The position numbers were made by a program, and so were the translations under genes. From Halomicrobium urmianum (GTDB lineage Archaea > Halobacteriota > Halobacteria > Halobacteriales > Haloarculaceae), in the NCBI RefSeq assembly GCF_020217425.1, contig NZ_CP084090.1:682001-746000 (forward strand): 64,000 nucleotides of DNA. Reading direction: 5' to 3'. Of the stretch, positions 1-64,000 are shown one piece after another (the first letter of the stretch is position 1; each line of letters begins with the position of its first letter). A model generated the notes under the pieces. The model was not told the DNA's origin and did no database searches. It was given only the letters and a program-made list of their open reading frames with translations.

Positions 1-554
1 ACGCCGCTACCGGTGACAACGGCCACGTCCTCGATCCGCTCCGGGCCGAAGTCGAGCACCTGGACGGGCCGGGCGCCGGTGTCGAGCGACTCCTCGAGCG
101 TCGAGCGCAGCTCGTCGGCGGTGTACCCCTCGGGCGCTCGCCCGCGCTGGCCGATGTACTCCGGCCCCACCTCGCCGAACGGCTCGCGGTCGGTCAGGTC
201 GAGCAGGTCCGCCACGCCCGCGGCGTTGCCCAGTTCCTGGTGACCGTCCAGCGGGAGGTGCGAGACGTACAGCGCCACGTCGTTCTCGATCAGCGGGGCG
301 GCGCGCCGGTAGTACGTCCCGGTCAGCCGCTCCATGCCGCCGAAGACGACGCCGTGGTGGGTCACCAGCAGGTCGGCGCCCGCCTCGACGGCGGCCTCGG
401 CGGTCGCCTCCGCGGCGTCGACCGCGACCGCCGCCGTCTCGATTTCGGCGCTCTCGGGCCCGACCTGGAGCCCGTTCGGGCTCGGATCCACGTCGGCGTA
501 GGCCGCGGTGTCCAGCCGGTCGTCGAGCCGCTCCGTAATCTCCTGCAGGTCCAT
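1..554 (-). CDS. Nif3-like dinuclear metal centre hexameric protein (C-terminus beyond window)
   Basis: The reading frame opens with MDLQEITERL at 554 and runs off the left edge, so about 184 residues of a protein usually near 250 are present. Metal-site motifs of the Nif3/YbgI family are visible: LVTHHGVVFGG around residue 65, SHLPLDGHQELGN around residue 95, and the VAVVTGSG segment where the window ends. Family members bind two metals and are often annotated as GTP cyclohydrolase I type 2, but the cellular role is unsettled. It is a divergent homologue by context only: the next minus-strand gene upstream starts at 1668 and ends 115 bp away, with nothing obvious between. Confidence 0.85.
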   Translation of the reverse strand, partial: MDLQEITERLDDRLDTAAYADVDPSPNGLQVGPESAEIETAAVAVDAAEATAEAAVEAGADLLVTHHGVVFGGMERLTGTYYRRAAPLIENDVALYVSHLPLDGHQELGNAAGVADLLDLTDREPFGEVGPEYIGQRGRAPEGYTADELRSTLEESLDTGARPVQVLDFGPERIEDVAVVTGSG

Positions 555-669
555 GTCCGGTCCGTCGGTCGGCCCCGCCGTATGCCTTCGGACTCCGGCG
601 TGAGCTCACCGGGCGATCAGGCCGGTGCCGACGTCGGATCGTCCGGGAGCGTCAGAAGCAGTCGCCGCG

Positions 670-1668
670 TCAGTCGGCCTGCACCAGCTGGCCGTTCCGC
701 TCGTCGATCAGGTCGTGCTCGACGGCGGCGTCGATGATGCGCTCGAACTCGTCGTCGCTGATCTTGTAGGCGTTGGTGGCCACGGCCCTGATCTCCGCCC
801 GGTCGACGGGGAACTCGCGGTTCTGGAGCAGGCGCATGACCTTGTTGTACTCCAGTCGGGTGAGCGAGGGCTCCCCGTCCGTCGGTCCGCCGGTGCCCTC
901 GTCGGCGTCCTCGTGAGGCGAAGCCGAGCGAGGGCTCGACGAGCTTTGCTCGTCGGCGTCCTCCGGAGTATCAGCGACGGAGGGCTCGCTAGAGCTTGCT
1001 CCAGCGGCGTCCTCGTGAGGCGAAGCCGAGCGATGGCTCGACGAGCTTTGCTCGTCGGCGTCCTGACGAGCCTGCGATCCGGGGCTCGTGGAACCCTGTT
1101 CCACGGCGTCGCCCGCCTCCGAGCGATCGTTCGCGACGTCGGCGGCGCTCCGGCCGTCGGCGTAGTTGCCCCCGTCCCCGGTCGACCCGGAGCGACCGCC
1201 GTTGGGCCGGCCCGTCGGCGCATCCGAGTTGCCGTCGCCGGCGCCGGCCGACCCGTTCCGCCGCCGTCGTGGCGTCGCCGACCCGTCGTCACCGCTCGCA
1301 CCGCCGAGGAGCCCCTCGTCGCCCGCTGCGTCTCCGCGAGGCGAAGCCGAGCGGGAGCTCGTGGAACCCTGTTCCACGGCGTCCTCTGCTGACATCCAAC
1401 CGACGTCCCCGCCGTCGGCGTCGCCCTCGACGGCCCCGTCTGCGTCGACCTGTCGCCGCTCGGAATCGCCGTCCGTGCCGGACCGACCGTCCATCGCGCC
1501 GACGACCGTCTCGACCACCTGGCCGAGTTTCCGCCGGCAGGTCGGGCACAGCACGACCGTCTGCTGCTGGTCGTCGTCGGGGTGCAGTTCGGCGGGCACG
1601 ATCGGATACTCCGAGAGGGAGGCGTCCAGCGCCGCCCCGCAGAAGTAACACGAGGAGAGTCGATCCAT
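670..1668 (-). CDS. Zinc-ribbon protein with long repeat-bearing disordered linker
   Basis: A 332-residue protein beginning MDRLSSCYFCG. The N-terminus has two CxxC pairs (CYFC near residue 7, CPTC near residue 41), the pattern of a treble-clef or HNH-like zinc ribbon. Residues of about 60-265 are a Ser/Asp/Glu/Gly-rich linker with recurring blocks such as SASPHEDA and DEQSSSS. The last ~65 residues (from LTRLEYNKVMRLL) look like a compact helical or winged-helix domain. Zinc ribbon plus C-terminal helical domain suggests nucleic-acid binding, but that is inference. The linker repeats are encoded by DNA hairpins and have expanded in frame. A TATA-like site 26 bp upstream supports this start. 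Confidence 0.7.
   Translation of the reverse strand: MDRLSSCYFCGAALDASLSEYPIVPAELHPDDDQQQTVVLCPTCRRKLGQVVETVVGAMDGRSGTDGDSERRQVDADGAVEGDADGGDVGWMSAEDAVEQGSTSSRSASPRGDAAGDEGLLGGASGDDGSATPRRRRNGSAGAGDGNSDAPTGRPNGGRSGSTGDGGNYADGRSAADVANDRSEAGDAVEQGSTSPGSQARQDADEQSSSSHRSASPHEDAAGASSSEPSVADTPEDADEQSSSSPRSASPHEDADEGTGGPTDGEPSLTRLEYNKVMRLLQNREFPVDRAEIRAVATNAYKISDDEFERIIDAAVEHDLIDERNGQLVQAD
913..1377. repeat. Cluster of short palindromic repeats inside a coding linker
   Basis: Perfect hairpins recur inside the linker of the zinc-ribbon gene. GACGAGC-TTT-GCTCGTC is at 938-954 and 1040-1056. GTGGAAC-CCT-GTTCCAC is at 1088-1104 and 1361-1377. Each is accompanied by a copy of GAGGCGAAGCCGAGCG (about 915-930, 1017-1032 and 1338-1353). 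All copies keep the reading frame open and encode the SASP, DEQSSSS and VEQGSTS blocks. Confidence 0.8.
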
Positions 1669-1693
1669 GCGGCCACGTGTGTCGGCCGCTGTC

Positions 1694-1699
1694 TTAAAT
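1694..1699 (-). promoter_or_regulatory. TATA box of the zinc-ribbon gene
   Basis: ATTTAA on the minus strand, 26-31 bp before the ATG at 1668. This spacing fits a leaderless haloarchaeal transcript and supports the chosen start. Confidence 0.5.
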
Positions 1700-1733
1700 T
1701 ATCCGCCGCCGTGACGGGGCGAAGGGGTCGTGC

Positions 1734-1830
1734 CGCTGACGGCGATGCAGCCGTCCGTGTGCAAAGTCGCTGACGGCAATTCAGCCGTCGGCGTGCAAAG
1801 CCGCTGACGGCAATTCAGCCGTCAGCGTGG
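1734..1830. repeat. Three tandem ~34-bp repeats, each a hairpin
   Basis: The unit CGCTGACGGCAATTCAGCCG followed by TCAGCGTGCAAAG is repeated at about 1734-1766, 1767-1800 and 1801-1830. Each unit contains inverted arms GCTGACGGC and GCCGTCAGC around a 6-nt loop; the third copy is a perfect hairpin and the first is the most decayed. The third copy overlaps the end of speB and supplies its last codons (Ala-Asp-Gly-stop). Placement just after a stop codon suggests a transcript-end or stability function. Confidence 0.8.
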
Positions 1831-2612
1831 GCGTAGACGAACGCGCGCAGGAGCTTCGCGGCGAGAACGGCGGCCTGGCCCTCGTCCCGGTCGTTGACCT
1901 CGACGACGTCGAAGCCGACGGCACGGGGCGCGACGGCGCGGACCGCCTCGTGCATCGTCGACGGGTCGAGGCCGAACGGCTCCATAGTCCCGGTGCCGGG
2001 GGCGTAGCCGGGGTCGGCGGCGTCGATGTCGACCGAGAGGTAGGCGTCGCCGTCGAGGTCCGGTTCCCAGTCGGCGACCGCCTGTGGCGGGACGACGGTG
2101 ACGTCGTCGGCCCCGGCGCGCTCCCACTCGGCCTCGCTGCCGGTGCGCGCCCCGAGGATCACCGCGCGGTCGGCGACGTCGAGGGCGTGGTTGGCGACGG
2201 TCGCGTGGCTCAGCGGGTTGCCGGCGTACGATTCGCGGAGGTCGAGGTGGGCGTCGAGACAGACGAAGACGTCGGGGTCGAGGGCGCGGACGCCCGCGAC
2301 GGTGACGGTGTGCTCGCCGCCGACCAGCAGCGGCAATCGGCCCTCCTCGGCGTGGTCGGCGAGCGTCCCGCGGAGGAAGGTCAGGTACTCGTCGACGTCG
2401 TCGGTCGGGCCGACGTCGCCGTGGTCCGCGACGGCGAGGTCCGTGAAGCGCTGCTCCGTGTACTGGTCGTAGTCGTCGAACGACTCGGCGAAATGGCGGA
2501 CGCGGCGCGGACCGAACCGAGCGCCTGGCTGAAACGTCGTCGAGGCGTCGAGCGGTGCGCCGACGACGACGTACTCTGCCGACGCGGGGTCGGCCGACGC
2601 GCCGGGGAACAT
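1815..2612 (-). CDS. speB: Agmatinase-family ureohydrolase
   Basis: A 265-residue ureohydrolase. The manganese-binding signatures are all present: GGEHT near residue 98, DAHLDLR near residue 120, and SVDIDAADPGYAPGTG near residue 193. Family enzymes cleave guanidino groups, for example agmatine to putrescine and urea. The gene starts one base after the stop codon of aIF5A, so the two are certainly co-transcribed. In halophilic archaea an agmatinase-like protein encoded beside aIF5A has been implicated in making deoxyhypusine through an agmatine-derived intermediate; that role fits here better than bulk polyamine synthesis, but it is inferred from the context. Confidence 0.9.
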   Translation of the reverse strand: MFPGASADPASAEYVVVGAPLDASTTFQPGARFGPRRVRHFAESFDDYDQYTEQRFTDLAVADHGDVGPTDDVDEYLTFLRGTLADHAEEGRLPLLVGGEHTVTVAGVRALDPDVFVCLDAHLDLRESYAGNPLSHATVANHALDVADRAVILGARTGSEAEWERAGADDVTVVPPQAVADWEPDLDGDAYLSVDIDAADPGYAPGTGTMEPFGLDPSTMHEAVRAVAPRAVGFDVVEVNDRDEGQAAVLAAKLLRAFVYAHADG

Positions 2613-2613
2613 C

Positions 2614-2988
2614 CTAGACGATCTTGCGCTGGTCCTCGTACTCGAGGTACTCGATCTCGTCGTCAGGGTTGAGGTCCTCGCCCTCGGGGATGCGCATCGT
2701 GAACGTGTCGTAGGTCTCCAGGTCCATCACCTGGGCGTCGTCGCCCGTGACGGAGACGACCTGACCCTGCTTGCGGTCGATGATCGGGACCCAGACCTTG
2801 GCGTCGACGGGCTGGGAGAGCGAGCGCTTCTTCCCGTCGAAGACGCCCTCGGCCTCGACGCGGGCTTTGGCGCTGCCGTGCTTGCCCGGCTTGGCCGTGC
2901 TGTAGGAGTTGATTTCGCAGGGCGTGTCGTCGATCATCACGTAGCTTCCCTCGTCGAGGTCTCGAACCTCGTTCTGCTGTCGCGGCAT
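2614..2988 (-). CDS. eif5A: Translation initiation factor aIF5A
   Basis: A 124-residue archaeal IF5A. The hypusination loop reads [12 protein letters not shown], placing the modified lysine at residue 36 (PGKHG). The N-terminal SH3-like and C-terminal OB-fold halves are both complete, ending EDQRKIV. The frame is open farther upstream to a Met at 3093, but MPRQQNEV at 2988 is the family start and has a TATA box 25 bp before it. It promotes translation of difficult sequences such as polyproline. The neighbouring ureohydrolase gene follows with a 1-nt gap, linking the protein to its modifying enzyme. Confidence 0.95.
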
Positions 2989-3012
2989 ACCGCGGGATTG
3001 TCGATGTGCCTG

Positions 3013-3018
3013 TATAAA
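3013..3018 (-). promoter_or_regulatory. TATA box of the aIF5A-speB operon
   Basis: TTTATA on the minus strand, 25-30 bp before the ATG at 2988. It implies a leaderless transcript and decides the start of aIF5A. Confidence 0.7.
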
Positions 3019-3089
3019 CGGTTTGGATTGCGAGAGCGCCTGTTCGGAACGAGTCTCGGCGGGAGGCCGATGAGCCGTTGCCCGCCCCA

Positions 3090-4796
3090 TCACTCCAGTT
3101 CGTCGGGCCCGTAGGCCCGCGCGTAGCCGCTGCTCTCCTCATCCTCCTGGCCCTCCCGGAGGTTCTGGCGCGTGAACTGCGGCTCGGCCCTGATGCCGCC
3201 GGAGCGCCGGAAGGAGTACAGCAGCAGCACCGCCATCAGGGCCGTCCCGACGCCGGCGACGACCGTCGCCACGTCCGTCGCGTTGGCGTAGAGGTAGGCG
3301 GTGCTGAAGGTCCCGCTGGCGACGATCATCCCAAGGACCAGCCGCCGGGTCATCTGGCGGACGACGCCGTCCGAGTCCTCGATGTCGGCCCGCACGTGGA
3401 AGTCCTCGCGGTCGACCCGGTCCAGCGCCGACTCCAGTTTCGGGGGCACGCGGACGCTGGACTCGACGGCGTCGCGGGCCTCACGCGCCCGGTCCTCGAC
3501 GAACTCGCGGGCGCCGGCGGCGATGTACCCCTCCTCGCGGAGGTAGCTCGTGGCGACCTCGATGAAGTCGAAGTCCGGGTCCAGCGTCACGCAGACGCCC
3601 TCGACGACAGTCGCGACGCGGAGCACGAGCGCGAGGTCCGGCGGCAGGCGCAGCGGGAACTCGTACATGGTGTCCTCGACCTGCTGGACGATCTGCTGGA
3701 CGCGGTACTGCTCGATGTCCTCGCCGCGGGCGTCCGCGATGGCCAGTTCCATCACGTCGCCCATCAACTGCCGGTCGGCGTCGGGACTCAGGGTCCCCAT
3801 CTCGACGAGCGCGTCGAGGATGGCGTCGATGTCCTGATCGGCCACCGCCGCGTAGAAGTCGACGATCTTGTCCTGCAGGAACGGGTCGACGCGGCCGGAC
3901 ATCCCGAAGTCGTAGAAGACGAGCGTGCCGTCGTCCTGAACGGCCAGGTTGCCGGGGTGGGGATCGGCGTGGAACACGCCGTCGTCGATGATCATCTGGA
4001 GGTAGCTCCGCTGGAGCGTCTCCGCGAGCGCCGTGCGGTCGACGCCCAGCTCGTCCAGCTCGTTGACGTCGTTGATCTTCGTCCCCGGGACGTACTCCAT
4101 CGTGAGCACGCGCGGCGTCGAGTGGCTCTCGATCACGCTGGGGATCCGGACGCGCTCCTCGTCGGCGAAGTTGTCCCTGATCTCGGTGAGCATCCGCGCC
4201 TCGCGCTCGTAGCTCATCTCCTGGCGGATCGTGCGGCTGAACTCGTCGGCCAGCGTCTCCAGCGAGAACGAGCGGGTCTCGTCGGTGAAGTACAGCAGGA
4301 CCGGCAGCGTCCACCGGATGGCGCGCAGGTCCGCCTCGACGAGGTCCTCGACGCCGGGCCGTCGGACCTTGATGGCGACGGGCTCGTCGTCGACGCTGGC
4401 CCGGTACACCTGCCCGAGGCTCGCGCCGCTGATGGCCTCGCGCTCGAAGTCGTCGAACGCCTCGTCGACCGGCCCCAGTTCCTCCTCGAGGACGACCCTG
4501 GCCTCCTCCCAGGGCGCCGGCGGCACCCGGTCCTGGAGCTTCGAGAACTCGTCGATGTACTGCGGCGGGAGGACGTCCGGCCGCGTCGACAGCAACTGGC
4601 CGAGTTTGATGAACGTCGGACCGAGGGTCAAAAGCGACTCCAGCAGCGTGGCGGCCCGCTCGCGGCGCTGCTCGCTCGTGACCCGCCGCGAGCGCCCGAA
4701 CAGGATGAACCGGTGCCTGTCGCGGGCGTAGGCGAGCGCGAGCGGCAGGAACTGCCGGACGACGACCAGAAACCGCCAGTAGGCGCGAAGGTTCAC
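3090..4796 (-). CDS. ubiB: ABC1/UbiB-family atypical protein kinase-like protein
   Basis: A 568-residue member of the ABC1/ADCK/UbiB family. Visible family motifs are KLGQ (residues 64-67, in [14 protein letters not shown]), the AIKVRRPG lysine at residue 143, [17 protein letters not shown] (catalytic loop) and YDFGMSG (metal-binding DFG equivalent). Two hydrophobic segments near the C-terminus should anchor it in the membrane. Bacterial UbiB and eukaryotic COQ8 support ubiquinone synthesis through ATPase activity; halophiles use menaquinone, so the target is probably another isoprenoid lipid. The start is GTG at 4796: the hsp20 stop codon lies in the same frame 21 bp before it, so no earlier start is possible. 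Confidence 0.9.
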
Positions 4797-4814
4797 CAGC
4801 CAGCCACCCCGTCC

Positions 4815-5171
4815 TCAGGCGTCCTCGACGGGAATCGTCGTGCCCCGACCACTCGTCGCCTTCGGAATGCGAAGCTCGAGGACCCCACCCTCGATCGTCC
4901 CCTCCGCGTCGGTCCCCGTGGCGTCCGGCGGCAGCGGGAGCTCGACGTCGAGGAACAGCGAGCGCTCCTCGCTGACGAACCGGAACTCCCCGGGGACGTC
5001 CTTCTCGCGCTGTGCCTCGATCGTGAGTCGGCCGCCCGTCACGCGCACGTCCAGCGTGTCGGCGGTCACTCCCGGCAGGTCGAGCACGAGCAGGTACTCC
5101 TCGTCGGACTCGTGTGCGTCGGCGAACACCGCGTCCGGCAGGTCCCGCATGGCGTCACGGAGCGCTGACAT
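4815..5171 (-). CDS. Hsp20/alpha-crystallin small heat-shock protein
   Basis: A 118-residue Hsp20 homologue. The alpha-crystallin domain spans about residues 20-110 with the A-x-x-x-n-G-v-L-type motif as EGGVLELRIPK and a tail ending TTIPVEDA. It would act as an ATP-independent holdase. ATG at 5171 (MSALRDAM) is preferred over a TTG nine bases upstream. A weak TATA-like TTTAGG lies about 27 bp before it. The ubiB-like gene follows 18 bp after the stop, so both are probably on one transcript. Confidence 0.85.
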   Translation of the reverse strand: MSALRDAMRDLPDAVFADAHESDEEYLLVLDLPGVTADTLDVRVTGGRLTIEAQREKDVPGEFRFVSEERSLFLDVELPLPPDATGTDAEGTIEGGVLELRIPKATSGRGTTIPVEDA

Positions 5172-5214
5172 GGGCGGCAATTGGGGGCGCGCACTCCTAA
5201 AGCCCGCGGTCGGT

Positions 5215-5970
5215 TCACACGGCAGCGCTGGCCGCCAGTGCGAGCGCGGCGAGGCCGACGGCCACCCCCAGTAGCGGCCGCTTGGCCATCCGCCAGGCCG
5301 TGGCCCGTTCGGGGGCGTCGGAGACGACGAACGCCGGCGCTCGATCGCCGTTCCTGATCACGGCGTTGACCACGCCGGAGCCCCACTCCCGCGACGCCTC
5401 CTCGAACGCCTGCCCGTAGACGTAGGCCGTCTCGTCGACGTCGAGGCGGCGCTCGACGAACCGCTGCTCGTTGCCGAGGTTCAACTCGACGACCCGCAGG
5501 TCGAGCGTCCGGTCCTGGGGGTCGACCTCGTCGCTCTCGGCGAGGTACTCCGCGATGCGCCCGGGCGGCTTTTCGCCGGGGTCGACCCGGACGACGTGTG
5601 ACTCGAGGTGCAGTTCGGCCCCGGCCGGCTCGACCCGAGCCTTCCCGGACCCGTCGTCGACCAGGAACGGGACGGCGGCCCCGCCCGAGTCAAGCGTCTC
5701 CCAGTGGCTGTGCTTGCCCGACGACCGGAGCTCCTCGGCCTCGTACTCGTAGGCCAGACACTCCCGGCCGGAGAAGGGCGCGGTGACGGTGGCTCCGTCG
5801 AGTCGCGCCTCGCCCTCGACCTCCACCGGGCCCGAGTGGTTCGGCAGGCGGTAGACGTCGACGGGGTCGTTCCGGAGGGCGTGGACGACCGATCGCAGCC
5901 GATGGAGGCTGTACGAGAGGACGGCAAGGCCGGCGGCCGCGAACGCGAGGGTGAGTGGACCGGAGACCAT
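5215..5970 (-). CDS. GIDE-domain-like membrane protein
   Basis: A 251-residue protein with one membrane helix at the N-terminus (about residues 5-25) and one at the C-terminus (about residues 230-250). The middle resembles the GIDE domain found in mitochondrial E3 ligase MULAN and in many prokaryotic membrane proteins: GPVEVEGEARLDGATVTAPFSG, then ECLAYEYEAEE. There is no RING finger, so a ligase annotation would be unsupported. The function is unknown. It is divergent in role from its neighbours and probably monocistronic. Confidence 0.65.
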   Translation of the reverse strand: MVSGPLTLAFAAAGLAVLSYSLHRLRSVVHALRNDPVDVYRLPNHSGPVEVEGEARLDGATVTAPFSGRECLAYEYEAEELRSSGKHSHWETLDSGGAAVPFLVDDGSGKARVEPAGAELHLESHVVRVDPGEKPPGRIAEYLAESDEVDPQDRTLDLRVVELNLGNEQRFVERRLDVDETAYVYGQAFEEASREWGSGVVNAVIRNGDRAPAFVVSDAPERATAWRMAKRPLLGVAVGLAALALAASAAV

Positions 5971-6031
5971 GCCCGTGCGAGCACGCTCAGCGCGTATAAA
6001 TTTCGGGGGTCACGAGCGGCGGACGCGACGC

Positions 6032-6664
6032 TCAGTGCAGCTCGTCCAGCCGCTGTATCCGATGATCCCCGAGCACGCAGTGGCCGCGCTCGTCGGGGTC
6101 GTGGCGCTCGACGTGGACGGCGTCGAGGCCGGCGTTCCAGGCGGCGCCGACGTCGTCGGGGTCGTCGCCCACGAGGGCGCCGACGTGGCCGTTGTAGCCG
6201 ACGCCCAGATCGGTCATCGCCAGTTCGACCGGGCCGGCGTCGGGCTTCCAGCCGACCTCGTCGTCGCAGCAGACCACCGCGTCGAACCAGTCGCCGATGT
6301 CGAGGTGGTCGAGCACGGGGTCGGTGAGGTACTGCTGGCAGTGCGTGACGAGGCCCACCGGCCCGTCGACGGACCCGAGGAACGCCTCGGCGTCGTCGTA
6401 GAGGTAGGTCGCCTCGGCGCGGGCGATGGGATCCTCGACCTCGTGGAAGGTCTCCCAGAACCGCTCCGGGTCGACGCCCCGGCGGTCGAGGACCCGGTCG
6501 CGGACGCCGCCCATGCCGTACCACAGGTGCTCCGCGTCCCGGTCGGTGAACCCGACGCCGAGGCGGTCACCGACGTCACCGATCACGTCGCGGGGATACT
6601 CGGGGTCGACGTCCACGAGCGTCCCGTCGAGGTCGCACAACCAGAAGTCGTACTCGTCAACCAT
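6032..6664 (-). CDS. HAD-superfamily hydrolase (phosphoglycolate phosphatase-like)
   Basis: A 210-residue HAD protein. Motif I is DLDGTLVD at residues 11-18. Motif II is the threonine of LVTHCQ near residue 105. The motif III lysine is in GWKPDAGP near residue 138, and the motif IV acidic pair is in ALVGDDPDD near residue 163. A helical cap lies between motifs I and II, as in subclass I phosphatases of the Gph type. The substrate cannot be told from sequence. It stands alone between oppositely oriented or separate transcription units. Confidence 0.85.
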   Translation of the reverse strand: MVDEYDFWLCDLDGTLVDVDPEYPRDVIGDVGDRLGVGFTDRDAEHLWYGMGGVRDRVLDRRGVDPERFWETFHEVEDPIARAEATYLYDDAEAFLGSVDGPVGLVTHCQQYLTDPVLDHLDIGDWFDAVVCCDDEVGWKPDAGPVELAMTDLGVGYNGHVGALVGDDPDDVGAAWNAGLDAVHVERHDPDERGHCVLGDHRIQRLDELH

Positions 6665-6756
6665 GCGGGATCGTTAGTGTAGGGCGTGCAACAGTAAGTA
6701 GCTTCTGCCGTTGCGCGATACCGTGACACGGTGCTGCTGCCGGGATCACCGGTGCG

Positions 6757-7170
6757 TCACTCTACCCGGATCGAACTACCGAGGTACTTCGAGAGCGCCT
6801 CGGAGACGTCGTCGGCGTTGAACTCCTCGAGATTCGTCGCCATCTCCTCTTTCAGCGCCGCCAGGTACGCCTCGTCGGTCCGCAGTTCCCGGAAGGAGAC
6901 GTCCGCGACGGGCGCGGACAGCGCCTCCTCGGTCAGCCGCCGGAAGTGTCCCTCGTCGGCGAGTTCGCCACGCCAGAGGTTGTCCCGGAAGAACAGCCAG
7001 CCGTCCTCGCCGGGCGGGTCGGCCGCTCGCTCCATCACCGTCTCGAACGTCGCCGGGTCGACGCTGACTTCCGGTGGTCCCGGATCGAGGCGAACGGCGA
7101 CGCGGAAGACGTAGGCCGCCTCGCCCGGGACGGGGTCGCCGTCCACGTCGTCGCGCTCGCCGCCCGTCAC
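6757..7170 (-). CDS. LWR-salt protein
   Basis: A 137-residue protein containing FFRDNLWRGE, the Leu-Trp-Arg signature that gives this haloarchaeal family its name. The start is taken as GTG at 7170, because it overlaps the stop codon of the upstream dehydratase gene as GTGA. The frame stays open farther upstream but over the dehydratase gene, where the translation is arginine-rich noise. The function is unknown. Tight coupling with the pterin dehydratase is the only contextual clue. Confidence 0.8.
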   Translation of the reverse strand: MTGGERDDVDGDPVPGEAAYVFRVAVRLDPGPPEVSVDPATFETVMERAADPPGEDGWLFFRDNLWRGELADEGHFRRLTEEALSAPVADVSFRELRTDEAYLAALKEEMATNLEEFNADDVSEALSKYLGSSIRVE

Positions 7171-7445
7171 TCGTAGAGGTCGTCGAACCGCGCGGCGAGC
7201 TCGGTGTCGTTCTCCGTGATCCCGCCCGCGTCGTGGGTGGTCAGCCGCACCTCCACTTCCCGCCAGCCGATGGTGATCTCCGGGTGGTGGAACGCCTCCT
7301 GGGCCAGCCCGCCGACGGCCGACGCGAACCCGACGCCGTCGAGGTACGCGTCGAACTCGTAGGTGCGGGCGATCTCGTCGTCCTCGCGCTCCCAGTCCTC
7401 GGGTAGCTGTTCCGCTATCTCGTCGTCGGAGAGTAGCTCGGCCAT
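7167..7445 (-). CDS. 4a-hydroxytetrahydrobiopterin (pterin carbinolamine) dehydratase
   Basis: A 92-residue protein with the PCD/DCoH signature: the histidine pair in AFHHPEITIGW and the later TTHDAGGITENDTELA segment. The family dehydrates 4a-hydroxytetrahydropterin, normally to recycle the cofactor of aromatic amino acid hydroxylases. Prokaryotic members without such a partner may act in molybdopterin or folate metabolism. The gene overlaps the LWR-salt gene by 4 bp (GTGA), so they are translationally coupled. hemA ends 47 bp upstream on the same strand. Confidence 0.9.
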   Translation of the reverse strand: MAELLSDDEIAEQLPEDWEREDDEIARTYEFDAYLDGVGFASAVGGLAQEAFHHPEITIGWREVEVRLTTHDAGGITENDTELAARFDDLYE

Positions 7446-7492
7446 GTGCGAGGCGTCGAACGGAGTCGGGAAAACTGTTGGCCCGCTGTCGA

Positions 7493-8839
7493 TCAGTCGT
7501 CGCCGAGCTGTTCCAGCACGGCGGCAGGGATCTCCTCGTGCACACCCTCGGGGACCTCGTCGGCGGAGTCGGCCTGCGCGACGGCTGGTGAGGCGTCGCC
7601 GTCCTCACCGTCGGGCCCGAAGTCCGGATCGAACAGCTGGAGCGCCGTGTTGATGGTCGACCAGTCGTCCTCCTCGGCGGCGTCCCGCAGGCTTCGGGTC
7701 GGGGCGGCCAGCAGCTGGGAGACGATGGCGTCGGCCATCGACTCGACGACCTCCTGCTGGTCCTCGTCGAGGTCCATCTTCGAGAGGGCCGTCCGCAGTT
7801 CGCTGGCCTTGACCTGCTCGGCGCTCTCGTACATGGCCGAGATGACCCGGTCGGCCCGCTTGCGCTTGTACTGGGTCAGCAGGTGGTCGAACTCCTCGTC
7901 GATCATGGCCGCGACGCGCTCGGCGGCGCGGCGACGCCGGTCGCGCGTCTCCTCGGTGATCGTCTCGAGGTCGTCCAGATCGCAGACGGTCACCTCCGAG
8001 AGGCCGTCCGCGGCCGGCGGGACGTCCCGGGGCTGGGCGATGTCGACGACGAACGTCTCGCCGCCGGCCGCCAGCTCAGCGGCGTCGAACACGTAGTCCG
8101 GGCTGCCCGTCGCGGAGACGACGACTGCGGCCTCCTCGGCCGCCGCCTCGACGGCGTCGAGCGCGACCGCGCTGGCCTCGACCTCCGCCGTGGTAGCCAC
8201 GTGCTCGGCGTGCGGGACGGTCCGGTTGGCCACGAGCAGACGGTCGACCCGCTCGGCGAGGGCCGTGGCCGCCTGCGTGCCCATCTCGCCGGCGCCCACG
8301 ACGAGGCCGGTCTCGCCGTCGAGGTCGACCTCGTCGGCCGCCAGTCGGACCGCCGCGGAGGCCAGCGAGACGACGCCCTCGTTGATGGCCGTCTCGGTAC
8401 GGGCGCGCTCGCCCACGTGGACGGCCTTCATGACGCCGTCCTCGAGGACGTCCCCGATGCCGCCGACCGAACGGGCGTCCTCGTAGGCGTCGCGCACCTG
8501 ACCGAGGATCTGGTCCTCACCGAGGACGATCGACTCCAGCCCGGCGGCCACCCGCATGAGGTGGCGCAGGCTCTCCTCGTGGTCCATCTCGACGGCGGCC
8601 TCGGCGGCCACGGGCTCGACGTACCGCTCAAGCGCGTCCGTCGGCCCGCTCCGGGTGACGACGTAGGCTTCGACGCGGTTGCACGTCTGGAGGACCAGCG
8701 CCTCCTCGACCCCGGGCGCCGCGAGCAGCGACTCGACTTCGGCCCGCTGGCTGTCCACTGCGATCGCCTCCAGGTCGTCGACGCTGGCGTTGCTGTGGGA
8801 GACGCTTACGCCGGAGATTTCACCCATCCCTTGTCTCAC
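7493..8839 (-). CDS. hemA: Glutamyl-tRNA reductase
   Basis: A 448-residue enzyme. It reduces glutamyl-tRNA(Glu) to glutamate-1-semialdehyde, the first committed step of tetrapyrrole synthesis by the C5 pathway. The catalytic cysteine is in QTCNRVEAY (Cys53). The NADPH-binding domain shows VVGAGEMG, and LLVANRT follows. A C-terminal helical dimerisation domain is present, with an acidic tail from about residue 400. The start is GTG at 8839, overlapping the stop of the upstream siroheme-synthase-like gene as GTGA; MGEISG at 8827 is the alternative. Confidence 0.95.
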   Translation of the reverse strand: MRQGMGEISGVSVSHSNASVDDLEAIAVDSQRAEVESLLAAPGVEEALVLQTCNRVEAYVVTRSGPTDALERYVEPVAAEAAVEMDHEESLRHLMRVAAGLESIVLGEDQILGQVRDAYEDARSVGGIGDVLEDGVMKAVHVGERARTETAINEGVVSLASAAVRLAADEVDLDGETGLVVGAGEMGTQAATALAERVDRLLVANRTVPHAEHVATTAEVEASAVALDAVEAAAEEAAVVVSATGSPDYVFDAAELAAGGETFVVDIAQPRDVPPAADGLSEVTVCDLDDLETITEETRDRRRRAAERVAAMIDEEFDHLLTQYKRKRADRVISAMYESAEQVKASELRTALSKMDLDEDQQEVVESMADAIVSQLLAAPTRSLRDAAEEDDWSTINTALQLFDPDFGPDGEDGDASPAVAQADSADEVPEGVHEEIPAAVLEQLGDD

Positions 8840-9483
8840 GTTGGATCACCGGTGACGTCGGCGACGACGTCGGCTGCTTTCTGCCGTGCATTGGACGCCC
8901 CACTATCTAAAGCCTTCCAAACCGCGTCAGATCTCGCGACGGCCCGCACCGCGGCGCGCCGGTCCTCTGGTGAGGCTCCGTCCGCTTTCAGCTCCCGCCG
9001 CAGGTCGGCTGTCAGCTCGGCCATCGCGCCCGCGCCGTCGATCTCGTCCTCGATGCGCTCCCGGAGGTGCTTCGAGAGCGCCGGGCTCCGCCCGCCGGTC
9101 GCCACCGCGACGGTGACCGGATCGTCCCGCACCGTCGCCGGGACGACGACGCTCCCCGGGTCCCGCTCGCCCTGGACGTCCGTGCGGTTGACCAGCACCC
9201 CGCGCTCGGTGGCGGCCGTCTCGACGGCGGCGTTCAGGTCGTCGTCGTCAGTCGCGGCCACGACCAGCGCCGGATCGGCGCGATCGAGCCAACCGGCGAT
9301 CCCGTCGGCGTCGACGGCCTCGCGGACCCGCTCCGCGCCGCCGAAGTCGGCGTCCGCGAAGTCCGGGCTCACGACGACGACCTCGGCCTCGCGGGCGAAC
9401 CGCCGGGCCTTCCGCGCGCCGACGCTCCCGCCGCCGAAGACGAGGACCGTCTCGCCGGAGAAGTCGTGCAGTAAGGGGATCAC
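8836..9483 (-). CDS. Precorrin-2 dehydrogenase / siroheme synthase N-domain protein
   Basis: A 215-residue protein starting VIPLLHDFSGETVLVFGGGSVG. It has an N-terminal Rossmann fold (GGGSVGARKA) and the conserved VAATDDDDLN and VNRTD segments, followed by TVAVATGGRSPALSKHLRE. This is the NAD-dependent precorrin-2 dehydrogenase (Met8p/SirC/CysG N-domain) type, which makes sirohydrochlorin. The gene overlaps both neighbours by GTGA (ahbAB upstream, hemA downstream). Its product feeds the siroheme substrate of AhbAB, so gene order and biochemistry agree. Confidence 0.9.
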   Translation of the reverse strand: MIPLLHDFSGETVLVFGGGSVGARKARRFAREAEVVVVSPDFADADFGGAERVREAVDADGIAGWLDRADPALVVAATDDDDLNAAVETAATERGVLVNRTDVQGERDPGSVVVPATVRDDPVTVAVATGGRSPALSKHLRERIEDEIDGAGAMAELTADLRRELKADGASPEDRRAAVRAVARSDAVWKALDSGASNARQKAADVVADVTGDPT

Positions 9484-10553
9484 GTGTCGGGGGTCTCCGC
9501 GTCGACGACGTTCGCCTCGGCCCGCTCCTCGATGCGGATGCCCGTCTTCTTGAGGATCTCCGTCGAGAACAGCGTGTCCCAGTCGTCGTCGCCGACGTCC
9601 CAGTGCTCGCTCATCCGGTCGCGGACCTGCTCGATGCGCCGCTGGCTCTCGGCCTCGTCGCGGCCGTGGGTCATCGCGAAGACGTTGTACGGCCACACGC
9701 CCTCGTGGCGCGGGCGCTCGTAGCAGTGGGTGACGAAGTCGAAGGCGGCCACGTCCCGGCCCACCTCTTCGACCACCTCGCCGGGCACGTCCCAGACGGT
9801 CATCCCGTTCTCGGAGTAGCCCAGCGCGTAGTGGTTCGGCACCGCGCCGACCCGCCGGACCTTGCCTTCCTCGTTAAATCGTTTGATCGTCTCGACGACC
9901 CACTCGGTGTCCGCGCCGACGGTCTCGGCCACGTCGGCGTAGGGCGTCGCCGATATCGGCAGGCCGTCCTGGATCTCGACGACGAGGTCGAGTTCGTCGG
10001 GCGTCAGCCCCTCGCGGTCGGTGGGTTCGACGTCCGGGCCCAGATCAGACAGGTCGATGCCCTCCTCGGAGAGGGGGCCGTCGACCGGGAACTTCGCCTC
10101 GACGCGGAACTCCCGCTGCTTGGGCAGGTTGTACGTCTCCTGGCCCGTCTCGGACTCGATCTCCGCGAGGACCTCCTCGACGCGGTCCTCGTCGGCGACG
10201 GACACGACGAACCACATGTTGAGGTGCGGGTGCTCGCGGGCGTAGTTGTGGGCCACCTCGGGGAAGCCGTTGACCGTCTCGGCCACCTCGTCGAAGCGCT
10301 CCTCCGGCGCGTGCATCGCCACGAGCGTCGCCGTCCCGCCGATTGCCTCAGCGTCGATCAGCGCGCCGAAGCGGGTCAGCGTGCCCGCCTCGTCCATCGC
10401 CCGGACTCGCTCGACCAGTTCCGACTCGGTCACGTCGATCCCTCGTTCCCGGAGCGCCTCCGCGGCCGGCCCGAAGGGCCGCTCCGTTACCGGGAAGCCG
10501 CCCTGGAAGGCGTTGAGGACCGCGCGGTCGACGCGGTCCAGGTCCCCTGTCAT
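9480..10553 (-). CDS. ahbAB: Fused siroheme decarboxylase AhbA-AhbB
   Basis: A 357-residue protein made of two consecutive AsnC/Lrp-like units of about 160 and 180 residues. The first begins VDRAVLNAFQGGFPVTERPF and the second LVVEIQDGLPISATPY. Each has an N-terminal winged helix and a ligand-type beta-alpha domain (AREHPHLNMWFVV and ERPRHEGVWPYNVF). AhbA/B decarboxylate siroheme to didecarboxysiroheme in the alternative haem pathway of archaea; the subunits are often separate genes. The start at MTGDLDRV (10553) has a TTAAG TATA-like site about 26 bp upstream. It leads the ahbAB, dehydrogenase, hemA operon. Confidence 0.9.
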   Translation of the reverse strand: MTGDLDRVDRAVLNAFQGGFPVTERPFGPAAEALRERGIDVTESELVERVRAMDEAGTLTRFGALIDAEAIGGTATLVAMHAPEERFDEVAETVNGFPEVAHNYAREHPHLNMWFVVSVADEDRVEEVLAEIESETGQETYNLPKQREFRVEAKFPVDGPLSEEGIDLSDLGPDVEPTDREGLTPDELDLVVEIQDGLPISATPYADVAETVGADTEWVVETIKRFNEEGKVRRVGAVPNHYALGYSENGMTVWDVPGEVVEEVGRDVAAFDFVTHCYERPRHEGVWPYNVFAMTHGRDEAESQRRIEQVRDRMSEHWDVGDDDWDTLFSTEILKKTGIRIEERAEANVVDAETPDT

Positions 10554-10710
10554 GTACGAATCTGCGTACCGGGCGGGCTTAAGCCCCGCGACGGGCACGT
10601 TACTACTAAACACACGGGATCGAGACGTCCGAGAATCGTGCGCGCGGTCGGATTTAATTACTCATATAGGGTCTGCAAAACTATTGGGGGTCGCAGGTAC
10701 ATCCCGTCGT

Positions 10711-11139
10711 ATGGGTGGGCGAGTACTCCTCGACGTGTTCCTGGGGGATCCAGTACACTGGCGGAGACGATACTCCATCGCCGTCGCAGGTATCACGCTC
10801 ATAGTCCGGGATGTCGGGAGCGTCGGTGGCCTCGGATCGTGGCTCGCCTCACACGTCTGGTACGCGGCGCTCGTCGGGAGTGCGATCGGCGTCCTCGCCG
10901 GGTGGGACGACCAGGGACTCGTCAGCGGGTACGTCGGGACGCTGGTGTACGTCGTCGTCCTGCTGGTGAGTTTCACCCGTTTCGAGTCGACGATCGCCTG
11001 GTCGGTTCCCCCCATGGTACAGCGAGCAGTGGTGACGGTCGGTATAGCGACGGCGATGACGTGTCTACCGGGTTATCTCCTCGGCGTTTGCACCCGATTC
11101 GTAGCCACCCGATGGGCCGTGGATGCGAGCCGCAGTTGA
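10711..11139 (+). CDS. Hypothetical multi-pass membrane protein
   Basis: A 142-residue protein starting MGGRVLLDVFLGDP. About four hydrophobic segments are visible: ITLIVRDVGSVGG region, WYAALVGSAIGVLAG, LVYVVVLLVSF and AVVTVGIATAMTCLPGYLL. I do not recognise the family. The frame is open upstream of the Met, but that part overlaps the promoter region of ahbAB, and an AT-rich TTTAATTA at about 10654-10661 could be its promoter. Codon use is slightly less GC-biased than that of neighbours. It may be strain-specific. Confidence 0.55.
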   Translation: MGGRVLLDVFLGDPVHWRRRYSIAVAGITLIVRDVGSVGGLGSWLASHVWYAALVGSAIGVLAGWDDQGLVSGYVGTLVYVVVLLVSFTRFESTIAWSVPPMVQRAVVTVGIATAMTCLPGYLLGVCTRFVATRWAVDASRS

Positions 11140-11261
11140 GACCGAACAGCGCTCTCCTTGCCGAGCCCGGCCGAGGCGCTTCCCGAACGAGAGCCGGGGG
11201 AAAGCGAAGCAGAAGCACAGAACGCCACCAACGGTTTTGCCGCGGGAACCGTACCCGCGGT

Positions 11262-11558
11262 ATGGTATCCCGGGTCGAACTCGCGATCCGGATCGGCGTC
11301 TTCCTCCTGGTGCTGGTAGGGGCACCGCTGTTCTTCGTCCTGCTCTTCCGGGCGCTCGACTACATGGCGATGGACGACCTCGTCGAGGAGTACCGCGAGG
11401 GGTCGCGAGCCACGGACGTCGGGCAGTTGAACGCCCGCTACGCGGAGGCCGAGGACGGCGTGCTCTGTCCGCGCTGCGGCGCGGCCAACGGCGAGGACTT
11501 CCGGTACTGCCACACCTGCCAGGCGGACCTCGACGCGGTGGAGTATAGTAGAAATTGA
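11262..11558 (+). CDS. Membrane-anchored zinc-ribbon protein
   Basis: A 98-residue protein. An N-terminal membrane helix (about residues 8-30, RIGVFLLVLVGAPLFFVLLF) is followed by a short charged region and a C-terminal zinc ribbon, CPRCGAANGEDFRYCHTC. The final residues EYSRN and the stop codon lie inside the palindromic element at 11544-11627, so the natural C-terminus was probably remodelled when the element arrived. The function is unknown; small membrane zinc ribbons of this kind are common in haloarchaea. Confidence 0.75.
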   Translation: MVSRVELAIRIGVFLLVLVGAPLFFVLLFRALDYMAMDDLVEEYREGSRATDVGQLNARYAEAEDGVLCPRCGAANGEDFRYCHTCQADLDAVEYSRN

Positions 11559-11627
11559 ACGCACTGACACACTCGAGGGGCACCCCGGGTACCCCTCGAT
11601 GTGTGAATAGTTTCAATGGCTACTATA
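11544..11627 (-). repeat. Nested palindromic element, copy 1
   Basis: An ~84-bp inverted-repeat element. The outer arms are TATAGTAGAAATTGAA and its near-complement ending CTACTATA. The inner hairpin has arms CGAGGGGCACCCC and a matching GGGTACCCCTCG. Read on the minus strand it aligns along its whole length with the copies at 27669-27752 and 40085-40165. It overlaps the stop codon of the preceding zinc-ribbon gene and ends 14 bp before the TATA box of the next gene. Confidence 0.85.
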
Positions 11628-11640
11628 GTCGCCACGGGGA

Positions 11641-11646
11641 TTTATC
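11641..11646 (+). promoter_or_regulatory. TATA box of the DUF1349 gene
   Basis: TTTATC, 26-31 bp before the ATG at 11672. It sits directly downstream of the palindromic element and fixes the start codon of a leaderless transcript. Confidence 0.6.
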
Positions 11647-11671
11647 GCCGACCTGGTCGTCCGCTCCGGCG

Positions 11672-12202
11672 ATGGACTGGTTCAACGAGCCGACGGAGTG
11701 GTCGGAGGCGGACGGCGTCCTCTCATTCGAGGTCGAACCCGACACCGACTGCTGGCGGATCACGGACCACGGCTTCGTAAAGGACGACGCCCACGCGTCC
11801 CTGCGGACGGTCGAGGGTGACTTCACCGCCACCGCGGCCGTGCGGGGCGACTACGGCGACCAGTACGACCAGGCTGGGCTGCTGGTCAGGGAGTCGCCGG
11901 CGACGTGGCTGAAGTGCGGCGTCGAACTGGTCGACGGCGAGCAGTACGCCAGCGCCGTGGTCACGCGCGGGGAGTCCGACTGGTCGGTCGTTCCCCTCGA
12001 CGGCGACCCGCCGGTCCTGTGGATCCGCGTCGAGCGGCGGGACGCGACCGTCGAGGTGTCATACTCGCTGGACGGCGAGTCGTTCACGATGATCCGGAAG
12101 GCGACGCTGAGCGACGCGGGCGAACTGCGCGTGGGTCCGATGGGTGCCGCGCCGGAGGGCGACGGGTTCACCGTGACAGTGGAGTCGTTCTCCGTCGAGT
12201 AG
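11672..12202 (+). CDS. DUF1349 concanavalin A-like domain protein
   Basis: A 176-residue cytoplasmic protein of the DUF1349 family. Typical features are the opening WFNEPTEW, then DTDCWRITDHGFVKDDAH, YDQAGLLVRESPATWLKCGVE and the late GPMGAAPEGDGFTV. The fold is a lectin/glucanase-like beta-sandwich. Bacterial and yeast relatives are uncharacterised or linked loosely to sugar metabolism, so no enzyme is assigned. The Met at 11672 is preferred over an upstream Met in the palindromic element because of the TATA box position. Confidence 0.85.
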   Translation: MDWFNEPTEWSEADGVLSFEVEPDTDCWRITDHGFVKDDAHASLRTVEGDFTATAAVRGDYGDQYDQAGLLVRESPATWLKCGVELVDGEQYASAVVTRGESDWSVVPLDGDPPVLWIRVERRDATVEVSYSLDGESFTMIRKATLSDAGELRVGPMGAAPEGDGFTVTVESFSVE

Positions 12203-12255
12203 CGCTCCTGACGCCCGACCGGGGCGTTGGAGCGGCCTGCCGGGGCCGCGACCCG

Positions 12256-13392
12256 CTAGCTCCGGATCGCTTCCACGGGCCGCTCGTTGGCGGCCTTCCA
12301 GGCGGGGTAGATCCCGCTGAGGAGGCTGGCGACGGCACCGAACGCGAAGCCGACGAAGACGTATCGGAGCGCTGCCCACCGGAGGACGAGCGTCGGGTCC
12401 TCGTACAGCCTGTCGTAGAGGAGTGCGCCGATCCCCAGCGAGAGGGCGGCACCGACTGCTCCGCCGAGGACGCCCAGCAGCGTCGCCTCGGTGAGGATCA
12501 TCCGCAACACCTCGGTCCGGCGGACGCCGACCGCCCGGAGGACGCCGATCTCGCTGCGGCGTTCGATGGTGCTCATGAGCATCACGTTGAGGATGCTCAC
12601 GCCGGCCACCAGCAGCGAGATGGAGCCGATCCCCAGCAGGATCAGGTTGACTGTGCTGAAGAAGTCCCCGACGCGGTTGTTCAGGCCCGCCCGCGTGTCG
12701 ACGCGGACGACCTCCTCGTCGGGGGCGTTCATGCGGTCCCGCGTCGCGTTGGCGAGGTCCTGCGCCATGTCCCCGTCCTCGGCGACGATGGTGACTGCCA
12801 GGTACCCCCGGTCGGCGATGGCCGGCGGCGAGACGACGACCTCGGCGCGGCGGTAGCCGATGCCGCCCTCGCTGATGATCGCGCGCACCCTGTGGGAGTC
12901 GTCGCCGACGATCACCCGGTCGCCGATGGTGGCGTTGAGGCGGGCGGCCGTCTCGTTGTTCAGCAGGACCCCGGTCCGGAACGGCTCGGGAATCTTGCCC
13001 CGCTGGGCGGTGTACAGCTCCTTCGGGTGGGTCACCTCCTCGACGGAGGCGTGTACCTCCTGCCGGTAGGAGGCAACCCGGACCCCCTTGGACTTGATCG
13101 GGATCACCGTCGCGTTCGCGTCGCCGACGGCCTCGCGGATCGTCAGCACCTGCGACTCCGTGAGGTGGCGCCGATCGGCGTCCTCGCCGGGCTGAACGGT
13201 CGCCTGGTTCGTCAGGTCCTGGAACTGCTGGGTCGTCCCGTAGCGCAGCGCCGACCCGGTGATCCCGAGACCGGCGATGGCGACCACGCCGATGACGATG
13301 CCCAGCGCGGCCAGGATCGTCCGGAGCCTGTTGCGCCACAGGTTCCGCCAGGCCATCAGGACGCTGGGCAGCCAGCCCCGGAGTCGGCTCAC
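12256..13392 (-). CDS. ABC transporter permease, MacB/FtsX type
   Basis: A 378-residue permease. It has an N-terminal membrane helix (LRTILAALGIVIGVVAIAGLG), a large extracytoplasmic MacB-like domain of about residues 60-255, and three C-terminal helices ending IYPAWKAANERPVEAIRS, a typical FtsX tail. The start is GTG at 13392, overlapping the ATPase stop codon as GTGA. With the preceding ATPase and the secreted partner it forms a mechanotransmission-type ABC system. It probably acts on an envelope substrate rather than in import. Confidence 0.9.
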   Translation of the reverse strand: MSRLRGWLPSVLMAWRNLWRNRLRTILAALGIVIGVVAIAGLGITGSALRYGTTQQFQDLTNQATVQPGEDADRRHLTESQVLTIREAVGDANATVIPIKSKGVRVASYRQEVHASVEEVTHPKELYTAQRGKIPEPFRTGVLLNNETAARLNATIGDRVIVGDDSHRVRAIISEGGIGYRRAEVVVSPPAIADRGYLAVTIVAEDGDMAQDLANATRDRMNAPDEEVVRVDTRAGLNNRVGDFFSTVNLILLGIGSISLLVAGVSILNVMLMSTIERRSEIGVLRAVGVRRTEVLRMILTEATLLGVLGGAVGAALSLGIGALLYDRLYEDPTLVLRWAALRYVFVGFAFGAVASLLSGIYPAWKAANERPVEAIRS

Positions 13393-14051
13393 TGTATCAC
13401 CCCGTCGATCAGTTCCACCGAGCGGTCGGCGTACTCGGTCAGTTGCGTGTCGTGCGTGACGGCGGCGATGGCGACGTCCTCCTCGTCCTTGATGCGCGAG
13501 AGCTCGTCGAGGATCGTCGCGCCGGTGTCCTGATCGAGGTTCCCCGTCGGCTCGTCGGCGAGCACGATGTGTGGTTCGTTGACCAGCGCCCGCGCGATGG
13601 CGACCCGCTGCTTCTGGCCGCCCGAGAGCTGGTGTGGCGTGTGGTCGAGGCGGTCGCCGAGGCCGACCCGCTTCAGGAGGTCCCGGGCGCGGTCCCGGCG
13701 GTCGACCGACCGGTCCCACATCGACGGGACCGCGACGTTCTCGACGGCGGACAGGATCGGCAGCAGGTGATAGCTCTGGAAGATGAAGCCGATGCTGTTG
13801 CGGCGGTGGTTCGTCCGCTCGTCCGCTCCCAGATCAGTCACCTCCTGGCCGTCGAGGACGATCCGGCCCTCGGTCGGCGTGTCCAGCAGCCCGATCATGT
13901 TCAGCAGCGTCGACTTGCCGGACCCGGAGGGACCGATGATCGCCACCATCTCGCCCCGGTCGAGCGAGAAGTCGACTTCCTTCAGCGCCTCGATCTCCTC
14001 ACCGCCGTTGTCGTAGCGCTTCACCACGTCATCGAGTTCGATGACGCTCAT
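13389..14051 (-). CDS. ABC transporter ATP-binding protein, LolD/MacB type
   Basis: A 220-residue ATPase. Walker A is GPSGSGKST near residue 40, the Q-loop follows in [12 protein letters not shown], the signature is LSGGQKQR near residue 140, and Walker B is [12 protein letters not shown]. The LolD-like insertion GLLDTPTEG is present. It overlaps the secreted-protein gene by ATGA and the permease gene by GTGA, so all three subunits should be made together. It powers the permease encoded downstream. Confidence 0.93.
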
Positions 14052-15304
14052 CGTCGCTTCCAGAGGACGTACCCGCCCCCGAGCAGGCCGGCGACGAGGG
14101 CGAGCGGAACGGCCAGCGAGCCGATCCCCCCCAGCAGCCCGGTCGAGCGGTCCCGCGAGGGCGTCTGCATTCGCTCCTCTTCGAACCCGCCCGTGCGCTC
14201 GGGCTCGCGGCCGACGTCCGACGCCGCCCCGCCGTCGGAGTCGACGGGGATCTGCTGGGTCTTCGTCTTCCGCTCGCCGTCGACGAGGTACTCTATCTCG
14301 ACGGGGATCGTACTCGCGTTGCCCTCGACTTCGGCGATCAGCTCGAACGTGTCGAAGTCGCTGGCGTTGAGTCCGCCGACGAAGTGCTCGCCGGAGGCGC
14401 TCATCGGCGTGACAGACTCGGTCTCCCGGACGCGCAGCAGCACGGACTCGACCCTGCTCCCGCCGACGTTGGCCGCCTCGCCCTGGACCGTGACGACGCC
14501 GCTGCCCCGGGTCTCGACGCCGACGAGCCCGACCTCGCCCGCGACCTCGTCCTCGCCGTCGGTCGACTCGTTGACCACGTCGACGGTCGAGGACTCGCTG
14601 ACCGTCCGGGTGACGCCCTGAGCGGTCGTGTAGGTCACCGTCGCCGACAGCTCGTGGGTCCCCGTCTCGGGGAACGTCACGTTGTAGCCGAACCCTCGGT
14701 CGCTGGCGGCCCCGATCGATCCAGTGACGCGCTCGGGGCTGTCGACGGTTCCATCGCCCTCGAGCGAGACCGACACGCCCGAGATCGCGCCCGGGGCCCC
14801 ATTCGCGACGGTGACGTTGACCGGCGTCTCCTCGCCGACGGTCGCCTCCGAGGCAGGCACCGATACCAGAACGTCGTCCGGTTCGGCGACGGTCACGTAC
14901 AGCGGGTACTCGAGGCTCCTGTACTCGCCGCCCGGCGTCTGCACCGTGGCGTGGACTCGCAGGTTCTTCGTCCCCGTCTCCTCGAACGAGAGCGTGAACG
15001 GGACGGACAGCGACCCGCCCGCGGGGATCGATCCCGGGTTCTCGACGCGGGTGTACTCCTCGAGGTCGTCGTTTGCACGCACGTAGATGTCCGTGACCCT
15101 CGCGCTCCCGTCGCTGCTGGCGAGGTTCGAGACGTTCACCGTCACGTCGAACTCCTCGCCCGGCGCCGGCTCCTCCGGGGTGACGCTCACGCCGGAGATG
15201 GCGACGTCCGCGTCCTGCGCCGCGGCGACGCCCGCCACTGCAGCCATCGACTGGACGGCGACGACGGCGGCCAGCGCGACGGCCAGTAGTCGGTCCCGTC
15301 TCAT
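14048..15304 (-). CDS. Exported CARDB-like protein with C-terminal membrane anchor
   Basis: A 418-residue protein. It has a Sec-type signal peptide (RRDRLLAVALAAVVAVQSMAAV... cleaved near AAAQ, residue 30), then repeated beta-sandwich units of COG1361/CARDB type, seen as EEPAPGEEFDVTVNVSNLAS, FEETGTKNLRVHATV and FPETGTHELSATVTY. A Ser/Arg-rich spacer precedes a C-terminal helix and WKRR. It is likely an extracytoplasmic partner or adhesin-like subunit of the ABC system encoded by the next two overlapping genes. No enzymatic motif is visible. Confidence 0.8.
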   Translation of the reverse strand: MRRDRLLAVALAAVVAVQSMAAVAGVAAAQDADVAISGVSVTPEEPAPGEEFDVTVNVSNLASSDGSARVTDIYVRANDDLEEYTRVENPGSIPAGGSLSVPFTLSFEETGTKNLRVHATVQTPGGEYRSLEYPLYVTVAEPDDVLVSVPASEATVGEETPVNVTVANGAPGAISGVSVSLEGDGTVDSPERVTGSIGAASDRGFGYNVTFPETGTHELSATVTYTTAQGVTRTVSESSTVDVVNESTDGEDEVAGEVGLVGVETRGSGVVTVQGEAANVGGSRVESVLLRVRETESVTPMSASGEHFVGGLNASDFDTFELIAEVEGNASTIPVEIEYLVDGERKTKTQQIPVDSDGGAASDVGREPERTGGFEEERMQTPSRDRSTGLLGGIGSLAVPLALVAGLLGGGYVLWKRR

Positions 15305-15665
15305 CGGCGTCCCGCTCCGCCTGACGTTCCGCCTGTGGTCGTCGGTCGGTTCGAAGCGAAACGCGACCGGACGACCCGGCCGCGTCTGGAGGGCTGTGAT
15401 GCTATCATGTCGATCGACAGACCAGAGGTCCCCCTATCGAGATATATTTCTTCTGCTTACCGACAGTAACCATACCAGTTCAAGCTAGCGGGCAGGTCAC
15501 AGCCAAAAGTTGCCTACGAACGTTCCACTAGCTGCCGGAGTATCAGTTCCCCTGCGTCAGGACTGGAACGACGCCGCAGGGACGCCGCGAAGCGTGCCGT
15601 CAGAGCCGGATCGACGGTCCGGGGCGTAGCGGTTCGCCATCAGATGTGGGGTCGAACGGCCTGGA
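15305..15665. other. 361-bp intergenic region
   Basis: I see no gene here. An AT-rich patch at about 15440-15450 (minus strand AAATATATC) is the best promoter candidate for the leftward three-gene ABC operon and would give a 5' leader of roughly 110 nt, long for a haloarchaeon. The rest up to the end of the DUF5778 gene shows no clear structure. Confidence 0.4.
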
Positions 15666-16136
15666 CTACCCTTCGACGCCGGTGACCTCGTAGCCGGCCT
15701 CGCGCAGGTCGTCGAGGATGGCCTCGTGGTCGGCGCTGGCCTCGTAGTAGAAGACGACGTCGAAGGCGCCGTCGCGCAGTAGCTGCTGGCACTCCCAGAC
15801 GAACTCCTCGTCGTCGATGGTGAGTCCCTGGTGCTGGTTCGAGGAGAACTCGGGGTCGTCGTTGCCCGAATACACGTATGTGTCGGCGGGGTCGTGGCCG
15901 GCGTGCTCGGCGATCACGTCGCCGGCCTCGACGCTGGCCTCCATCATCTCGATGTCCTGCTGCCCGGCGAACTCGGTGTGGAGGATGACCCCGTTCAGTT
16001 CGATGTCGCCGGGCTCCAGCAGCGCCTTGGTCCGGCGGTACAGCTCGCGGTCGAGGGCGTCGCGCTCGCCGGCGTCGACGTCGTCCTCGTCCGCGGCGTT
16101 CCCGGTGCGTCCCTCGGCGTCAGCGTCGGCGTCCAT
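15666..16136 (-). CDS. DUF5778 family protein
   Basis: A 156-residue haloarchaeal protein. The core from LDRELYRRTKALLEPGDIEL through YVYSGNDDPEFSSNQHQGL to VFYYEASADHEAIL and the end GYEVTGVEG is the conserved DUF5778 pattern. There is no signal peptide or membrane segment; it is a soluble acidic protein of unknown function. ATG at 16136 is chosen over an upstream Met at 16172 because CGTATTAG (minus strand) lies about 25 bp before it as a TATA-like element. Confidence 0.8.
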   Translation of the reverse strand: MDADADAEGRTGNAADEDDVDAGERDALDRELYRRTKALLEPGDIELNGVILHTEFAGQQDIEMMEASVEAGDVIAEHAGHDPADTYVYSGNDDPEFSSNQHQGLTIDDEEFVWECQQLLRDGAFDVVFYYEASADHEAILDDLREAGYEVTGVEG

Positions 16137-16233
16137 AGTGGTCACTCCCGGGCCGCGCCTAATACGCCTCACGATTCGCGTGGCGGCGGCTATCAGTGCA
16201 GCGCTCGAAGAATTGAACGGGATCGTCCCGTAG

Positions 16234-16428
16234 TTACAGACGCGTCAGGTTCTCGGCGCGCGGACCCTTGTCCGCTTCGACGATGTCGAACTCGACCTCC
16301 TGACCTTCCTCCAGGTCGGGGCCGCCGACGTCCTCCATGTGGAAGAACACGTCCTCGTCAGCGTCGTCTGTCTCGATGAAACCGTAGCCGCCGGTGTCGT
16401 TGAAGAAGTCGACAGTGCCTTGCGCCAT
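16234..16428 (-). CDS. cspA: Cold-shock protein, copy 2 of tandem pair
   Basis: A 64-residue CspA-type OB-fold protein. RNP1 appears as GGYGFIET and RNP2 as DVFFHMED, in a single-stranded nucleic-acid binding domain that fills the whole protein. It lies two bases downstream of the stop codon of its near-identical sister gene, so it depends on that transcript and probably on translational coupling. It differs from the sister mainly at ADKGPRAENLTRL and in an AD/SE exchange around residue 22. Confidence 0.93.
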   Translation of the reverse strand: MAQGTVDFFNDTGGYGFIETDDADEDVFFHMEDVGGPDLEEGQEVEFDIVEADKGPRAENLTRL

Positions 16429-16430
16429 CG

Positions 16431-16625
16431 TTAGAGACGCTCCAGGTTTTCCGCCCGCGGACCCTTGTCCGCTTGCACGATGTCGAACTCGACCTCCTGA
16501 CCTTCCTCCAGGTCGGGGCCGCCGACGTCCTCCATGTGGAAGAACACGTCCTCCTCGGAGTCCTCGGTCTCGATGAATCCGTAACCGCCAGTGTCGTTGA
16601 AGAAGTCAACCGTACCGGTCGCCAT
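16431..16625 (-). CDS. cspA: Cold-shock protein, copy 1 of tandem pair
   Basis: A 64-residue CspA-type protein starting MATGTVDFFNDTGGYGFIET, with the RNP2 motif VFFHMED. It is the first gene of the pair, with a TATA box 26 bp upstream and no leader. The two proteins differ at only a few positions, which points to recent duplication or gene conversion. It acts as an RNA chaperone or single-stranded DNA binding protein. Confidence 0.93.
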   Translation of the reverse strand: MATGTVDFFNDTGGYGFIETEDSEEDVFFHMEDVGGPDLEEGQEVEFDIVQADKGPRAENLERL

Positions 16626-16650
16626 TGCAACTCTTCAGAGGGGACTGCGG

Positions 16651-16658
16651 TATTAAAA
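16651..16658 (-). promoter_or_regulatory. TATA box of the tandem csp operon
   Basis: TTTTAATA on the minus strand, 26-33 bp before the ATG at 16625, implying a leaderless transcript. No separate promoter fits in the 2-bp gap before the second gene. Confidence 0.65.
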
Positions 16659-16743
16659 CCCTGCGGTTAGGCAGGGGGTACCACCCGCCGCGTCCGCGTT
16701 CGGAACACAAAACTCATATCGGCTGCCTGAAATACGAGAAACG

Positions 16744-17667
16744 ATGCTACGGTGGGTTCGGTCACTCGCCCGGGACGCCTACGAGCAGTTGCTACGCCGG
16801 GAGTTGTCGGGCGTGCCCGATCACGTGGCCGTCATTCAGGACGGGAACCGTCGGTACGCACGCGAACAGGGAGAGGAGCCGAGCGAGGGCCACCGCGAGG
16901 GTGCCCAGACCACGGAAGCGCTCCTGCGATGGTGCGAGGAACTCGGCGTCGAGGAGGTGACGCTGTACACGTTCTCGACGGAGAACTTCGACCGTCCGGA
17001 GGACCAGCGCGAGCACCTCTTCGACCTGATCGAGCGCAAGCTCCGGGAGTTCGCCGACGCAGACCGCGTCCACGAGAACGGGGTCCACATCCGCGCCATC
17101 GGCGAGACCGACATGCTCCCCGATCGCGTGCGCGACGCCATCGAGTACGCCGAGTCGCGGACGGCGAGCTACGACCGGCTGAACCTGAACGTCGCACTGG
17201 CCTACGGCGGCCGGGCCGAGATGCTCGGCGCCGCGCGCGACGTCGCGGAGGAAGTCGCCGGCGGCGACCTCGATCCCGGAGGCGTCGACGTCGAGACCGT
17301 CGAGGAGCGGCTCTACGACGGACCGACCCGCGACGTCGATCTCATCGTCCGCACCGGCGGCGACGAGCGAATCTCGAACTTCCTGCCGTGGTACGTCAAC
17401 GGCAACGAGGCCGCCGCGTACTTCTGTGCGCCCTACTGGCCCGAGTTCCGGAAGATCGACTTCCTCCGGGCGATCCGCACCTACGAGAACCGCACCCAGT
17501 CCTGGCGGCGTACCCGCGCGAAGCGCGCGCTCGCACTCGTCCGCGCCGTCGGCGCCGCCGAGGCCCCGAAGGCCCGGCGCGTGCTGGGCCGGTTCGAGGA
17601 CGCCCTCCCCAGCGGGGAGCGCGAGGCCCTCGAGGAAGAGGTCGACGCCGAACCGGCCGCGGACTGA
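16744..17667 (+). CDS. uppS: Cis-prenyltransferase (undecaprenyl/dolichyl diphosphate synthase family)
   Basis: A 307-residue cis-prenyltransferase. The catalytic region reads HVAVIQDGNRRYAREQ near residue 25, where the Asp of DGN binds the allylic substrate. FSTENF follows near residue 80, and the C-terminal signature DLIVRTGGDERISNFLPWY near residue 200 is complete. The enzyme extends a diphosphate with isopentenyl units to make the long polyprenol carrier for N-glycosylation and S-layer assembly. An extra C-terminal helix of about 40 residues is present. A second, degenerate paralogue and a DUF92 gene follow directly. Confidence 0.93.
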   Translation: MLRWVRSLARDAYEQLLRRELSGVPDHVAVIQDGNRRYAREQGEEPSEGHREGAQTTEALLRWCEELGVEEVTLYTFSTENFDRPEDQREHLFDLIERKLREFADADRVHENGVHIRAIGETDMLPDRVRDAIEYAESRTASYDRLNLNVALAYGGRAEMLGAARDVAEEVAGGDLDPGGVDVETVEERLYDGPTRDVDLIVRTGGDERISNFLPWYVNGNEAAAYFCAPYWPEFRKIDFLRAIRTYENRTQSWRRTRAKRALALVRAVGAAEAPKARRVLGRFEDALPSGEREALEEEVDAEPAAD

Positions 17668-17759
17668 GCCGGCGCCGTCCGGGCCGTTCGCCCGCTCGTC
17701 GACCGACTTCCGAGCGACTCACTCCGTTCGTCTCTCGACGTTCGGACGGTTCCCGTTAG

Positions 17760-18368
17760 TCACCGTCCGAACCTCCGCTGACGCTCCTGATAATCCCGCA
17801 GCGCGCGGAGGTAGTCCCGGTCGCGGAAGTTCTGCCAGTTCACGTCGGTGAAGTACAGTTCGGAGTAGACGGACTGCCAGATCATGAAATCGGAGAGCCG
17901 TTCGGCACCGGTCTTGATGACGAGGTCGGGGGCAGTCGGGAAGACGAGTCGGCCCTCGATGGCGTCCTCGTCGACGTCCTCGGGGTCCAGATCGCCGGCG
18001 GCCACCTCCTCGGCGATGCCGCGGACGGCGATGGCGAACTCGTGCTTGCCGCCGAGACCGATCGAGATCTGGATCGGCGCGTCGGCGGGTTCGTCGTCCT
18101 CGGGGACGCGGACGGCGACGTCTCTGGGTGCCCGGAGGTCCTGGAACTCCGACTCCAGGGTGGGGACGGCGCTCTCGTCGAGGACGCTGACGTAGACCAC
18201 GACCCGGTCGGCGCCGAAGCGGAAGGCCAGGTCGAGAAAGCGCTCCAGCGTCCCGTACGCGCCGCCGGAGAGCAGGTCGCGTTCGGTGATCACGAGCGCC
18301 ACCGTCTCGGGGAGGGCGGCGTCGCTCAGTTGCACCCTGCTCGCCAGGTACCGGTCGTAGAGAGCCAC
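17760..18368 (-). CDS. Cis-prenyltransferase paralogue lacking the catalytic N-terminal motif
   Basis: A 202-residue protein whose second half matches the cis-prenyltransferase family: DLVIKTGAERLSDFMIWQSV and ELYFTDVNWQNFRDRDYLRALRDYQ. In place of the family DGNxRxA motif it has VALVITERDLLSGGAYGT, so the catalytic Asp is missing. This resembles the NgBR/Nus1 non-catalytic partner subunits of eukaryotes. The start is GTG at 18368 (VALYDRYLAS), because a GATTTAGG TATA box lies 25-32 bp upstream; a longer frame to 18452 would run through that promoter. Confidence 0.75.
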   Translation of the reverse strand: MALYDRYLASRVQLSDAALPETVALVITERDLLSGGAYGTLERFLDLAFRFGADRVVVYVSVLDESAVPTLESEFQDLRAPRDVAVRVPEDDEPADAPIQISIGLGGKHEFAIAVRGIAEEVAAGDLDPEDVDEDAIEGRLVFPTAPDLVIKTGAERLSDFMIWQSVYSELYFTDVNWQNFRDRDYLRALRDYQERQRRFGR

Positions 18369-18392
18369 GGGAACGGATTGCGTGTCGGTCAG

Positions 18393-18400
18393 CCTAAATC
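18393..18400 (-). promoter_or_regulatory. TATA box deciding the start of the cis-prenyltransferase paralogue
   Basis: GATTTAGG on the minus strand, 25-32 bp before GTG at 18368. It lies inside the longest open frame, so it argues for the shorter protein and a leaderless message. Confidence 0.55.
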
Positions 18401-18452
18401 TCACGGTGGCGCTCCGGAAAGGGTAAGTGCCTCTCCACGGAATCCGGGGCAC

Positions 18453-19829
18453 GTGACATCGACGGTTCGCCGGGCAGCGGCCTTCGCGTTCGTGGGATCG
18501 CTGTCATTGGTGGTCCCGGCGCTGTCCGTCGTCCGGTCGCTCCCGGCGGTGGCCCCGGTGTGGACGGCCGCCACGGAGACGGTCGCCGCGACGGCGCCGT
18601 TCGTCCTCATCGCCGTCCTCGCGCTGACGGTGATCGACGAGGGGCTACTGTTCGACCTGTTCGAGCGCCCCGGGGACCGCCAGGAGGGGAAGCTCTACGG
18701 GCTGGCCGGGTTCGCGCTGGCCGTCGCCGGCCTCGCGCTGCTGTCCGTCCAGTTCGGCCTGCCGGTCTGGGCGTTCGTCGGGAGCGTCTTCGCGCTCTCC
18801 TGGGGGAACGTCGGCGAGCGGGCCGTCGACGCGGTGACCGACGAGCGGGTCGTGGCGACCAGCGGGTTCGTCGCGGCCGGGTTCCTGGCGGCGACGCTCG
18901 GCAGCGCCGTCGCGGCCACGCTGGTCGGCCGGACGCTGACCGGGGAGTTCGTCGCCCTGCTGGCTTTCCTCGGGGCGAGCGCCGGGCTGCTCGGCGCGCT
19001 GCTTCGCTCCGTGCTCTTCGAGCGCGACGACCCGCTCGTGCTGCTGTCGATCGGAATCGTCCTGTGGCTGTTCGCGGACCTGCCCATCGACACGACGGCG
19101 ACGCGGGTGGCCGTCGCGCTGGGCGTCACGGCGGGGCTCGGCTACGTCTCCTACGCGCTCGACACCGCCTCGCTGCCGGGGATGCTCACCGGGGTCTTCC
19201 TCGGCCTGCTGACGATCGTCCTCGGGGACTTCCGGTGGTTCGCCATGCTGATCACCTTCTTCGGCCTGGGCGGACTCTCGACGAAGTTCCACTACGACGA
19301 GAAGCTGGACCGGGGCATCGCCGAGGAGAACGAGGGCGCGCGCGGCAGCGGGAACGTGCTGGCCAACTCCCTTGTCGCGCTGGTGGCCGTGCTCGCCGCC
19401 GCGGCCAGCCCCAGCCACACCGGCGTCGACCCCGTGCTCCTGCTGTTTGCCTTCTCGGGCTCGGTCTCCGCGGCGATGAGCGACACCTTCTCCAGCGAGT
19501 TCGGCGGGCTCTACGACAATCCGCGGCTGATCACGACGCTGGAGCGGGTCGAGCCCGGCACCGACGGCGGCGTCACCTGGCAGGGCGGGGTCGCCGGGGC
19601 CGTCGGCGCGGCGCTGATCGCGGGCATCGCCGCCGGCCTGTTCGGTCGGGTGGGCCTCGTCGGCGGTGCGGTGATCATGGCCGCCGGCGTCGCCGGCATG
19701 CTCGTCGACAGCCTGTTCGGCGCGACCATCGAGGGCCAGTGGGTCGGCAACCAGGGCGTCAACTTCCTGGCGACGCTGGCGGCCGCCGTCGTCGCGGCCG
19801 CGCTGGCCATCGCCGTCGTCCCCCTATGA
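18453..19829 (+). CDS. DUF92 family integral membrane protein
   Basis: A 458-residue protein with at least ten hydrophobic segments. The C-terminal 230 residues are DUF92: YALDTASLPGMLTGVFLG, GGLSTKFHYDEKLDRGIAEENEGARGSGNVLANS, AMSDTFSSEFGGLY, VEPGTDGGVTWQGG, and MLVDSLFGATIEGQWVGNQG. The N-terminal half is a separate membrane domain. The plant DUF92 member VTE6 is a phytyl-phosphate kinase, so a polyprenyl- or geranylgeranyl-phosphate role is plausible next to two cis-prenyltransferase genes; that is inference. The start is GTG at 18453. It overlaps the GNAT gene by ATGA. Confidence 0.85.
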   Translation: MTSTVRRAAAFAFVGSLSLVVPALSVVRSLPAVAPVWTAATETVAATAPFVLIAVLALTVIDEGLLFDLFERPGDRQEGKLYGLAGFALAVAGLALLSVQFGLPVWAFVGSVFALSWGNVGERAVDAVTDERVVATSGFVAAGFLAATLGSAVAATLVGRTLTGEFVALLAFLGASAGLLGALLRSVLFERDDPLVLLSIGIVLWLFADLPIDTTATRVAVALGVTAGLGYVSYALDTASLPGMLTGVFLGLLTIVLGDFRWFAMLITFFGLGGLSTKFHYDEKLDRGIAEENEGARGSGNVLANSLVALVAVLAAAASPSHTGVDPVLLLFAFSGSVSAAMSDTFSSEFGGLYDNPRLITTLERVEPGTDGGVTWQGGVAGAVGAALIAGIAAGLFGRVGLVGGAVIMAAGVAGMLVDSLFGATIEGQWVGNQGVNFLATLAAAVVAAALAIAVVPL

Positions 19830-20242
19830 TCCGCGAGGGCCGCCCCGGGGACCTGCCGGCGCTGCGCGCCGTCCAGTCGACGACGCTGGCCGAGCCCTGG
19901 CCGGACCTGCTGGAGACGGCCATCGACGGCCCGCCGCTCGTGCTCGTCTGCGACCGGGACGGGCCCGTCGGATACGCGCTGGCCGTCGTGGACGCGCCGG
20001 TCACCTACGTCGCCGAAGTGGCCGTCGCGCCCGACCGCCAGGGCGAGGGCGTCGGTACGGAACTCGTGATGGCGCTGTTCGACCGCCTTCGCGAGCGCGG
20101 CGTCGAGCGCGTCCGGCTCACCGCCCGTACGGTGGACGAGGGCGTCCACGACTTCTACGAGCGGCTGGGTTTCGAGGTCGTCGACCGGGTCCACGACCAC
20201 TACGAGAGCGGCGACGGGCTCGTGTTCGAGCGGTCGCTGTAG
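19826..20242 (+). CDS. GNAT family N-acetyltransferase
   Basis: A 138-residue GNAT protein. The acetyl-CoA pyrophosphate loop reads VAVAPDRQGEGVGTELV near residue 70, following the beta-4 strand VTYVAEVAV. The C-terminal HDFYERLGFEVVDRV completes the fold. The substrate is not predictable; RimI-like protein acetylation is one possibility. The start overlaps the DUF92 stop codon as ATGA, indicating coupled translation. Confidence 0.88.
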   Translation: MIREGRPGDLPALRAVQSTTLAEPWPDLLETAIDGPPLVLVCDRDGPVGYALAVVDAPVTYVAEVAVAPDRQGEGVGTELVMALFDRLRERGVERVRLTARTVDEGVHDFYERLGFEVVDRVHDHYESGDGLVFERSL

Positions 20243-20271
20243 GCCGTCGTCGTCGAAAAAGCGGCAGCGCG

Positions 20272-21720
20272 TCACTCCAGCACGTCGTCGGCGGTCAGCA
20301 CCCGGACGGCCGTCGGCCGCTTGACGAACTTGCCCTCCTCGGCGCCGACGACTCGCTCGACGCCGCGCTGGGCGGCCAGGTCGAGCAGACGCTGGGTAAC
20401 CGGGCCGTCCACGACCACTGTCGCCGGCACCGATTCGGCGTCTTCCAGGCGGTCGAAGGCGTCGCCGGCCGGCCCGGCCTCGAGCACCGCGGCGTCGGCG
20501 TCCAGCAGTCGGACGCCGTCGCCGTCGCCGCCGACCACCTCGCGGACGTGGGCGGCCACCGTCGCCGGCCCCCGGTCGGACGCCGCCGCGTCGCTATCGT
20601 CGGCCGCGTCCGCGCCGCTTTCGTCGGCCGCCTCGCTCGCGGTACCTCGCTCGACCGCCTCGCCGTCGCCGATCGTCGCCGTACCGGCCGCTTCGACCGC
20701 TCCCGGGGCGTTCGTCCCGCCGGCGGCCTCGACGTCGTCGGCGGCCTCGGTCTCGCCCGCCGCGTCGGCTCTGACGCCGGGCTCCCCGACCTCCGCCTCG
20801 GGTCCCGCCCCCGCCGACGGAGCGGCGTCCGTCGGATCGGTCGACTCAGGGACGGTGGTCTGGCCGCCGTCGGTCGGCGTCGCCGCGTCCTCGCCGCCGG
20901 CCAGCGCCGCGACCCGGCCCTCCTCGACCGCCTCGAAGGGAACCTTGTCCCGGAGCGCCTCCATGACCTGCCGGCGCGAGAGGTCCTCGACGGACTCGCC
21001 GGACGGCGCGAAGGCGACGTAGTCGATGTTGCCGACCTGCGCGAGCTCCTTCAGGACGAGTTCGCCGCCGCGGTCGCCGTCGAGGAAGGCCGTCGTCGTC
21101 CGGCCCCGCGTGAGGTCGGCGACGGCCTCGGGGACGTCGGTCCCCTCGACGGCGACGGCGTTCTTGATGCCGTACTGCAGCAACTGGAGGACGTCGGCCC
21201 GGCCCTCGACGACCACCACGGCGTCGCTGTCGGGCACTCGCGGCCCCGCCGGGTACCCCTCGTAGTCGGTGACGGTCTCCACGCGGACGCGCTTGCGGAC
21301 CTCCTCGACGATGTCGCTCGAGCTCATCGCGTCGGCCTCGAACTCGGCGAGCAGTTCGGTCGCCCGCTCGACGACCTCGCGGCGCTTCGCGCTGCGAACG
21401 TCCTCGAGTTCGGTGACCGTCACGGACGACCGGCAGGGGCCGACGCGCTCGATGGTCTCCAGCGACGCCGCCAGGATCGCCGTCTCGACGCGGTCCAACC
21501 GACTGGCGATGGTGATCTCGCCGAACGACTGCCCGCCCTCGGACTCGACGTCGACCTCCACGCGGCCCACCTGCGACCCCTCCTGTAGCTCCCGGAGGTC
21601 CAGGTCGTCGCCGAGCAGGCCCTCCGTCTGCCCGAAGACGGCGCCGACGACGTCGCTGCGCTCGACGACGCCGTTGGCCGTGAAGTCCGCGTGGATGAGG
21701 TACTTGGCGGAGTCCTGCAT
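20272..21720 (-). CDS. dnaG: Archaeal DnaG primase-like protein
   Basis: A 482-residue archaeal DnaG. The N-terminal domain begins MQDSAKYLIHADFTANGVVE. The TOPRIM domain at about residues 170-250 shows the conserved glutamate in VVVVEGRADVLQLL and the DGDRGG motif. Residues of about 290-400 are an acidic Ala/Asp/Glu-rich insertion, much longer than in methanogen homologues, before a conserved C-terminal domain ending RPTAVRVLTADDVLE. Archaeal DnaG can prime but is also found with the exosome, where it helps poly(A)-rich RNA degradation. It converges with the GNAT gene 30 bp away. Confidence 0.93.
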   Translation of the reverse strand: MQDSAKYLIHADFTANGVVERSDVVGAVFGQTEGLLGDDLDLRELQEGSQVGRVEVDVESEGGQSFGEITIASRLDRVETAILAASLETIERVGPCRSSVTVTELEDVRSAKRREVVERATELLAEFEADAMSSSDIVEEVRKRVRVETVTDYEGYPAGPRVPDSDAVVVVEGRADVLQLLQYGIKNAVAVEGTDVPEAVADLTRGRTTTAFLDGDRGGELVLKELAQVGNIDYVAFAPSGESVEDLSRRQVMEALRDKVPFEAVEEGRVAALAGGEDAATPTDGGQTTVPESTDPTDAAPSAGAGPEAEVGEPGVRADAAGETEAADDVEAAGGTNAPGAVEAAGTATIGDGEAVERGTASEAADESGADAADDSDAAASDRGPATVAAHVREVVGGDGDGVRLLDADAAVLEAGPAGDAFDRLEDAESVPATVVVDGPVTQRLLDLAAQRGVERVVGAEEGKFVKRPTAVRVLTADDVLE

Positions 21721-21872
21721 TGTGTCCTCGCTCGCGACGGGTCAGTGGTACTCCGTCACAAGCTAATCAGTCGTGACTTTGGCTGCGCGGCTGAAATACC
21801 TGCCGACTGCGAGGCGACGGACGCCGCCGCTGGCTGCGAGGCGATAGCCGTGCCACTCGGCGGTCGCGGGGA

Positions 21873-22607
21873 TCAGGCGTGCTCGTCGAGCACGTCGGCG
21901 CCGCGCTGCAGCGACGTCGCAGGGTCGTCGGGCTCGTCGTTCTCGAAGACGGCCCACTCGGCGTCGACGTCGCGGGCCGCCTCGGCCGCGGCGGCGACGT
22001 CGAGTTCGCCCTCTCCGATGGCCGGCTCGCCGTCCTCGTCGGGCGCGACGTCCTTGAAATGGACGTGGGTGATCCGGTCGCCGTACCGCCGGATCAGTTC
22101 GCCCGGGTCGGCGCCGCCGGCCAGCGCCCAGCCCGCGTCGACCTCGAGAAAGAGGTCGTCGTCGGTCCGGTCGGCGAGCACGTGGTAGGCGACGCCCTCG
22201 TCGGTCTCGACGAACTCCTGGTCGTGGTTGTGGTAGTGCAGCCGCAGCCCCTCGTCGGCGAGCTTCTCCGCCAGCCCGTTCAGGCGGTCGGCGGTCTCCT
22301 CCACGGCCTCGACCGTCTCGAAGTGCTCGGGGTCGAGCCACGGGACGACCACGTCGTCGTACCCGAGCGTCTCGGCCGTCTCGACGACCCCCTCGAAGTC
22401 GTCCTCGATGGCGTCGATGCCGACGTGGGCCGACGAGGCGACGAGGCCGTTCTCGTCCAGGCGGTCGCGGACGTCCGCAGCGGGGGCCTCGTCGACGCGA
22501 TAGGCGAACTCCACGCCGTCGAAAGTGGTCTCCCCGACCGCGTCGAGAATCTCCAGAATCGAGCCGTCGTAGTTCCGCAGCGTGTATAGCTGGATGGCCG
22601 TCTGCAT
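21873..22607 (-). CDS. Sugar phosphate isomerase/epimerase (xylose isomerase-like TIM barrel)
   Basis: A 244-residue protein starting MQTAIQLYTLRNYDGSILE. Family marks are the opening QLYTLR strand, TFDGVEFAYR, LRLHYHNHDQEF (metal ligands), FLEVDAGWALAGG and THVHFKDVAPD. These fit AP-endonuclease-2-fold epimerases such as IolE/hydroxypyruvate isomerase types. The substrate is unknown. ATG at 22607 is favoured over an upstream frame because GTTATTTC (minus strand) lies about 25 bp before it. Confidence 0.85.
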   Translation of the reverse strand: MQTAIQLYTLRNYDGSILEILDAVGETTFDGVEFAYRVDEAPAADVRDRLDENGLVASSAHVGIDAIEDDFEGVVETAETLGYDDVVVPWLDPEHFETVEAVEETADRLNGLAEKLADEGLRLHYHNHDQEFVETDEGVAYHVLADRTDDDLFLEVDAGWALAGGADPGELIRRYGDRITHVHFKDVAPDEDGEPAIGEGELDVAAAAEAARDVDAEWAVFENDEPDDPATSLQRGADVLDEHA

Positions 22608-22691
22608 AGCACCGCGTTCGACTGGGGGCGGGAAATAACTGCCCCCGCCTGTCAATCGCCCGTGACGTGCGGCCGGATGCCCGTCGCCGCG

Positions 22692-23768
22692 CTACGACTC
22701 GTCGCTCTCGGAGCCGTCGTCTGACCCGTCGCTCCCCTCGCCGCTCTGGGTCTCCTCGTGGCCCTCCACGTCGGTCTCGTCCTGCCGGTCGCCCCAGCCC
22801 TGCTGATCTTCCTCTCGTTCCACGTCGGTCTCGTCTTGCCGATCGGTATGGCCCTGCTGGCCCTCCCGCGCCGGCGTCCACGACTCGGGCGGGCGCTCCT
22901 GCCCGCGTGGCTGCCTGTGCCGCCCGGAGGCGTGAGCAGCGCCGCTCGCGCCGCCGGCGTCCCGGGTGCCGACCTGCGAGGGGTGCCGGCGCTGTCCGAC
23001 GGGCACGTTGCCCCGAGACTGGCCGCCGCGGGACTGGCCGCCCTGTCGCCGGGACTGCGGCTGTCGGGGCTGCTCGCCCTGCTGTTGGCCCTGTCGCTGC
23101 TGGCTCTGCTGACGCCGACTCTGTCCACGTTGCCCGTGCTGGCTCTGCTGGCCGCGGTGACGTCCTGACTGCTGGCCCTGCCGCTGCTGCCCGCGCTGGA
23201 TCGGCTGTCCGTGCTGACCCGGCTGCTGCCCCTGACGGGGCTGGTGACCTCGCCGGCCGCGCTGCTGGCCGCTGCCCTGCTGGTGTTGCTGCTGCTCGGG
23301 CTGGTGCGACAGGTTCTGCCGTCCCTGCGCCCCGCCGCCCTGCTGGTGGCGTCCCTGCTGCTGTCCGCGTGGCTGCCGGCCCTGTCGATGGCTCTGCTGG
23401 TGGCCTTGCTGCTGCTGGTGACCCTGTGGTCCCTGCTGACGGTGACCGCCGCCCTGCTGGCCGGTGCTGGTCCCCTGGCCCGACGCCCGGCGGTGGTGCT
23501 GGTACTCGGCGCTCGGTTCGTATCCCTGTCCGGGCACCTGTGAGGGACGCGGTCCTCCCTGTTCCGTCCCCTGGCCCTGATGACCACTCTGACCCTGCTG
23601 GCTACCCTGACGCTGGTGGCCGCCGTGGTGTTGCGGCCCGCCCTGTCCGGGGGACTGCTGGCCGCCCTGGTCTGTCACGTGGCTCTGACGGCGATCACCG
23701 CCCTGCCGGGTGCCGCCTCGCTGGTTCCGTCGGTTCTCCTGTCGCTCGTCGTCGCGTCGTCGTCCCAT
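22692..23768 (-). CDS. Low-complexity Gln/Gly/Arg/His-rich protein with acidic tail
   Basis: A 358-residue protein beginning MGRRRDDERQENRRNQRGG. About 270 residues consist almost only of Q, G, R, H, S and P, with runs such as GHQQQQGHQQSHRQGRQ. There is no Lys and no Cys, only one Leu and one Ile, two Trp and two Tyr. The end is acidic, with a repeated DRQDETDVE unit and EGSDGSDDGSESDES. A basic, Gln-rich, intrinsically disordered protein is very unusual in a halophile. Codons in the acidic tail are strongly GC3-biased, which supports this strand over the Leu-rich frames opposite. The function is unknown; RNA binding or condensate formation is speculation. Confidence 0.6.
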   Translation of the reverse strand: MGRRRDDERQENRRNQRGGTRQGGDRRQSHVTDQGGQQSPGQGGPQHHGGHQRQGSQQGQSGHQGQGTEQGGPRPSQVPGQGYEPSAEYQHHRRASGQGTSTGQQGGGHRQQGPQGHQQQQGHQQSHRQGRQPRGQQQGRHQQGGGAQGRQNLSHQPEQQQHQQGSGQQRGRRGHQPRQGQQPGQHGQPIQRGQQRQGQQSGRHRGQQSQHGQRGQSRRQQSQQRQGQQQGEQPRQPQSRRQGGQSRGGQSRGNVPVGQRRHPSQVGTRDAGGASGAAHASGRHRQPRGQERPPESWTPAREGQQGHTDRQDETDVEREEDQQGWGDRQDETDVEGHEETQSGEGSDGSDDGSESDES

Positions 23769-23979
23769 GGTGAAAGTCACGCCCGGTGTCGGGCACGGAT
23801 GGCCTCTCCCCGTGCGTGATTAGTTACACGCGACGGTTCACCGACCAACGCCGCGTTACCGGCCGTCGAGGGGCGGTAGGACCCGGTTATCGATAGACAG
23901 GAGCGACGCCGGTGACGGCGACGGGGACACGAGGGGAAGGTTTTCAACGGTGGCCGACAAGAGGGGTAACGACCGCATA

Positions 23980-24312
23980 ATGGCGTACGACGACGTCCAG
24001 TCGCGAGGAAGTCCGGGTGGGTCGCGCGGCCAGGGGGACCACCGGTACGAGTATCACGAACACGAGAGCGCCGCCGAGCTAACGACCACTCTCGTCCACG
24101 CCCTCGCGGACGTGATGGGGCGGGACGTCTCCGACGTCGAGTGGCGACTCTCCGACAGCGTCGACCCGGACGCGCTCGACCGGCTCTTCTCGACGGGGGA
24201 CGGGACCGCCGGCGGCGACTGTCACGTCGCCTTCGCCGTCGAGGGGTACCGCGTCACCGTCTACGGGAACGGCGAAATCGTCATCACGCCGCCGGAGCGT
24301 CCGCCGCGCTAG
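23980..24312 (+). CDS. HalOD1 output domain protein
   Basis: A 110-residue protein. After a Ser/Gly/His-rich N-terminal tail of about 30 residues, it carries the HalOD1 domain: AELTTTLVHALADVMGRD, DVDPDALDRLF-type segment, and the closing CHVAFAVEGYRVTVYGNGEIVI. HalOD1 is a haloarchaeal signalling output domain, often in single-domain proteins linked to response regulators. ATG at 23980 is chosen; GTG at 23950 is the alternative. Its stop codon overlaps that of the convergent membrane protein gene by 4 bp. Confidence 0.85.
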   Translation: MAYDDVQSRGSPGGSRGQGDHRYEYHEHESAAELTTTLVHALADVMGRDVSDVEWRLSDSVDPDALDRLFSTGDGTAGGDCHVAFAVEGYRVTVYGNGEIVITPPERPPR

Positions 24313-24668
24313 GCCCCGGGCACGCCGGCGGCCTCGAAGCCGGTGATCCCCAGGGCCGAGAGGATGTAGAGGATGACCAGCACCGCGACCCAGGCGATGA
24401 CCGCGATGAGGATCGCGTCGCCCCAGCCGCCGGGGTACCGGAAGTTGATCACGGCCACGTAGGCCGCCAGCGCCAGGAGCGGCCCGAGCAGCGGGATCCA
24501 CCCGACGAGGAACGACACGACCGCCCAGATGATCGCGCCGATCAGCGCCGTCACGATCGCGTAGGTGTAGTCGTCCGCGTCGGTGATCACCCGCGCGCCG
24601 ATGTAGATGCCCACTGCGCCGATCAGCAGGCTCACGACGAACACGATCAGGCTGTCTATTACTGCCAT
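24309..24668 (-). CDS. Hypothetical four-helix membrane protein
   Basis: A 119-residue protein with four hydrophobic stretches: SLIVFVVSLLIGAVGIYIG, YAIVTALIGAIIWAVVSFLVG, LLGPLLALAAYVAVINF and AILIAVIAWVAVLVILYIL. It begins MAVIDSLIVF at 24668, and the minus-strand TATA-like CTATAA at about 24698-24703 lies 30 bp upstream. The type is common in haloarchaea; no function is known. Confidence 0.75.
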   Translation of the reverse strand: MAVIDSLIVFVVSLLIGAVGIYIGARVITDADDYTYAIVTALIGAIIWAVVSFLVGWIPLLGPLLALAAYVAVINFRYPGGWGDAILIAVIAWVAVLVILYILSALGITGFEAAGVPGA

Positions 24669-24859
24669 GCCCGAGAAGAGGTGCCCTACGAGGTTTGTTA
24701 TAGATAGGTTACAGGTCCGCCGCCGGGGACCGGGTCCCGGACGGCGGCGCAGCGGCTGTCGGCGACTGCGTGCCGCTGCGTCGCGTGCTGCTCCCGCTGT
24801 CGCCCCCGTCGACCGCACCGACTCGGCGGTCGTCTCGGAGGGGACGGCGGTAGCCCGCG

Positions 24860-25243
24860 TCAGTTCCGGCGCCGGACGAGCCGTCCGACCACGGCGAGAA
24901 CGGCGACGCCCGCGGTGGTAGCGAGGAGGCGGCGGCCGATCCTCCGGCCCCCGTCGTCCGTCGTCTGATCGTCCTCGGCGTCGGGGATGTCCACGTCGTC
25001 GTCAGTCCCGTCGGCGTTCGGCTGCGTCGCCTCCGGATTCACCTCGATGGCGCCCTCGTTGACGCCGGGCTCGGCGTCGTCGCTCTCGCCGCTCGACCGG
25101 CGCCGTCGGACGAGCCCGACGGCCGCCAGCGCGGCCACGGCGATTCCGGCGCGGCGCCGCCAGTTCGTTCCGCCGGACGCCCCAGCGCCGGCGTCGCCTG
25201 TTGCGTCAGTGCTGTCGTTCGTGGTGAGTGGATTCAGGTTCAT
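24860..25243 (-). CDS. Hypothetical membrane protein with two Arg-flanked helices
   Basis: A 127-residue protein. A Ser/Thr/Gly-rich N-terminal tail leads into a first helix (AGIAVAALAAVGLV) closed by RRRR. An acidic loop of about 45 residues follows, then a second helix (LLATTAGVAVLAVVGRLV) closed by RRR near the C-terminus. The duplicated helix-plus-arginines layout suggests both helices insert with basic ends toward the cytoplasm or the acidic surface. It is not a family I recognise. Confidence 0.6.
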   Translation of the reverse strand: MNLNPLTTNDSTDATGDAGAGASGGTNWRRRAGIAVAALAAVGLVRRRRSSGESDDAEPGVNEGAIEVNPEATQPNADGTDDDVDIPDAEDDQTTDDGGRRIGRRLLATTAGVAVLAVVGRLVRRRN

Positions 25244-25449
25244 CGCTGAGTACCCCGGGTGCCCCCGGAAGGTTCCATCCGTGTGGACGGGTCTCTACCC
25301 CGTAGTAATACGGCTCGATACCGGAGAGTAAACGGCGACTACGGTCGGTCGAGCGTGCTTTGCCGGAACGCACCGGGACCGTGGCCGGCCGCCCCGACAC
25401 GCGCCGGGCCGGCCCGAACGCCCACGTGGAACCGGGACGAGCGACCGGC

Positions 25450-25797
25450 ATGGGCATCGAAGCGAACGACATCGCGCCCGAACGGTTTCTGGAGGACGTC
25501 GAGATGCGCACCGGCGAGGTCGTCGACGTCGAGGACTTCCCCGAGGCACGCAAGGACGTCTACAAACTGTCGGTGGACTTCGGCGACGAGACTCGGCAGT
25601 CGGCCGCCGGCCTGACCGACAACTACGACCGCGAGGACCAGCTGGGAAGCCAGGTGATCGCGGTGGTTAACCTCGGGACCGTCTCTATCGCGGGATTCGA
25701 GAGCCAGTGCCTGGTCACCGGGGTCGACGACGCCGACGGCGACGTCGTCCACCTCTGTCCGGAGCACGAAGTGCCCAACGGGACCCGAGTGTACTGA
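25450..25797 (+). CDS. tRNA-binding domain protein (MetRS C-terminal / CsaA-like)
   Basis: A 115-residue OB-fold protein starting MGIEANDIAPERFLEDVEMRTG. The RTGEVVDVEDFPEARKDVYKLSVDFG stretch and ESQCLVTGVDD followed by VVHLCPEHEVPNGTRVY are the EMAP/tRNA-binding domain pattern. Free-standing versions bind tRNA or act as chaperones (CsaA). The Met at 25450 is the family start; the frame remains open farther upstream with low-quality sequence. Confidence 0.85.
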   Translation: MGIEANDIAPERFLEDVEMRTGEVVDVEDFPEARKDVYKLSVDFGDETRQSAAGLTDNYDREDQLGSQVIAVVNLGTVSIAGFESQCLVTGVDDADGDVVHLCPEHEVPNGTRVY

Positions 25798-25934
25798 TCG
25801 CCGGCAGACTCGCTTCGCTCGACTGGACGCCGATCGATCGCCTGCGCCCTATCGAAGACTGGATTTCTTCAAAACTATGGCTCGGACACCTCCGACACTA
25901 CTATACGGTCGAGAGCACGTATTCACTCCACAAT

Positions 25935-26207
25935 ATGAGGGACCGAACGGAGACGATCGGCTGGAGCGTCGTCGCGCTGGTGTTGATCGCGCTCGCCGTC
26001 CCCTGGTTCATGTGGGGGTCCGACGCCGTCGTCGCCGGGCTCCCCGTGTGGATCTGGTGGCACGTCGGCTGGATGGCGCTCGCCTCGCTCGCCTTCGCCG
26101 CGTTCGCCCGGTACGGCTGGGGTGCCGGCGTCGTGCCGCGCGAGGACCGCTCGGCCGCCGCGAACGACGGGGACTCGACCGCACAGGAGGTGACCGCGGA
26201 TGGCTGA
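25935..26207 (+). CDS. DUF3311 small membrane protein
   Basis: A 90-residue protein with two membrane helices: ETIGWSVVALVLIALAVPWFMWG and LPVWIWWHVGWMALASLAFAAFA. This matches DUF3311, whose members are usually encoded directly before a sodium:solute symporter and are thought to be accessory subunits. The coding end overlaps the start of the symporter gene by 8 bp. CTATACGG at 25901-25908, about 30 bp upstream, is a TATA candidate. Confidence 0.85.
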   Translation: MRDRTETIGWSVVALVLIALAVPWFMWGSDAVVAGLPVWIWWHVGWMALASLAFAAFARYGWGAGVVPREDRSAAANDGDSTAQEVTADG

Positions 26208-27684
26208 CACCGCGCTCCAGCTGGCGATCGTCGGTGGGTACATGCTCGTCGCCGCAGCCGTCGGCGTCGTCGCCTACCGCCTGACCGACCGCACCGCCGA
26301 GGACTACTACCTCGCGAGCCGGACGTTCGGCACGGTCGTCCTCCTCTTTACCACGTTCGCGACGCTGCTGTCGGCGTTCACCTTCTTCGGCGGTCCGAAT
26401 CTGGCCTTCACTGCGGGCCCCGAGTGGATCCTCGTGATGGGGCTGATGGACGGGATCCTCTTCGCCGTCCTGTGGTACGTGCTGGGCTACAAGCAGTGGC
26501 TAGTCGGACAGAAGCACGGCTACGTCACGCTGGGCGAGATGCTCGGTCACCGCTTCGGCTCCCGCGGGCTGCGGGCGCTGGTCGCCGGGATCAGCCTCTT
26601 CTGGCTGTTCCCCTACGTGATGCTCCAGCAGAAGGGGGCGGGGCAGGCCGTCGTCGGCCTCACGAACGGCGCCGTCCCGTTCTGGGTCGGCGCGGGCGCG
26701 ATCACCCTGTTCATGATCGTCTACGTCGCCGTCTCGGGGATGCGCGGCGTCGCCTGGACCGACACCCTCCAAGGACTGGTCATGCTCGGCCTGATCTGGG
26801 TGGCGGTCGCGTGGGTGCTCTCGGCGGTCGGCGGCCTCGGCGAGGCGACCCGGCAGATGGGCGAGTCGAATCCGGAGTTCCTCGCTCTGGGCGGCGGGCT
26901 CTACACGCCGGAGTACGTCCTCTCGACGGCGATCAGCATCGCCTTCGGCGTGGTGATGTTCCCGCAGATCAACCAGCGCTTCTTCGTCGCGCGCTCCCGG
27001 ACGGTCCTCAAGCGGACGCTGGCGCTGTGGCCCGTCCTCGTCATCCTGCTGTTCGTCCCCGCGTTCATGCTGGGCGCGTGGGCCGCCGGACTCGGCGTCG
27101 CCGTCCCGGAGAACGGGAACGTGATCCCCGCGATCCTCAACGAGTACACCGCCGGCTGGTTCACCGCGGCCGTCGTCGCCGCGGCCATGGCCGCGATGAT
27201 GTCCTCCAGCGACTCGATGCTGCTGTCCGGGGCCTCCTATCTGACACGGGACCTCTACCGACCGCTGGTGTCGAGCGATCCGGACCGCGAGGCGCTCGTC
27301 GCCCGCGTCGGCGTGGTCGCGTTCGCGACGCTCTCGTTCGTCGCCAGCCTGTACTCGACGAGGACGCTCGTTCAGATCGGCGACACCGCCTTCGGCGGCT
27401 TCGCCCAGCTCGCGCTGCCCGTCGTCGTCGCGCTGTACTGGGACCGGACGACCCGCTGGGGAATGTACGCCGGGATCGTCGTCTCGCAGGGGTTCTACCT
27501 CGCCAGCGTCTTCCTGACACAGGTCCCCGGGAGCTACCTCGGCGGCTGGTCGGCCTCCGTGGTCGGGATGGTCATCGGCCTGCTCCTGACCGTCGGCGTC
27601 TCGCTGCTCACGTCCGCCGCCGTCGGCGAGGACGCCAGCGTCTACGCGGTCGGTGAACCCGGCGCGGACTATAGTCGAAATTGA
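26200..27684 (+). CDS. Sodium:solute symporter (SSS family)
   Basis: A 494-residue transporter with about 13 membrane helices. Typical family features are YYLASRTFG near the N-terminus, TTFATLLSAFTFFGGPN (helix 2), GMRGVAWTDTLQG, and MSSSDSMLLSGASYLTRDLYRP near helix 9, which contributes to the sodium site. Substrates of close relatives include carboxylic acids and pantothenate; none can be assigned here. It forms an operon with the DUF3311 gene. The last residues, ADYSRN, and the stop codon lie within palindromic element copy 2. Confidence 0.9.
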   Translation: MADTALQLAIVGGYMLVAAAVGVVAYRLTDRTAEDYYLASRTFGTVVLLFTTFATLLSAFTFFGGPNLAFTAGPEWILVMGLMDGILFAVLWYVLGYKQWLVGQKHGYVTLGEMLGHRFGSRGLRALVAGISLFWLFPYVMLQQKGAGQAVVGLTNGAVPFWVGAGAITLFMIVYVAVSGMRGVAWTDTLQGLVMLGLIWVAVAWVLSAVGGLGEATRQMGESNPEFLALGGGLYTPEYVLSTAISIAFGVVMFPQINQRFFVARSRTVLKRTLALWPVLVILLFVPAFMLGAWAAGLGVAVPENGNVIPAILNEYTAGWFTAAVVAAAMAAMMSSSDSMLLSGASYLTRDLYRPLVSSDPDREALVARVGVVAFATLSFVASLYSTRTLVQIGDTAFGGFAQLALPVVVALYWDRTTRWGMYAGIVVSQGFYLASVFLTQVPGSYLGGWSASVVGMVIGLLLTVGVSLLTSAAVGEDASVYAVGEPGADYSRN

Positions 27685-27752
27685 AACTATTTACACATCG
27701 AGGGGCACCCCGTATGCCCCTCGAATGTGTCATCGCGTTCAATTTCTACTAT
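27669..27752 (+). repeat. Nested palindromic element, copy 2
   Basis: An ~84-bp element with outer arms ATAGTCGAAATTGAA and TTCAATTTCTACTAT, and inner arms ACACATCGAGGGGCA and TGCCCCTCGAATGTGT. An asymmetric internal loop (ACTATTT against CATCGCG) lies between them. It sits between two convergent genes and encodes the final Ser-Arg-Asn and stop codon of both. Confidence 0.88.
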
Positions 27753-28908
27753 CGGGACTGTCCCCGTCAGCGACGTCGGCCACCGTCCGCGAGTCCGTCG
27801 CGATGCCGTTCTCGTTGATCGCCTCGGCGACAATCTCGTACGTCTGGCCGGTCGTCCCGCCCTGGGTGCCCCCGCCCTCGGGGTACTGGACCGTTCCCGT
27901 CGGCGCGGCGTCACTCGCGACCGTCGCGTCGGACCAGTCGTTCTCGGCGTTGTCGAAGGTCACCCGGACCTCGCGGAACCGGTCGACGTTGCTCACTTCG
28001 TAGTCGACGGCGAAGCGGGTCTGGTCGGTCCCCGGGTCGGAGTCGTCCGTCACCGCGAGCGACTCGACGGCGAGGTCGTCCGGTCCGCCGAGGTCGTCGT
28101 TGTCCGCCGGGTCCGCTCCGTCGGCCACGTCCCGCAGCGTCCGCCGGATCGCGACGTCGCCCGTGGCGTCGTAGACGGTCAGCTCGAACTCGTACTCGTC
28201 GCCGGCGGCGCCGCCGTCGGTCCCCGACCCGGGAATCCGGATCACGTCCTCGGAGGCGGACCGGGTGTACGTTCGCTCTGGAAGGTCGTCCCGGTTCGGC
28301 CCCAGGTTCCGGACGGCCACCTCGAATCGCTCGCTCCCGTCCGACGCGACGTTCTCGAACCCGTCCAGACGGTACGCGAGCGAGAACAGGGCGTTCCCGT
28401 TGCGGGTCCTGTCGTCGAGTGACCGTCTGAGAGAGCGAACGTCGACGCACCTCGTTGCCCTCACGTCGACCGACCGGCCGTCAGTGGCCCGTACCTCGAA
28501 CGCGAGCGCGTTCTTGCCCCCGGGTGCGTCAGCGGCCACGTCGACGGAGACGGCCACTGACGCGCCCGGAGCGATCGTCGATTCGGCCGGGGACACCGAT
28601 CCCCTCGACGGGTCGGCCAGTGACACCGACGCGGTCAGTTCCACGCCGGCGTTGTTCTCGACCGTCACGAGGCGCTGGGACTCGCCCGCGTCCACTGCCG
28701 ATGCCACGTCCAGCCCGACGAGCGCCGCCTCGTCGCTGGCCGTCCCGACGCGCAGCGATCGATCCGCCCGCACCTGCGTGAACGCCCCGGACCCGGCGGC
28801 GAGCAGCCCGCCGACCCCGGTCAGGAGTCCGCCGGCGAGGAACGACCGGCGGGAGACGCCGCTCTCAGGGCTCCGCGACCGCGAGCGCCGCCGGCGCTTC
28901 CCACCCAT
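27739..28908 (-). CDS. Tat-exported protein with SipW/DUF1102-like N-terminus
   Basis: A 389-residue protein. The N-terminus has a twin-arginine signal (SRRSFLAGGLLTGVGGLLAAGSGAFTQ). It continues with ADRSLRVGTASDEAALVGLD, the pattern of haloarchaeal DUF1102/CalY-like surface proteins. The following acidic beta-rich regions include SVSLADPSRGSVSPAESTIAPG, which resembles other haloarchaeal surface proteins. An internal cysteine (CVDVRSL) is present. Its C-terminal SRN and stop codon come from palindromic element copy 2. It is probably a cell-surface or secreted protein of unknown role. Confidence 0.75.
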   Translation of the reverse strand: MGGKRRRRSRSRSPESGVSRRSFLAGGLLTGVGGLLAAGSGAFTQVRADRSLRVGTASDEAALVGLDVASAVDAGESQRLVTVENNAGVELTASVSLADPSRGSVSPAESTIAPGASVAVSVDVAADAPGGKNALAFEVRATDGRSVDVRATRCVDVRSLRRSLDDRTRNGNALFSLAYRLDGFENVASDGSERFEVAVRNLGPNRDDLPERTYTRSASEDVIRIPGSGTDGGAAGDEYEFELTVYDATGDVAIRRTLRDVADGADPADNDDLGGPDDLAVESLAVTDDSDPGTDQTRFAVDYEVSNVDRFREVRVTFDNAENDWSDATVASDAAPTGTVQYPEGGGTQGGTTGQTYEIVAEAINENGIATDSRTVADVADGDSPDSRN

Positions 28909-29045
28909 ACCCGGCTCGTTCGGACGTTCGGCGATAACCGGACAAAAAGCTATTCACAGTATCGGTAACCGAGATCCCGGGGACAGGAGAGTTCGTAAAC
29001 CGTTCTCCCGGCCGAGGCGAACAGGCGTGGGTGTCCGACCGAAGC

Positions 29046-29777
29046 CTACGCCTCGTTGGGCTCGTCGTCGGAATCGGCCGGCGGGTCGCCCCGCTCGAAG
29101 GCCATCTGCATGAGCTTCTCCTCCGCCGCGCGGAGGTGCTGGGTGAACGTCGGCGTGGCGATGTCGAGGTCCTCGGCGAGCTCCTCCTGGGTGACCTCTC
29201 GGGGCCACTCGTAGTACCCCCGCCGGGTGGCCATCTCCAGTACTTCCTGCTGGCGGTCGGTGAGCCCCTCCTCGATGGCGCGGTCGAACTGCCGGTGGCT
29301 AAAGAGCGGCGTGAAGTAGGACCTGTCCCGCTTCGCGACGAGGTCGGCGTCGGGGTAGCTGTCGAGAAAGCCCGCCGTGACCTCGGTGTCGTCGTACGGC
29401 GGCGGCACCTCCGCCACGATTCGACAGACGCCGCCGGCGGCGTCGACGGACCGCGGGAGCGCGCCGCCCTCCGCCAGCCGCATGACCGGACAGGCTTCCG
29501 TGACGGTCAGCTCCAGCAACCCCGCGTCCTCGGCGCGGCTGAGGAACTGCGCCTCGCTGGCCTCCCGAGACGCGGCGTGTTCCAGCAGGGCGTCCGGTTC
29601 GAGGTCCGTGACGCTGTAGTACTCGGCGTACCCTTCCTCCCGCGGAATGACCTCCTCCAGTTCGAATACTCCCCCAAGCTCCGTAGTGGCTGCCACGCAG
29701 GGCACCGACGGATCCGTGACCGCGAACTCCAGTTCCGTCACGGTGTCCGGGACGGGGACCGGGTCGTCTGTTCGCAT
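29046..29777 (-). CDS. Bat-type helix-turn-helix regulator
   Basis: A 243-residue protein with an N-terminal sensing domain of about 150 residues and a C-terminal HTH-10 domain. The HTH reads LTDRQQEVLEMATRRGYYEWPREVTQEELAEDLDIATPTFTQHLRAAEEKL, the bacterio-opsin activator signature. It probably binds DNA in response to a small molecule or redox signal. The gene is divergent from the CARF-like regulator at 29964, with an 186-bp shared upstream region. Confidence 0.9.
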   Translation of the reverse strand: MRTDDPVPVPDTVTELEFAVTDPSVPCVAATTELGGVFELEEVIPREEGYAEYYSVTDLEPDALLEHAASREASEAQFLSRAEDAGLLELTVTEACPVMRLAEGGALPRSVDAAGGVCRIVAEVPPPYDDTEVTAGFLDSYPDADLVAKRDRSYFTPLFSHRQFDRAIEEGLTDRQQEVLEMATRRGYYEWPREVTQEELAEDLDIATPTFTQHLRAAEEKLMQMAFERGDPPADSDDEPNEA

Positions 29778-29935
29778 TCCTCTCCAGAGACATGCCTGCC
29801 GATTGCCTTACCCGGTGTGCCTATAGCTTTAGGTTGGACGACCGGTGAAGGGAAGTCAGATCGCGGGCACGGGCAGCGACGATACGGCCTCGCGGCGCTC
29901 ACCGGCCGCCACAGCTATCGGGCAGTCTGTCCCTT

Positions 29936-29943
29936 TTTATATA
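29936..29943 (+). promoter_or_regulatory. TATA box of the HFX_2341-family gene
   Basis: TTTATATA ends 21 bp before the ATG at 29964. It is one of the strongest TATA elements in the window and implies a leaderless message. Confidence 0.7.
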
Positions 29944-29963
29944 GCCGCGCCGGTGTACCAGGT

Positions 29964-30878
29964 ATGCAGACCCACATCGTGCCGGTCGGCTTCGACTACG
30001 ACCGACTGATAGCGCCGCTCGTGCGCGAGCAGCTGGACGTCGACCGGGTGATCCTGCTGGAGGGAGCGGTCGGCAGCGAGGCCAACGTGGAGTACTCCCA
30101 GAACCTCGCGGAGAAGCTCGAGACCGACTACCGGAACCTGCTGGGCGCCGAGACCGAGCGCGTCGTCGTCGAGGACGTCTACGACTACGACACGGCCTTC
30201 GAGCAGGCCTTCGAGCTGATCAACACCGAACTGGACCGCGCCGACGACGCCGAGGTGTGGGTCAACATCTCGGCGATGCCCCGCACCGTCTCCTTCGCCT
30301 ACGCGACGGCCGCCCACTCGATCATGGTCGAGCGCGAGGAGGACCGCCAGCGAATCCACACCTACTACACGGTCCCCGAGAAGTACCTGGAGACCGAACT
30401 CGCCGAGGAACTCCGCAAGGGGCTCGACCTGCTGGCGGACCTGAAGGACGAGGTCGACGGCGACCTCGACGAGCGCGTCGAGGAGCGCCTGGACACCGCC
30501 GAGGACCTCCTCTCGGAGTTCGACGAGCGCGGCACGACCATCGGAGCCAAGGAGATCGACGGCAGCCACGTGGTCGAGCTCCCCGTCGCCTCCTTCTCCA
30601 ACGTCAAGCCCTTCGAGGAGGTCATCCTGTTCACGCTGGGCGAGCACGGCGAGTTCGAGTCCGTCTCGGAACTCGCCCAGGAACTGGCCCGCGAACTCGG
30701 CGAGGAGTACACCGACTCCTTCCGATCGAAGGTCATCTACAACGTCGACCGCCTCGGCCCCGGCGGCAAGGGTTACATCGAGCAGGAGGAACACGGGAAA
30801 TCGTATCGGACTCGGCTGTCCCGCATCGGCGAGCTGTGGGTGCGCGCCCACGGCGACGGCGAGCGGCCCGAAGTCTAG
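29964..30878 (+). CDS. HFX_2341-family (DUF6293) transcriptional regulator, CARF-like plus winged helix
   Basis: A 304-residue protein. The N-terminus, MQTHIVPVGFDYDRLIAPLV, and WVNISAMPRTVSFAYATAA near residue 95 match the Rossmann-like N-terminal domain of HFX_2341/DUF6293 proteins, similar in layout to CARF domains of Csa3. A helical acidic linker of about residues 145-200 follows. The C-terminal winged helix (EVILFTLGEHGEFESVSELAQELA ... YNVDRLGPGGKGYIE) completes it. CARF-like domains bind cyclic oligonucleotides; whether this one does is unknown, and no CRISPR genes are nearby. Confidence 0.8.
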   Translation: MQTHIVPVGFDYDRLIAPLVREQLDVDRVILLEGAVGSEANVEYSQNLAEKLETDYRNLLGAETERVVVEDVYDYDTAFEQAFELINTELDRADDAEVWVNISAMPRTVSFAYATAAHSIMVEREEDRQRIHTYYTVPEKYLETELAEELRKGLDLLADLKDEVDGDLDERVEERLDTAEDLLSEFDERGTTIGAKEIDGSHVVELPVASFSNVKPFEEVILFTLGEHGEFESVSELAQELARELGEEYTDSFRSKVIYNVDRLGPGGKGYIEQEEHGKSYRTRLSRIGELWVRAHGDGERPEV

Positions 30879-31071
30879 CTACGAGGTCCCTCCGGAGGCA
30901 GCGCCTCGGCGGTAGTACGCTCGTGATCACCGAAAGCCAGAACCGCTGGACAACCGATTCTGTCGAAGCTCTTCTGTTCCACCGTCGGGCCGAAGCGATC
31001 GGTCAGTAGACGTGCGTATCGGTCGCTTTCAGAAGACGCGGCCGCACAATAATAGTGTGTGTATCCGACAA

Positions 31072-31079
31072 TAATATAC
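31072..31079 (+). promoter_or_regulatory. TATA box of the 56-residue membrane protein gene
   Basis: TAATATAC ends 24 bp before the first ATG at 31103, in an AT-rich stretch. It supports a leaderless transcript of the small gene. Confidence 0.6.
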
Positions 31080-31102
31080 AAGACTAGAAAGTACCGAAAC
31101 AC

Positions 31103-31273
31103 ATGATGTCCCTCCAAATGCTCGGGATCAACCCACTCGGTAGTTTACTGCTGGCACTCGTAGTCTCGTTCGTAATCATCCTATTCGGGACATACTTAGG
31201 GGTCCTCGGGGCGCTGCAGACGTTCTTCGGTGAGTCCTCATGGCAGGACGTCTCGACTGTCGAAGAGGAGTGA
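31103..31273 (+). CDS. 56-residue single-pass membrane protein
   Basis: A small gene encoding MMSLQMLGINPLG, a hydrophobic helix SLLLALVVSFVIILFGTYLG, and a short acidic tail ending STVEEE. There are two adjacent ATG codons; the first is 31103 and the second 31106. The TATA box 24 bp upstream, one long helix and an acidic tail support a real gene. Codon use is less GC-biased than the surroundings. I do not recognise a family; haloarchaea encode many such short membrane proteins. Confidence 0.6.
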   Translation: MMSLQMLGINPLGSLLLALVVSFVIILFGTYLGVLGALQTFFGESSWQDVSTVEEE

Positions 31274-31861
31274 GGCTTTCGCCCGCCAACCAACGGCCCC
31301 ATGACGACCATCAGTCATCCCCCGAGAACGGGCGGGAGGTGTAGCTTCTGTACTGACCGAAGCAACTAATCGCATCGAGGATATTCTCCCTGTCCGATTC
31401 GGAGTGGAACAGCCGCTCAGTAGGTGTGTGGACTGAGCGTAGCATCCGCGCGAACGCAGTGAGCGCGGTTCACTGAACGCGAGCGAAGCGAGCGTTCAGC
31501 CTTTTTCGCCCACGTTTTTCGAGGAGTGGTGGCCGAGCGGAGCGAGGCCACCCGACGATGAAAAAGGTGGCTGTACTGACCACCACGAGACGGGCAGATT
31601 CCGCCTGCCGTAGCTCTCAATACAACGCTAGCTGGCGACGCGAACCCGAAACAGTAAACCACCGCGAGCGTCCACGGAGGCATATGAGACGGCGCGCTCT
31701 CCGGCCCGACCGCACCGCGTCCGCCCGGGAGCGTGACGTATCCGTACGTGTAGGGGCGTCCTAGCCCCACACACAACCATTCCTCCGACGCACCGCCCGG
31801 CCGACCAGCGACGAGGTTAGCACCTGACGCAGTACGCGACACCGAGACCAGCACACGACAC
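31274..31861. other. 588-bp region without a recognised gene
   Basis: No convincing coding sequence was found between the microprotein and valS. The frames here give arginine- and serine-rich translations. The region contains the trio of hairpins at 31446-31552 and is more AT-rich than its surroundings. It probably holds the 3' end of the small gene and the valS promoter, for which I see no strong TATA box. Confidence 0.5.
31446..31552. repeat. Three hairpins with different stems and a near-constant 11-nt loop
   Basis: Stem CCGCGC/GCGCGG with loop GAACGCAGTGA is at 31446-31468. Stem CTGAACGC/GCGTTCAG with loop GAGCGAAGCGA is at 31473-31499. Stem GGTGGCC/GGCCACC with loop GAGCGGAGCGA is at 31528-31552. 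The stems are unrelated, yet all three loops are 11 nt and fit GARCGNAGYGA. Confidence 0.75.
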
Positions 31862-34498
31862 ATGAGCCAGAAACAGGACGAGCGACTCCCGGCATCGTAC
31901 GACCCCAGCGAGGTCGAACCGAAGTGGCAGGACCAGTGGGTCGAGGACGACACCTACGCCTACCCCGACGAGCGCGTCGACCCCGACACCGTCTTCAGCA
32001 TCGACACGCCGCCGCCGACGGTCTCCGGCGACCTCCACATGGGTCACCTCTACCAGTTCACGCTGCAGGACTTCGTGGCCCGCTTCCGGCGGATGTACGA
32101 GGACGCCGTCTTCTTCCCGTTCGGCTACGACGACAACGGCATCGCCAGCGAGCGCCTGACCGAGCGCGAACTGGGCATCCGCCACCAGGACTTCGAGCGC
32201 CGCGAGTTCCAGCAGAAGTGCCGCGAGGTCTGCCAGGACTACGAGGACGCCTTCACCGACGACGTCCAGTCGCTGGCCATCTCCATCGACTGGGCGAATA
32301 CGTACAAGACCATCGCGCCGAACGTCCAGCGGGCCTCCCAGCTGTCCTTCATCGACCTCTACGAGAAGGGCCGCGAGTACCGCCAGCGCGCGCCGACCAT
32401 CTGGTGTCCGGACTGCGAGACGGCCATCTCGCAGGTCGAGCAGGAGGACCTGGACAAGCACACCAAGTTCAACGACATCGAGTTCCCGCTGGTCGAGGCC
32501 GGCGCGGAGGACAGCGACCGTGACGGGTTCACCATCTCGACGACGCGGCCGGAGCTGCTGCCGGCCTGCGTCGCCGTCTTCGTCCACCCCGACGACGAGG
32601 ACAACCAGGATCTGGTCGGCGGCACCGCGGAGGTCCCGCTGTTCGGCCAGGAGGTCCCGATCATCGAGGACGAGCGGGTCGACATGGAGACCGGCAGCGG
32701 CGTCGTCATGTCCTGTACCTTCGGCGACCAGACCGACATCGAGTGGTACCAGGCTCACGACCTGCCGCTGCGCATCGCCATCGACGAGTCGGGCACGATG
32801 ACCGACCTCGCCGGCGACTACGAGGGCATGACCACCGAGGACGCCCGCGAGGCCATCATCGAGGACCTCGACGACGCGGGCTCCCTCGTCGAGAGCCGCG
32901 ACCACGACCACACCGTCCAGGTCCACGAGCGCTGCGAGACGGAGGTCGAGTACCTCGTCACCGAGCAGTGGTATGTCGAGCTGCTGGACAAAAAGGACGA
33001 GTACCTCGACGCGGGCCGGGAGATGGACTGGTTCCCGGAGAAGATGTACACCCGCTACCAGCACTGGATCGAGGGGCTGGAGTGGGACTGGTGCATCTCC
33101 CGCCAGCGCGACTCCGGCATCCCGTTCCCGGTCTGGTACTGCGGCGACTGCGGCGAGACGATCCTCGCCGACAAGGAAGACCTGCCGGTCGAGCCCATCG
33201 CGGACGACCCGCCGGTCGACAGCTGTCCGGAGTGCGGGGGCACCGACTTCGAGCCCGAGGAGGACGTCTTCGACACGTGGGCGACCTCGTCGCTGACCCC
33301 CCTCGTCAACGCCGGCTGGGACTGGGACGCGGACAGCGAGGAGTTCACCATGGAACGGCCGGAGCTCTACCAGTTCGACCTGCGCCCGCAGGGCCACGAC
33401 ATCATCTCGTTCTGGCTGTTCCACACCGTCGTCAAGTGCTACGAGCACACCGGCGAGGTGCCCTTCGACAGCGTCATGGTCAACGGCATGGTCCTCGACG
33501 AGAACCGCGAGGCCATGTCCAAGTCCAAGGGCAACGTCGTCCGCCCGGAGGAAGTGCTGGAGGAGTTCCCCGTCGACGCCGCCCGCTTCTGGGCCGCCGG
33601 CACCTCCATCGGCGACGACTTCCCCTACAAGGAGGGCGACCTGGAGGCCGGCGAGCGCCTGCTCCAGAAGCTCTGGAACGCCTCCCGTCTCGTGGATCAG
33701 CTCGCCCCGAGCGAGGTCGACGAGCCCGACGAGTTCGCGGAGGTCGACCGCTGGCTGCTGGCGGAGCTGGACGACCTGATCGAGAGCACGACCGAGCGGT
33801 TCCTCGACTACGAGTTCTCGAAGGCCCGCGACGAGCTGCGGTCGTTCTTCTGGAACACGTTCTGCGACGACTACCTGGAGGTCGCCAAGCAGCGCCTCGA
33901 CGACGAGGACGCGCCCTCCACCCAGTACGCGCTGACCACTGCCCACCGGACGTTCCTGAAGCTGTTCGCGCCCTTCCTGCCCCACGTCACGGAGGAGCTG
34001 TGGCAGCTCCGGTACGACGGCGGCTCGATCCACACGAGCGACTGGCCCGAGGCCCGCGGCTTCGAGGCCGACCTCGCCGCCGGCGAGACGGCGATGGACG
34101 TCATCTCCGCGCTGCGCGGCTACAAGTCCGACAACGGGCTGGCGCTCAACGCCGAGCTCGACGAGGTCGACGTCTACGGGACCATCGACGGCTTCGAGGC
34201 GGCCATCGCGCAGGTCATGCACGTCGGGGACCTGACCGCCCACGACGAGACGCTGGAGATCACGACCGAGGTCGTCGACGTCGACCTCGACTACTCGCTG
34301 GTCGGCCCCGAGTACGGCAGCCAGGTCGGCGACATCGAGGGCGCCATCGCCTCGGGCGACTACGAGATCGACGGCGATCGGCTCCGCGCGGCCGGCGTCG
34401 AACTCGACAACGAGATGTTCGAGGTCGTCGAGGAGCGCACCTTCGAGGGCGAGGGCGAGATGATCGAGATCGAGGACGCGGTCGTCGTCGTCCGGTAG
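31862..34498 (+). CDS. valS: Valyl-tRNA synthetase
   Basis: An 878-residue class I aminoacyl-tRNA synthetase charging tRNA(Val). The HIGH motif appears as PPPTVSGDLHMGH near residue 45, and the KMSKS motif as AMSKSKGNVV near residue 553. The connective editing domain contains TISTTRPELLPACVAVFVHP. Zinc-binding CxxC pairs appear as WCPDCE near residue 181 and YCGDCGE / CPECGG in the 420s to 460s. A C-terminal anticodon-binding helical domain follows. The start ATG at 31862 (MSQKQDERLPASYDP) is the family start. Confidence 0.97.
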   Translation: MSQKQDERLPASYDPSEVEPKWQDQWVEDDTYAYPDERVDPDTVFSIDTPPPTVSGDLHMGHLYQFTLQDFVARFRRMYEDAVFFPFGYDDNGIASERLTERELGIRHQDFERREFQQKCREVCQDYEDAFTDDVQSLAISIDWANTYKTIAPNVQRASQLSFIDLYEKGREYRQRAPTIWCPDCETAISQVEQEDLDKHTKFNDIEFPLVEAGAEDSDRDGFTISTTRPELLPACVAVFVHPDDEDNQDLVGGTAEVPLFGQEVPIIEDERVDMETGSGVVMSCTFGDQTDIEWYQAHDLPLRIAIDESGTMTDLAGDYEGMTTEDAREAIIEDLDDAGSLVESRDHDHTVQVHERCETEVEYLVTEQWYVELLDKKDEYLDAGREMDWFPEKMYTRYQHWIEGLEWDWCISRQRDSGIPFPVWYCGDCGETILADKEDLPVEPIADDPPVDSCPECGGTDFEPEEDVFDTWATSSLTPLVNAGWDWDADSEEFTMERPELYQFDLRPQGHDIISFWLFHTVVKCYEHTGEVPFDSVMVNGMVLDENREAMSKSKGNVVRPEEVLEEFPVDAARFWAAGTSIGDDFPYKEGDLEAGERLLQKLWNASRLVDQLAPSEVDEPDEFAEVDRWLLAELDDLIESTTERFLDYEFSKARDELRSFFWNTFCDDYLEVAKQRLDDEDAPSTQYALTTAHRTFLKLFAPFLPHVTEELWQLRYDGGSIHTSDWPEARGFEADLAAGETAMDVISALRGYKSDNGLALNAELDEVDVYGTIDGFEAAIAQVMHVGDLTAHDETLEITTEVVDVDLDYSLVGPEYGSQVGDIEGAIASGDYEIDGDRLRAAGVELDNEMFEVVEERTFEGEGEMIEIEDAVVVVR

Positions 34499-34618
34499 AC
34501 GCGGCCGTCACCGCCGCCACGCGCGTCGTCTGATTCGCCGCTGGCCGCTCGCCCGCCGCTGGGCGAACCTATCATTGTTGGCGAACGAACTATCCGCCGG
34601 AGTCGCGTCTACGGGGAC

Positions 34619-34816
34619 ATGAGCGAAATCGAGAAGGGGCCGACGAAGGACTTCGAACTGCCGGCGACCATCGGGCTGCTGACGCTGGCGGCGGCCGCCC
34701 TCTCGGCCGCCAACTACTTCGTGGTCGGCGAGTGGGCGCCCGGCTACGGCGGGCTCGTCACGGGCGTCTTCGCGCTCGTGGGCTTCGCAATGCTCGTCGT
34801 GGCACTGCTGCAGTGA
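34619..34816 (+). CDS. Small two-helix membrane protein
   Basis: A 65-residue protein. A short hydrophilic N-terminus (MSEIEKGPTKDFE) is followed by two helices, TIGLLTLAAAALSAANYFVV and YGGLVTGVFALVGFAMLVVALL. ACTATCC about 27 bp upstream could be its TATA element. Similar short proteins of unknown function are widespread in haloarchaea. It converges with the DUF1405 gene 7 bp downstream. Confidence 0.7.
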   Translation: MSEIEKGPTKDFELPATIGLLTLAAAALSAANYFVVGEWAPGYGGLVTGVFALVGFAMLVVALLQ

Positions 34817-34823
34817 CTCACGC

Positions 34824-35594
34824 TCACGGTCCGCGCCGCGCCTTCTCGACCCGCGTCGCGAGCGCGAGGAACGTGGCGGCGATCGTCAGCAGCACCGCCC
34901 AGGCGGCCGCGAGGTCGTGGGCGAGGACGGCGTGGTCGAAGGCGACGCCGGCCGCGTCCGCCGCCAGCGGCTCCGCGCGCAGCCAGGTGTGGTGTGGCCC
35001 CTCCAGCACTGGCACGAAGTAGTCGACGACGTCGTTGAACGCGTACCAGGCGACGGCCACGGCCACGGCAGGGACGGTGAACCGGGCGTAGCGATGGATC
35101 AGGAACGCCTCCAGCACCATCGCCAAGTGGCTGAGCACCAGGAACCAGTAGAGCCACGACGCGATGCCGCCAGGTCCGTTGAGCACCAGCTGGACGAACG
35201 GCGTCCACAGGCCGAGCTTGATGCAGCCGAAGAAGGCCAGCGCGTGCAGGGACTCCGCCTGCCAGTCCAGCCGCCAGGCGACCAGCGAGAGCCCGATGAA
35301 CATAGTGGCGACCGGCGAATCCGGAACCAGCGGCCACGCGGCCAGCGGCGCCGCGCCGAGTTGCCCCTCGATCAGCGGCGGCGCGGCGTCCAGCGGCCGA
35401 CCGGCGTAGTACCAGAAGCCGAACAGGGTGCCGACGAGGTTGACGAGGGCGATCGGCCAGGCGAGCCTGAGCCCCAGGTCTTCCAGCCACTCCGGTAGCG
35501 GCGCGACGTACCGCGGGAGCCCCTCGGGGTCGGGCAGGGGCCCGTCGAAGTACCGCGCGACGGCGCGTTCCACCCGGCGACCGACGTGTCCCAT
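34824..35594 (-). CDS. DUF1405 integral membrane protein
   Basis: A 256-residue membrane protein of the DUF1405 family. Features include an N-terminal cytoplasmic part ending LPRYVAPLPEWLEDLG, the NLVGTLFGFWYYAGR motif, and SLHALAFFGCIKLGLWTPFV, VLSHLAMVLEAFLI and WYAFNDVVDYFVPV farther on. Seven or eight helices are expected. The family is uncharacterised. The start is MGHVGRRVE at 35594, with CGTTATCTC about 25 bp upstream; the longer frame to 35774 gives low-complexity serine-rich sequence. Confidence 0.85.
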   Translation of the reverse strand: MGHVGRRVERAVARYFDGPLPDPEGLPRYVAPLPEWLEDLGLRLAWPIALVNLVGTLFGFWYYAGRPLDAAPPLIEGQLGAAPLAAWPLVPDSPVATMFIGLSLVAWRLDWQAESLHALAFFGCIKLGLWTPFVQLVLNGPGGIASWLYWFLVLSHLAMVLEAFLIHRYARFTVPAVAVAVAWYAFNDVVDYFVPVLEGPHHTWLRAEPLAADAAGVAFDHAVLAHDLAAAWAVLLTIAATFLALATRVEKARRGP

Positions 35595-35817
35595 GTCTCT
35601 GGGCTGCGACCCGCGGGAGATAACGCTTCTGGAGCGAACGTCGCTGGAGCATCGCTCCGGCGAGAGCCCTGAATCGCTTCGCTCGTCTACCGAGCCCGGT
35701 CTCACGTCGTTCGACTGGACGGCGGTCTGTGCGGCCCCGGGAACACCCGTGTTGGCGGCGAAATCTGCCCGCACGTAAGGGACGTACGTTAAGTGAGTCG
35801 GTACCTAAGCGCCGACA

Positions 35818-36723
35818 ATGACCGAGGAAAGTCTGGAAGACCTCAAGCGGGGCACTGAACTGGTCAAGCGCGGCTTCGCGAAGATGCAGAAGGGCGGGGT
35901 GATCATGGACGTCGTGAACCGCGAGCAGGCGCGCATCGCGGAGGACGTTGGCGCGGTCGCCGTCATGTCTCTGGAGGCCGTCCCGGCGGACATCCGCAAG
36001 CGCGGCGGGGTGGCCCGGATGGCCGACCCCGGCGACGTCGAGGAGATCATCGACGAGGTGTCCATCCCGGTGATGGGCAAGGCCCGCATCGGCCACACCA
36101 AGGAGGCCCAGATCCTCGAGGCCACCGGCGTGGACATGGTCGACGAGTCCGAGGTGCTGACGCCCGCCGACGACCGCTACCACATCGACAAGCGCGACTT
36201 CACCGCGCCGTTCGTCTGCGGCGCGCGCAACCTCGGCGAGGCGCTGCGCCGCATCGACGAGGGCGCGGCGATGATCCGCACCAAGGGCGAGGCCGGCACC
36301 GGCGACGTCAACCAGGCCGTCCACCACCAGCGGTCGATTAAGGGCGCCATCCGCAAGCTGGAGGGCATGTCCCACGAGGAGCGCGAGAAGTGGGCCCGCG
36401 AGAACGAGGCGCCGGCCGACCTCGTCCACGAGACCGCCGAGATGGGCCGCCTGCCCGTCGTCAACTTCGCGGCCGGCGGCATCGCCACGCCCGCCGACGC
36501 CGCCCTCATGATGCACCACGGCTGCGACGGCATCTTCGTCGGCTCCGGCATCTTCGGCGCGGAGGACCCCGAGGCCATGGGCGAGGCCATCGTCGAGGCC
36601 GTCAACCACTGGGACGACCCCGAGGCGCTCGCCGAGATCTCCACGAACATCGGCAAGGGCATGAAGGGCGACGCCAACGCCGACCTGCCCGAGGAAGAGC
36701 AGCTGCAGGGCCGCGGCGTCTAA
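35818..36723 (+). CDS. pdxS: Pyridoxal 5'-phosphate synthase lyase subunit
   Basis: A 301-residue PdxS (SNZ/Pdx1) TIM-barrel enzyme that makes pyridoxal phosphate from ribose 5-phosphate, glyceraldehyde 3-phosphate and glutamine-derived ammonia. Visible motifs are [20 protein letters not shown], the catalytic-type lysine in VMGKARIGH (Lys88), [12 protein letters not shown] and [12 protein letters not shown]. The C-terminal tail is rich in Glu/Asp. Ammonia must come from the PdxT glutaminase, which is not in this window. CGTTAAGTG about 26 bp upstream is the TATA candidate. Confidence 0.97.
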
Positions 36724-36824
36724 GCCGGCGACGGGATCGACTCACAGAGGGACGCGGTGAGACACCGGTTCGGCGGGGGATTTCGCGGGGAACGTTTTTG
36801 CGACAGCGGGGGATAGTGACAGGC

Positions 36825-37001
36825 ATGGCCGAACGGGAGAGTCATCGCGTCGCCCACGAACTCATGGACGAACCGCACATCGCCGAGCGACGCGTCAGCG
36901 TCCGGCAGGTGTACGCACTCGTCGAGGAGCGCGAGGCCGCGTTCGATGCGTTCCGGGGGTCGATCGAACGCCCTGACGGCGTCGAACCGGACACGGCGTA
37001 G
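36825..37001 (+). CDS. Short DUF433-like protein, probably internally deleted
   Basis: A 58-residue protein. The N-terminus SHRVAHELMDEPHIAERRVSVRQVYALVEE resembles the first half of haloarchaeal DUF433 proteins (homologues of antitoxin-like small proteins). The expected central part, which would carry a DNA-binding-like helix pair, is absent. The sequence instead jumps to EAAFDAFRGSIERPDGVEPDTA, which looks like the usual C-terminal end. An in-frame deletion of about 25-35 residues would explain it. The stop codon abuts the next gene's ATG (TAGATG). Confidence 0.5.
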   Translation: MAERESHRVAHELMDEPHIAERRVSVRQVYALVEEREAAFDAFRGSIERPDGVEPDTA

Positions 37002-37457
37002 ATGTCGGAGTGGCGCGACCGCGACCCCGCGGCGGTCGTCGACGACGTCGACCGACCGGTTCTCCTGTTCGACGGGGTCTGCAACCTCTGCAACGGCCTC
37101 GTGCGCTTCGTCGTCCGGTTCGACGCCGAAGGTCGCTTCCTGTTCGCGCCGCTGCAGTCCGACGTGGGGCGGGAACTCCTCCGTCGCCACGGCCGTCCCA
37201 CCGACGACTTCGACACGATGCTGCTCGTCGAGGACGGCGAGTACTACGAGAAGTCCACGGCGGCGCTGCGAATCGCCCGTCGCCTCGACGGCCCGCTTCC
37301 GCTGCTGTACCCGCTGGTCTACCTGCCCGCGGGGCTCCGTGACCGCGTCTACGACCTCGTCGCCGAGAACCGCTATCGGGTCTTCGGCAAGACGGATGAG
37401 TGTCCCGTGCCGGAGCCAGAGATCCGGGAGCGGTTCGCGAACCGGACGCTGGAGTGA
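37002..37457 (+). CDS. DCC-family thiol-disulfide oxidoreductase-like protein (DUF393)
   Basis: A 151-residue protein with the defining DGVCNLCN motif at residues 24-31 (Cys27 and Cys30), followed by FAPLQSDVGRELLRR and STAALRIARRLDGP. The fold is thioredoxin-like; redox activity has been proposed but little is known of substrates. Its ATG follows the previous stop codon with no gap, so it belongs to the same transcript as the DUF433-like gene. Confidence 0.87.
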   Translation: MSEWRDRDPAAVVDDVDRPVLLFDGVCNLCNGLVRFVVRFDAEGRFLFAPLQSDVGRELLRRHGRPTDDFDTMLLVEDGEYYEKSTAALRIARRLDGPLPLLYPLVYLPAGLRDRVYDLVAENRYRVFGKTDECPVPEPEIRERFANRTLE

Positions 37458-37464
37458 CGAGGCC

Positions 37465-38394
37465 TCACCCGGCCGCCAGCACGTCGTCGATCCGTTCCTC
37501 GAGGTCGTCGATCTCGTCGCGCAGTTCGTCGGCCTCGTCCTCGTCCAGTTCGGCTAGGCGGTTACGCAGCCCCTGGAGGTGCGAGCGCTTGGCCTCCCCC
37601 TCGACGCCGGTCTTCTGGACGTAGTATCGGCCGTCCACGTCGTAGACGTCGTCCTCCTCGAGGTCCGTGGTGGCGATGACCACGTCGAGCTTCTCCTCGT
37701 CGACGCCCAGCACCCACTCGCGCGGGACGCCGGCGTCGTCGAGCGCGTCCAGCACCTCGTCCTCGTCCCGAAGCTGGCGGTACTCGCGGCGGGCCCGCGC
37801 GACGGTGCCGTAGGTGCCGTGCAGGTCGCCGCCGGGGCCGACGTGGTCGAGCAGGTCGTCGCCCACGTCGCGCCGCAGGTCGTCTGCGCCCCACTGGAGG
37901 TCCGACAGCAGGACGTAGAGGTCGACCAGCTCCTCGGCCGAGAGGGCCTCGCGGTCGGTGACGTCGGTGCGCTCTAGAACGTCGGCCACGAGGAGCGCGT
38001 CGTCGTGGACCTCCTCGGGCGGGCGTCGGACCGCCCACTGCGAGCGGAGGAACGGGCTGGTGGTCGGTTCGGCGTCCGCCTCGACCCGGCGGAGGCGTTC
38101 GGTCTCGTCGACGACGTACTGCGGTGCGAGACTCAAGACGGTCGCGTAGGGACCCACCCCGGGCGGCAGGTCGTCGAGGGCCAGCGGTTCGTCGCCGACG
38201 CGCTCGGCCAGCGACGCGAACTGGTCGCGGTCGAGGCGTCGCTCGCCGCCCTCGCGGAACCGGACGACGACGTGGTCGGGCGCGGTCCGCTCGACGGCGA
38301 AGACGCGCTCGTCGCCGGGCGTCACGAGGACGTCGTCGGGGTCCAGACCGTCGCACCGGTCGCGGAGCGACTGCCAGGCGGAGTCGGTCGACAT
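37465..38394 (-). CDS. Hypothetical haloarchaeal acidic protein with C-terminal coiled coil
   Basis: A 309-residue soluble protein starting MSTDSAWQSLRDRCDG. Roughly, residues 1-90 are beta-rich, residues 110-215 are helical, and the C-terminus from about 270 is a heptad-rich acidic coiled coil (LRNRLAELDEDEADELRDEIDDLEERID). I do not recognise a catalytic motif. The upstream open frame to 39018 overlaps mscS on the other strand and is a shadow; the Met at 38394 has CGCTTTTCACC about 25 bp before it. Confidence 0.65.
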   Translation of the reverse strand: MSTDSAWQSLRDRCDGLDPDDVLVTPGDERVFAVERTAPDHVVVRFREGGERRLDRDQFASLAERVGDEPLALDDLPPGVGPYATVLSLAPQYVVDETERLRRVEADAEPTTSPFLRSQWAVRRPPEEVHDDALLVADVLERTDVTDREALSAEELVDLYVLLSDLQWGADDLRRDVGDDLLDHVGPGGDLHGTYGTVARARREYRQLRDEDEVLDALDDAGVPREWVLGVDEEKLDVVIATTDLEEDDVYDVDGRYYVQKTGVEGEAKRSHLQGLRNRLAELDEDEADELRDEIDDLEERIDDVLAAG

Positions 38395-38505
38395 GTCAGT
38401 CAGTTCGAGCGTCGCGGTGAAAAGCGTCGCGCCGGCGCTCGGGGTAACGTGGCAGGCGCGTGAGCGAAGGCAACATCCAAGGCTACCGAGACGAGTGGTC
38501 GGGAT

Positions 38506-39729
38506 ATGCAGAGCACGGGGACCGAGACGGCGACGCCGGTGTCCTCGGGGGTCGCCGACCTGTTCCGGAACGCCGAGGCGCTCCTGGAGCAGTTGACGAC
38601 GGCGCGCGGACGGATGACGGTGACCGGCGTCGTCGTCCTCCTGGCGGTGGTCGGCCTCGGTGTCGTCCTCCCGTGGCTCGTCCGCCGGTGGCGAGAGGTG
38701 TTCGCCTCGCGGTACGTCACGGGGCCCGGTGCGGACGCCATCGAGGTCGTCGGGGAGTACGTCCCGACGACGCTGTCCGGCATCGCGCTCAGGGCCGTCC
38801 AGTTGGCGGGCATCGTCGGGACGGCTCTGGCCCTGCTGATCGTCTGGGGGCTCGTCGACGTGGCGCGGTCGGTCGGAGAGTTGCTCCTGTCCGCCCTGCC
38901 GGGGATCGTCAACGTGAGCCTCACCGCGGTCCTCGTCGTCGCCGGCTACATCGCCTCGGACCAGCTCCGCGGGGCCATCCAGCGGTTCAGCGACAACGCC
39001 GACCAGGTGACCGACCACCAGGAGGAGATCCTCCTGCGCGTCAGTCAGCTAGCCCTGTTCGTCACCGTCGGCGCCGCCGTCATGACGCTATGGGGCGTGG
39101 ACCTCTCGGGGCTACTGGTCGGGGCCGGGTTCCTCGGCATCGTGGTCGGCCTCGCCGCCCGGCAGACGCTGGGGTCGCTGATCGCGGGCTTCGTGCTGAT
39201 GTTCTCCCGGCCGTTCACTATCGGCGACTGGGTCCAGATCGGCGACCAGGAGGGCATCGTCACGGACATCACCATCTTCAACACGCGACTGGAGAACTTC
39301 GACGGCGAGTTCGTCGTCATCCCGAACGACAGCGTCAGCGACAGCGCGGTGACGAACCGCTCGGGCAAGGGGCGCCTGCGGCTGCGGACCGACGTGGGCA
39401 TCGACTACGACGACGACCCCGACCGCGCGATGTCGGTGGCCATGGACGCGATGGACCGCGTGGACGAGGTCGCCGACACCCCCTCGCCGCAGGTCGTCCC
39501 CAAGGAGTTCGGCGACTCGGCGGTCGTGCTGGAACTGCGCTACTGGATCGACAAGCCGACGCCGCCGCGGAAGTGGGGCGCCGTCTCCGCCGTCGTCCGC
39601 GAGGTCAAGGACGCCTTCGACCGGGAGGGCATCGCCATCCCCTTCCCGCAGCGGACCGTCGGCGCGCGCGAGGACGGTGCCGACGCGGACCTCGGCGTCG
39701 GTGGGGTCGAGGCGGACAGCCTCGACTAG
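38506..39729 (+). CDS. mscS: MscS-family mechanosensitive channel
   Basis: A 407-residue channel protein. Four or five membrane helices precede the conserved pore helix and beta domain: LLVGAGFLGIVVGLAARQTLGSLIAGFVLMFSRPFTIGDWVQI, EGIVTDITIFNTRL and VVIPNDSVSDSAV. The C-terminal alpha-beta domain follows. It would release solutes at hypo-osmotic shock, an important risk for a salt-in halophile. Its stop codon overlaps that of the convergent small membrane gene by 4 bp. Confidence 0.93.
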   Translation: MQSTGTETATPVSSGVADLFRNAEALLEQLTTARGRMTVTGVVVLLAVVGLGVVLPWLVRRWREVFASRYVTGPGADAIEVVGEYVPTTLSGIALRAVQLAGIVGTALALLIVWGLVDVARSVGELLLSALPGIVNVSLTAVLVVAGYIASDQLRGAIQRFSDNADQVTDHQEEILLRVSQLALFVTVGAAVMTLWGVDLSGLLVGAGFLGIVVGLAARQTLGSLIAGFVLMFSRPFTIGDWVQIGDQEGIVTDITIFNTRLENFDGEFVVIPNDSVSDSAVTNRSGKGRLRLRTDVGIDYDDDPDRAMSVAMDAMDRVDEVADTPSPQVVPKEFGDSAVVLELRYWIDKPTPPRKWGAVSAVVREVKDAFDREGIAIPFPQRTVGAREDGADADLGVGGVEADSLD

Positions 39730-40025
39730 TCGAGGCCGTCGATGATCAGGCCGAGTCCGAGCAGCCAGGAGCCGATCAGGACCCCGAGGACGCCGACGTG
39801 GAACAGCCACGTGACGCCGCTGCCCGAGAGCGGGCCCGTTCCGGCGGCGACGGCGGCGTCGATCCCGGCGGCCACCGTCGGGGCGCGGGCCAGGAGGACG
39901 CCGAACGTCACGGCGGCGAGCAGCAGCGCCGCCGTCACCGTGGCGTATCCCACCTGCACCGCGAGCGTCCCGACCTGCTCCGGTCGGACCCCGGACAGAC
40001 GGCGCCCGCCAGTTCGCCGTGACAT
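39726..40025 (-). CDS. Small membrane protein (about 99 residues)
   Basis: Begins MSRRTGGRRLSGVRPEQVGTL. Two hydrophobic regions are clear: ATVTAALLLAAVTFGVLLARA and WLFHVGVLGVLIGSWLLGLGLII. The start at 40025 rather than a Met farther upstream is supported by GTTTATG (minus strand, 40050-40056) at about 25 bp. Function unknown. Palindromic element copy 3 lies in its 5' region, about 60 bp upstream of the start. Confidence 0.65.
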   Translation of the reverse strand: MSRRTGGRRLSGVRPEQVGTLAVQVGYATVTAALLLAAVTFGVLLARAPTVAAGIDAAVAAGTGPLSGSGVTWLFHVGVLGVLIGSWLLGLGLIIDGLD

Positions 40026-40084
40026 GACAACTCGTACCAATTGTAGCGACATAAACACCTGCAATACTGCGGGCGACCTGGCAA

Positions 40085-40165
40085 CTATAGTAGAAATTGA
40101 AACTATTTACACATCGAAGGGCGCCCGAGGTGCCCCTCAAGTGTGTCATTGCGTTCGATTTCTAC
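40085..40165 (+). repeat. Nested palindromic element, copy 3
   Basis: An ~81-bp element in the same orientation as copy 2. Outer arms are CTATAGTAGAAATTGAA and TTCGATTTCTAC; inner arms are ACACATCGAAGGGC and GCCCCTCAAGTGTGT. It has a few more mismatches than the other copies. It lies between the small membrane gene and thrB and does not touch a stop codon. Confidence 0.85.
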
Positions 40166-40197
40166 AGGCTGAGCAGGCCGAGTGCCGCGGGGTCGTC

Positions 40198-40245
40198 CGA
40201 GACGGCAGAGCCGTCTCGTGATGACGAGAGAGCTTCGCTCTCTCG
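40198..40245. terminator. Two perfect 9-bp hairpins after thrB
   Basis: Stem CGAGACGGC/GCCGTCTCG with loop AGA at 40198-40218, and stem CGAGAGAGC/GCTCTCTCG with loop TTC at 40225-40245. The second ends 7 bp after the thrB stop codon. There is no T-run, so a terminator role is only probable; transcript-end protection is equally possible. Confidence 0.5.
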
Positions 40246-40252
40246 AACGCGG

Positions 40253-41128
40253 TTACCGGACCGTCGCGCCGTCGCCGATGTGAGTCTGGTAGACGGTGGC
40301 GTCGACGCCGGCGTCCGCGAAGGCGTCGAGCATCGCGGATCCGATGGAGCGCTGGTCGGACTCGTGACAGGCGGCGATGACGGCCGGGCCGGCGCCGCTG
40401 ATCGTGACGCCGGTCGCGCCCGCCTCGATGGCGGCCTCGCGGACGGCGTCGTAGCCGTCGATCAGCTTCGCGCGGGCCGGCGTCACGACGGAGTCGTACA
40501 TGCCCCGCCCCACCAGTTCGGGGTCGGACCGGTGCATCCCGGTCGTCAGCGTGGCGGCGTTGCCGACGGTCTCGACGAGCTTCGAGACGTCGGTGCGCTC
40601 GGGGACCACCTCGCGCGCGTCGCGCGTCGAGACGACGATGTCGGGGAGGCAGGCAACCAGCGGGACGTCGGCCGACACCTTCGTGACGCCGTCGTCGGTG
40701 GCGATGGTAAAGCCGCCCATGATGGCCGGGGCGACGTTGTCGTCGTGCGCGTCGCCGGAGACCACCGCCTCGCCCTCGGCGGCGACGGGGACCAGTTCCT
40801 CCCGGGAGAGGCCGCGGTCGTACAGGCGGTTGAGCGCGACGGCGGCGGCCGCGGCGCTGGCGGCGGAGGAACCCAGCCCCGAAGCGGGTCGGATTCCCTT
40901 GTCGATGTGGATGTGCGCCGGGGCGTCCAGCGCCTCCGCGACGGCGCCGACCGTGTTCTTGTCGGGGTCCTCCGGGATGTACTGGCTGCCGGCGCCGGTC
41001 ACCTCGATGGTGACCTCGTCGGCCTTCTCGACCCTGACGACGTCGGCCGGGCGTTCCAGGGCGACGCCGAAGACGTCGAAGCCGCTGCCGAGGTTGGCGC
41101 TGGTCGCCGGCGCCCGGACGGTCACCAT
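40253..41128 (-). CDS. thrB: Homoserine kinase
   Basis: A 291-residue GHMP kinase. It phosphorylates homoserine for threonine synthesis. Family motifs are the N-terminal MVTVRAPATSANLGSGFDVFG, the ATP-binding RPASGLGSSAASAAAAAVALN near residue 85, and the late ATGVTISGAGPAVIA. A longer frame to 41260 exists, but MVTVRAPATSANLG is the conserved family start. Two hairpins follow the stop codon. Confidence 0.95.
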   Translation of the reverse strand: MVTVRAPATSANLGSGFDVFGVALERPADVVRVEKADEVTIEVTGAGSQYIPEDPDKNTVGAVAEALDAPAHIHIDKGIRPASGLGSSAASAAAAAVALNRLYDRGLSREELVPVAAEGEAVVSGDAHDDNVAPAIMGGFTIATDDGVTKVSADVPLVACLPDIVVSTRDAREVVPERTDVSKLVETVGNAATLTTGMHRSDPELVGRGMYDSVVTPARAKLIDGYDAVREAAIEAGATGVTISGAGPAVIAACHESDQRSIGSAMLDAFADAGVDATVYQTHIGDGATVR

Positions 41129-41295
41129 GCGACCGAATTTCCGTAGTGCGGGCAAAAAGGTAGCGGACTGGTGCGGACTGTCGGCGTACTCGCCCGGTGG
41201 ACCGCCCGCACTCGGGCGGTGGGACCGGTGCGGAACGAGGGCGATCCAAGCCACAAGCAATAAGCCAGCGACTGGTCATTCAGTGATACGCTTCG

Positions 41296-43470
41296 ATGGG
41301 GACCTTCGCGTGGCCGGTGGCGGGAAGCCTGTTCGGCGGCCTCGTGGCCGTGGCCCTCGCTGCGGTCGCCTGGCGGCACCGCGAGGAGCCGGCCACAGTC
41401 CCGTTCGGGACGCTGATGGTCGCCCTCGGCGCCTGGGGGCTCTCGCAGGCGGCCCTGCTGTCGACTCGAAGCCTGGCCGCCGGCTACGCGCTGGAGGTGT
41501 TCACCGCCGTCGCGTCCGCGCAGGTCCCGCCGCTGCTGCTCGTGTTCGTGCTCGCGTACACCGGCCGCGACCAGTGGCTGCGGCCGCGATACCTCGCCGT
41601 CCTGTGGTCGGTCCCCGCCGGGTTCGCGATCGTCCGCTCGACGGCGCCGCTCCACGGGCTGGCGAGCGTGCCGGCCGACGCGACGCTCGTGACCGCCCAC
41701 GGGACTACCGCCCCGTCCGTTCCGGCGGGACTGATCGCCGACGCGGAGCTGGTCTACGGCTACGTCGCGATCGGGCTGGCCTACGCGGTCCTGCTTCAGT
41801 TCGCGATGACCGCCAGAACGGTCCATCGCCGCCAGACGGCCGCCATCGCCGTCGCCGCGACCGTCGGCCTGTCGGCCGACGTGGCCACCCGGGTCGGCCA
41901 TCACCTCCATCCGGAGGCCTCCCTGACTCCGCTATCGATCCCGGTCGTCGGCGTCGCCATCGGCTGGGCGCTGTTCCGCTACGACTTCCTGCGCGTCTCG
42001 CCGCTGGCGGGCGACCTGCTCGTCGACCAGCTCCCGGACCCGGTGCTCGTCGTCGACGACGGGGACCGCGTCGTCGACCACAACCGGACGGCCGAGGACC
42101 GGTTCGGACCCGCCGTCCGGGGTGACTCGCTGGGCGCGGTGGCTCCGGGCCTCTGTGACGCTCTCAGCGGCGACGAGGCGTACACCGTCCGCGGGGACGG
42201 CGGGATCACCTACTACGACCCGCAGGTGACCGCCATCGAGGACCAGCACGGGAACCAGCGCGGCCGCCTGATCGTCCTCCGGGACGTGACCGGCCAGCAG
42301 CGCCGCCAGGACCGGCTGGAGGCGCTCCAGTCCGCGACGCGGGAGTTCATCACCGCGGAGTCCGAGCGGGAGATCGCCCAGCTTGCCGTCTCCTTCGCGG
42401 ACCGGGTGCTCGACGGGGACGCGGCCGCCATCTACCTGGCCGAGGGCGACGAGCTCCGCCCGGCCGCCGTCAGCGAGCGCCTCGAGCGGGAGTACGACGC
42501 GGCCGAGCTGGTCGTCGACGATCCGTCCGATCCCGTGTTCCGCGCGTACGAGACGGGGACGGCGACGACGGAGCGGCGCGCCGGCGACGCCGCGGCGAGA
42601 CGCCAGCGGCTGGCGGTCCCCCTCGAGGGCCACGGCGCCCTGACGGTCGAGCGGCGCGAGGGGGCCGTCTTTCCCGCCGAAGACGAGCAGTTCGCCGAGA
42701 TCCTCGCCCGGACGACGCAGGTGGCGCTCACTCAGATCGAGCGCGAGCAGGAGCTCCGCGAGAGCCGGGCGACCGTCGAGCGGCGCAGCGAGCAACTGGA
42801 GTTCTTCAACGGCGTGCTGCGCCACACGCTGCGCAACGCCCTGCTGGTGATCCGCGGGCGGGCCGAGCACCTCCGGGCGGACGTCGACGGCGGGTCCGAG
42901 GCCCACCTCGACCGCATCGTCGGGTGGTGCGACGAGCTGACCGAGCTGAGCGAGAAGATCCGGGCGATCAACGAGACCGTCACCGCGTCGGAGGCCGAGC
43001 GCCTGGAGACGATCGACCTGAGCGACCTCCTGCAGGAGCGGACCGCGACGGTGGCGGCCGGCCACGAGGGGGTGACCGTCGACTGCGACGTCGAGGACGA
43101 CCTGCGGGTGCTGGCGAACGAGCTCGCCCGCGACGTGATCGAGAGCGTCGTCCGCAACGCCGTCCGCCACAACGACGCCGACCGGCCCCGCGTCTCGATC
43201 ACGGCCCGCCGGGTCGCCGACCGCGTCCGGGTCGAGGTCGCCGACAACGGCCCGGGGATGACCGACGAGATGAAGGAGACGGTGTTCGAGCGCGACGTCG
43301 CCACCAGCCAGACCGCCCACGGCTTCGGGCTGTACTTCGTCTCCGTGATGATGAACCTCTACGGCGGGACGGTGTGGTTCGAGGACAATGAGCCCCGCGG
43401 CACCGTCGCGGTCGTGGAGTTCCGCTACGCCGACCGGATCGAGACGAAAGGAACATCCGGGCCGGCCTGA
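41296..43470 (+). CDS. Membrane sensor histidine kinase with PAS and GAF domains
   Basis: A 724-residue kinase. Residues 1-230 contain about seven membrane helices of the histidine-kinase N-terminal 7TM type. A PAS domain begins near residue 241 (DQLPDPVLVVDDGDRVVDHN), and a GAF-like domain spans about 345-485. The phospho-acceptor is His510 in LRHTLRNALL. The catalytic domain has the N box (VIESVVRNAVRHN), G1 (VADNGPGMTD) and G2 (AHGFGLYFV). The cognate response regulator is not adjacent; only an oxidoreductase gene follows 12 bp later, perhaps in the same transcript. Confidence 0.9.
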   Translation: MGTFAWPVAGSLFGGLVAVALAAVAWRHREEPATVPFGTLMVALGAWGLSQAALLSTRSLAAGYALEVFTAVASAQVPPLLLVFVLAYTGRDQWLRPRYLAVLWSVPAGFAIVRSTAPLHGLASVPADATLVTAHGTTAPSVPAGLIADAELVYGYVAIGLAYAVLLQFAMTARTVHRRQTAAIAVAATVGLSADVATRVGHHLHPEASLTPLSIPVVGVAIGWALFRYDFLRVSPLAGDLLVDQLPDPVLVVDDGDRVVDHNRTAEDRFGPAVRGDSLGAVAPGLCDALSGDEAYTVRGDGGITYYDPQVTAIEDQHGNQRGRLIVLRDVTGQQRRQDRLEALQSATREFITAESEREIAQLAVSFADRVLDGDAAAIYLAEGDELRPAAVSERLEREYDAAELVVDDPSDPVFRAYETGTATTERRAGDAAARRQRLAVPLEGHGALTVERREGAVFPAEDEQFAEILARTTQVALTQIEREQELRESRATVERRSEQLEFFNGVLRHTLRNALLVIRGRAEHLRADVDGGSEAHLDRIVGWCDELTELSEKIRAINETVTASEAERLETIDLSDLLQERTATVAAGHEGVTVDCDVEDDLRVLANELARDVIESVVRNAVRHNDADRPRVSITARRVADRVRVEVADNGPGMTDEMKETVFERDVATSQTAHGFGLYFVSVMMNLYGGTVWFEDNEPRGTVAVVEFRYADRIETKGTSGPA

Positions 43471-43482
43471 AACCTAGACGGC

Positions 43483-44841
43483 ATGATAGGCGTCGTCGGC
43501 GGCGGGATCGCGGGACTGGCCGCGGCCTACCGCCTCCAGCAGCGCGGTCGCGATGTCCGGGTCTTCGAGGCCGGCGGCCAGGTCGGCGGCCTCGCGGCGA
43601 CCTACGAGACGGCCGGCGACCCGATCGAGAAGTTCTACCACCACCTCTCGAAGTCCGAGCAGACCATCGTCGACCTCGCCGAGGATCTGGGCGTCGGAGA
43701 CGCCGTCGAGTGGCGCGTCGGCGAGAACGCCTACTACGTCGACGGGACGGTCCACCCCATGGACACCCCCTGGGAGATACTGGCCTTCCCGCACCTCTCG
43801 ATGTACGACAAGTTCCGGCTGGCGATGCTGACGCTGGACGTCGACGTCCGCGGCGGCGTCCCCTCCTTCGACACCTACGAGCGACTGGAGGACTTCGAGG
43901 ACGTCCGGGCCGTCGACTTCATCCGCGAGCACACGACCGAGCGCGTCTACCGGAACTTCTTCGAGCCCCTGCTGGACGCCAAGTTCGGCGAGCGCAAGGA
44001 CGAGGTCAGCGCCGCGTGGCTGCTCGGCCGGATCAAGTTCCGCGGCGAGCGGGACGTCCTCAGGGGGGAGATCCTCGGCTACTTCGAGGGCGGCTTCGGC
44101 CGCCTGCTGGACGCCCTCCTCGAAGCCGTGGGTCGGGAGACCGTCACCACCGGCGCGCGCGTGCAGGACCTCGACGTCTCCGGCGGGGCCGTCTCCTCGA
44201 TGACCGTCGAGACGGCCGACGGCACCGAGACCCACGACGTGGACGGCGTCGTCGTCGCGACGATGCCCCACGTGCTGGAGGGACTGACGGGCTACGCCTG
44301 CGACATCGATTTCCAGGGGACCGTCTGCTCGGTGATCAGCATGGACGAGCCGCTGACCGACACCTACTGGCTCAACGTCGCCGACGACGCGCCGTTCGGC
44401 GCGCTCATCGAGCACACCAACTTCGTCCCGCCGGAGCGCTACGGCGGCGAGCACCTCCTGTACGCCGTCAGCTACGTCCAGGACACCGACGACCCGCTCT
44501 GGCAGCGGGACGACGACGCCGTCGAGGAGACGTGGCTGGCGGGCATCGAGGACCTCTTCCCCGGCTTCGACCGCGGGAGCGTCAACTGGATCGAGACGGC
44601 CCGAAACCCCCGGACAGCGCCCGTCTACGAGCGGGGCTACCTCGACATGGTCGTCCCCTACGACCTCTCGGCGGAGGTGGCCGACGGCGTCTACTACGCC
44701 GGGATGGCCTCCCGCGCCCAGTACCCCGAGCGCAGCCTCAACGGCGGCGTCGTCGCCGGCTTCGAGTGTGCGGATCGGATCGCCGGAGCCGGTGCGTTCG
44801 ATCCCGAGGCGGACCGCGCGGCCAGCCCGTCGGACGACTGA
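43483..44841 (+). CDS. NAD(P)/FAD-dependent amine-oxidase-like oxidoreductase
   Basis: A 452-residue flavoprotein. The FAD dinucleotide-binding motif VVGGGIAGLAAAYRLQQRG is at residues 4-22, followed by the glutamate of RVFEAGGQVGGLA. C-terminal SLNGGVVAGFECADRI is the second flavin contact. The overall pattern (EKFYHHLSKSEQTIVDLAEDLG) matches protoporphyrinogen-oxidase-like or UDP-galactopyranose-mutase-like desaturases in polysaccharide contexts. The precise reaction is unknown. A 12-bp gap to the kinase suggests linkage. Confidence 0.85.
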   Translation: MIGVVGGGIAGLAAAYRLQQRGRDVRVFEAGGQVGGLAATYETAGDPIEKFYHHLSKSEQTIVDLAEDLGVGDAVEWRVGENAYYVDGTVHPMDTPWEILAFPHLSMYDKFRLAMLTLDVDVRGGVPSFDTYERLEDFEDVRAVDFIREHTTERVYRNFFEPLLDAKFGERKDEVSAAWLLGRIKFRGERDVLRGEILGYFEGGFGRLLDALLEAVGRETVTTGARVQDLDVSGGAVSSMTVETADGTETHDVDGVVVATMPHVLEGLTGYACDIDFQGTVCSVISMDEPLTDTYWLNVADDAPFGALIEHTNFVPPERYGGEHLLYAVSYVQDTDDPLWQRDDDAVEETWLAGIEDLFPGFDRGSVNWIETARNPRTAPVYERGYLDMVVPYDLSAEVADGVYYAGMASRAQYPERSLNGGVVAGFECADRIAGAGAFDPEADRAASPSDD

Positions 44842-44935
44842 CGACGGCGAGTGCCCGTCACAGGGACTGTCGTCGCCGCGTTCTCAGCCGACCGCCGCGG
44901 CCGAACCTTTAGTCACCGCCGGTAGAATGGCCGCC

Positions 44936-45889
44936 ATGAGGTTCGGCTACCACCACGCGAGCTTCCGCGACGACGGCGACACCGACGGGGACCTGTTCGA
45001 GGCGACCGTCGAGCGGGCACAGTGGATCGAGGACGAGGGATTCGACTTCCTCTCCCTGATGGATCACGTCTGGCAGCTGCCCGGCGTCGGCCGCCGCGAC
45101 GAGCCGTTCTTCGACTGCTACACGGCGTTGCCGGCCATCGCGCGCGAGACCGACGAGGTCGAACTGAGCGCGCTGGTCACCTGTCCCCACTACCGGAACC
45201 CGGCGTACCTGGGGCGGGTACTGGCGTCCCTGGACGAACTCTCGGACGGACGGGCCGTCCTGGGTATCGGCGCCGGCTGGTACGAGGACGAGTACGAGGC
45301 GATGGACGTCGGGTACCCCGACGTCTCGACGCGCAACCGGCAGATGCGCGAGACGATCGAACTGTGCCGGACGATGTGGAACCAGGACCCGCCGGCGTCC
45401 TACCAGGGCGAGTTCTACGAACTGAACGACTTCTACTGCGTGCCCGCGCCGGACCGGGAGATTCCCGTCCTCGTCGGCGGCGGCGGCGAGCAGTTGACTC
45501 TCCGGGCGACCGCGGAGTACGCCGACCGCTGGAACATCCCGTCCGGGAATCCGGAGACGTACGCGGGGAAACTGGACGTCCTGCGAGAGCACTGCGTGGA
45601 CCTCGGCCGCGACTACGAGGAAATTACCAAGACGATCGCCAACAGGACGGTCCTCCGGGAGTCGACCGAGGCGGCCCACGACGCCTACGAATCGCTGATC
45701 GCGGAGACCGAGGAGGGGGCGACGCCTCGCGACGAGTACCGCGGCGTCGTCGGGACGCCGGCCGAGGCCCGCGACCTGCTGGCCGAGTTCGCGGACGTCG
45801 GGCTGGACACCTTCGTCGCGATGCCGCCGCTGAACGATCGGCGGACCTGCGAGCTGTTCGTCGACGAGGTGATGCCGGCGTTCGAATGA
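44936..45889 (+). CDS. Luciferase-like (LLM class) F420/flavin-dependent oxidoreductase
   Basis: A 317-residue TIM-barrel protein with the bacterial-luciferase-like fold: MRFGYHHASF, EDEGFDFLSLMDHVWQ, LSALVTCPHYRNPAYLGRVLASLDELSDGRAVLGIGAGWYEDEYEA and IPVLVGGGGEQ. Such enzymes use F420 or FMN. ATG at 44936 is favoured over 44927 because CCTTTAGTC lies about 28 bp upstream. The substrate is unknown. Confidence 0.88.
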   Translation: MRFGYHHASFRDDGDTDGDLFEATVERAQWIEDEGFDFLSLMDHVWQLPGVGRRDEPFFDCYTALPAIARETDEVELSALVTCPHYRNPAYLGRVLASLDELSDGRAVLGIGAGWYEDEYEAMDVGYPDVSTRNRQMRETIELCRTMWNQDPPASYQGEFYELNDFYCVPAPDREIPVLVGGGGEQLTLRATAEYADRWNIPSGNPETYAGKLDVLREHCVDLGRDYEEITKTIANRTVLRESTEAAHDAYESLIAETEEGATPRDEYRGVVGTPAEARDLLAEFADVGLDTFVAMPPLNDRRTCELFVDEVMPAFE

Positions 45890-45941
45890 GAACTGCCGCG
45901 GCCGCGGTCATCGGTCCCCAGTCGCGGCGGCTCAGTCGGCC

Positions 45942-46514
45942 TCAGACGCCCGGCGCGTCGCTCGCGTCCACGTCCTCGGGCTCCTCGCCGCCGCCGACGA
46001 CCAGGTCGCCGTCGTCGGTCTCGACGTAGACGTCGTCGGCGAACCCGCCCTCCGCGTGGGGGTGTTCGGGGTCCGCCAGCTTTTCGGGGGTCGAAGGCGC
46101 CTCCGTGATGCCGGTCGGCGGGCGGAACTCGCCTAGCGGGTCGTCGATGGTGATGCCGTAGCGCTCGAAGAAGTCGCGGTGGCGATCGTAGTGGGGCTCG
46201 ACCTCGTCGACCGGGAACTCCATCATCTCGGTCCAGCCGTGGTTGTAGAAGTCGAAGTTGGCCTGGACGTGGGTGATCTCCCGGGCCTCCGCCTCGCTCA
46301 GCCCCTCCTCCAGCGCCCGGACGTAGCTGTCCATGGTCACCTCGAAGAACTCGTGGAGGTGCTCGCGCCGTTCCTCGCGGTGGGCCTCGTCGGCCTTGTC
46401 CAGGAAGACGTTCGTGTGGAGGTCCACCAGTCGGTCGTTGACGCGCTCCCCGACCACCGGCATCGTCAGCGCCTGTTTCGCGGCCCAGTGGCGGACGTTC
46501 TGGCGGAGTTTCAT
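45942..46514 (-). CDS. DUF6149 family protein
   Basis: A 190-residue haloarchaeal protein starting MKLRQNVRHWAAKQALTMP. The core HTNVFLDKADEAHREERREHLHEFFEVTMDSYVRALEEGLSEAEAREITH is helix-rich and is the family signature. The C-terminal ~50 residues are acidic and probably disordered. It has no signal peptide or membrane segment. Function unknown; it converges with the LLM oxidoreductase gene. Confidence 0.78.
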   Translation of the reverse strand: MKLRQNVRHWAAKQALTMPVVGERVNDRLVDLHTNVFLDKADEAHREERREHLHEFFEVTMDSYVRALEEGLSEAEAREITHVQANFDFYNHGWTEMMEFPVDEVEPHYDRHRDFFERYGITIDDPLGEFRPPTGITEAPSTPEKLADPEHPHAEGGFADDVYVETDDGDLVVGGGEEPEDVDASDAPGV

Positions 46515-46680
46515 GGCCGACGGTTAGCGACCGATCGCCTTCAACCTTCCCTAAGGGCGTTCCCCGTAATCGTTCACGCTCGTCAGTGAACGTCTCTGTC
46601 CGCCGCGTCCGCCCTGCAAGAATTGCCACGCGTTACGGAGATAGCAATCCACATTAGGCCCGGTCACCAAGCCTCCGTCC

Positions 46681-47958
46681 ATGAGCACGTCGCACGTGAT
46701 AATCGGGGACGGCATCGCGGGCTCCTCCGCGGCAGAGACGATTCGCGAAGCCGATCCGGACGCCGACGTCACGGTCATCACCGACGAGGGCGAGGCCCTC
46801 TACAACCGGATTCTCATCAAGGAGTTCGCGAAGGGCAAGCTGCCCGAGGCTCCTATCTCCATCCACGAGCCCGAGTGGTACGACGAGCGGGACATCGACC
46901 TCCAGCTGAACACCCACGTGACCGGCGTGGACACCGACGCTCACGAGGTCCACACGCACACGGGCGACGTCTACGAGTACGACAAGCTGCTCGTGGCAAC
47001 GGGCGGAACGCCCGCCCAGCTCCCGGTCGACAACGCGGACGCCGACGGCGTCCACCACTTCTGGACGTTCCAGGACGCCCGGAACATCAAGGAACACGCC
47101 GAGCAGACCGACCAGGGCATCATCGTCGGCGCGGGCCTGCTCGGGCTGGACCTCGCGGCGATCTGCGGCGCGCAGGAGATCGACGCCCACTACCTGATGC
47201 GCGGCAACCGCTGGTGGCGCTACGCGCTCTCGCTGGACGGCGCCGAGATCCTCCACGACGCCATGCGCGAGAAGGGCGTCGAGCCCGTCTTCGAGTCCGG
47301 CGTCGACCGCTTCGAGGTCGACGACGAGGGCCACGTCGAGGCCGCCGTCGACCCCGACGGCAACCGCTACGAGGGCGACTGGGCCGGCGTCGCCATCGGC
47401 CTCGACTTCAACACCGAGTTCCTTGAGGACACCCCAGTCGAGACGGACGACGGTATCGTCGTCGACGAGTACATGCGGACCGGCGTCGAGGACGTCTACG
47501 CCGCGGGCGACATCACGCAGTTCTACGACGTCATCCTCGGCGAGCGCGCGCAGAACGGCGCCTGGGGCTCCGCCAAGGAGCAGGGCAGCGTCGCCGGCAC
47601 CAACATGGTCGCCGACAGCGACGCCGAGGTCGACGGCAGCGTCGAGGAGGAGGAGGAGTTCCGCTGGGTCTCCACCTACTCGGTCACCCACTTCGACTTC
47701 CCTTTCCTCTCCTTCGGCCACCCCACCCTGGGCGACGAGGACGCCGAGCGCAAGTACGGCGAACGGGAGTGGCGTCGCCTCGCCTTCAAGGACGGCAAGC
47801 TCATCGGCGGCGTGCTCATCGGCGACCTCTCCCAGCAGTCGAAGTTCAAGAAGCTCATCCGCGAGGAGCGCCCCGTCGCGGACCAGAAGGAGATGCTGCT
47901 CGAGCAGGACGTCGACATGGACGAGCTGACCGAGGCCACGGCCGCGCAGGCCGAGTGA
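46681..47958 (+). CDS. FAD/NAD-dependent pyridine-nucleotide oxidoreductase
   Basis: A 425-residue flavoprotein starting MSTSHVIIGDGIAGSSAAETIRE (FAD-binding). ATGGTPAQLPV follows near residue 105, the NAD-binding VGAGLLGLDLAAICG near residue 150, and VYAAGDITQFYD near residue 280. These are typical of ferredoxin or rubredoxin reductases and of nitrite-reductase N-terminal units. The C-terminal region ending VDMDELTEATAAQAE is an extension. The electron acceptor cannot be told from the sequence alone. Confidence 0.9.
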   Translation: MSTSHVIIGDGIAGSSAAETIREADPDADVTVITDEGEALYNRILIKEFAKGKLPEAPISIHEPEWYDERDIDLQLNTHVTGVDTDAHEVHTHTGDVYEYDKLLVATGGTPAQLPVDNADADGVHHFWTFQDARNIKEHAEQTDQGIIVGAGLLGLDLAAICGAQEIDAHYLMRGNRWWRYALSLDGAEILHDAMREKGVEPVFESGVDRFEVDDEGHVEAAVDPDGNRYEGDWAGVAIGLDFNTEFLEDTPVETDDGIVVDEYMRTGVEDVYAAGDITQFYDVILGERAQNGAWGSAKEQGSVAGTNMVADSDAEVDGSVEEEEEFRWVSTYSVTHFDFPFLSFGHPTLGDEDAERKYGEREWRRLAFKDGKLIGGVLIGDLSQQSKFKKLIREERPVADQKEMLLEQDVDMDELTEATAAQAE

Positions 47959-48029
47959 GCCTGATCGGACACCGGGACCGATAGCGACGGACCGACGCCC
48001 TTTTTTCCGCGCCTGACGGACGCTCTCGC

Positions 48030-48443
48030 ATGGACGGCGGCAGCGGCGACATGACCCTCGCGTTCGAGCTGGCCGCGCTGAAGGAACTGGCGTACCCGGA
48101 CGCCGTGTTCACGGACGCGCGCCAGTGGTCGGAGTACGTCGGCGTCATCTCCGAGAAGCCCACCTACGTGGTGACCAACTTCTGCCGGAAGCACCGCATC
48201 CGGCAGGACTTCTTCTCCGGCCCGCGCGGGCGCGAGGAGAGCCTGGAGAACGTCAAGGCACAGTTCGACACCGACCGGCACGTCTTCGTCGGCACGAGCG
48301 ACGAGGACGCCGACCTCGCCGAGGCGGCCGGCTGGGAGTACCTCTCGGTCGAGGACGCGGCCGAGGCGGCCGACTGGGACCTGGGCGAGCCGGAACCGCC
48401 GGAGACGACTCAGGGCGGCGACCAGCGCGACGACTGGCCCTGA
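48030..48443 (+). CDS. DUF7124-type haloarchaeal protein
   Basis: A 137-residue protein. The conserved part, TLAFELAALKELAYPDAVFTDARQWSEYVGVISEKPTYVVTNFCRKHRIRQDFFSG, is followed by TDRHVFVGTSDEDADLAEAAGWEYLSVEDAAE, and then an acidic tail. I recall it as an uncharacterised haloarchaeal domain family. ATG at 48030 lies about 25 bp after a T-rich stretch that could serve as promoter. The alternative start at MTLAFEL (48051) cannot be excluded. Confidence 0.7.
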   Translation: MDGGSGDMTLAFELAALKELAYPDAVFTDARQWSEYVGVISEKPTYVVTNFCRKHRIRQDFFSGPRGREESLENVKAQFDTDRHVFVGTSDEDADLAEAAGWEYLSVEDAAEAADWDLGEPEPPETTQGGDQRDDWP

Positions 48444-48508
48444 CGGCCGGCGACGACCAGCGACGAGCGGCCCGGCCCCACGCGGGAGCGGCGCGGCAAC
48501 GATCGCTC

Positions 48509-48516
48509 TTTTTAAA
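48509..48516 (+). promoter_or_regulatory. TATA box of the DUF5815 gene
   Basis: TTTTTAAA, ending 24 bp before the ATG at 48541, typical of a leaderless haloarchaeal transcript. Confidence 0.65.
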
Positions 48517-48540
48517 CGGCACAGTCGCCTATGACCGGTA

Positions 48541-49215
48541 ATGCCAGAACCGGGTGTCCCTGACGACGGCGACGGGGGACGCGCCTCTGAGGAAGCGCTC
48601 GGCGCGGAGGGCGAGCCAGCGGACGGCCGGGACGCCCACTCGCACGACCACGACCACGGTCACGACGACCCGGACGTGAGCGACGAGGAGCAGTCCGACG
48701 CGTCCGACTCCGACGGCGTGCTCGACCTGCCCTGCGGCGAGCGAAAGGACGTCCACGAGCTGGACATGGGCCAGCGCGAGTTCGAGTGCGCCTGCGGGGC
48801 GACCCACGCCGTGGTGATGGACGTCCACCCCCTCGCGCGGTTCGTCCCCGAATTTCTCGTCGAGATCCTCACAGAGACCATCGAGACGGACGACGACTTC
48901 GACGAGTTCACCACCGCGCACGCGATGGCCATCGTGATGGAGGAGTTCCCCGACCAGGTCGAAAGCGTCGACGTGGCCGAGGACGGCACCGTCGGCTACG
49001 CGCTGGCGTGGGCCGCCGACTTCGACTCCCGGCGACTCCACGAGGTCGTCGTCGAGCTGATCGTCGAGCTGATGGAACACGCCGTCAGCCACGCCGACGA
49101 CGACGAGGTCGCCCGGCAGTTCGAGGCGGAGATGCTGGAGTTCGACGTCTCGGCGTTCGTCGAGCAGTACCGCCGCGAACGCGACCTGGAGAGCGAGCAC
49201 GACACGCCGATCTGA
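48541..49215 (+). CDS. DUF5815 family protein
   Basis: A 224-residue haloarchaeal protein. Residues 1-60 are disordered and acidic, with a histidine-rich patch (DAHSHDHDHGHDD) that could bind metal. A CxxxC zinc-like pair appears in LPCGERKDVHELDMGQREFECACG near residue 60. The remainder is a helical domain (RFVPEFLVEILTETIETDDDFDEFTTAHAM ... LMEHAVSHADDDEVARQFEAEM). The function is unknown. Confidence 0.78.
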   Translation: MPEPGVPDDGDGGRASEEALGAEGEPADGRDAHSHDHDHGHDDPDVSDEEQSDASDSDGVLDLPCGERKDVHELDMGQREFECACGATHAVVMDVHPLARFVPEFLVEILTETIETDDDFDEFTTAHAMAIVMEEFPDQVESVDVAEDGTVGYALAWAADFDSRRLHEVVVELIVELMEHAVSHADDDEVARQFEAEMLEFDVSAFVEQYRRERDLESEHDTPI

Positions 49216-49384
49216 CGCCGTCCCGTACCGACACACCCCCGGACACCGAGGACACCGACCAGGGGTCTCTCAGCAATCGACGCGTGACGCGCTCTCGACC
49301 GTAGAAAGCGGGTAATCGATCGTCCGATAGGCGTGCCATCTCTCCCCGTGGTAGTGACGCACATTACGAAATCCGAAATCACTC

Positions 49385-49397
49385 TACGATCTTCGTA
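49385..49397 (+). promoter_or_regulatory. Candidate Lrp operator upstream of carB
   Basis: A perfect 13-bp palindrome, TACGA-TCT-TCGTA, lying about 15 bp upstream of a TATA candidate CTTATTACG (49411-49419), which is about 25 bp before the carB ATG. A related TACGAA(A) half-site lies farther upstream at about 49365. A matching site sits between carA and the lrp gene. Confidence 0.5.
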
Positions 49398-49441
49398 CCT
49401 TTTCGCCGGGCTTATTACGATGTACGGACTCCGTTCGGATA

Positions 49442-52687
<3,246 letters not shown>

Positions 52688-52764
52688 CGCGGTAGTCCCG
52701 TAGCGCGTTCGGGTTCTCGATCCCTCGCTTCGATTTTCGTAATCCCGACCGACGAGAGGCGTCG

Positions 52765-53319
52765 CTACTCCGAGGGCTCGCTCTCGTCGTCTCGGACGGA
52801 CTCGCTTTCGTCGTCAGAACCGCTCTCGTCGTCGACGGCGTTCTCCACGTTCGATCCGGCCTCGGAGAATTCCTCGGCGGCGTCCGTCCCCTGGTCCTCC
52901 GAGTCGAGCCCCGACGACACGTCCTCGACGTCCGGGCCCGTGCCGACGACCTCTTCGGCCGCGTCGCCGCCGGCGTGCTCGCGGTCCCCGGGATCGACGC
53001 CCGAGGAGACGTCCTCGACGTCCGGCGAGGTGTTCACGACGTCGCTCTCGTCGACGCCGCCGCTGCCGGAGCGCCGCCGCGCGACGGCGATCAGGGACCC
53101 GCCAACGGCGAGGCGGACGAGGCCCCGGAGGGGCGACCCGCTGCGGAGCCCGCGGAGGCCGCGGAGGACGAAGAGTCCTCCCACTCCCGCGGCCGCCCGC
53201 TTCGGTCCGATCCTGTCGAGGTACCGCTTCGCAGTCGCGGCGGCACCGCGACTGCCGGTCGATCCCTGTCGAGCGTCGCCGGCGACGGAGCCGCCGGAGG
53301 CGTCGTTCGTTTGACTCAT
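52765..53319 (-). CDS. Hypothetical protein with basic N-half and acidic repeats
   Basis: A 184-residue protein starting MSQTNDASGGSVAGDARQG. A basic segment of about residues 25-80 (AKRYLDRIGPKRAAAGVGGLFVLRGLRGLRSG) is followed by a weakly hydrophobic stretch, and then a disordered acidic tail in which PDVEDVSSGVD/PDVEDVSSGLD recurs. The last ~30 residues are almost only Asp, Glu and Ser. It may be peripheral to the membrane. No family recognised. GGATTTGAG (minus strand) about 25 bp upstream supports the start. Confidence 0.6.
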   Translation of the reverse strand: MSQTNDASGGSVAGDARQGSTGSRGAAATAKRYLDRIGPKRAAAGVGGLFVLRGLRGLRSGSPLRGLVRLAVGGSLIAVARRRSGSGGVDESDVVNTSPDVEDVSSGVDPGDREHAGGDAAEEVVGTGPDVEDVSSGLDSEDQGTDAAEEFSEAGSNVENAVDDESGSDDESESVRDDESEPSE

Positions 53320-53382
53320 TCGCGTGACTAGTTCGGTCGCGACACTCAAATCCGTGTGGGTCGCTGTGCCGGTCCGGTCGGG

Positions 53383-55140
53383 TCAGACCGGCTCCGCCCG
53401 GTCGGACGGGTCCGTGCCGGGGTCGTCCGGCCGGCGCTTGCGCTCGCGGCGATTCCGCCCCGACGCCGTCGGCAGGCAGAACTCGACCGTCGTCCCGTCG
53501 TCGCCGGTGTCGAAGGCGACGTCGCCGTCGGAGCACTCGACGACGGCGGTCATCAGCCAGAGCCCGACGCCGCTGGCGTGCGACAGCGGGGCCTCCTCGC
53601 GCCGCTCCAGGACTTCGAGTTCCTCGTGGGGGATGCCCGGCCCGTCGTCGGCGACCGTCACGACGACGCGCTCGCCCTCCCGGCGGCTGCGGATCCTGAC
53701 GGTCGGGTCGGGGCCGGCGTTGTGCGCGACGGCGTTCTCGACGGCGTTCCTGAACGCCGCCTCTAGGTCGGTCGAGGCGCGCACCCACAGCTCCGACGGC
53801 AGGTCGACGTCGTAGGTCGCGTCGGGGTGGCACGTGCGGACCGACTCGACGCTGCTCTCCAGTAGCGAGGTCACCTCGAGGTCGATGGCCTCGGTCGGCC
53901 TCTCGAGCGTGCGCTCGATGCGGCGGGCCTTGTTGGCGGTCGTCGCCAGTTCGTCCGTCGTCTCGCTGATCGTCCGCGCCATGCGAGCCGTCTCGCCCGC
54001 CGTCCGCTCGGCGATCAGCTCGGCGTAGCCCCGGATGACCGTCAGGTCGTTGCGGATGTCGTGGCGGAACACGCGACTGAGCACCTGCTTGGCCGTCGCG
54101 AGCTCCTTCTCCCGGTGGATCAGCTCGGTCACGTCGCGGATGACGACGAGCCGACCGCGGGTGACCCCGCCGGCGGTGACGGGCGATACGGTCACCTGGA
54201 AGTGCCGTCTGTCGCCGTCGACGACGAGCGAGAGCGGGTTCTCGACCGGGCGGTCGTCGATCACGAGCTCGTCGAGCGGCTCGAACTCGGCGAACAGTCG
54301 GCGCGCCGGCCGGCCGACCGGGTCGCCGTCGGTGGGGAACAGCTCCGACGCGGCGCTGTTGACGTCGACGACCACGTCGTCGTTGTCGAGGGCCACGACG
54401 GCGTCGCACATCTCGTCGAGGGTGGCCTCCCGGAGGATGGGCGCCAGCTCCACCGTCCCGTACCGGAACAGAGCCGCCCCCCAGACGACGCTGCCGAGGA
54501 AGAACCCGACCGGACTCAGGTCGACGTGCGGCGCCGGCGGAAACGCGGCGAACGTGTCGTAGGCGAACGGGACGGTGACGAGGTGGCCGATCAGCAGCGC
54601 GATCCCCTGTCGCCGAGAGGCGCCCTCGGCCCGTAGCGCGTCCCGGGCGAGCCAGACCGCCGCTCCCTCGGAGACCAGAAACCAGTAGACGGCTGCGACG
54701 GTGAACGCGGGCCCGTGAGCGACGTCGATCGTCCCGTGGGGGGCCGTTCGAGTCGCCTCGCCCCAGATCAACGAGTGCGCGGGGTTGGTGAACGCCACGA
54801 CCGAGAGCCCGACGGGGATCGCCAGCCAGACGACCAGGCGGCGCCAGGTCAGTTCGATCCACCGGCCCCGTACGTGCTCGGCGACGAGAAACGCCCATCC
54901 CAGGACCGTGACGCTGACGAAGACGACGGCGAAGCTGTTGAGCGCCCGCGCCAGGGCCGCGCTTTCGACGATCAGTCGGAGACCCACGACGATCGACCAC
55001 CCGGTCCACCCGGCGACGGTGACGACGAACCCGCGCGCCCCGGGCCGCGTGAGGTTGTTCCGCGCCAGCACGAGCAGCGCGGCCGCTGGAACCGAGAGAG
55101 AGGCCAGCGCACCCCCGATGAGTTCCGGTGGTACTGCCAT
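53383..55140 (-). CDS. Membrane sensor histidine kinase, 7TM plus PAS
   Basis: A 585-residue kinase. Residues 1-215 hold about seven membrane helices of the histidine-kinase N-terminal 7TM type. A PAS domain follows (EMCDAVVALDNDDVVVDVNSAASELFP) up to about 325. The phospho-acceptor is His360 in FRHDIRNDL. The ATPase domain has FRNAVENAVAHN, VADDGPGIPHEE and SGVGLWLM. An Arg/Asp tail ends the protein. It lies between carB and carA but on its own promoter (GATATGTA about 25 bp upstream), so a link with carbamoyl phosphate synthesis is unproven. Confidence 0.9.
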   Translation of the reverse strand: MAVPPELIGGALASLSVPAAALLVLARNNLTRPGARGFVVTVAGWTGWSIVVGLRLIVESAALARALNSFAVVFVSVTVLGWAFLVAEHVRGRWIELTWRRLVVWLAIPVGLSVVAFTNPAHSLIWGEATRTAPHGTIDVAHGPAFTVAAVYWFLVSEGAAVWLARDALRAEGASRRQGIALLIGHLVTVPFAYDTFAAFPPAPHVDLSPVGFFLGSVVWGAALFRYGTVELAPILREATLDEMCDAVVALDNDDVVVDVNSAASELFPTDGDPVGRPARRLFAEFEPLDELVIDDRPVENPLSLVVDGDRRHFQVTVSPVTAGGVTRGRLVVIRDVTELIHREKELATAKQVLSRVFRHDIRNDLTVIRGYAELIAERTAGETARMARTISETTDELATTANKARRIERTLERPTEAIDLEVTSLLESSVESVRTCHPDATYDVDLPSELWVRASTDLEAAFRNAVENAVAHNAGPDPTVRIRSRREGERVVVTVADDGPGIPHEELEVLERREEAPLSHASGVGLWLMTAVVECSDGDVAFDTGDDGTTVEFCLPTASGRNRRERKRRPDDPGTDPSDRAEPV

Positions 55141-55278
55141 CCGGGCGTCCTGCTCCGTGAATACATATCGATCGACAAGTAAACACCGATAATTTCACGG
55201 AAGAAAACACAGAACGAACTCGGCTGACGGGGACGGGTGGCGAGTCGCCCGGTCGTCGGGACTGACCGCGGGCGCTCC

Positions 55279-56325
55279 TTACTCGTCCGCCATCGCCAGC
55301 ACGTCGTCGAAGAAGCTCTTCGAGTCGTTGGGGCCGGGGTTGGCCTCGGGGTGGTACTGGCGGGTGATGACGTCCAGGTCGTCGTTCTCGAGGCCCTCCG
55401 GAGTGTCGTCGTTGACGTTGATCTGGGTGACCTCGAGCTTGTCGCCGGGGTCGGCGACGGTGTAGCCGTGGTTCTGCGTGGTCATGACCACCCGGTCGGT
55501 CCGGAGGTCGCGGACGGGCTGGTTGACGCCGCGGTGACCGAACTCCATCTTCTCGGTGTCGCCGCCGAGCGCGTTGGCGACGACCTGCTGGCCGAGACAG
55601 ATGCCCGCCAGCGGCACGTCGCCGACCTTCTCCTCGACGAGTTCGCCGGTCTGCTCGAAGTTGACAGGGTCGCCGGGGCCGTTGGAGATGAACAGGACGT
55701 CGGGGTCGAGGTCCTCGACCTCCCCGGGCGTGGCGTCGTAGGGCAGGACGTGGACGATGGCGTCGCGCTCGACGAGGGACTCGACGATCGAGCCCTTGGC
55801 GCCGCAGTCGATCAGCGCGACGGACGGGCCGGTACCGTCCTCGTTGTGGACTTCGTGCTCGTCGACGCTGACCTGAGCGCCGATGTCGGTGTGGTCGGAC
55901 ATGTGCTTGCACTGGGCCAGCTGCTCCAGCGCGTCCTCCTCGGTCGCGTCGGGGCCGGCGGCGATGCCGCACTTCATCGCGCCCTCGTCGCGGATCTCGG
56001 TGACGATGTCGCGAGTGTCGACGTGGTCGACCGCGGGGACGTCCTCGCTCTCGAGCCACTCGGCGACGTCGTCGGTGAACTCGCGGGCGACGGACGCCCG
56101 CGGGTGGACGCGGTCAGACTCGAAGCGCTCCTCCCGGACGCCGTAGTTGCCGATCAGCGGGTACGAGAAGGTCAGGATCTGCTCCTCGTAGCTGGGGTCG
56201 GTGAGGCTCTCCTCGTAGCCTGTGTAGGCCGTCGTGAACACGATCTCGCCGCGAGCGGTGCCCGGGGCGCGAGAGCGGCCCTCGATCACGCGCTCGCCCT
56301 CCAGTGCGACGTATGCGTCCGTCAT
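55279..56325 (-). CDS. carA: Carbamoyl-phosphate synthase small (glutaminase) subunit
   Basis: A 348-residue CarA. The N-terminal domain reads YVALEGERVIEGRSRAPGTARGEIVFTTAYTGYEESLTDPSY. The C-terminal glutaminase has the nucleophile in GICLGQQVVANALGG and the His-Glu pair in QYHPEANPGPND. It hydrolyses glutamine and passes ammonia to CarB. In most genomes carA and carB are adjacent; here a kinase and two hypothetical genes lie between, and the two are convergent in direction. CTTATC at about 56352-56357 (minus strand) is the TATA candidate. Confidence 0.97.
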   Translation of the reverse strand: MTDAYVALEGERVIEGRSRAPGTARGEIVFTTAYTGYEESLTDPSYEEQILTFSYPLIGNYGVREERFESDRVHPRASVAREFTDDVAEWLESEDVPAVDHVDTRDIVTEIRDEGAMKCGIAAGPDATEEDALEQLAQCKHMSDHTDIGAQVSVDEHEVHNEDGTGPSVALIDCGAKGSIVESLVERDAIVHVLPYDATPGEVEDLDPDVLFISNGPGDPVNFEQTGELVEEKVGDVPLAGICLGQQVVANALGGDTEKMEFGHRGVNQPVRDLRTDRVVMTTQNHGYTVADPGDKLEVTQINVNDDTPEGLENDDLDVITRQYHPEANPGPNDSKSFFDDVLAMADE

Positions 56326-56377
56326 TACGAGATACGTATATTCTTCCCGCTGATAAGGATTGCTTTCGAAGTCGAGT

Positions 56378-56390
56378 TACGAATTTCGCA
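56378..56390. promoter_or_regulatory. Candidate Lrp operator between carA and the lrp gene
   Basis: TACGA-ATT-TCGCA, a near-palindrome that matches 10 of the 13 positions of the carB site (all but one of the palindromic arm bases). It lies in the 102-bp divergent region about 20 bp upstream of the carA TATA candidate and about 38 bp before the lrp ATG, so binding could affect both genes. Confidence 0.5.
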
Positions 56391-56427
56391 ATCCTCAAGT
56401 GCGGACCGACAGAACTGTCTCACCTCC

Positions 56428-56847
56428 ATGGACGACCTCGACCGAGAGATCCTGGGCATCCTCCGGCGGGACTCCCGAACTCCCTACACGGAGATCGCGG
56501 ACAGGGTGGGCACCTCAGAGGGGACCGTCCGCAACCGGGTGGAACGGCTGATCGACGATGGCGTCATCGAGCGGTTCACTATCGCTACGCAGACGGGTAA
56601 CGTCAAAGCGATGATCGAGGTCAGCGTCGACGTCGACGTCGACACCCACGCCGTCAGCGGACAGATCGCCGAGTGGCCGGAGGTCGACTTCGTCTGGCAG
56701 GTCTCCGGCGAGGAGGACATCGTCTTCGTCGCCGACTGCGCCGACACCCAGGGCGTCAACGACCTGATCACCCAGGCCCGGGAGCTCGAAGAGGTCGTGA
56801 GCACGAAGACGAGGCTGATCCTGAACGAGCAGCTGGGCGGGCAGTAG
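56428..56847 (+). CDS. lrp: Lrp/AsnC-family transcriptional regulator
   Basis: A 139-residue regulator. The winged helix at residues 1-50 reads DREILGILRRDSRTPYTEIADRVGTSEGTVRNRVERLIDDGVIERF. The ligand (RAM) domain continues through VSGEEDIVFVADCADTQGVNDLI. It probably binds an amino acid and autoregulates. Divergent placement from carA and the palindromes nearby suggest control of carbamoyl phosphate synthesis, perhaps sensing arginine or another amino acid. That link is inference. Confidence 0.93.
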   Translation: MDDLDREILGILRRDSRTPYTEIADRVGTSEGTVRNRVERLIDDGVIERFTIATQTGNVKAMIEVSVDVDVDTHAVSGQIAEWPEVDFVWQVSGEEDIVFVADCADTQGVNDLITQARELEEVVSTKTRLILNEQLGGQ

Positions 56848-56964
56848 GGGCGCTACCTGTCGGTTCGCTGGCTCCGCATCTGACACTGTGTCTCTTCCGC
56901 ACGCCTACCAGCTACCGTTTTCCACGAAGCCGCAACTCTTGATGTTCCAGCGACAATTTCGCCC

Positions 56965-57882
56965 ATGCAGATTCTGCCCGACTTCCTCGCTCGGCTGCTC
57001 GGGACCTACGCGGACCTCATCTCGAACATCGGCGAGTTTCTCGTCATCGCCGTGACGCTGTACCTGACCGGGCGCCTGCTCGTCGAGACGTTCGGTCGGT
57101 GGGCGCTCGACCACTGGAACTTCGACGCCACGATGGCCGACGGGCTGATGAGCTTCTTCCGGCTGGCCGTCGTGCTACTGGCGGTGGTCGTCGGCGCCAG
57201 CGCGGCCGACTTCCGCGGGGCGCTGGCCGGGTCGGCGCTGATCGCCGGCGGCGTGACGCTCGCGATCGGTCTGGGCGCACAGGACGTGCTGTCGAACTTC
57301 GTTGCGGGCGCGTTCCTGGTGCAGGACCCCGACGTCAACATCGGCGACCGGATCCAGTGGGAGGACCAGGAGGGCATCATCGACGGAATCGACCTCCGGG
57401 TCACGCGGATCAAGACGCTCAACAACGAGGTCATCATCGTTCCGAACAGCGAGCTGTCGACGACCGTCCTGACCAACCTCACCGCGCACGACCCGGTGGG
57501 GTTCTCCTACGACTTCGCGATGCAGCACGACGAACTGCAGGAGTCGATGACGCTGATCCGCCGGGTCGCCGAGGAGCAGGAGGAACTGCTGGACACGCCG
57601 GGGCCGGTGGTCCGCGTCACGGACCTGCTGGAGTCGGAGGTGGTCGTGACCGTCCGCGCGTTCTTCCCGCAGGAGCTGCGCTCCCAGCGCGCCCGCATCC
57701 GGACGAAGTTCTTCCAGCGCGTCGTGGAGCGCTGTCACGAGGAAGGCATCGAACTGAACCAGTCGAGCATCCGGGAGCTGACCGGCGCCATCGCAGTCGG
57801 TCCGGCGGACGACGCCGACCGGATCGGCGTGGAGTCAGACGGGGGCCGGGCGGGAGCGGACGACCGGCGAGAGAGGGACTGA
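56965..57882 (+). CDS. mscS: MscS-family mechanosensitive channel, short type
   Basis: A 305-residue MscS homologue. Two to three membrane helices precede the pore region ALAGSALIAGGVTLAIGLGAQDVLSNFVAGAF, then the beta domain (IGDRIQWEDQEGIIDGIDLRVTRIKTLNNEVIIVPNSELST). It is about 100 residues shorter than the MscS at 38506 and lacks its N-terminal helices. Both probably act as hypo-osmotic safety valves. A C-terminal acidic tail is present. Confidence 0.9.
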   Translation: MQILPDFLARLLGTYADLISNIGEFLVIAVTLYLTGRLLVETFGRWALDHWNFDATMADGLMSFFRLAVVLLAVVVGASAADFRGALAGSALIAGGVTLAIGLGAQDVLSNFVAGAFLVQDPDVNIGDRIQWEDQEGIIDGIDLRVTRIKTLNNEVIIVPNSELSTTVLTNLTAHDPVGFSYDFAMQHDELQESMTLIRRVAEEQEELLDTPGPVVRVTDLLESEVVVTVRAFFPQELRSQRARIRTKFFQRVVERCHEEGIELNQSSIRELTGAIAVGPADDADRIGVESDGGRAGADDRRERD

Positions 57883-57912
57883 CGGCGGGTCGGCGTCGCC
57901 GAAGCGGCGATC

Positions 57913-58629
57913 TCAGCGCTCGCGCTTCGCCTCGGCGGTCTCGACGTCGACGCGCGGGTCCTCCTCCAGTTCCCGCGGCGGCATGTACCCCTTCCAGCGG
58001 TGGATCGCCGCGTACAGCGGCCGCGTGACCCGATCGAGCGCCGTCTCCTTCACCACGGGTTCGACGCGGGACTCGCGGACAGCCTCGACGACGCTCTCAG
58101 GGGTCAGTTCGTCCGCGTACAGGCGGGTGAACGCCCGGCCGACCTCGACGGGGTAGTGGGCGTCGCTGCCGGCGACCATCGGGAGGTCCCGTTGCGCCGC
58201 GAGCGCGCGCACGTCGTCGTGGTTCTCCAGGTGCTTGCCGTTGATCTCGACGGCGTCGAAGTCGGCGTTGCTCCCCGGGAGCGTGCCGTTGCGATAGGGG
58301 TGAGCCATGATCGCAACGCAGTCCCGCTCGTGGGCCAGCGCGACGGTCTCCTCCGGCGTCAGCTGTCCCTGGGCCGTGGCGACCGGCGGGTCGGGCCCGA
58401 CGATCAGGACGTGCCCCCGGGTCGTCGAGACCTCGATTCCCGGGATCGGCGTCACGTCGACCGTCTCGTCGTACCAGCAGTAGTCGTGGTTCGTCGTCGC
58501 GACGCCGTCGAGGCCGCGCCGGCGGGCGACCAGCGCGTGCAGGCGCGCGCCTACCGGGTCGTACGGCGTCGGCCGGCCCGGGAAGCCGTGGAAGAACCGC
58601 GTGTGGGTGTGGAGATCGACCTCGTACAC
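57913..58629 (-). CDS. PHP-domain phosphoesterase
   Basis: A 238-residue protein. The metal-binding motif DLHTHTRFFHG at residues 5-15 and TTNHDYCWY near residue 47 are the first two PHP signatures; AIMAHPYRNG and VAGSDAHYPVEVG complete the site. Such proteins hydrolyse phosphoesters or act as polymerase-like nucleases. A C-terminal region with KETALDRVTRPLYAAIHRWKG is probably a helical add-on. It is divergent from the kinase-like gene at 58683 with a 53-bp shared promoter region. Confidence 0.88.
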   Translation of the reverse strand: MYEVDLHTHTRFFHGFPGRPTPYDPVGARLHALVARRRGLDGVATTNHDYCWYDETVDVTPIPGIEVSTTRGHVLIVGPDPPVATAQGQLTPEETVALAHERDCVAIMAHPYRNGTLPGSNADFDAVEINGKHLENHDDVRALAAQRDLPMVAGSDAHYPVEVGRAFTRLYADELTPESVVEAVRESRVEPVVKETALDRVTRPLYAAIHRWKGYMPPRELEEDPRVDVETAEAKRER

Positions 58630-58682
58630 GACACAACTATAGGCGCAGCTACACTTTTACCTTCGGCTCCCGTACCACGGCC

Positions 58683-59600
58683 ATGGTAGCTCCGGCCGAG
58701 CCACCGCCCACAGACGGTTTTCGAGTCCTCGTCTACAACCCGACCTCCGGCAGCGGCGACCACGGCGACCGGGTGCAGTCGCTGGCCGCCGACCACGGGT
58801 TCGAGGTCCGCGAGACCGAGTCCGCCCAGGACATCGTCGACAAGGCCGCCGCAGCGGCCGAGGAGGCGGACGTCGTCGCGGCGGGCGGCGGCGACGGGAC
58901 GCTCACCCGCGTCGTCCGCGGCATCGACCGCGCCGACGCCTTCGAGGACGTGTGCTTCGCCGTCGTTCCGCTGGGGACCGGGAACAACTTCGCAGGCAAC
59001 GTCGGCGTCGGCGGCGTCGAGGCGGCCTTCGACCTCGTCGAGTCGGGGGAGCGCCGGCGCATCGACGTGGGCACCGTCGACGGGACCCCCTTCCTGAACT
59101 CCGTCGTCGCCGGGCTGACCGCCGAGTCCAGCGCAGCGACCGACTCCGATTCCAAGGAGCGGTGGGGCGTGCTCGCGTACGCGATGGAGACCGCGCGCAC
59201 GGCCAGGGAGTTCGACGGCCTGACGCTGACGATCGAACCGGAGGGCGAGGATCCGCGGGAGGTGACGGCCTCGATCGTCCTCGTCGGGAACGGCCGACGC
59301 GTCCCGCAGGGCGGCCGGAGCCAGGCGGACATGGAGGACGGCGACCTCGACGTGACCATCTTCGAGGACGTCGGCGTCTTCGATCTGGTCGAGGACTCGG
59401 TCCACGAGGCCCTGGGCGACCAGCCCGAGGGCGTCGAGCAGTTCACGACCCACCGGCTGGACGTGGACATCGCCGGAGACCACGACACCGTCAGCGTCGA
59501 CGGCGAGGTCCTGACCGCCGAGCACCTCTCGCTGGGCGTCCGCGAGCGCGTCCTCGAGTTGCCCGTCGGGGGGTCTTACGACCCGGATCCGGACGCGTGA
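58683..59600 (+). CDS. Diacylglycerol/lipid kinase-like protein (DagK catalytic domain)
   Basis: A 305-residue protein. YNPTSGSGDHG is at residue 18, the nucleotide-binding GGGDGTLTRVVRGI near residue 68, and PLGTGNNFAGNVG near residue 98. These are the lipid and sphingosine kinase-like (YegS/DgkB) motifs. Archaeal members may phosphorylate diether lipids or polyprenols, but none is assigned here. It starts 53 bp from a divergent PHP gene and is followed 72 bp later by the Nudix isomerase gene, giving a possible lipid-related pair. Confidence 0.88.
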   Translation: MVAPAEPPPTDGFRVLVYNPTSGSGDHGDRVQSLAADHGFEVRETESAQDIVDKAAAAAEEADVVAAGGGDGTLTRVVRGIDRADAFEDVCFAVVPLGTGNNFAGNVGVGGVEAAFDLVESGERRRIDVGTVDGTPFLNSVVAGLTAESSAATDSDSKERWGVLAYAMETARTAREFDGLTLTIEPEGEDPREVTASIVLVGNGRRVPQGGRSQADMEDGDLDVTIFEDVGVFDLVEDSVHEALGDQPEGVEQFTTHRLDVDIAGDHDTVSVDGEVLTAEHLSLGVRERVLELPVGGSYDPDPDA

Positions 59601-59672
59601 CCGATTACTTCGATCGGCCGTCCGGCGTCCGCAGTCGAAGGGAGTAAGACGGGGCTGTACGTCCGTGCCCGT

Positions 59673-60239
59673 ATGGCCGACGACCAGGTCGAGCACGAGA
59701 ACGCGCTGCAGGACGTCATCGCCGTCGACGAGGACGACGAGCCGCAGGGGACCGTCAACCGGCTGGACGCCCACACCGGGGACGGCATCCGCCACCGCGC
59801 CTTCACCGTGCTGCTGTTCGACGGGGAGGGGAACGTCCTGCTGGCCCAGCGCGCCCACGACAAGCGCCTCTGGGACACCCACTGGGACGGGACCGTCGCC
59901 TCCCACCCGGTCGAGGGACAGACCCAGGAGGAGGCCGCCCGCGAGCGCCTCGAGGAGGAACTGGGGATCACGTCCGACCAGTACACCGACCTGCGGGTGA
60001 CCGACCGATTCGAGTACAAGCGCTACTACGAGAACAGCGGCGTCGAGTGGGAGGTCTGCGCCGTCCTCCAGGCGACCCTGCACGACACGGCGCTCGACCC
60101 CGACCCCGAGGAAGTCGCGGGCATCATGTGGGTCCCCTACGAGCGCCTCCACGAGAACCCGAAGTTCTACCGACAGCTCCGGCTGTGTCCCTGGTTCGAG
60201 ATCGCGATGCGCCGGGACACCGACGCCGGCGGCGAGTAG
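59673..60239 (+). CDS. idi: Type I isopentenyl-diphosphate isomerase homologue (Nudix)
   Basis: A 188-residue Nudix protein. It has HRAFTVLLFDGEGNVLLAQRA at residue 41, the metal-binding SHPVEGQTQEEAARERLEEELG region, and EVCAVLQATLHDTA, where the catalytic-type glutamate is kept. At the position of the essential cysteine (Cys67 in the E. coli enzyme, context VCGHP) it has Ala76 in TVASHP. The assignment as IPP isomerase is by family; activity would have to rely on another residue. Haloarchaea often also have the unrelated type II enzyme. Confidence 0.75.
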   Translation: MADDQVEHENALQDVIAVDEDDEPQGTVNRLDAHTGDGIRHRAFTVLLFDGEGNVLLAQRAHDKRLWDTHWDGTVASHPVEGQTQEEAARERLEEELGITSDQYTDLRVTDRFEYKRYYENSGVEWEVCAVLQATLHDTALDPDPEEVAGIMWVPYERLHENPKFYRQLRLCPWFEIAMRRDTDAGGE

Positions 60240-60255
60240 TCGAGGCGGCGATCAA

Positions 60256-60606
60256 TCACCCGCTCCGTGAGCGGACGGCCGACCAGACGGCCACGGCACC
60301 CAGGGCGAAGGCGGGAACCAGCGGGAGGACGAGGTAGGCGTCCCGCAGCGAGAGTCCGAGGGAGCCGACGAACTCCTGAGCGGTCGGCAGGGCCACCAGC
60401 GCCGTCGGGATCACGAGGAAGGCCACGACGACGGTGCCGACCAGCACCCAGCCCCGCCAGTCGAACTCGCGCTCGCCCGTGGTCGGCGGCTCGCCGCTCG
60501 GCCGGTGGACGTACCCGCCGTCGCCGTCGGTCGCCGCGTCCCCGTCGTCGGCCGCGGACCCGTCGCCGTCGGCCCGGGTCCGGCGGGCGCCGTCCGCGTC
60601 GGTCAC
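60256..60606 (-). CDS. Small membrane protein translated from a GTG coupled to an upstream mini-ORF
   Basis: A 116-residue protein: a disordered acidic N-terminus (MTDADGARRTRADGDGSA...), then two helices (WVLVGTVVVAFLVIPTALVA and DAYLVLPLVPAFALGAVAVW). The start codon GTG at 60606 overlaps the stop codon of the 23-codon mini-ORF as GTGA. No in-frame ATG exists upstream. Function unknown. Confidence 0.65.
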   Translation of the reverse strand: MTDADGARRTRADGDGSAADDGDAATDGDGGYVHRPSGEPPTTGEREFDWRGWVLVGTVVVAFLVIPTALVALPTAQEFVGSLGLSLRDAYLVLPLVPAFALGAVAVWSAVRSRSG

Positions 60607-60674
60607 GCTCCCCTCCGCTCGCGGTCGGGGGCGGCGTCGGTCCCGCCGTGATCGGTGCGCTCGACGCTCTCCAT
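60603..60674 (-). CDS. 23-residue mini-ORF leader
   Basis: A short reading frame, MESVERTDHGGTDAAPDRERRGA then stop, begins at an ATG (60674) located 26-31 bp after a TTAAGC TATA box. Its stop overlaps the GTG of the membrane protein gene as GTGA. It is in a different frame from that gene. It could be a translational-coupling leader, or the real 5' end of a gene split by a sequencing slip. Confidence 0.45.
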   Translation of the reverse strand: MESVERTDHGGTDAAPDRERRGA

Positions 60675-60699
60675 ACGCACCCGTCGGGCGAGCGCGCGG

Positions 60700-60705
60700 T
60701 TAAGC
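60700..60705 (-). promoter_or_regulatory. TATA box of the mini-ORF and membrane protein genes
   Basis: GCTTAA on the minus strand, 26-31 bp before the mini-ORF ATG at 60674. It makes the mini-ORF the first translated unit of a leaderless message. Confidence 0.5.
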
Positions 60706-60831
60706 GTTGGCGTCGGCGGCGAGCGTCTGCCGCGGCGTAGCGGTCCCCACGTCGCGACGGGCCGGTCACCCCGAATTCGGATGCCCGAAGGCTCCAGTAG
60801 CCTCTTTACCCGCGGGACCCCGAAAGGGAGT

Positions 60832-61461
60832 ATGATCGACTTCCAGTCCCGGGGCAGCCGCGGTCGGGGCGCGGACGAGAACGAGGAAGCGGAGGACGAC
60901 GACGGGTCCGGGGCCGACGACGAGCCCGCAGGTGACGAGAAGACGCCGCCGGCCACGGCGGACGCCGGTCAGGTGCCCGAGAGCCACGACGACCGCGTGG
61001 GCGTGGCCGTCGTCACCGTCGCCGTGGACGCGGACCAGTCGGTCGGCGACGCGGTCGTCGAGGAACTCGACGGGACGGGGCTGGGCGTCGCGACCCGGGA
61101 GCACCTTGCCGGGGACCACGACGGCGTCCAGCAGATCGTCAACCGGCTGGTCGGGCGCGACGACGTCGACGTGGTGGTCACCTGCGGCGGCGTCAGCGCC
61201 CTGCCCGACGCCCAGACCGTCGAGGCCGTCCACCCCCTGTTCGACAAGGCACTGCCCGGGTTCGGCGAGCTGTTCCGCCTGCTGTACCACGAGGAGGTCG
61301 GTACCGACGTCGTCGCGACGCGCGCGACGGCGGGCATCGCCGACAGCACGCCGGTCTTCTGCCTGCCCGGCGACGAGGCGGGCGCCCGGTTAGGGGTGCG
61401 AGAGATCGTCACCGAACAGGCGGCGTCGCTCCGCACGGCCGCTCGCGGGTCGCCCGAGTGA
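60832..61461 (+). CDS. MoaB/Mog-family molybdopterin-binding-like protein
   Basis: A 209-residue protein. An acidic disordered N-terminus of about 55 residues precedes a MoaB/Mog-type domain: DRVGVAVVTVAVDADQSVGDAVVEEL, VDVVVTCGGVSALPDAQTVEAVHPLFDKALPGFGELFRLLYHEEVG and STPVFCLPGDEAGARLGVREIV. The family adenylylates molybdopterin for molybdenum insertion. The usual TGGTG is present as TCGGVS, so activity is uncertain. CTCTTTACC about 25 bp upstream is the TATA candidate. Confidence 0.82.
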   Translation: MIDFQSRGSRGRGADENEEAEDDDGSGADDEPAGDEKTPPATADAGQVPESHDDRVGVAVVTVAVDADQSVGDAVVEELDGTGLGVATREHLAGDHDGVQQIVNRLVGRDDVDVVVTCGGVSALPDAQTVEAVHPLFDKALPGFGELFRLLYHEEVGTDVVATRATAGIADSTPVFCLPGDEAGARLGVREIVTEQAASLRTAARGSPE

Positions 61462-61646
61462 TCGTCGGCCGACGAGACGGCCGCTCCGGCCGCGTTTCCG
61501 GCGAGTGAAATCGGCTAAATCGTCGTGAAACGAACGCCTTCGAGGTTCAAAGGCGCGTCCGAGTGCGTCGAACAGGGTTAAATCGCCCAAATGCAGTGAA
61601 ACGACGACCCCAGTTGAAGTGGCATCCGTCGCAAGCGTCGGGTGCA

Positions 61647-62597
61647 ATGTCCGACACTGCCCTGACGCGACGCAGCGTACTGCGAGCGACCGGTGCGGCC
61701 GTCGCGGCCGCGGCCGTCCCCGCGAGCGCACAGGCCGGCAGCGAGTGGACCGCCGTGGAGTCGCCCACCGGCAACGCCCTCCACGACGTCGAATACACGT
61801 CAGCGGGCGCGTACACCGTCGGCGGCGGCGGCGTCGTCCTCGAGCGGACCGAGACGGGCTGGCAGAAGGTCCTCGACGGCGGTCCGACCGGCAACGGCAA
61901 CGACGTCTACGGCGCGGACGTGACCGACGACGGCCGGCGCCTGTGGTTCGTCGGCGCTTCGGGCGCGATCGGCGAGTACGACGTCGTGACGGGGAACCTG
62001 AACGACCACTCCGCGCCCATGGACGTGACGAACAACTTCAACGACGTCGCTGTCACCGGCGAGGCCGGCGAGGCCGACGTCTACGTGGCCGGCGACTCGG
62101 GCAAGCTGTACTACAGCTTCGAGAACGGCACCGAGGGGACCTGGGAGTACGTTACCCCGGCCTCTGGCTCGGCGATCAACGCCGTCGACTTCTACGACGA
62201 CCGGAAGGGTCACGTCGTCGACGGCAACCAGACGGTCCTGCACACGCGGGACGGCGCGACCTGGGACGAGATCGGCCTCTCCGACGCGAACTACAACCTC
62301 TACGGCGTCGACTCCGACGGCGCGGACGACGTGTGGGTCTCCGGCGGCGGCGGGTCGATCTACCGCTGGGACGGCAGCCAGTGGCGTCGCGAGGACAACG
62401 GCGACCCCGGCCTCCGCGACGTCGAAGTCGAGGGCGGCGACGGCCTGACCGTCGGCAGCGGCGGGAGCGTCTTCGACCGCGACGCCGGCGATGGCTGGGC
62501 ACGGGAGCAGACGCCGACCGGCGCGAACCTGAAGGCGGTCGTCCGCGGCGATACGGACGTCGCGGTCGGCGCGGGCGGTGCGATCATCGAGCGGTAG
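61647..62597 (+). CDS. Tat-exported beta-propeller protein
   Basis: A 316-residue protein starting MSDTALTRRSVLRATGAAVAAAAV, a twin-arginine signal peptide cleaved near ASAQAG. The rest is a beta-propeller built of repeats such as VGGGGVVLERTETGWQKV, WFVGASGAIGEYDVV, VYVAGDSGKLYYSF and VWVSGGGGSIYRWDG, similar to Ycf48-like and other WD/YVTN propellers. It is probably attached to or released from the cell surface. No catalytic site was seen. Confidence 0.82.
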   Translation: MSDTALTRRSVLRATGAAVAAAAVPASAQAGSEWTAVESPTGNALHDVEYTSAGAYTVGGGGVVLERTETGWQKVLDGGPTGNGNDVYGADVTDDGRRLWFVGASGAIGEYDVVTGNLNDHSAPMDVTNNFNDVAVTGEAGEADVYVAGDSGKLYYSFENGTEGTWEYVTPASGSAINAVDFYDDRKGHVVDGNQTVLHTRDGATWDEIGLSDANYNLYGVDSDGADDVWVSGGGGSIYRWDGSQWRREDNGDPGLRDVEVEGGDGLTVGSGGSVFDRDAGDGWAREQTPTGANLKAVVRGDTDVAVGAGGAIIER

Positions 62598-62687
62598 GCT
62601 CGCCGTAGCCTCCGAGCAGTAGGCCCGCTGTAGATTTCGGATTCGCCGGTGCTGGCCAATACGGAGAGCTCCCGAATGTCAACGCCT

Positions 62688-62703
62688 ACCAAAGCACTTT
62701 GGT
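62688..62703. promoter_or_regulatory. Palindromic operator candidate
   Basis: ACCAAAG-CA-CTTTGGT, a perfect 16-bp palindrome, lies just upstream of TACGATAG (62712-62719), which is about 21-28 bp before the ATG at 62740. A repressor bound here would block the promoter. Confidence 0.5.
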
Positions 62704-62739
62704 GTGACACTTACGATAGTGTGGTACATGGTGACAGCC

Positions 62740-63012
62740 ATGCAGCACGACTCCGCGGCTCCCGACGGCTGGCGCCGGGGCACCGCCACGCACCTGGATC
62801 GGAAGTACACGCCCGCGACCCCGCTGGCCTTCGAGCAGGAGCGGACCGGCCGGCGCGTCGAGGTGATCCCGACGCTGATGTCCGCGCCCGGCGACGACGT
62901 GACCTGGCACGTCCGCGCGGTGGACGACCAGGTGCGCGTCGTCGAGGACGAGATCGAGGACAGAGAGACGGCGCTGGACAGGGCGCGGGACGCGATGGAA
63001 GAGCGGCCGTAG
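62740..63012 (+). CDS. Hypothetical haloarchaeal protein (90 residues)
   Basis: Begins MQHDSAAPDGWRRGTATHL. It contains DRKYTPATPLAFEQERTGRRVEVIPTL and a helical end, EDEIEDRETALDRARDAMEERP. It is soluble and acidic. Two other in-frame starts (62704 and 62728) exist, but 62740 fits the TATA spacing. Function unknown. Confidence 0.65.
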   Translation: MQHDSAAPDGWRRGTATHLDRKYTPATPLAFEQERTGRRVEVIPTLMSAPGDDVTWHVRAVDDQVRVVEDEIEDRETALDRARDAMEERP

Positions 63013-63068
63013 GCGGGCGGCTACCGGAGGGCCCGCAGTCGCGCTTCGACGGCCGTAGAGTCCGACGA

Positions 63069-64000
63069 TTAGAGCTGCTGTACGTTCCGAAATTCGAACC
63101 GCGCGCCGCCCTCGGACGACTCCGTCACGTCGACGCTCCAGTCGTGGCCCCGAGCGATCGCACGGACGATGTCGAGGCCGAGACCAGTGCCAGTCGACTT
63201 CGAGGAGTACCCGGGCTCGAAGACGCTCTCGTGTTCGTCGGCGGGGATGCCCGGCCCATCGTCGGAAAGGAAAACCCGGCCTCGTCGTCGAGAGCGCCGA
63301 CGGTGACCGTGGCGTCGTCACCGGCGTGTTCGTGGGCGTTCCGGAAGAGGTTCTCGAACAGCTGCTGGAGCCGGTCTCCGTCCGCCAGTACGGTCGCGTC
63401 GGTGTCCACTACGAGTTCCATGTCACCCTCGTCGACGGTGCTCCACGCCCGGTTGACAGCCGAAGCGAGGTCGACCGGGTAGAGGTCCCCGACGGACTTC
63501 CCCTCCTGGGCGAGCGTGAGAAGATCGCTGATCAGGTTCTCGATCCGATCGAGCGCGTTAGCGACTTTCTCCAGATGCTGTTCGTCGCCGGAGGCGTCCA
63601 CGAGTTCGAGGTACCCGGTCGCGACGTTCAGCGGGTTTCGGAGGTCGTGACTGACGACGCTCGCGAACTGTTCGAGCCGGTCGTTCTTCTTCGAGAGTTC
63701 GGAGACGGTCTCTTGGAGTTCCTGCTCGGTCTTCTTCAGGCTGGTCCCGTCAGTGATGATCGCAAACGCGTGTTGCGCGCCGTCGTACCGGTACGGTATC
63801 AGCCGGAGCCGGTAGTACCTGGTGTCGTCGGGCAACGACATGGAGAACTCATTCGTGACTGCCGTCCCCGCCTCGACGGCGCTGTGAAGGTCCTCGTCGA
63901 CGTCGTCGAGATCGATCACGGACTGGAACCGCTGTCCCTCGTACGTCCCATCGACTGGGAAGCTATCGCGGAACTCGTCGTTGACGGTAACGATGGAGAA
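63069..64000 (-). pseudogene. PAS sensor histidine kinase, frameshifted and cut by the window end
   Basis: The N-terminus is beyond the right edge. The visible part has a PAS domain (FSIVTVNDEFRDSFPVDG ... FAIITDGTSLKK), a coiled coil, HisKA (FASVVSHDLRNPLNVATGYLEL) and the start of the ATPase domain. At about 63265-63275 the reading frame breaks: the first frame runs on as noise to 63125, while DDGPGIPADEHESVF, TGTGLGLDIVRAIARGH and FEFRNVQQL continue in the next frame to a stop at 63069. A one-base deletion in an A/T run explains it. A sequencing error cannot be excluded. Confidence 0.75.

Follow-up and report, generated by a model that had tools for sequence, protein, structure and literature searches.

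An 80-bp haloarchaeal MITE that inserts into CTAG and re-closes the interrupted stop codon, probably mobilised by an IS630-family transposase

Introduction

Within 29 kb of the Halomicrobium urmianum genome, three copies of a nested palindrome lie at gene ends or between genes, which raises the question of what this repeat is and why it is found where genes stop. A first-pass annotation of the surrounding 64,000-nucleotide stretch of DNA (hereafter the window) had offered two readings, a non-autonomous mobile element of MITE or PATE type and a domesticated transcript-end element. Here we present data which argue that the hairpins are copies of an 80-bp non-autonomous MITE, probably mobilised in trans by an IS630/Tc1-mariner transposase of the ISNpe3/ISNamo16 type.

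Results

Three copies of a nested hairpin in the window

All three palindromes were recovered at or within 1-2 bases of where the annotation had placed them (Table 1), and copy 1 is indeed inverted relative to the other two; the count of three copies in 29 kb was right as well, and understates the family. Judged by single-stranded DNA energies against dinucleotide shuffles, the nested hairpins of copies 1, 2, and 3 gave z values of -7.6, -9.9, and -4.7, respectively, and none of 200 shuffles folded as well as the copies themselves. With at most one mismatch allowed, TAGAAATTGAA occurs five times in the window, always inside the three copies, with 0 occurrences expected. Absence from gene interiors holds for these three copies, of which two are fused to gene ends, and the element is short and non-coding, as had been proposed. 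The parts of the window inspected are consistent with the claim that no transposase is nearby, the window being annotated in part. No tRNA genes were found in the window, and Rfam covariance models gave no match within it at the gathering threshold.

Table 1. Features of the window that bear on the three copies (strand + or -).
Feature	Coordinates	Strand	Remarks
MITE copy 1	11544..11627	-	TA+80+TA, complete; target was gTAg
MITE copy 2	27670..27753	+	TA+80+TC, complete; right TA decayed to TC
MITE copy 3	40086..40165	+	right terminus truncated, ~5 bp gone; intergenic
Copy 2 left terminal arm	27672..27686	+	TAGTCGAAATTGAAA
Copy 2 inner hairpin	27693..27730	+	ACACATCGAGGGGCA..TGCCCCTCGAATGTGT
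Gene ending in copy 1	9603..11558	+	ends ...LDAVE-YSRN*; congeners end ...ASLE*
Gene ending in copy 2	26200..27684	+	ends ...GEPGAD-YSRN*; congeners ...GVDGD* at about the same place
Convergent gene ending in other end of copy 2	27739..28908	-	ends ...GDSP-DSRN*
Convergent gene flanking copy 3	38506-39729	+	
Convergent gene flanking copy 3	40253-41260	-	

Other repeats are present in the same DNA. A second hairpin repeat, of CGAGACGGCAGAGCCGTCTCGTGATGACGAGAGAGCTTCGCTCTCTCGAA type, adjoins copy 3 at 40200-40248, and parts of it recur often in the H. urmianum genome and in congeners free of the MITE. Clustered repeats of GAGGCGAAGCCGAGCG..GCTCGACGAGCTTTGCTCGTCGGCGTCCT type, two of which share 98% identity, occupy 903-1385, and a 197-bp tandem duplication (88% identical) lies at 16228-16621.

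Anatomy and pairing of the element

Among 160 distinct copies, 149 have the unit TA + 80 bp + TA. The element consists of a conserved inner hairpin within imperfect inverted ends, the terminal repeats (TATAGTA.. / ..TACTATA) having imperfect arms of ~16 bp. Two main sequence types were seen, TATAGTAGAAATTGAAACTATTTACACATCGAGGGGCACCCCGGGTGCCCCTCGAGTGTGTCAGTGCGTTCAATTTCTACTATA in H. urmianum itself and TATAGTAACAATTGAAACGATTTACACACCGATCGCACTGCTGTCGTGCGATCGGGTGTGCATTGACTTTCAATGGCTACTATA, which is commoner elsewhere. Across genera, outer arms and inner hairpin stay paired via changes on both sides: 92% of the cells are paired, and shifting the partners by 1-3 bases lowers this to 25-43%. Such compensatory pairing can arise by selection or by copying within the hairpin. 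Two length variants were noted, one of 62 bp in which the hairpin is shorter (L171) and another whose hairpin loop contains 41 additional bp (L214).

A widespread family of haloarchaeal repeats

From 24 copies we built a covariance model and ran it on the H. urmianum genome (4.25 Mb) and on 293 genomes of the order. Since the palindrome is matched on both strands, the at least 150 matches in the former correspond to at least 107 distinct places by our own count, spread over the chromosome (3.36 Mb) and two other large replicons (418 and 400 kb); a sequence search recovered dozens of copies at 87-93% identity. The median identity of these copies to their own consensus is 94%, and therefore the burst in H. 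urmianum is probably not recent. No covariance-model match was obtained in G005 or G006, two congeners with the same genome size.

The wider search that the annotation had recommended revealed a widespread family, with matches in 97 of the 293 sampled genomes and in 33 of 87 genera, many of the positive genomes having at least 15 matches each. Carriers include Halomicrobium katesii, Natrinema versiforme, and Salinadaptatus, and copies are found on plasmids of Halomicrobium mukohataei, Haloarcula hispanica, Natrialba magadii, and others; the own-type consensus, searched against plasmids at blastn sensitivity, gave no match. No copies were found in phages, and no viral contig had the exact core pattern. 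In Natrinema versiforme one copy (L040, 5716-5801) apparently lies inside a CutA-like reading frame, its flanks having been judged by eye. Genome G192 has two identical tandem copies (L118, 401-575) with 3 bp between them, including an N, which may be an assembly artefact.

Insertion at the TA of CTAG

Identical copies at unrelated loci in one Natrinema genome (G268) show that the element has been mobile recently. When the joined flanks of these copies were searched against 29 genomes of the genus, the empty orthologous sites and target-site duplication that the annotation had proposed to look for were found. A relative (G045, locus L123) has a plain CTAG where locus L108 of G268 has CTATAG..CTATAG, and at the site of a second copy (L106) CTAG is found in one relative and CCAG in most of the others. 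The TA of CTAG is therefore the target and is duplicated upon insertion. In line with this, 137 of the 160 copies have a C immediately 5' of the left TA and 131 have a G immediately 3' of the right one, with little bias in the flanks beyond. IS630 itself prefers CTAG, according to the title of a 1991 paper by Tenzen and Ohtsubo cited in PMC2170065. For the window copies no gapless empty site was found, the flanks in congeners giving orthologous gene ends. By every feature tested, the family is a MITE. Of the pair "MITE or PATE type" the first half thus stood, by virtue of terminal inverted repeats, TA duplication, and an IS with the same termini (see below), and the second fell, on account of the inverted repeats, the target duplication, and the lack of a significant Y1/IS200-type association.

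Insertions at stop codons add four residues

CTAG is about tenfold depleted in the window relative to base composition, with 19 occurrences against ~180 expected on that basis or 65 by a Markov estimate. Gene prediction places 4 of the 19 at stop codons, and a comparison with the list of open reading frames suggests ~7. Depletion of CTAG, together with an orphan CTAG methylase, is known across haloarchaea (PMC6471742).

To score the coding frames of the flanks we used codon statistics trained on the window. For 41 genes the frame runs on into a copy, and in 39 of them the target TA starts a TAG codon, where one third would be expected (binomial p ~1e-16); other settings gave 23/24, 33/37, and 43/47. 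In this frame the element reads TAT AGT NNN NNN TGA, so that four residues (YSRN, YSNN, YSSH, and so on) are added; of the 160 copies, 156 have TGA as the fifth codon at the left end and 147 at the right end. The new stop comes four residues after the old one, and the gene therefore survives the insertion. Overall, 35 of 160 copies, and two of the three in the window, are located at gene ends. The original TAG stop of the gene at 9603..11558 was likely the target of copy 1.

The cleanest case is the pair L108/L123, in which two convergent frames use one CTAG as their stops at the empty site. They end in ..CRL* and ..TTH* in the empty L123, and in ..CQL-YSSN* and ..TNH-YSSN* in the filled L108. 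The left gene of this pair is conserved across the genus, and the right frame may not represent a genuine gene.

A candidate partner IS of the IS630 family

The IS with matching termini that the annotation had suggested looking for does exist. It belongs to the IS630 family, spans 1,059 bp including both TAs (TATAGTA...TACTATA), and has close relatives that PGAP annotates as ISNpe3 and ISNamo16. Its ends, read among several IS630 classes, have the form TATAGTARNNRTTAGAARTAATTGCTCAC and TATAGTARYCGTTAGAAYTTTC; its copies occupy differing sites, flanked mostly by C and G (C TA [IS] TA G at most copies read). The seven terminal bases are identical between MITE and IS at both ends. Over 29 positions, the right end of the MITE shares 22 with the first end of the IS, and 15 of the 22 that follow TATAGTA are identical (shuffle p 5e-5); the match of the left end is weaker (17-18/29). 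Like the MITE, both IS ends close a TAG frame after four residues (YSRR*, YSNR*, YSSR*, YSKN*), with TAG as the fifth codon.

DDE_3 (Pfam, IS630-family) proteins occur in 55 of the 97 genomes with the element and 59 of the 196 without (p 1e-5). The ISNpe3/ISNamo16-type class itself is found in 29 of the 97 and in 23 of the 196 (odds ratio 3.2, p 3e-4), an association that bears on cross-mobilisation only indirectly and is not corrected for phylogeny. Several copy-rich genomes gave no recognisable IS630 transposase in the DDE_3 search. The H. urmianum genome has neither a DDE_3 protein nor a partner-class transposase; with the partner absent, the family there is probably now without its transposase and the copies are probably orphans. 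MITEs can be orphaned, so that a partner in the same genome is not strictly defining. In G268 only a remnant of a DDE_3 transposase was found despite the identical MITE copies, a case of recent movement without an obvious enzyme.

Other candidates were rejected. In a CTATAGTAG census for an autonomous parent in H. urmianum, the one long pair (C1:1088603-1089634; L215 4604-5635) was an ordinary copy split by an IS at a CTAG inside the element, with target-site duplication AAACTAGTT and a 277-aa ORF; this IS is apparently of IS5/ISH1 type, judged from its sequence. The ends of other IS630 classes (ATAGTGATG.., ATACTC.., and the IS630 of H. katesii) do not match those of the MITE. The haloarchaeal IS630 classes seen at L301-L306 and L309-L310 have ends ATAGTGATG.. 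and ATACTC.., and some of these, too, may re-create a stop after insertion into a TAG codon.

Discussion

The results are consistent with the following sequence of events. An IS630-family transposase would excise the element at its TATAGTA termini and insert it at the TA of a CTAG site, duplicating that TA. CTAG is rare in haloarchaea and often forms a gene end (..C TAG), where insertion turns the stop into TAT AGT NNN NNN TGA; the protein gains four residues and then ends. Because either end of the element re-closes the frame, overlapping stops of convergent genes can be hit with neither protein lost. We infer that this transposase comes from the ISNpe3/ISNamo16-type IS and that being tolerated at stop codons has helped the family to spread.

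Yet a different enzyme could be the mover, since no IS630 transposase was found in H. urmianum or in several copy-rich genomes and G268 has only a remnant. The element would then be a MITE or small mobile repeat like the SMRs of Haloquadratum, which are of similar size and have no known transposase (PMC3119063), moved, for example, by an HUH (Y1/RAYT-like) transposase or a hairpin-acting serine recombinase. The conserved inner hairpin with its compensatory changes points the same way, as it is unlike a typical MITE and the transposase model by itself does not explain it. The TA duplication in CTAG and the common TATAGTA termini, however, fit IS630. As for an HUH enzyme in particular, Y1_Tnp was rejected as partner, being present in 67 of 97 genomes with the element and 119 of 196 without (no significant association) and absent from ten copy-rich genomes; moreover, HUH elements make no target duplication. 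A mover outside the IS630 family is thus unlikely in our estimation. More improbable still is dispersal by RAYT of a REP/REPIN-type palindrome family, to which we give hardly any credence: high copy number, hairpin form, and GTAG/CTAC near the ends would suit it, but there is a target duplication and a CTAG target, several copy-rich genomes have no Y1 protein, the arms make one outer inverted repeat rather than two separate REPs, and no recurrent gene lies between neighbouring copies in the clusters read.

Scarcely more credible is that the repeat has been domesticated as a transcript-end or RNA element and is maintained for the host, be it as a terminator, an mRNA stabiliser, or a regulatory RNA; this widens the second reading offered by the first-pass annotation. 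A strong hairpin whose pairing is conserved by compensation, and the location at gene ends, are what such an element would show. Against this stand presence and absence between congeners, empty orthologous sites, identical copies at unrelated loci, and the lack of an Rfam match, and the target TAG itself accounts for the location. Domestication is not needed here: the CTAG target and purifying selection together explain the location at gene ends, and recognition of stop codons as such is unneeded, because CTAG is concentrated at stops and insertions inside genes are selected against. The MITE mobilised by an ISNpe3/ISNamo16-type transposase accordingly remains our preferred reading.

Whether the built-in stop was itself selected is a separate matter. 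It could be incidental to the terminal sequence, and since stops are not rare in AT-rich ends, the sequence evidence for selection on it is only suggestive. We offer, as a speculation that we would sooner doubt than back, that the ends of MITE and IS were selected for harmlessness in stop codons, with the conserved inner hairpin as a second selected feature, perhaps aiding the synapsis of the ends or acting as RNA. If true, the MITE/IS pair would have turned stop codons into places where it can land safely, among them a CTAG that serves two convergent genes.

In keeping with the first-pass annotation, no description of the family was found by sequence string or keyword in open full text (subscription papers and ISfinder lie outside this search), and this 80-bp CTAG-inserting family is apparently undescribed. 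It is a large, apparently unrecognised source of haloarchaeal repeats and of protein C-terminal tails in about one third of the sampled genomes, and gene-end annotation and "conserved" C-terminal motifs in carrier genomes should allow for it. The family also provides a concrete case of a transposon exploiting a rare tetranucleotide that is clustered at gene stops. Why haloarchaeal genomes contain so little CTAG is an open question (PMC6471742), and insertion of this kind may be one of the pressures at work.

Several known systems resemble the MITE in part. IS630 and ISY100 of the Tc1/mariner superfamily likewise insert into TA and duplicate it, but are autonomous and bacterial (PMC2170065). 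The SMRs and PATEs of Haloquadratum walsbyi are also short, non-coding, high-copy haloarchaeal mobile repeats, and SMRs have terminal inverted repeats; SMRs, however, have no target duplication and no related IS, whereas the MITE has a TA duplication and IS630-like inverted repeats, and PATEs are without terminal inverted repeats and related to IS605-type elements (PMC3119063). The ISNpe3/ISNamo16-type IS has in common with the MITE termini of the form TATAGTA(R)NNNTT.., the CTAG target, the TA duplication, and closure of the TAG frame after four residues, and differs from it in its 1,059-bp length, its transposase gene, and TAG instead of TGA as codon 5. RUP of Streptococcus pneumoniae, a MITE of IS630-Spn1, resembles the present family in having ~100 copies of ~100 bp, IS630-like inverted repeats, target duplications, and an over-representation between convergent genes; it is bacterial and AT-rich, and the part of its description cited here gives no stop-codon rule (PMC3049150). 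The haloarchaeal MITE is most probably IS630-derived, standing to its IS as RUP does to IS630-Spn1.
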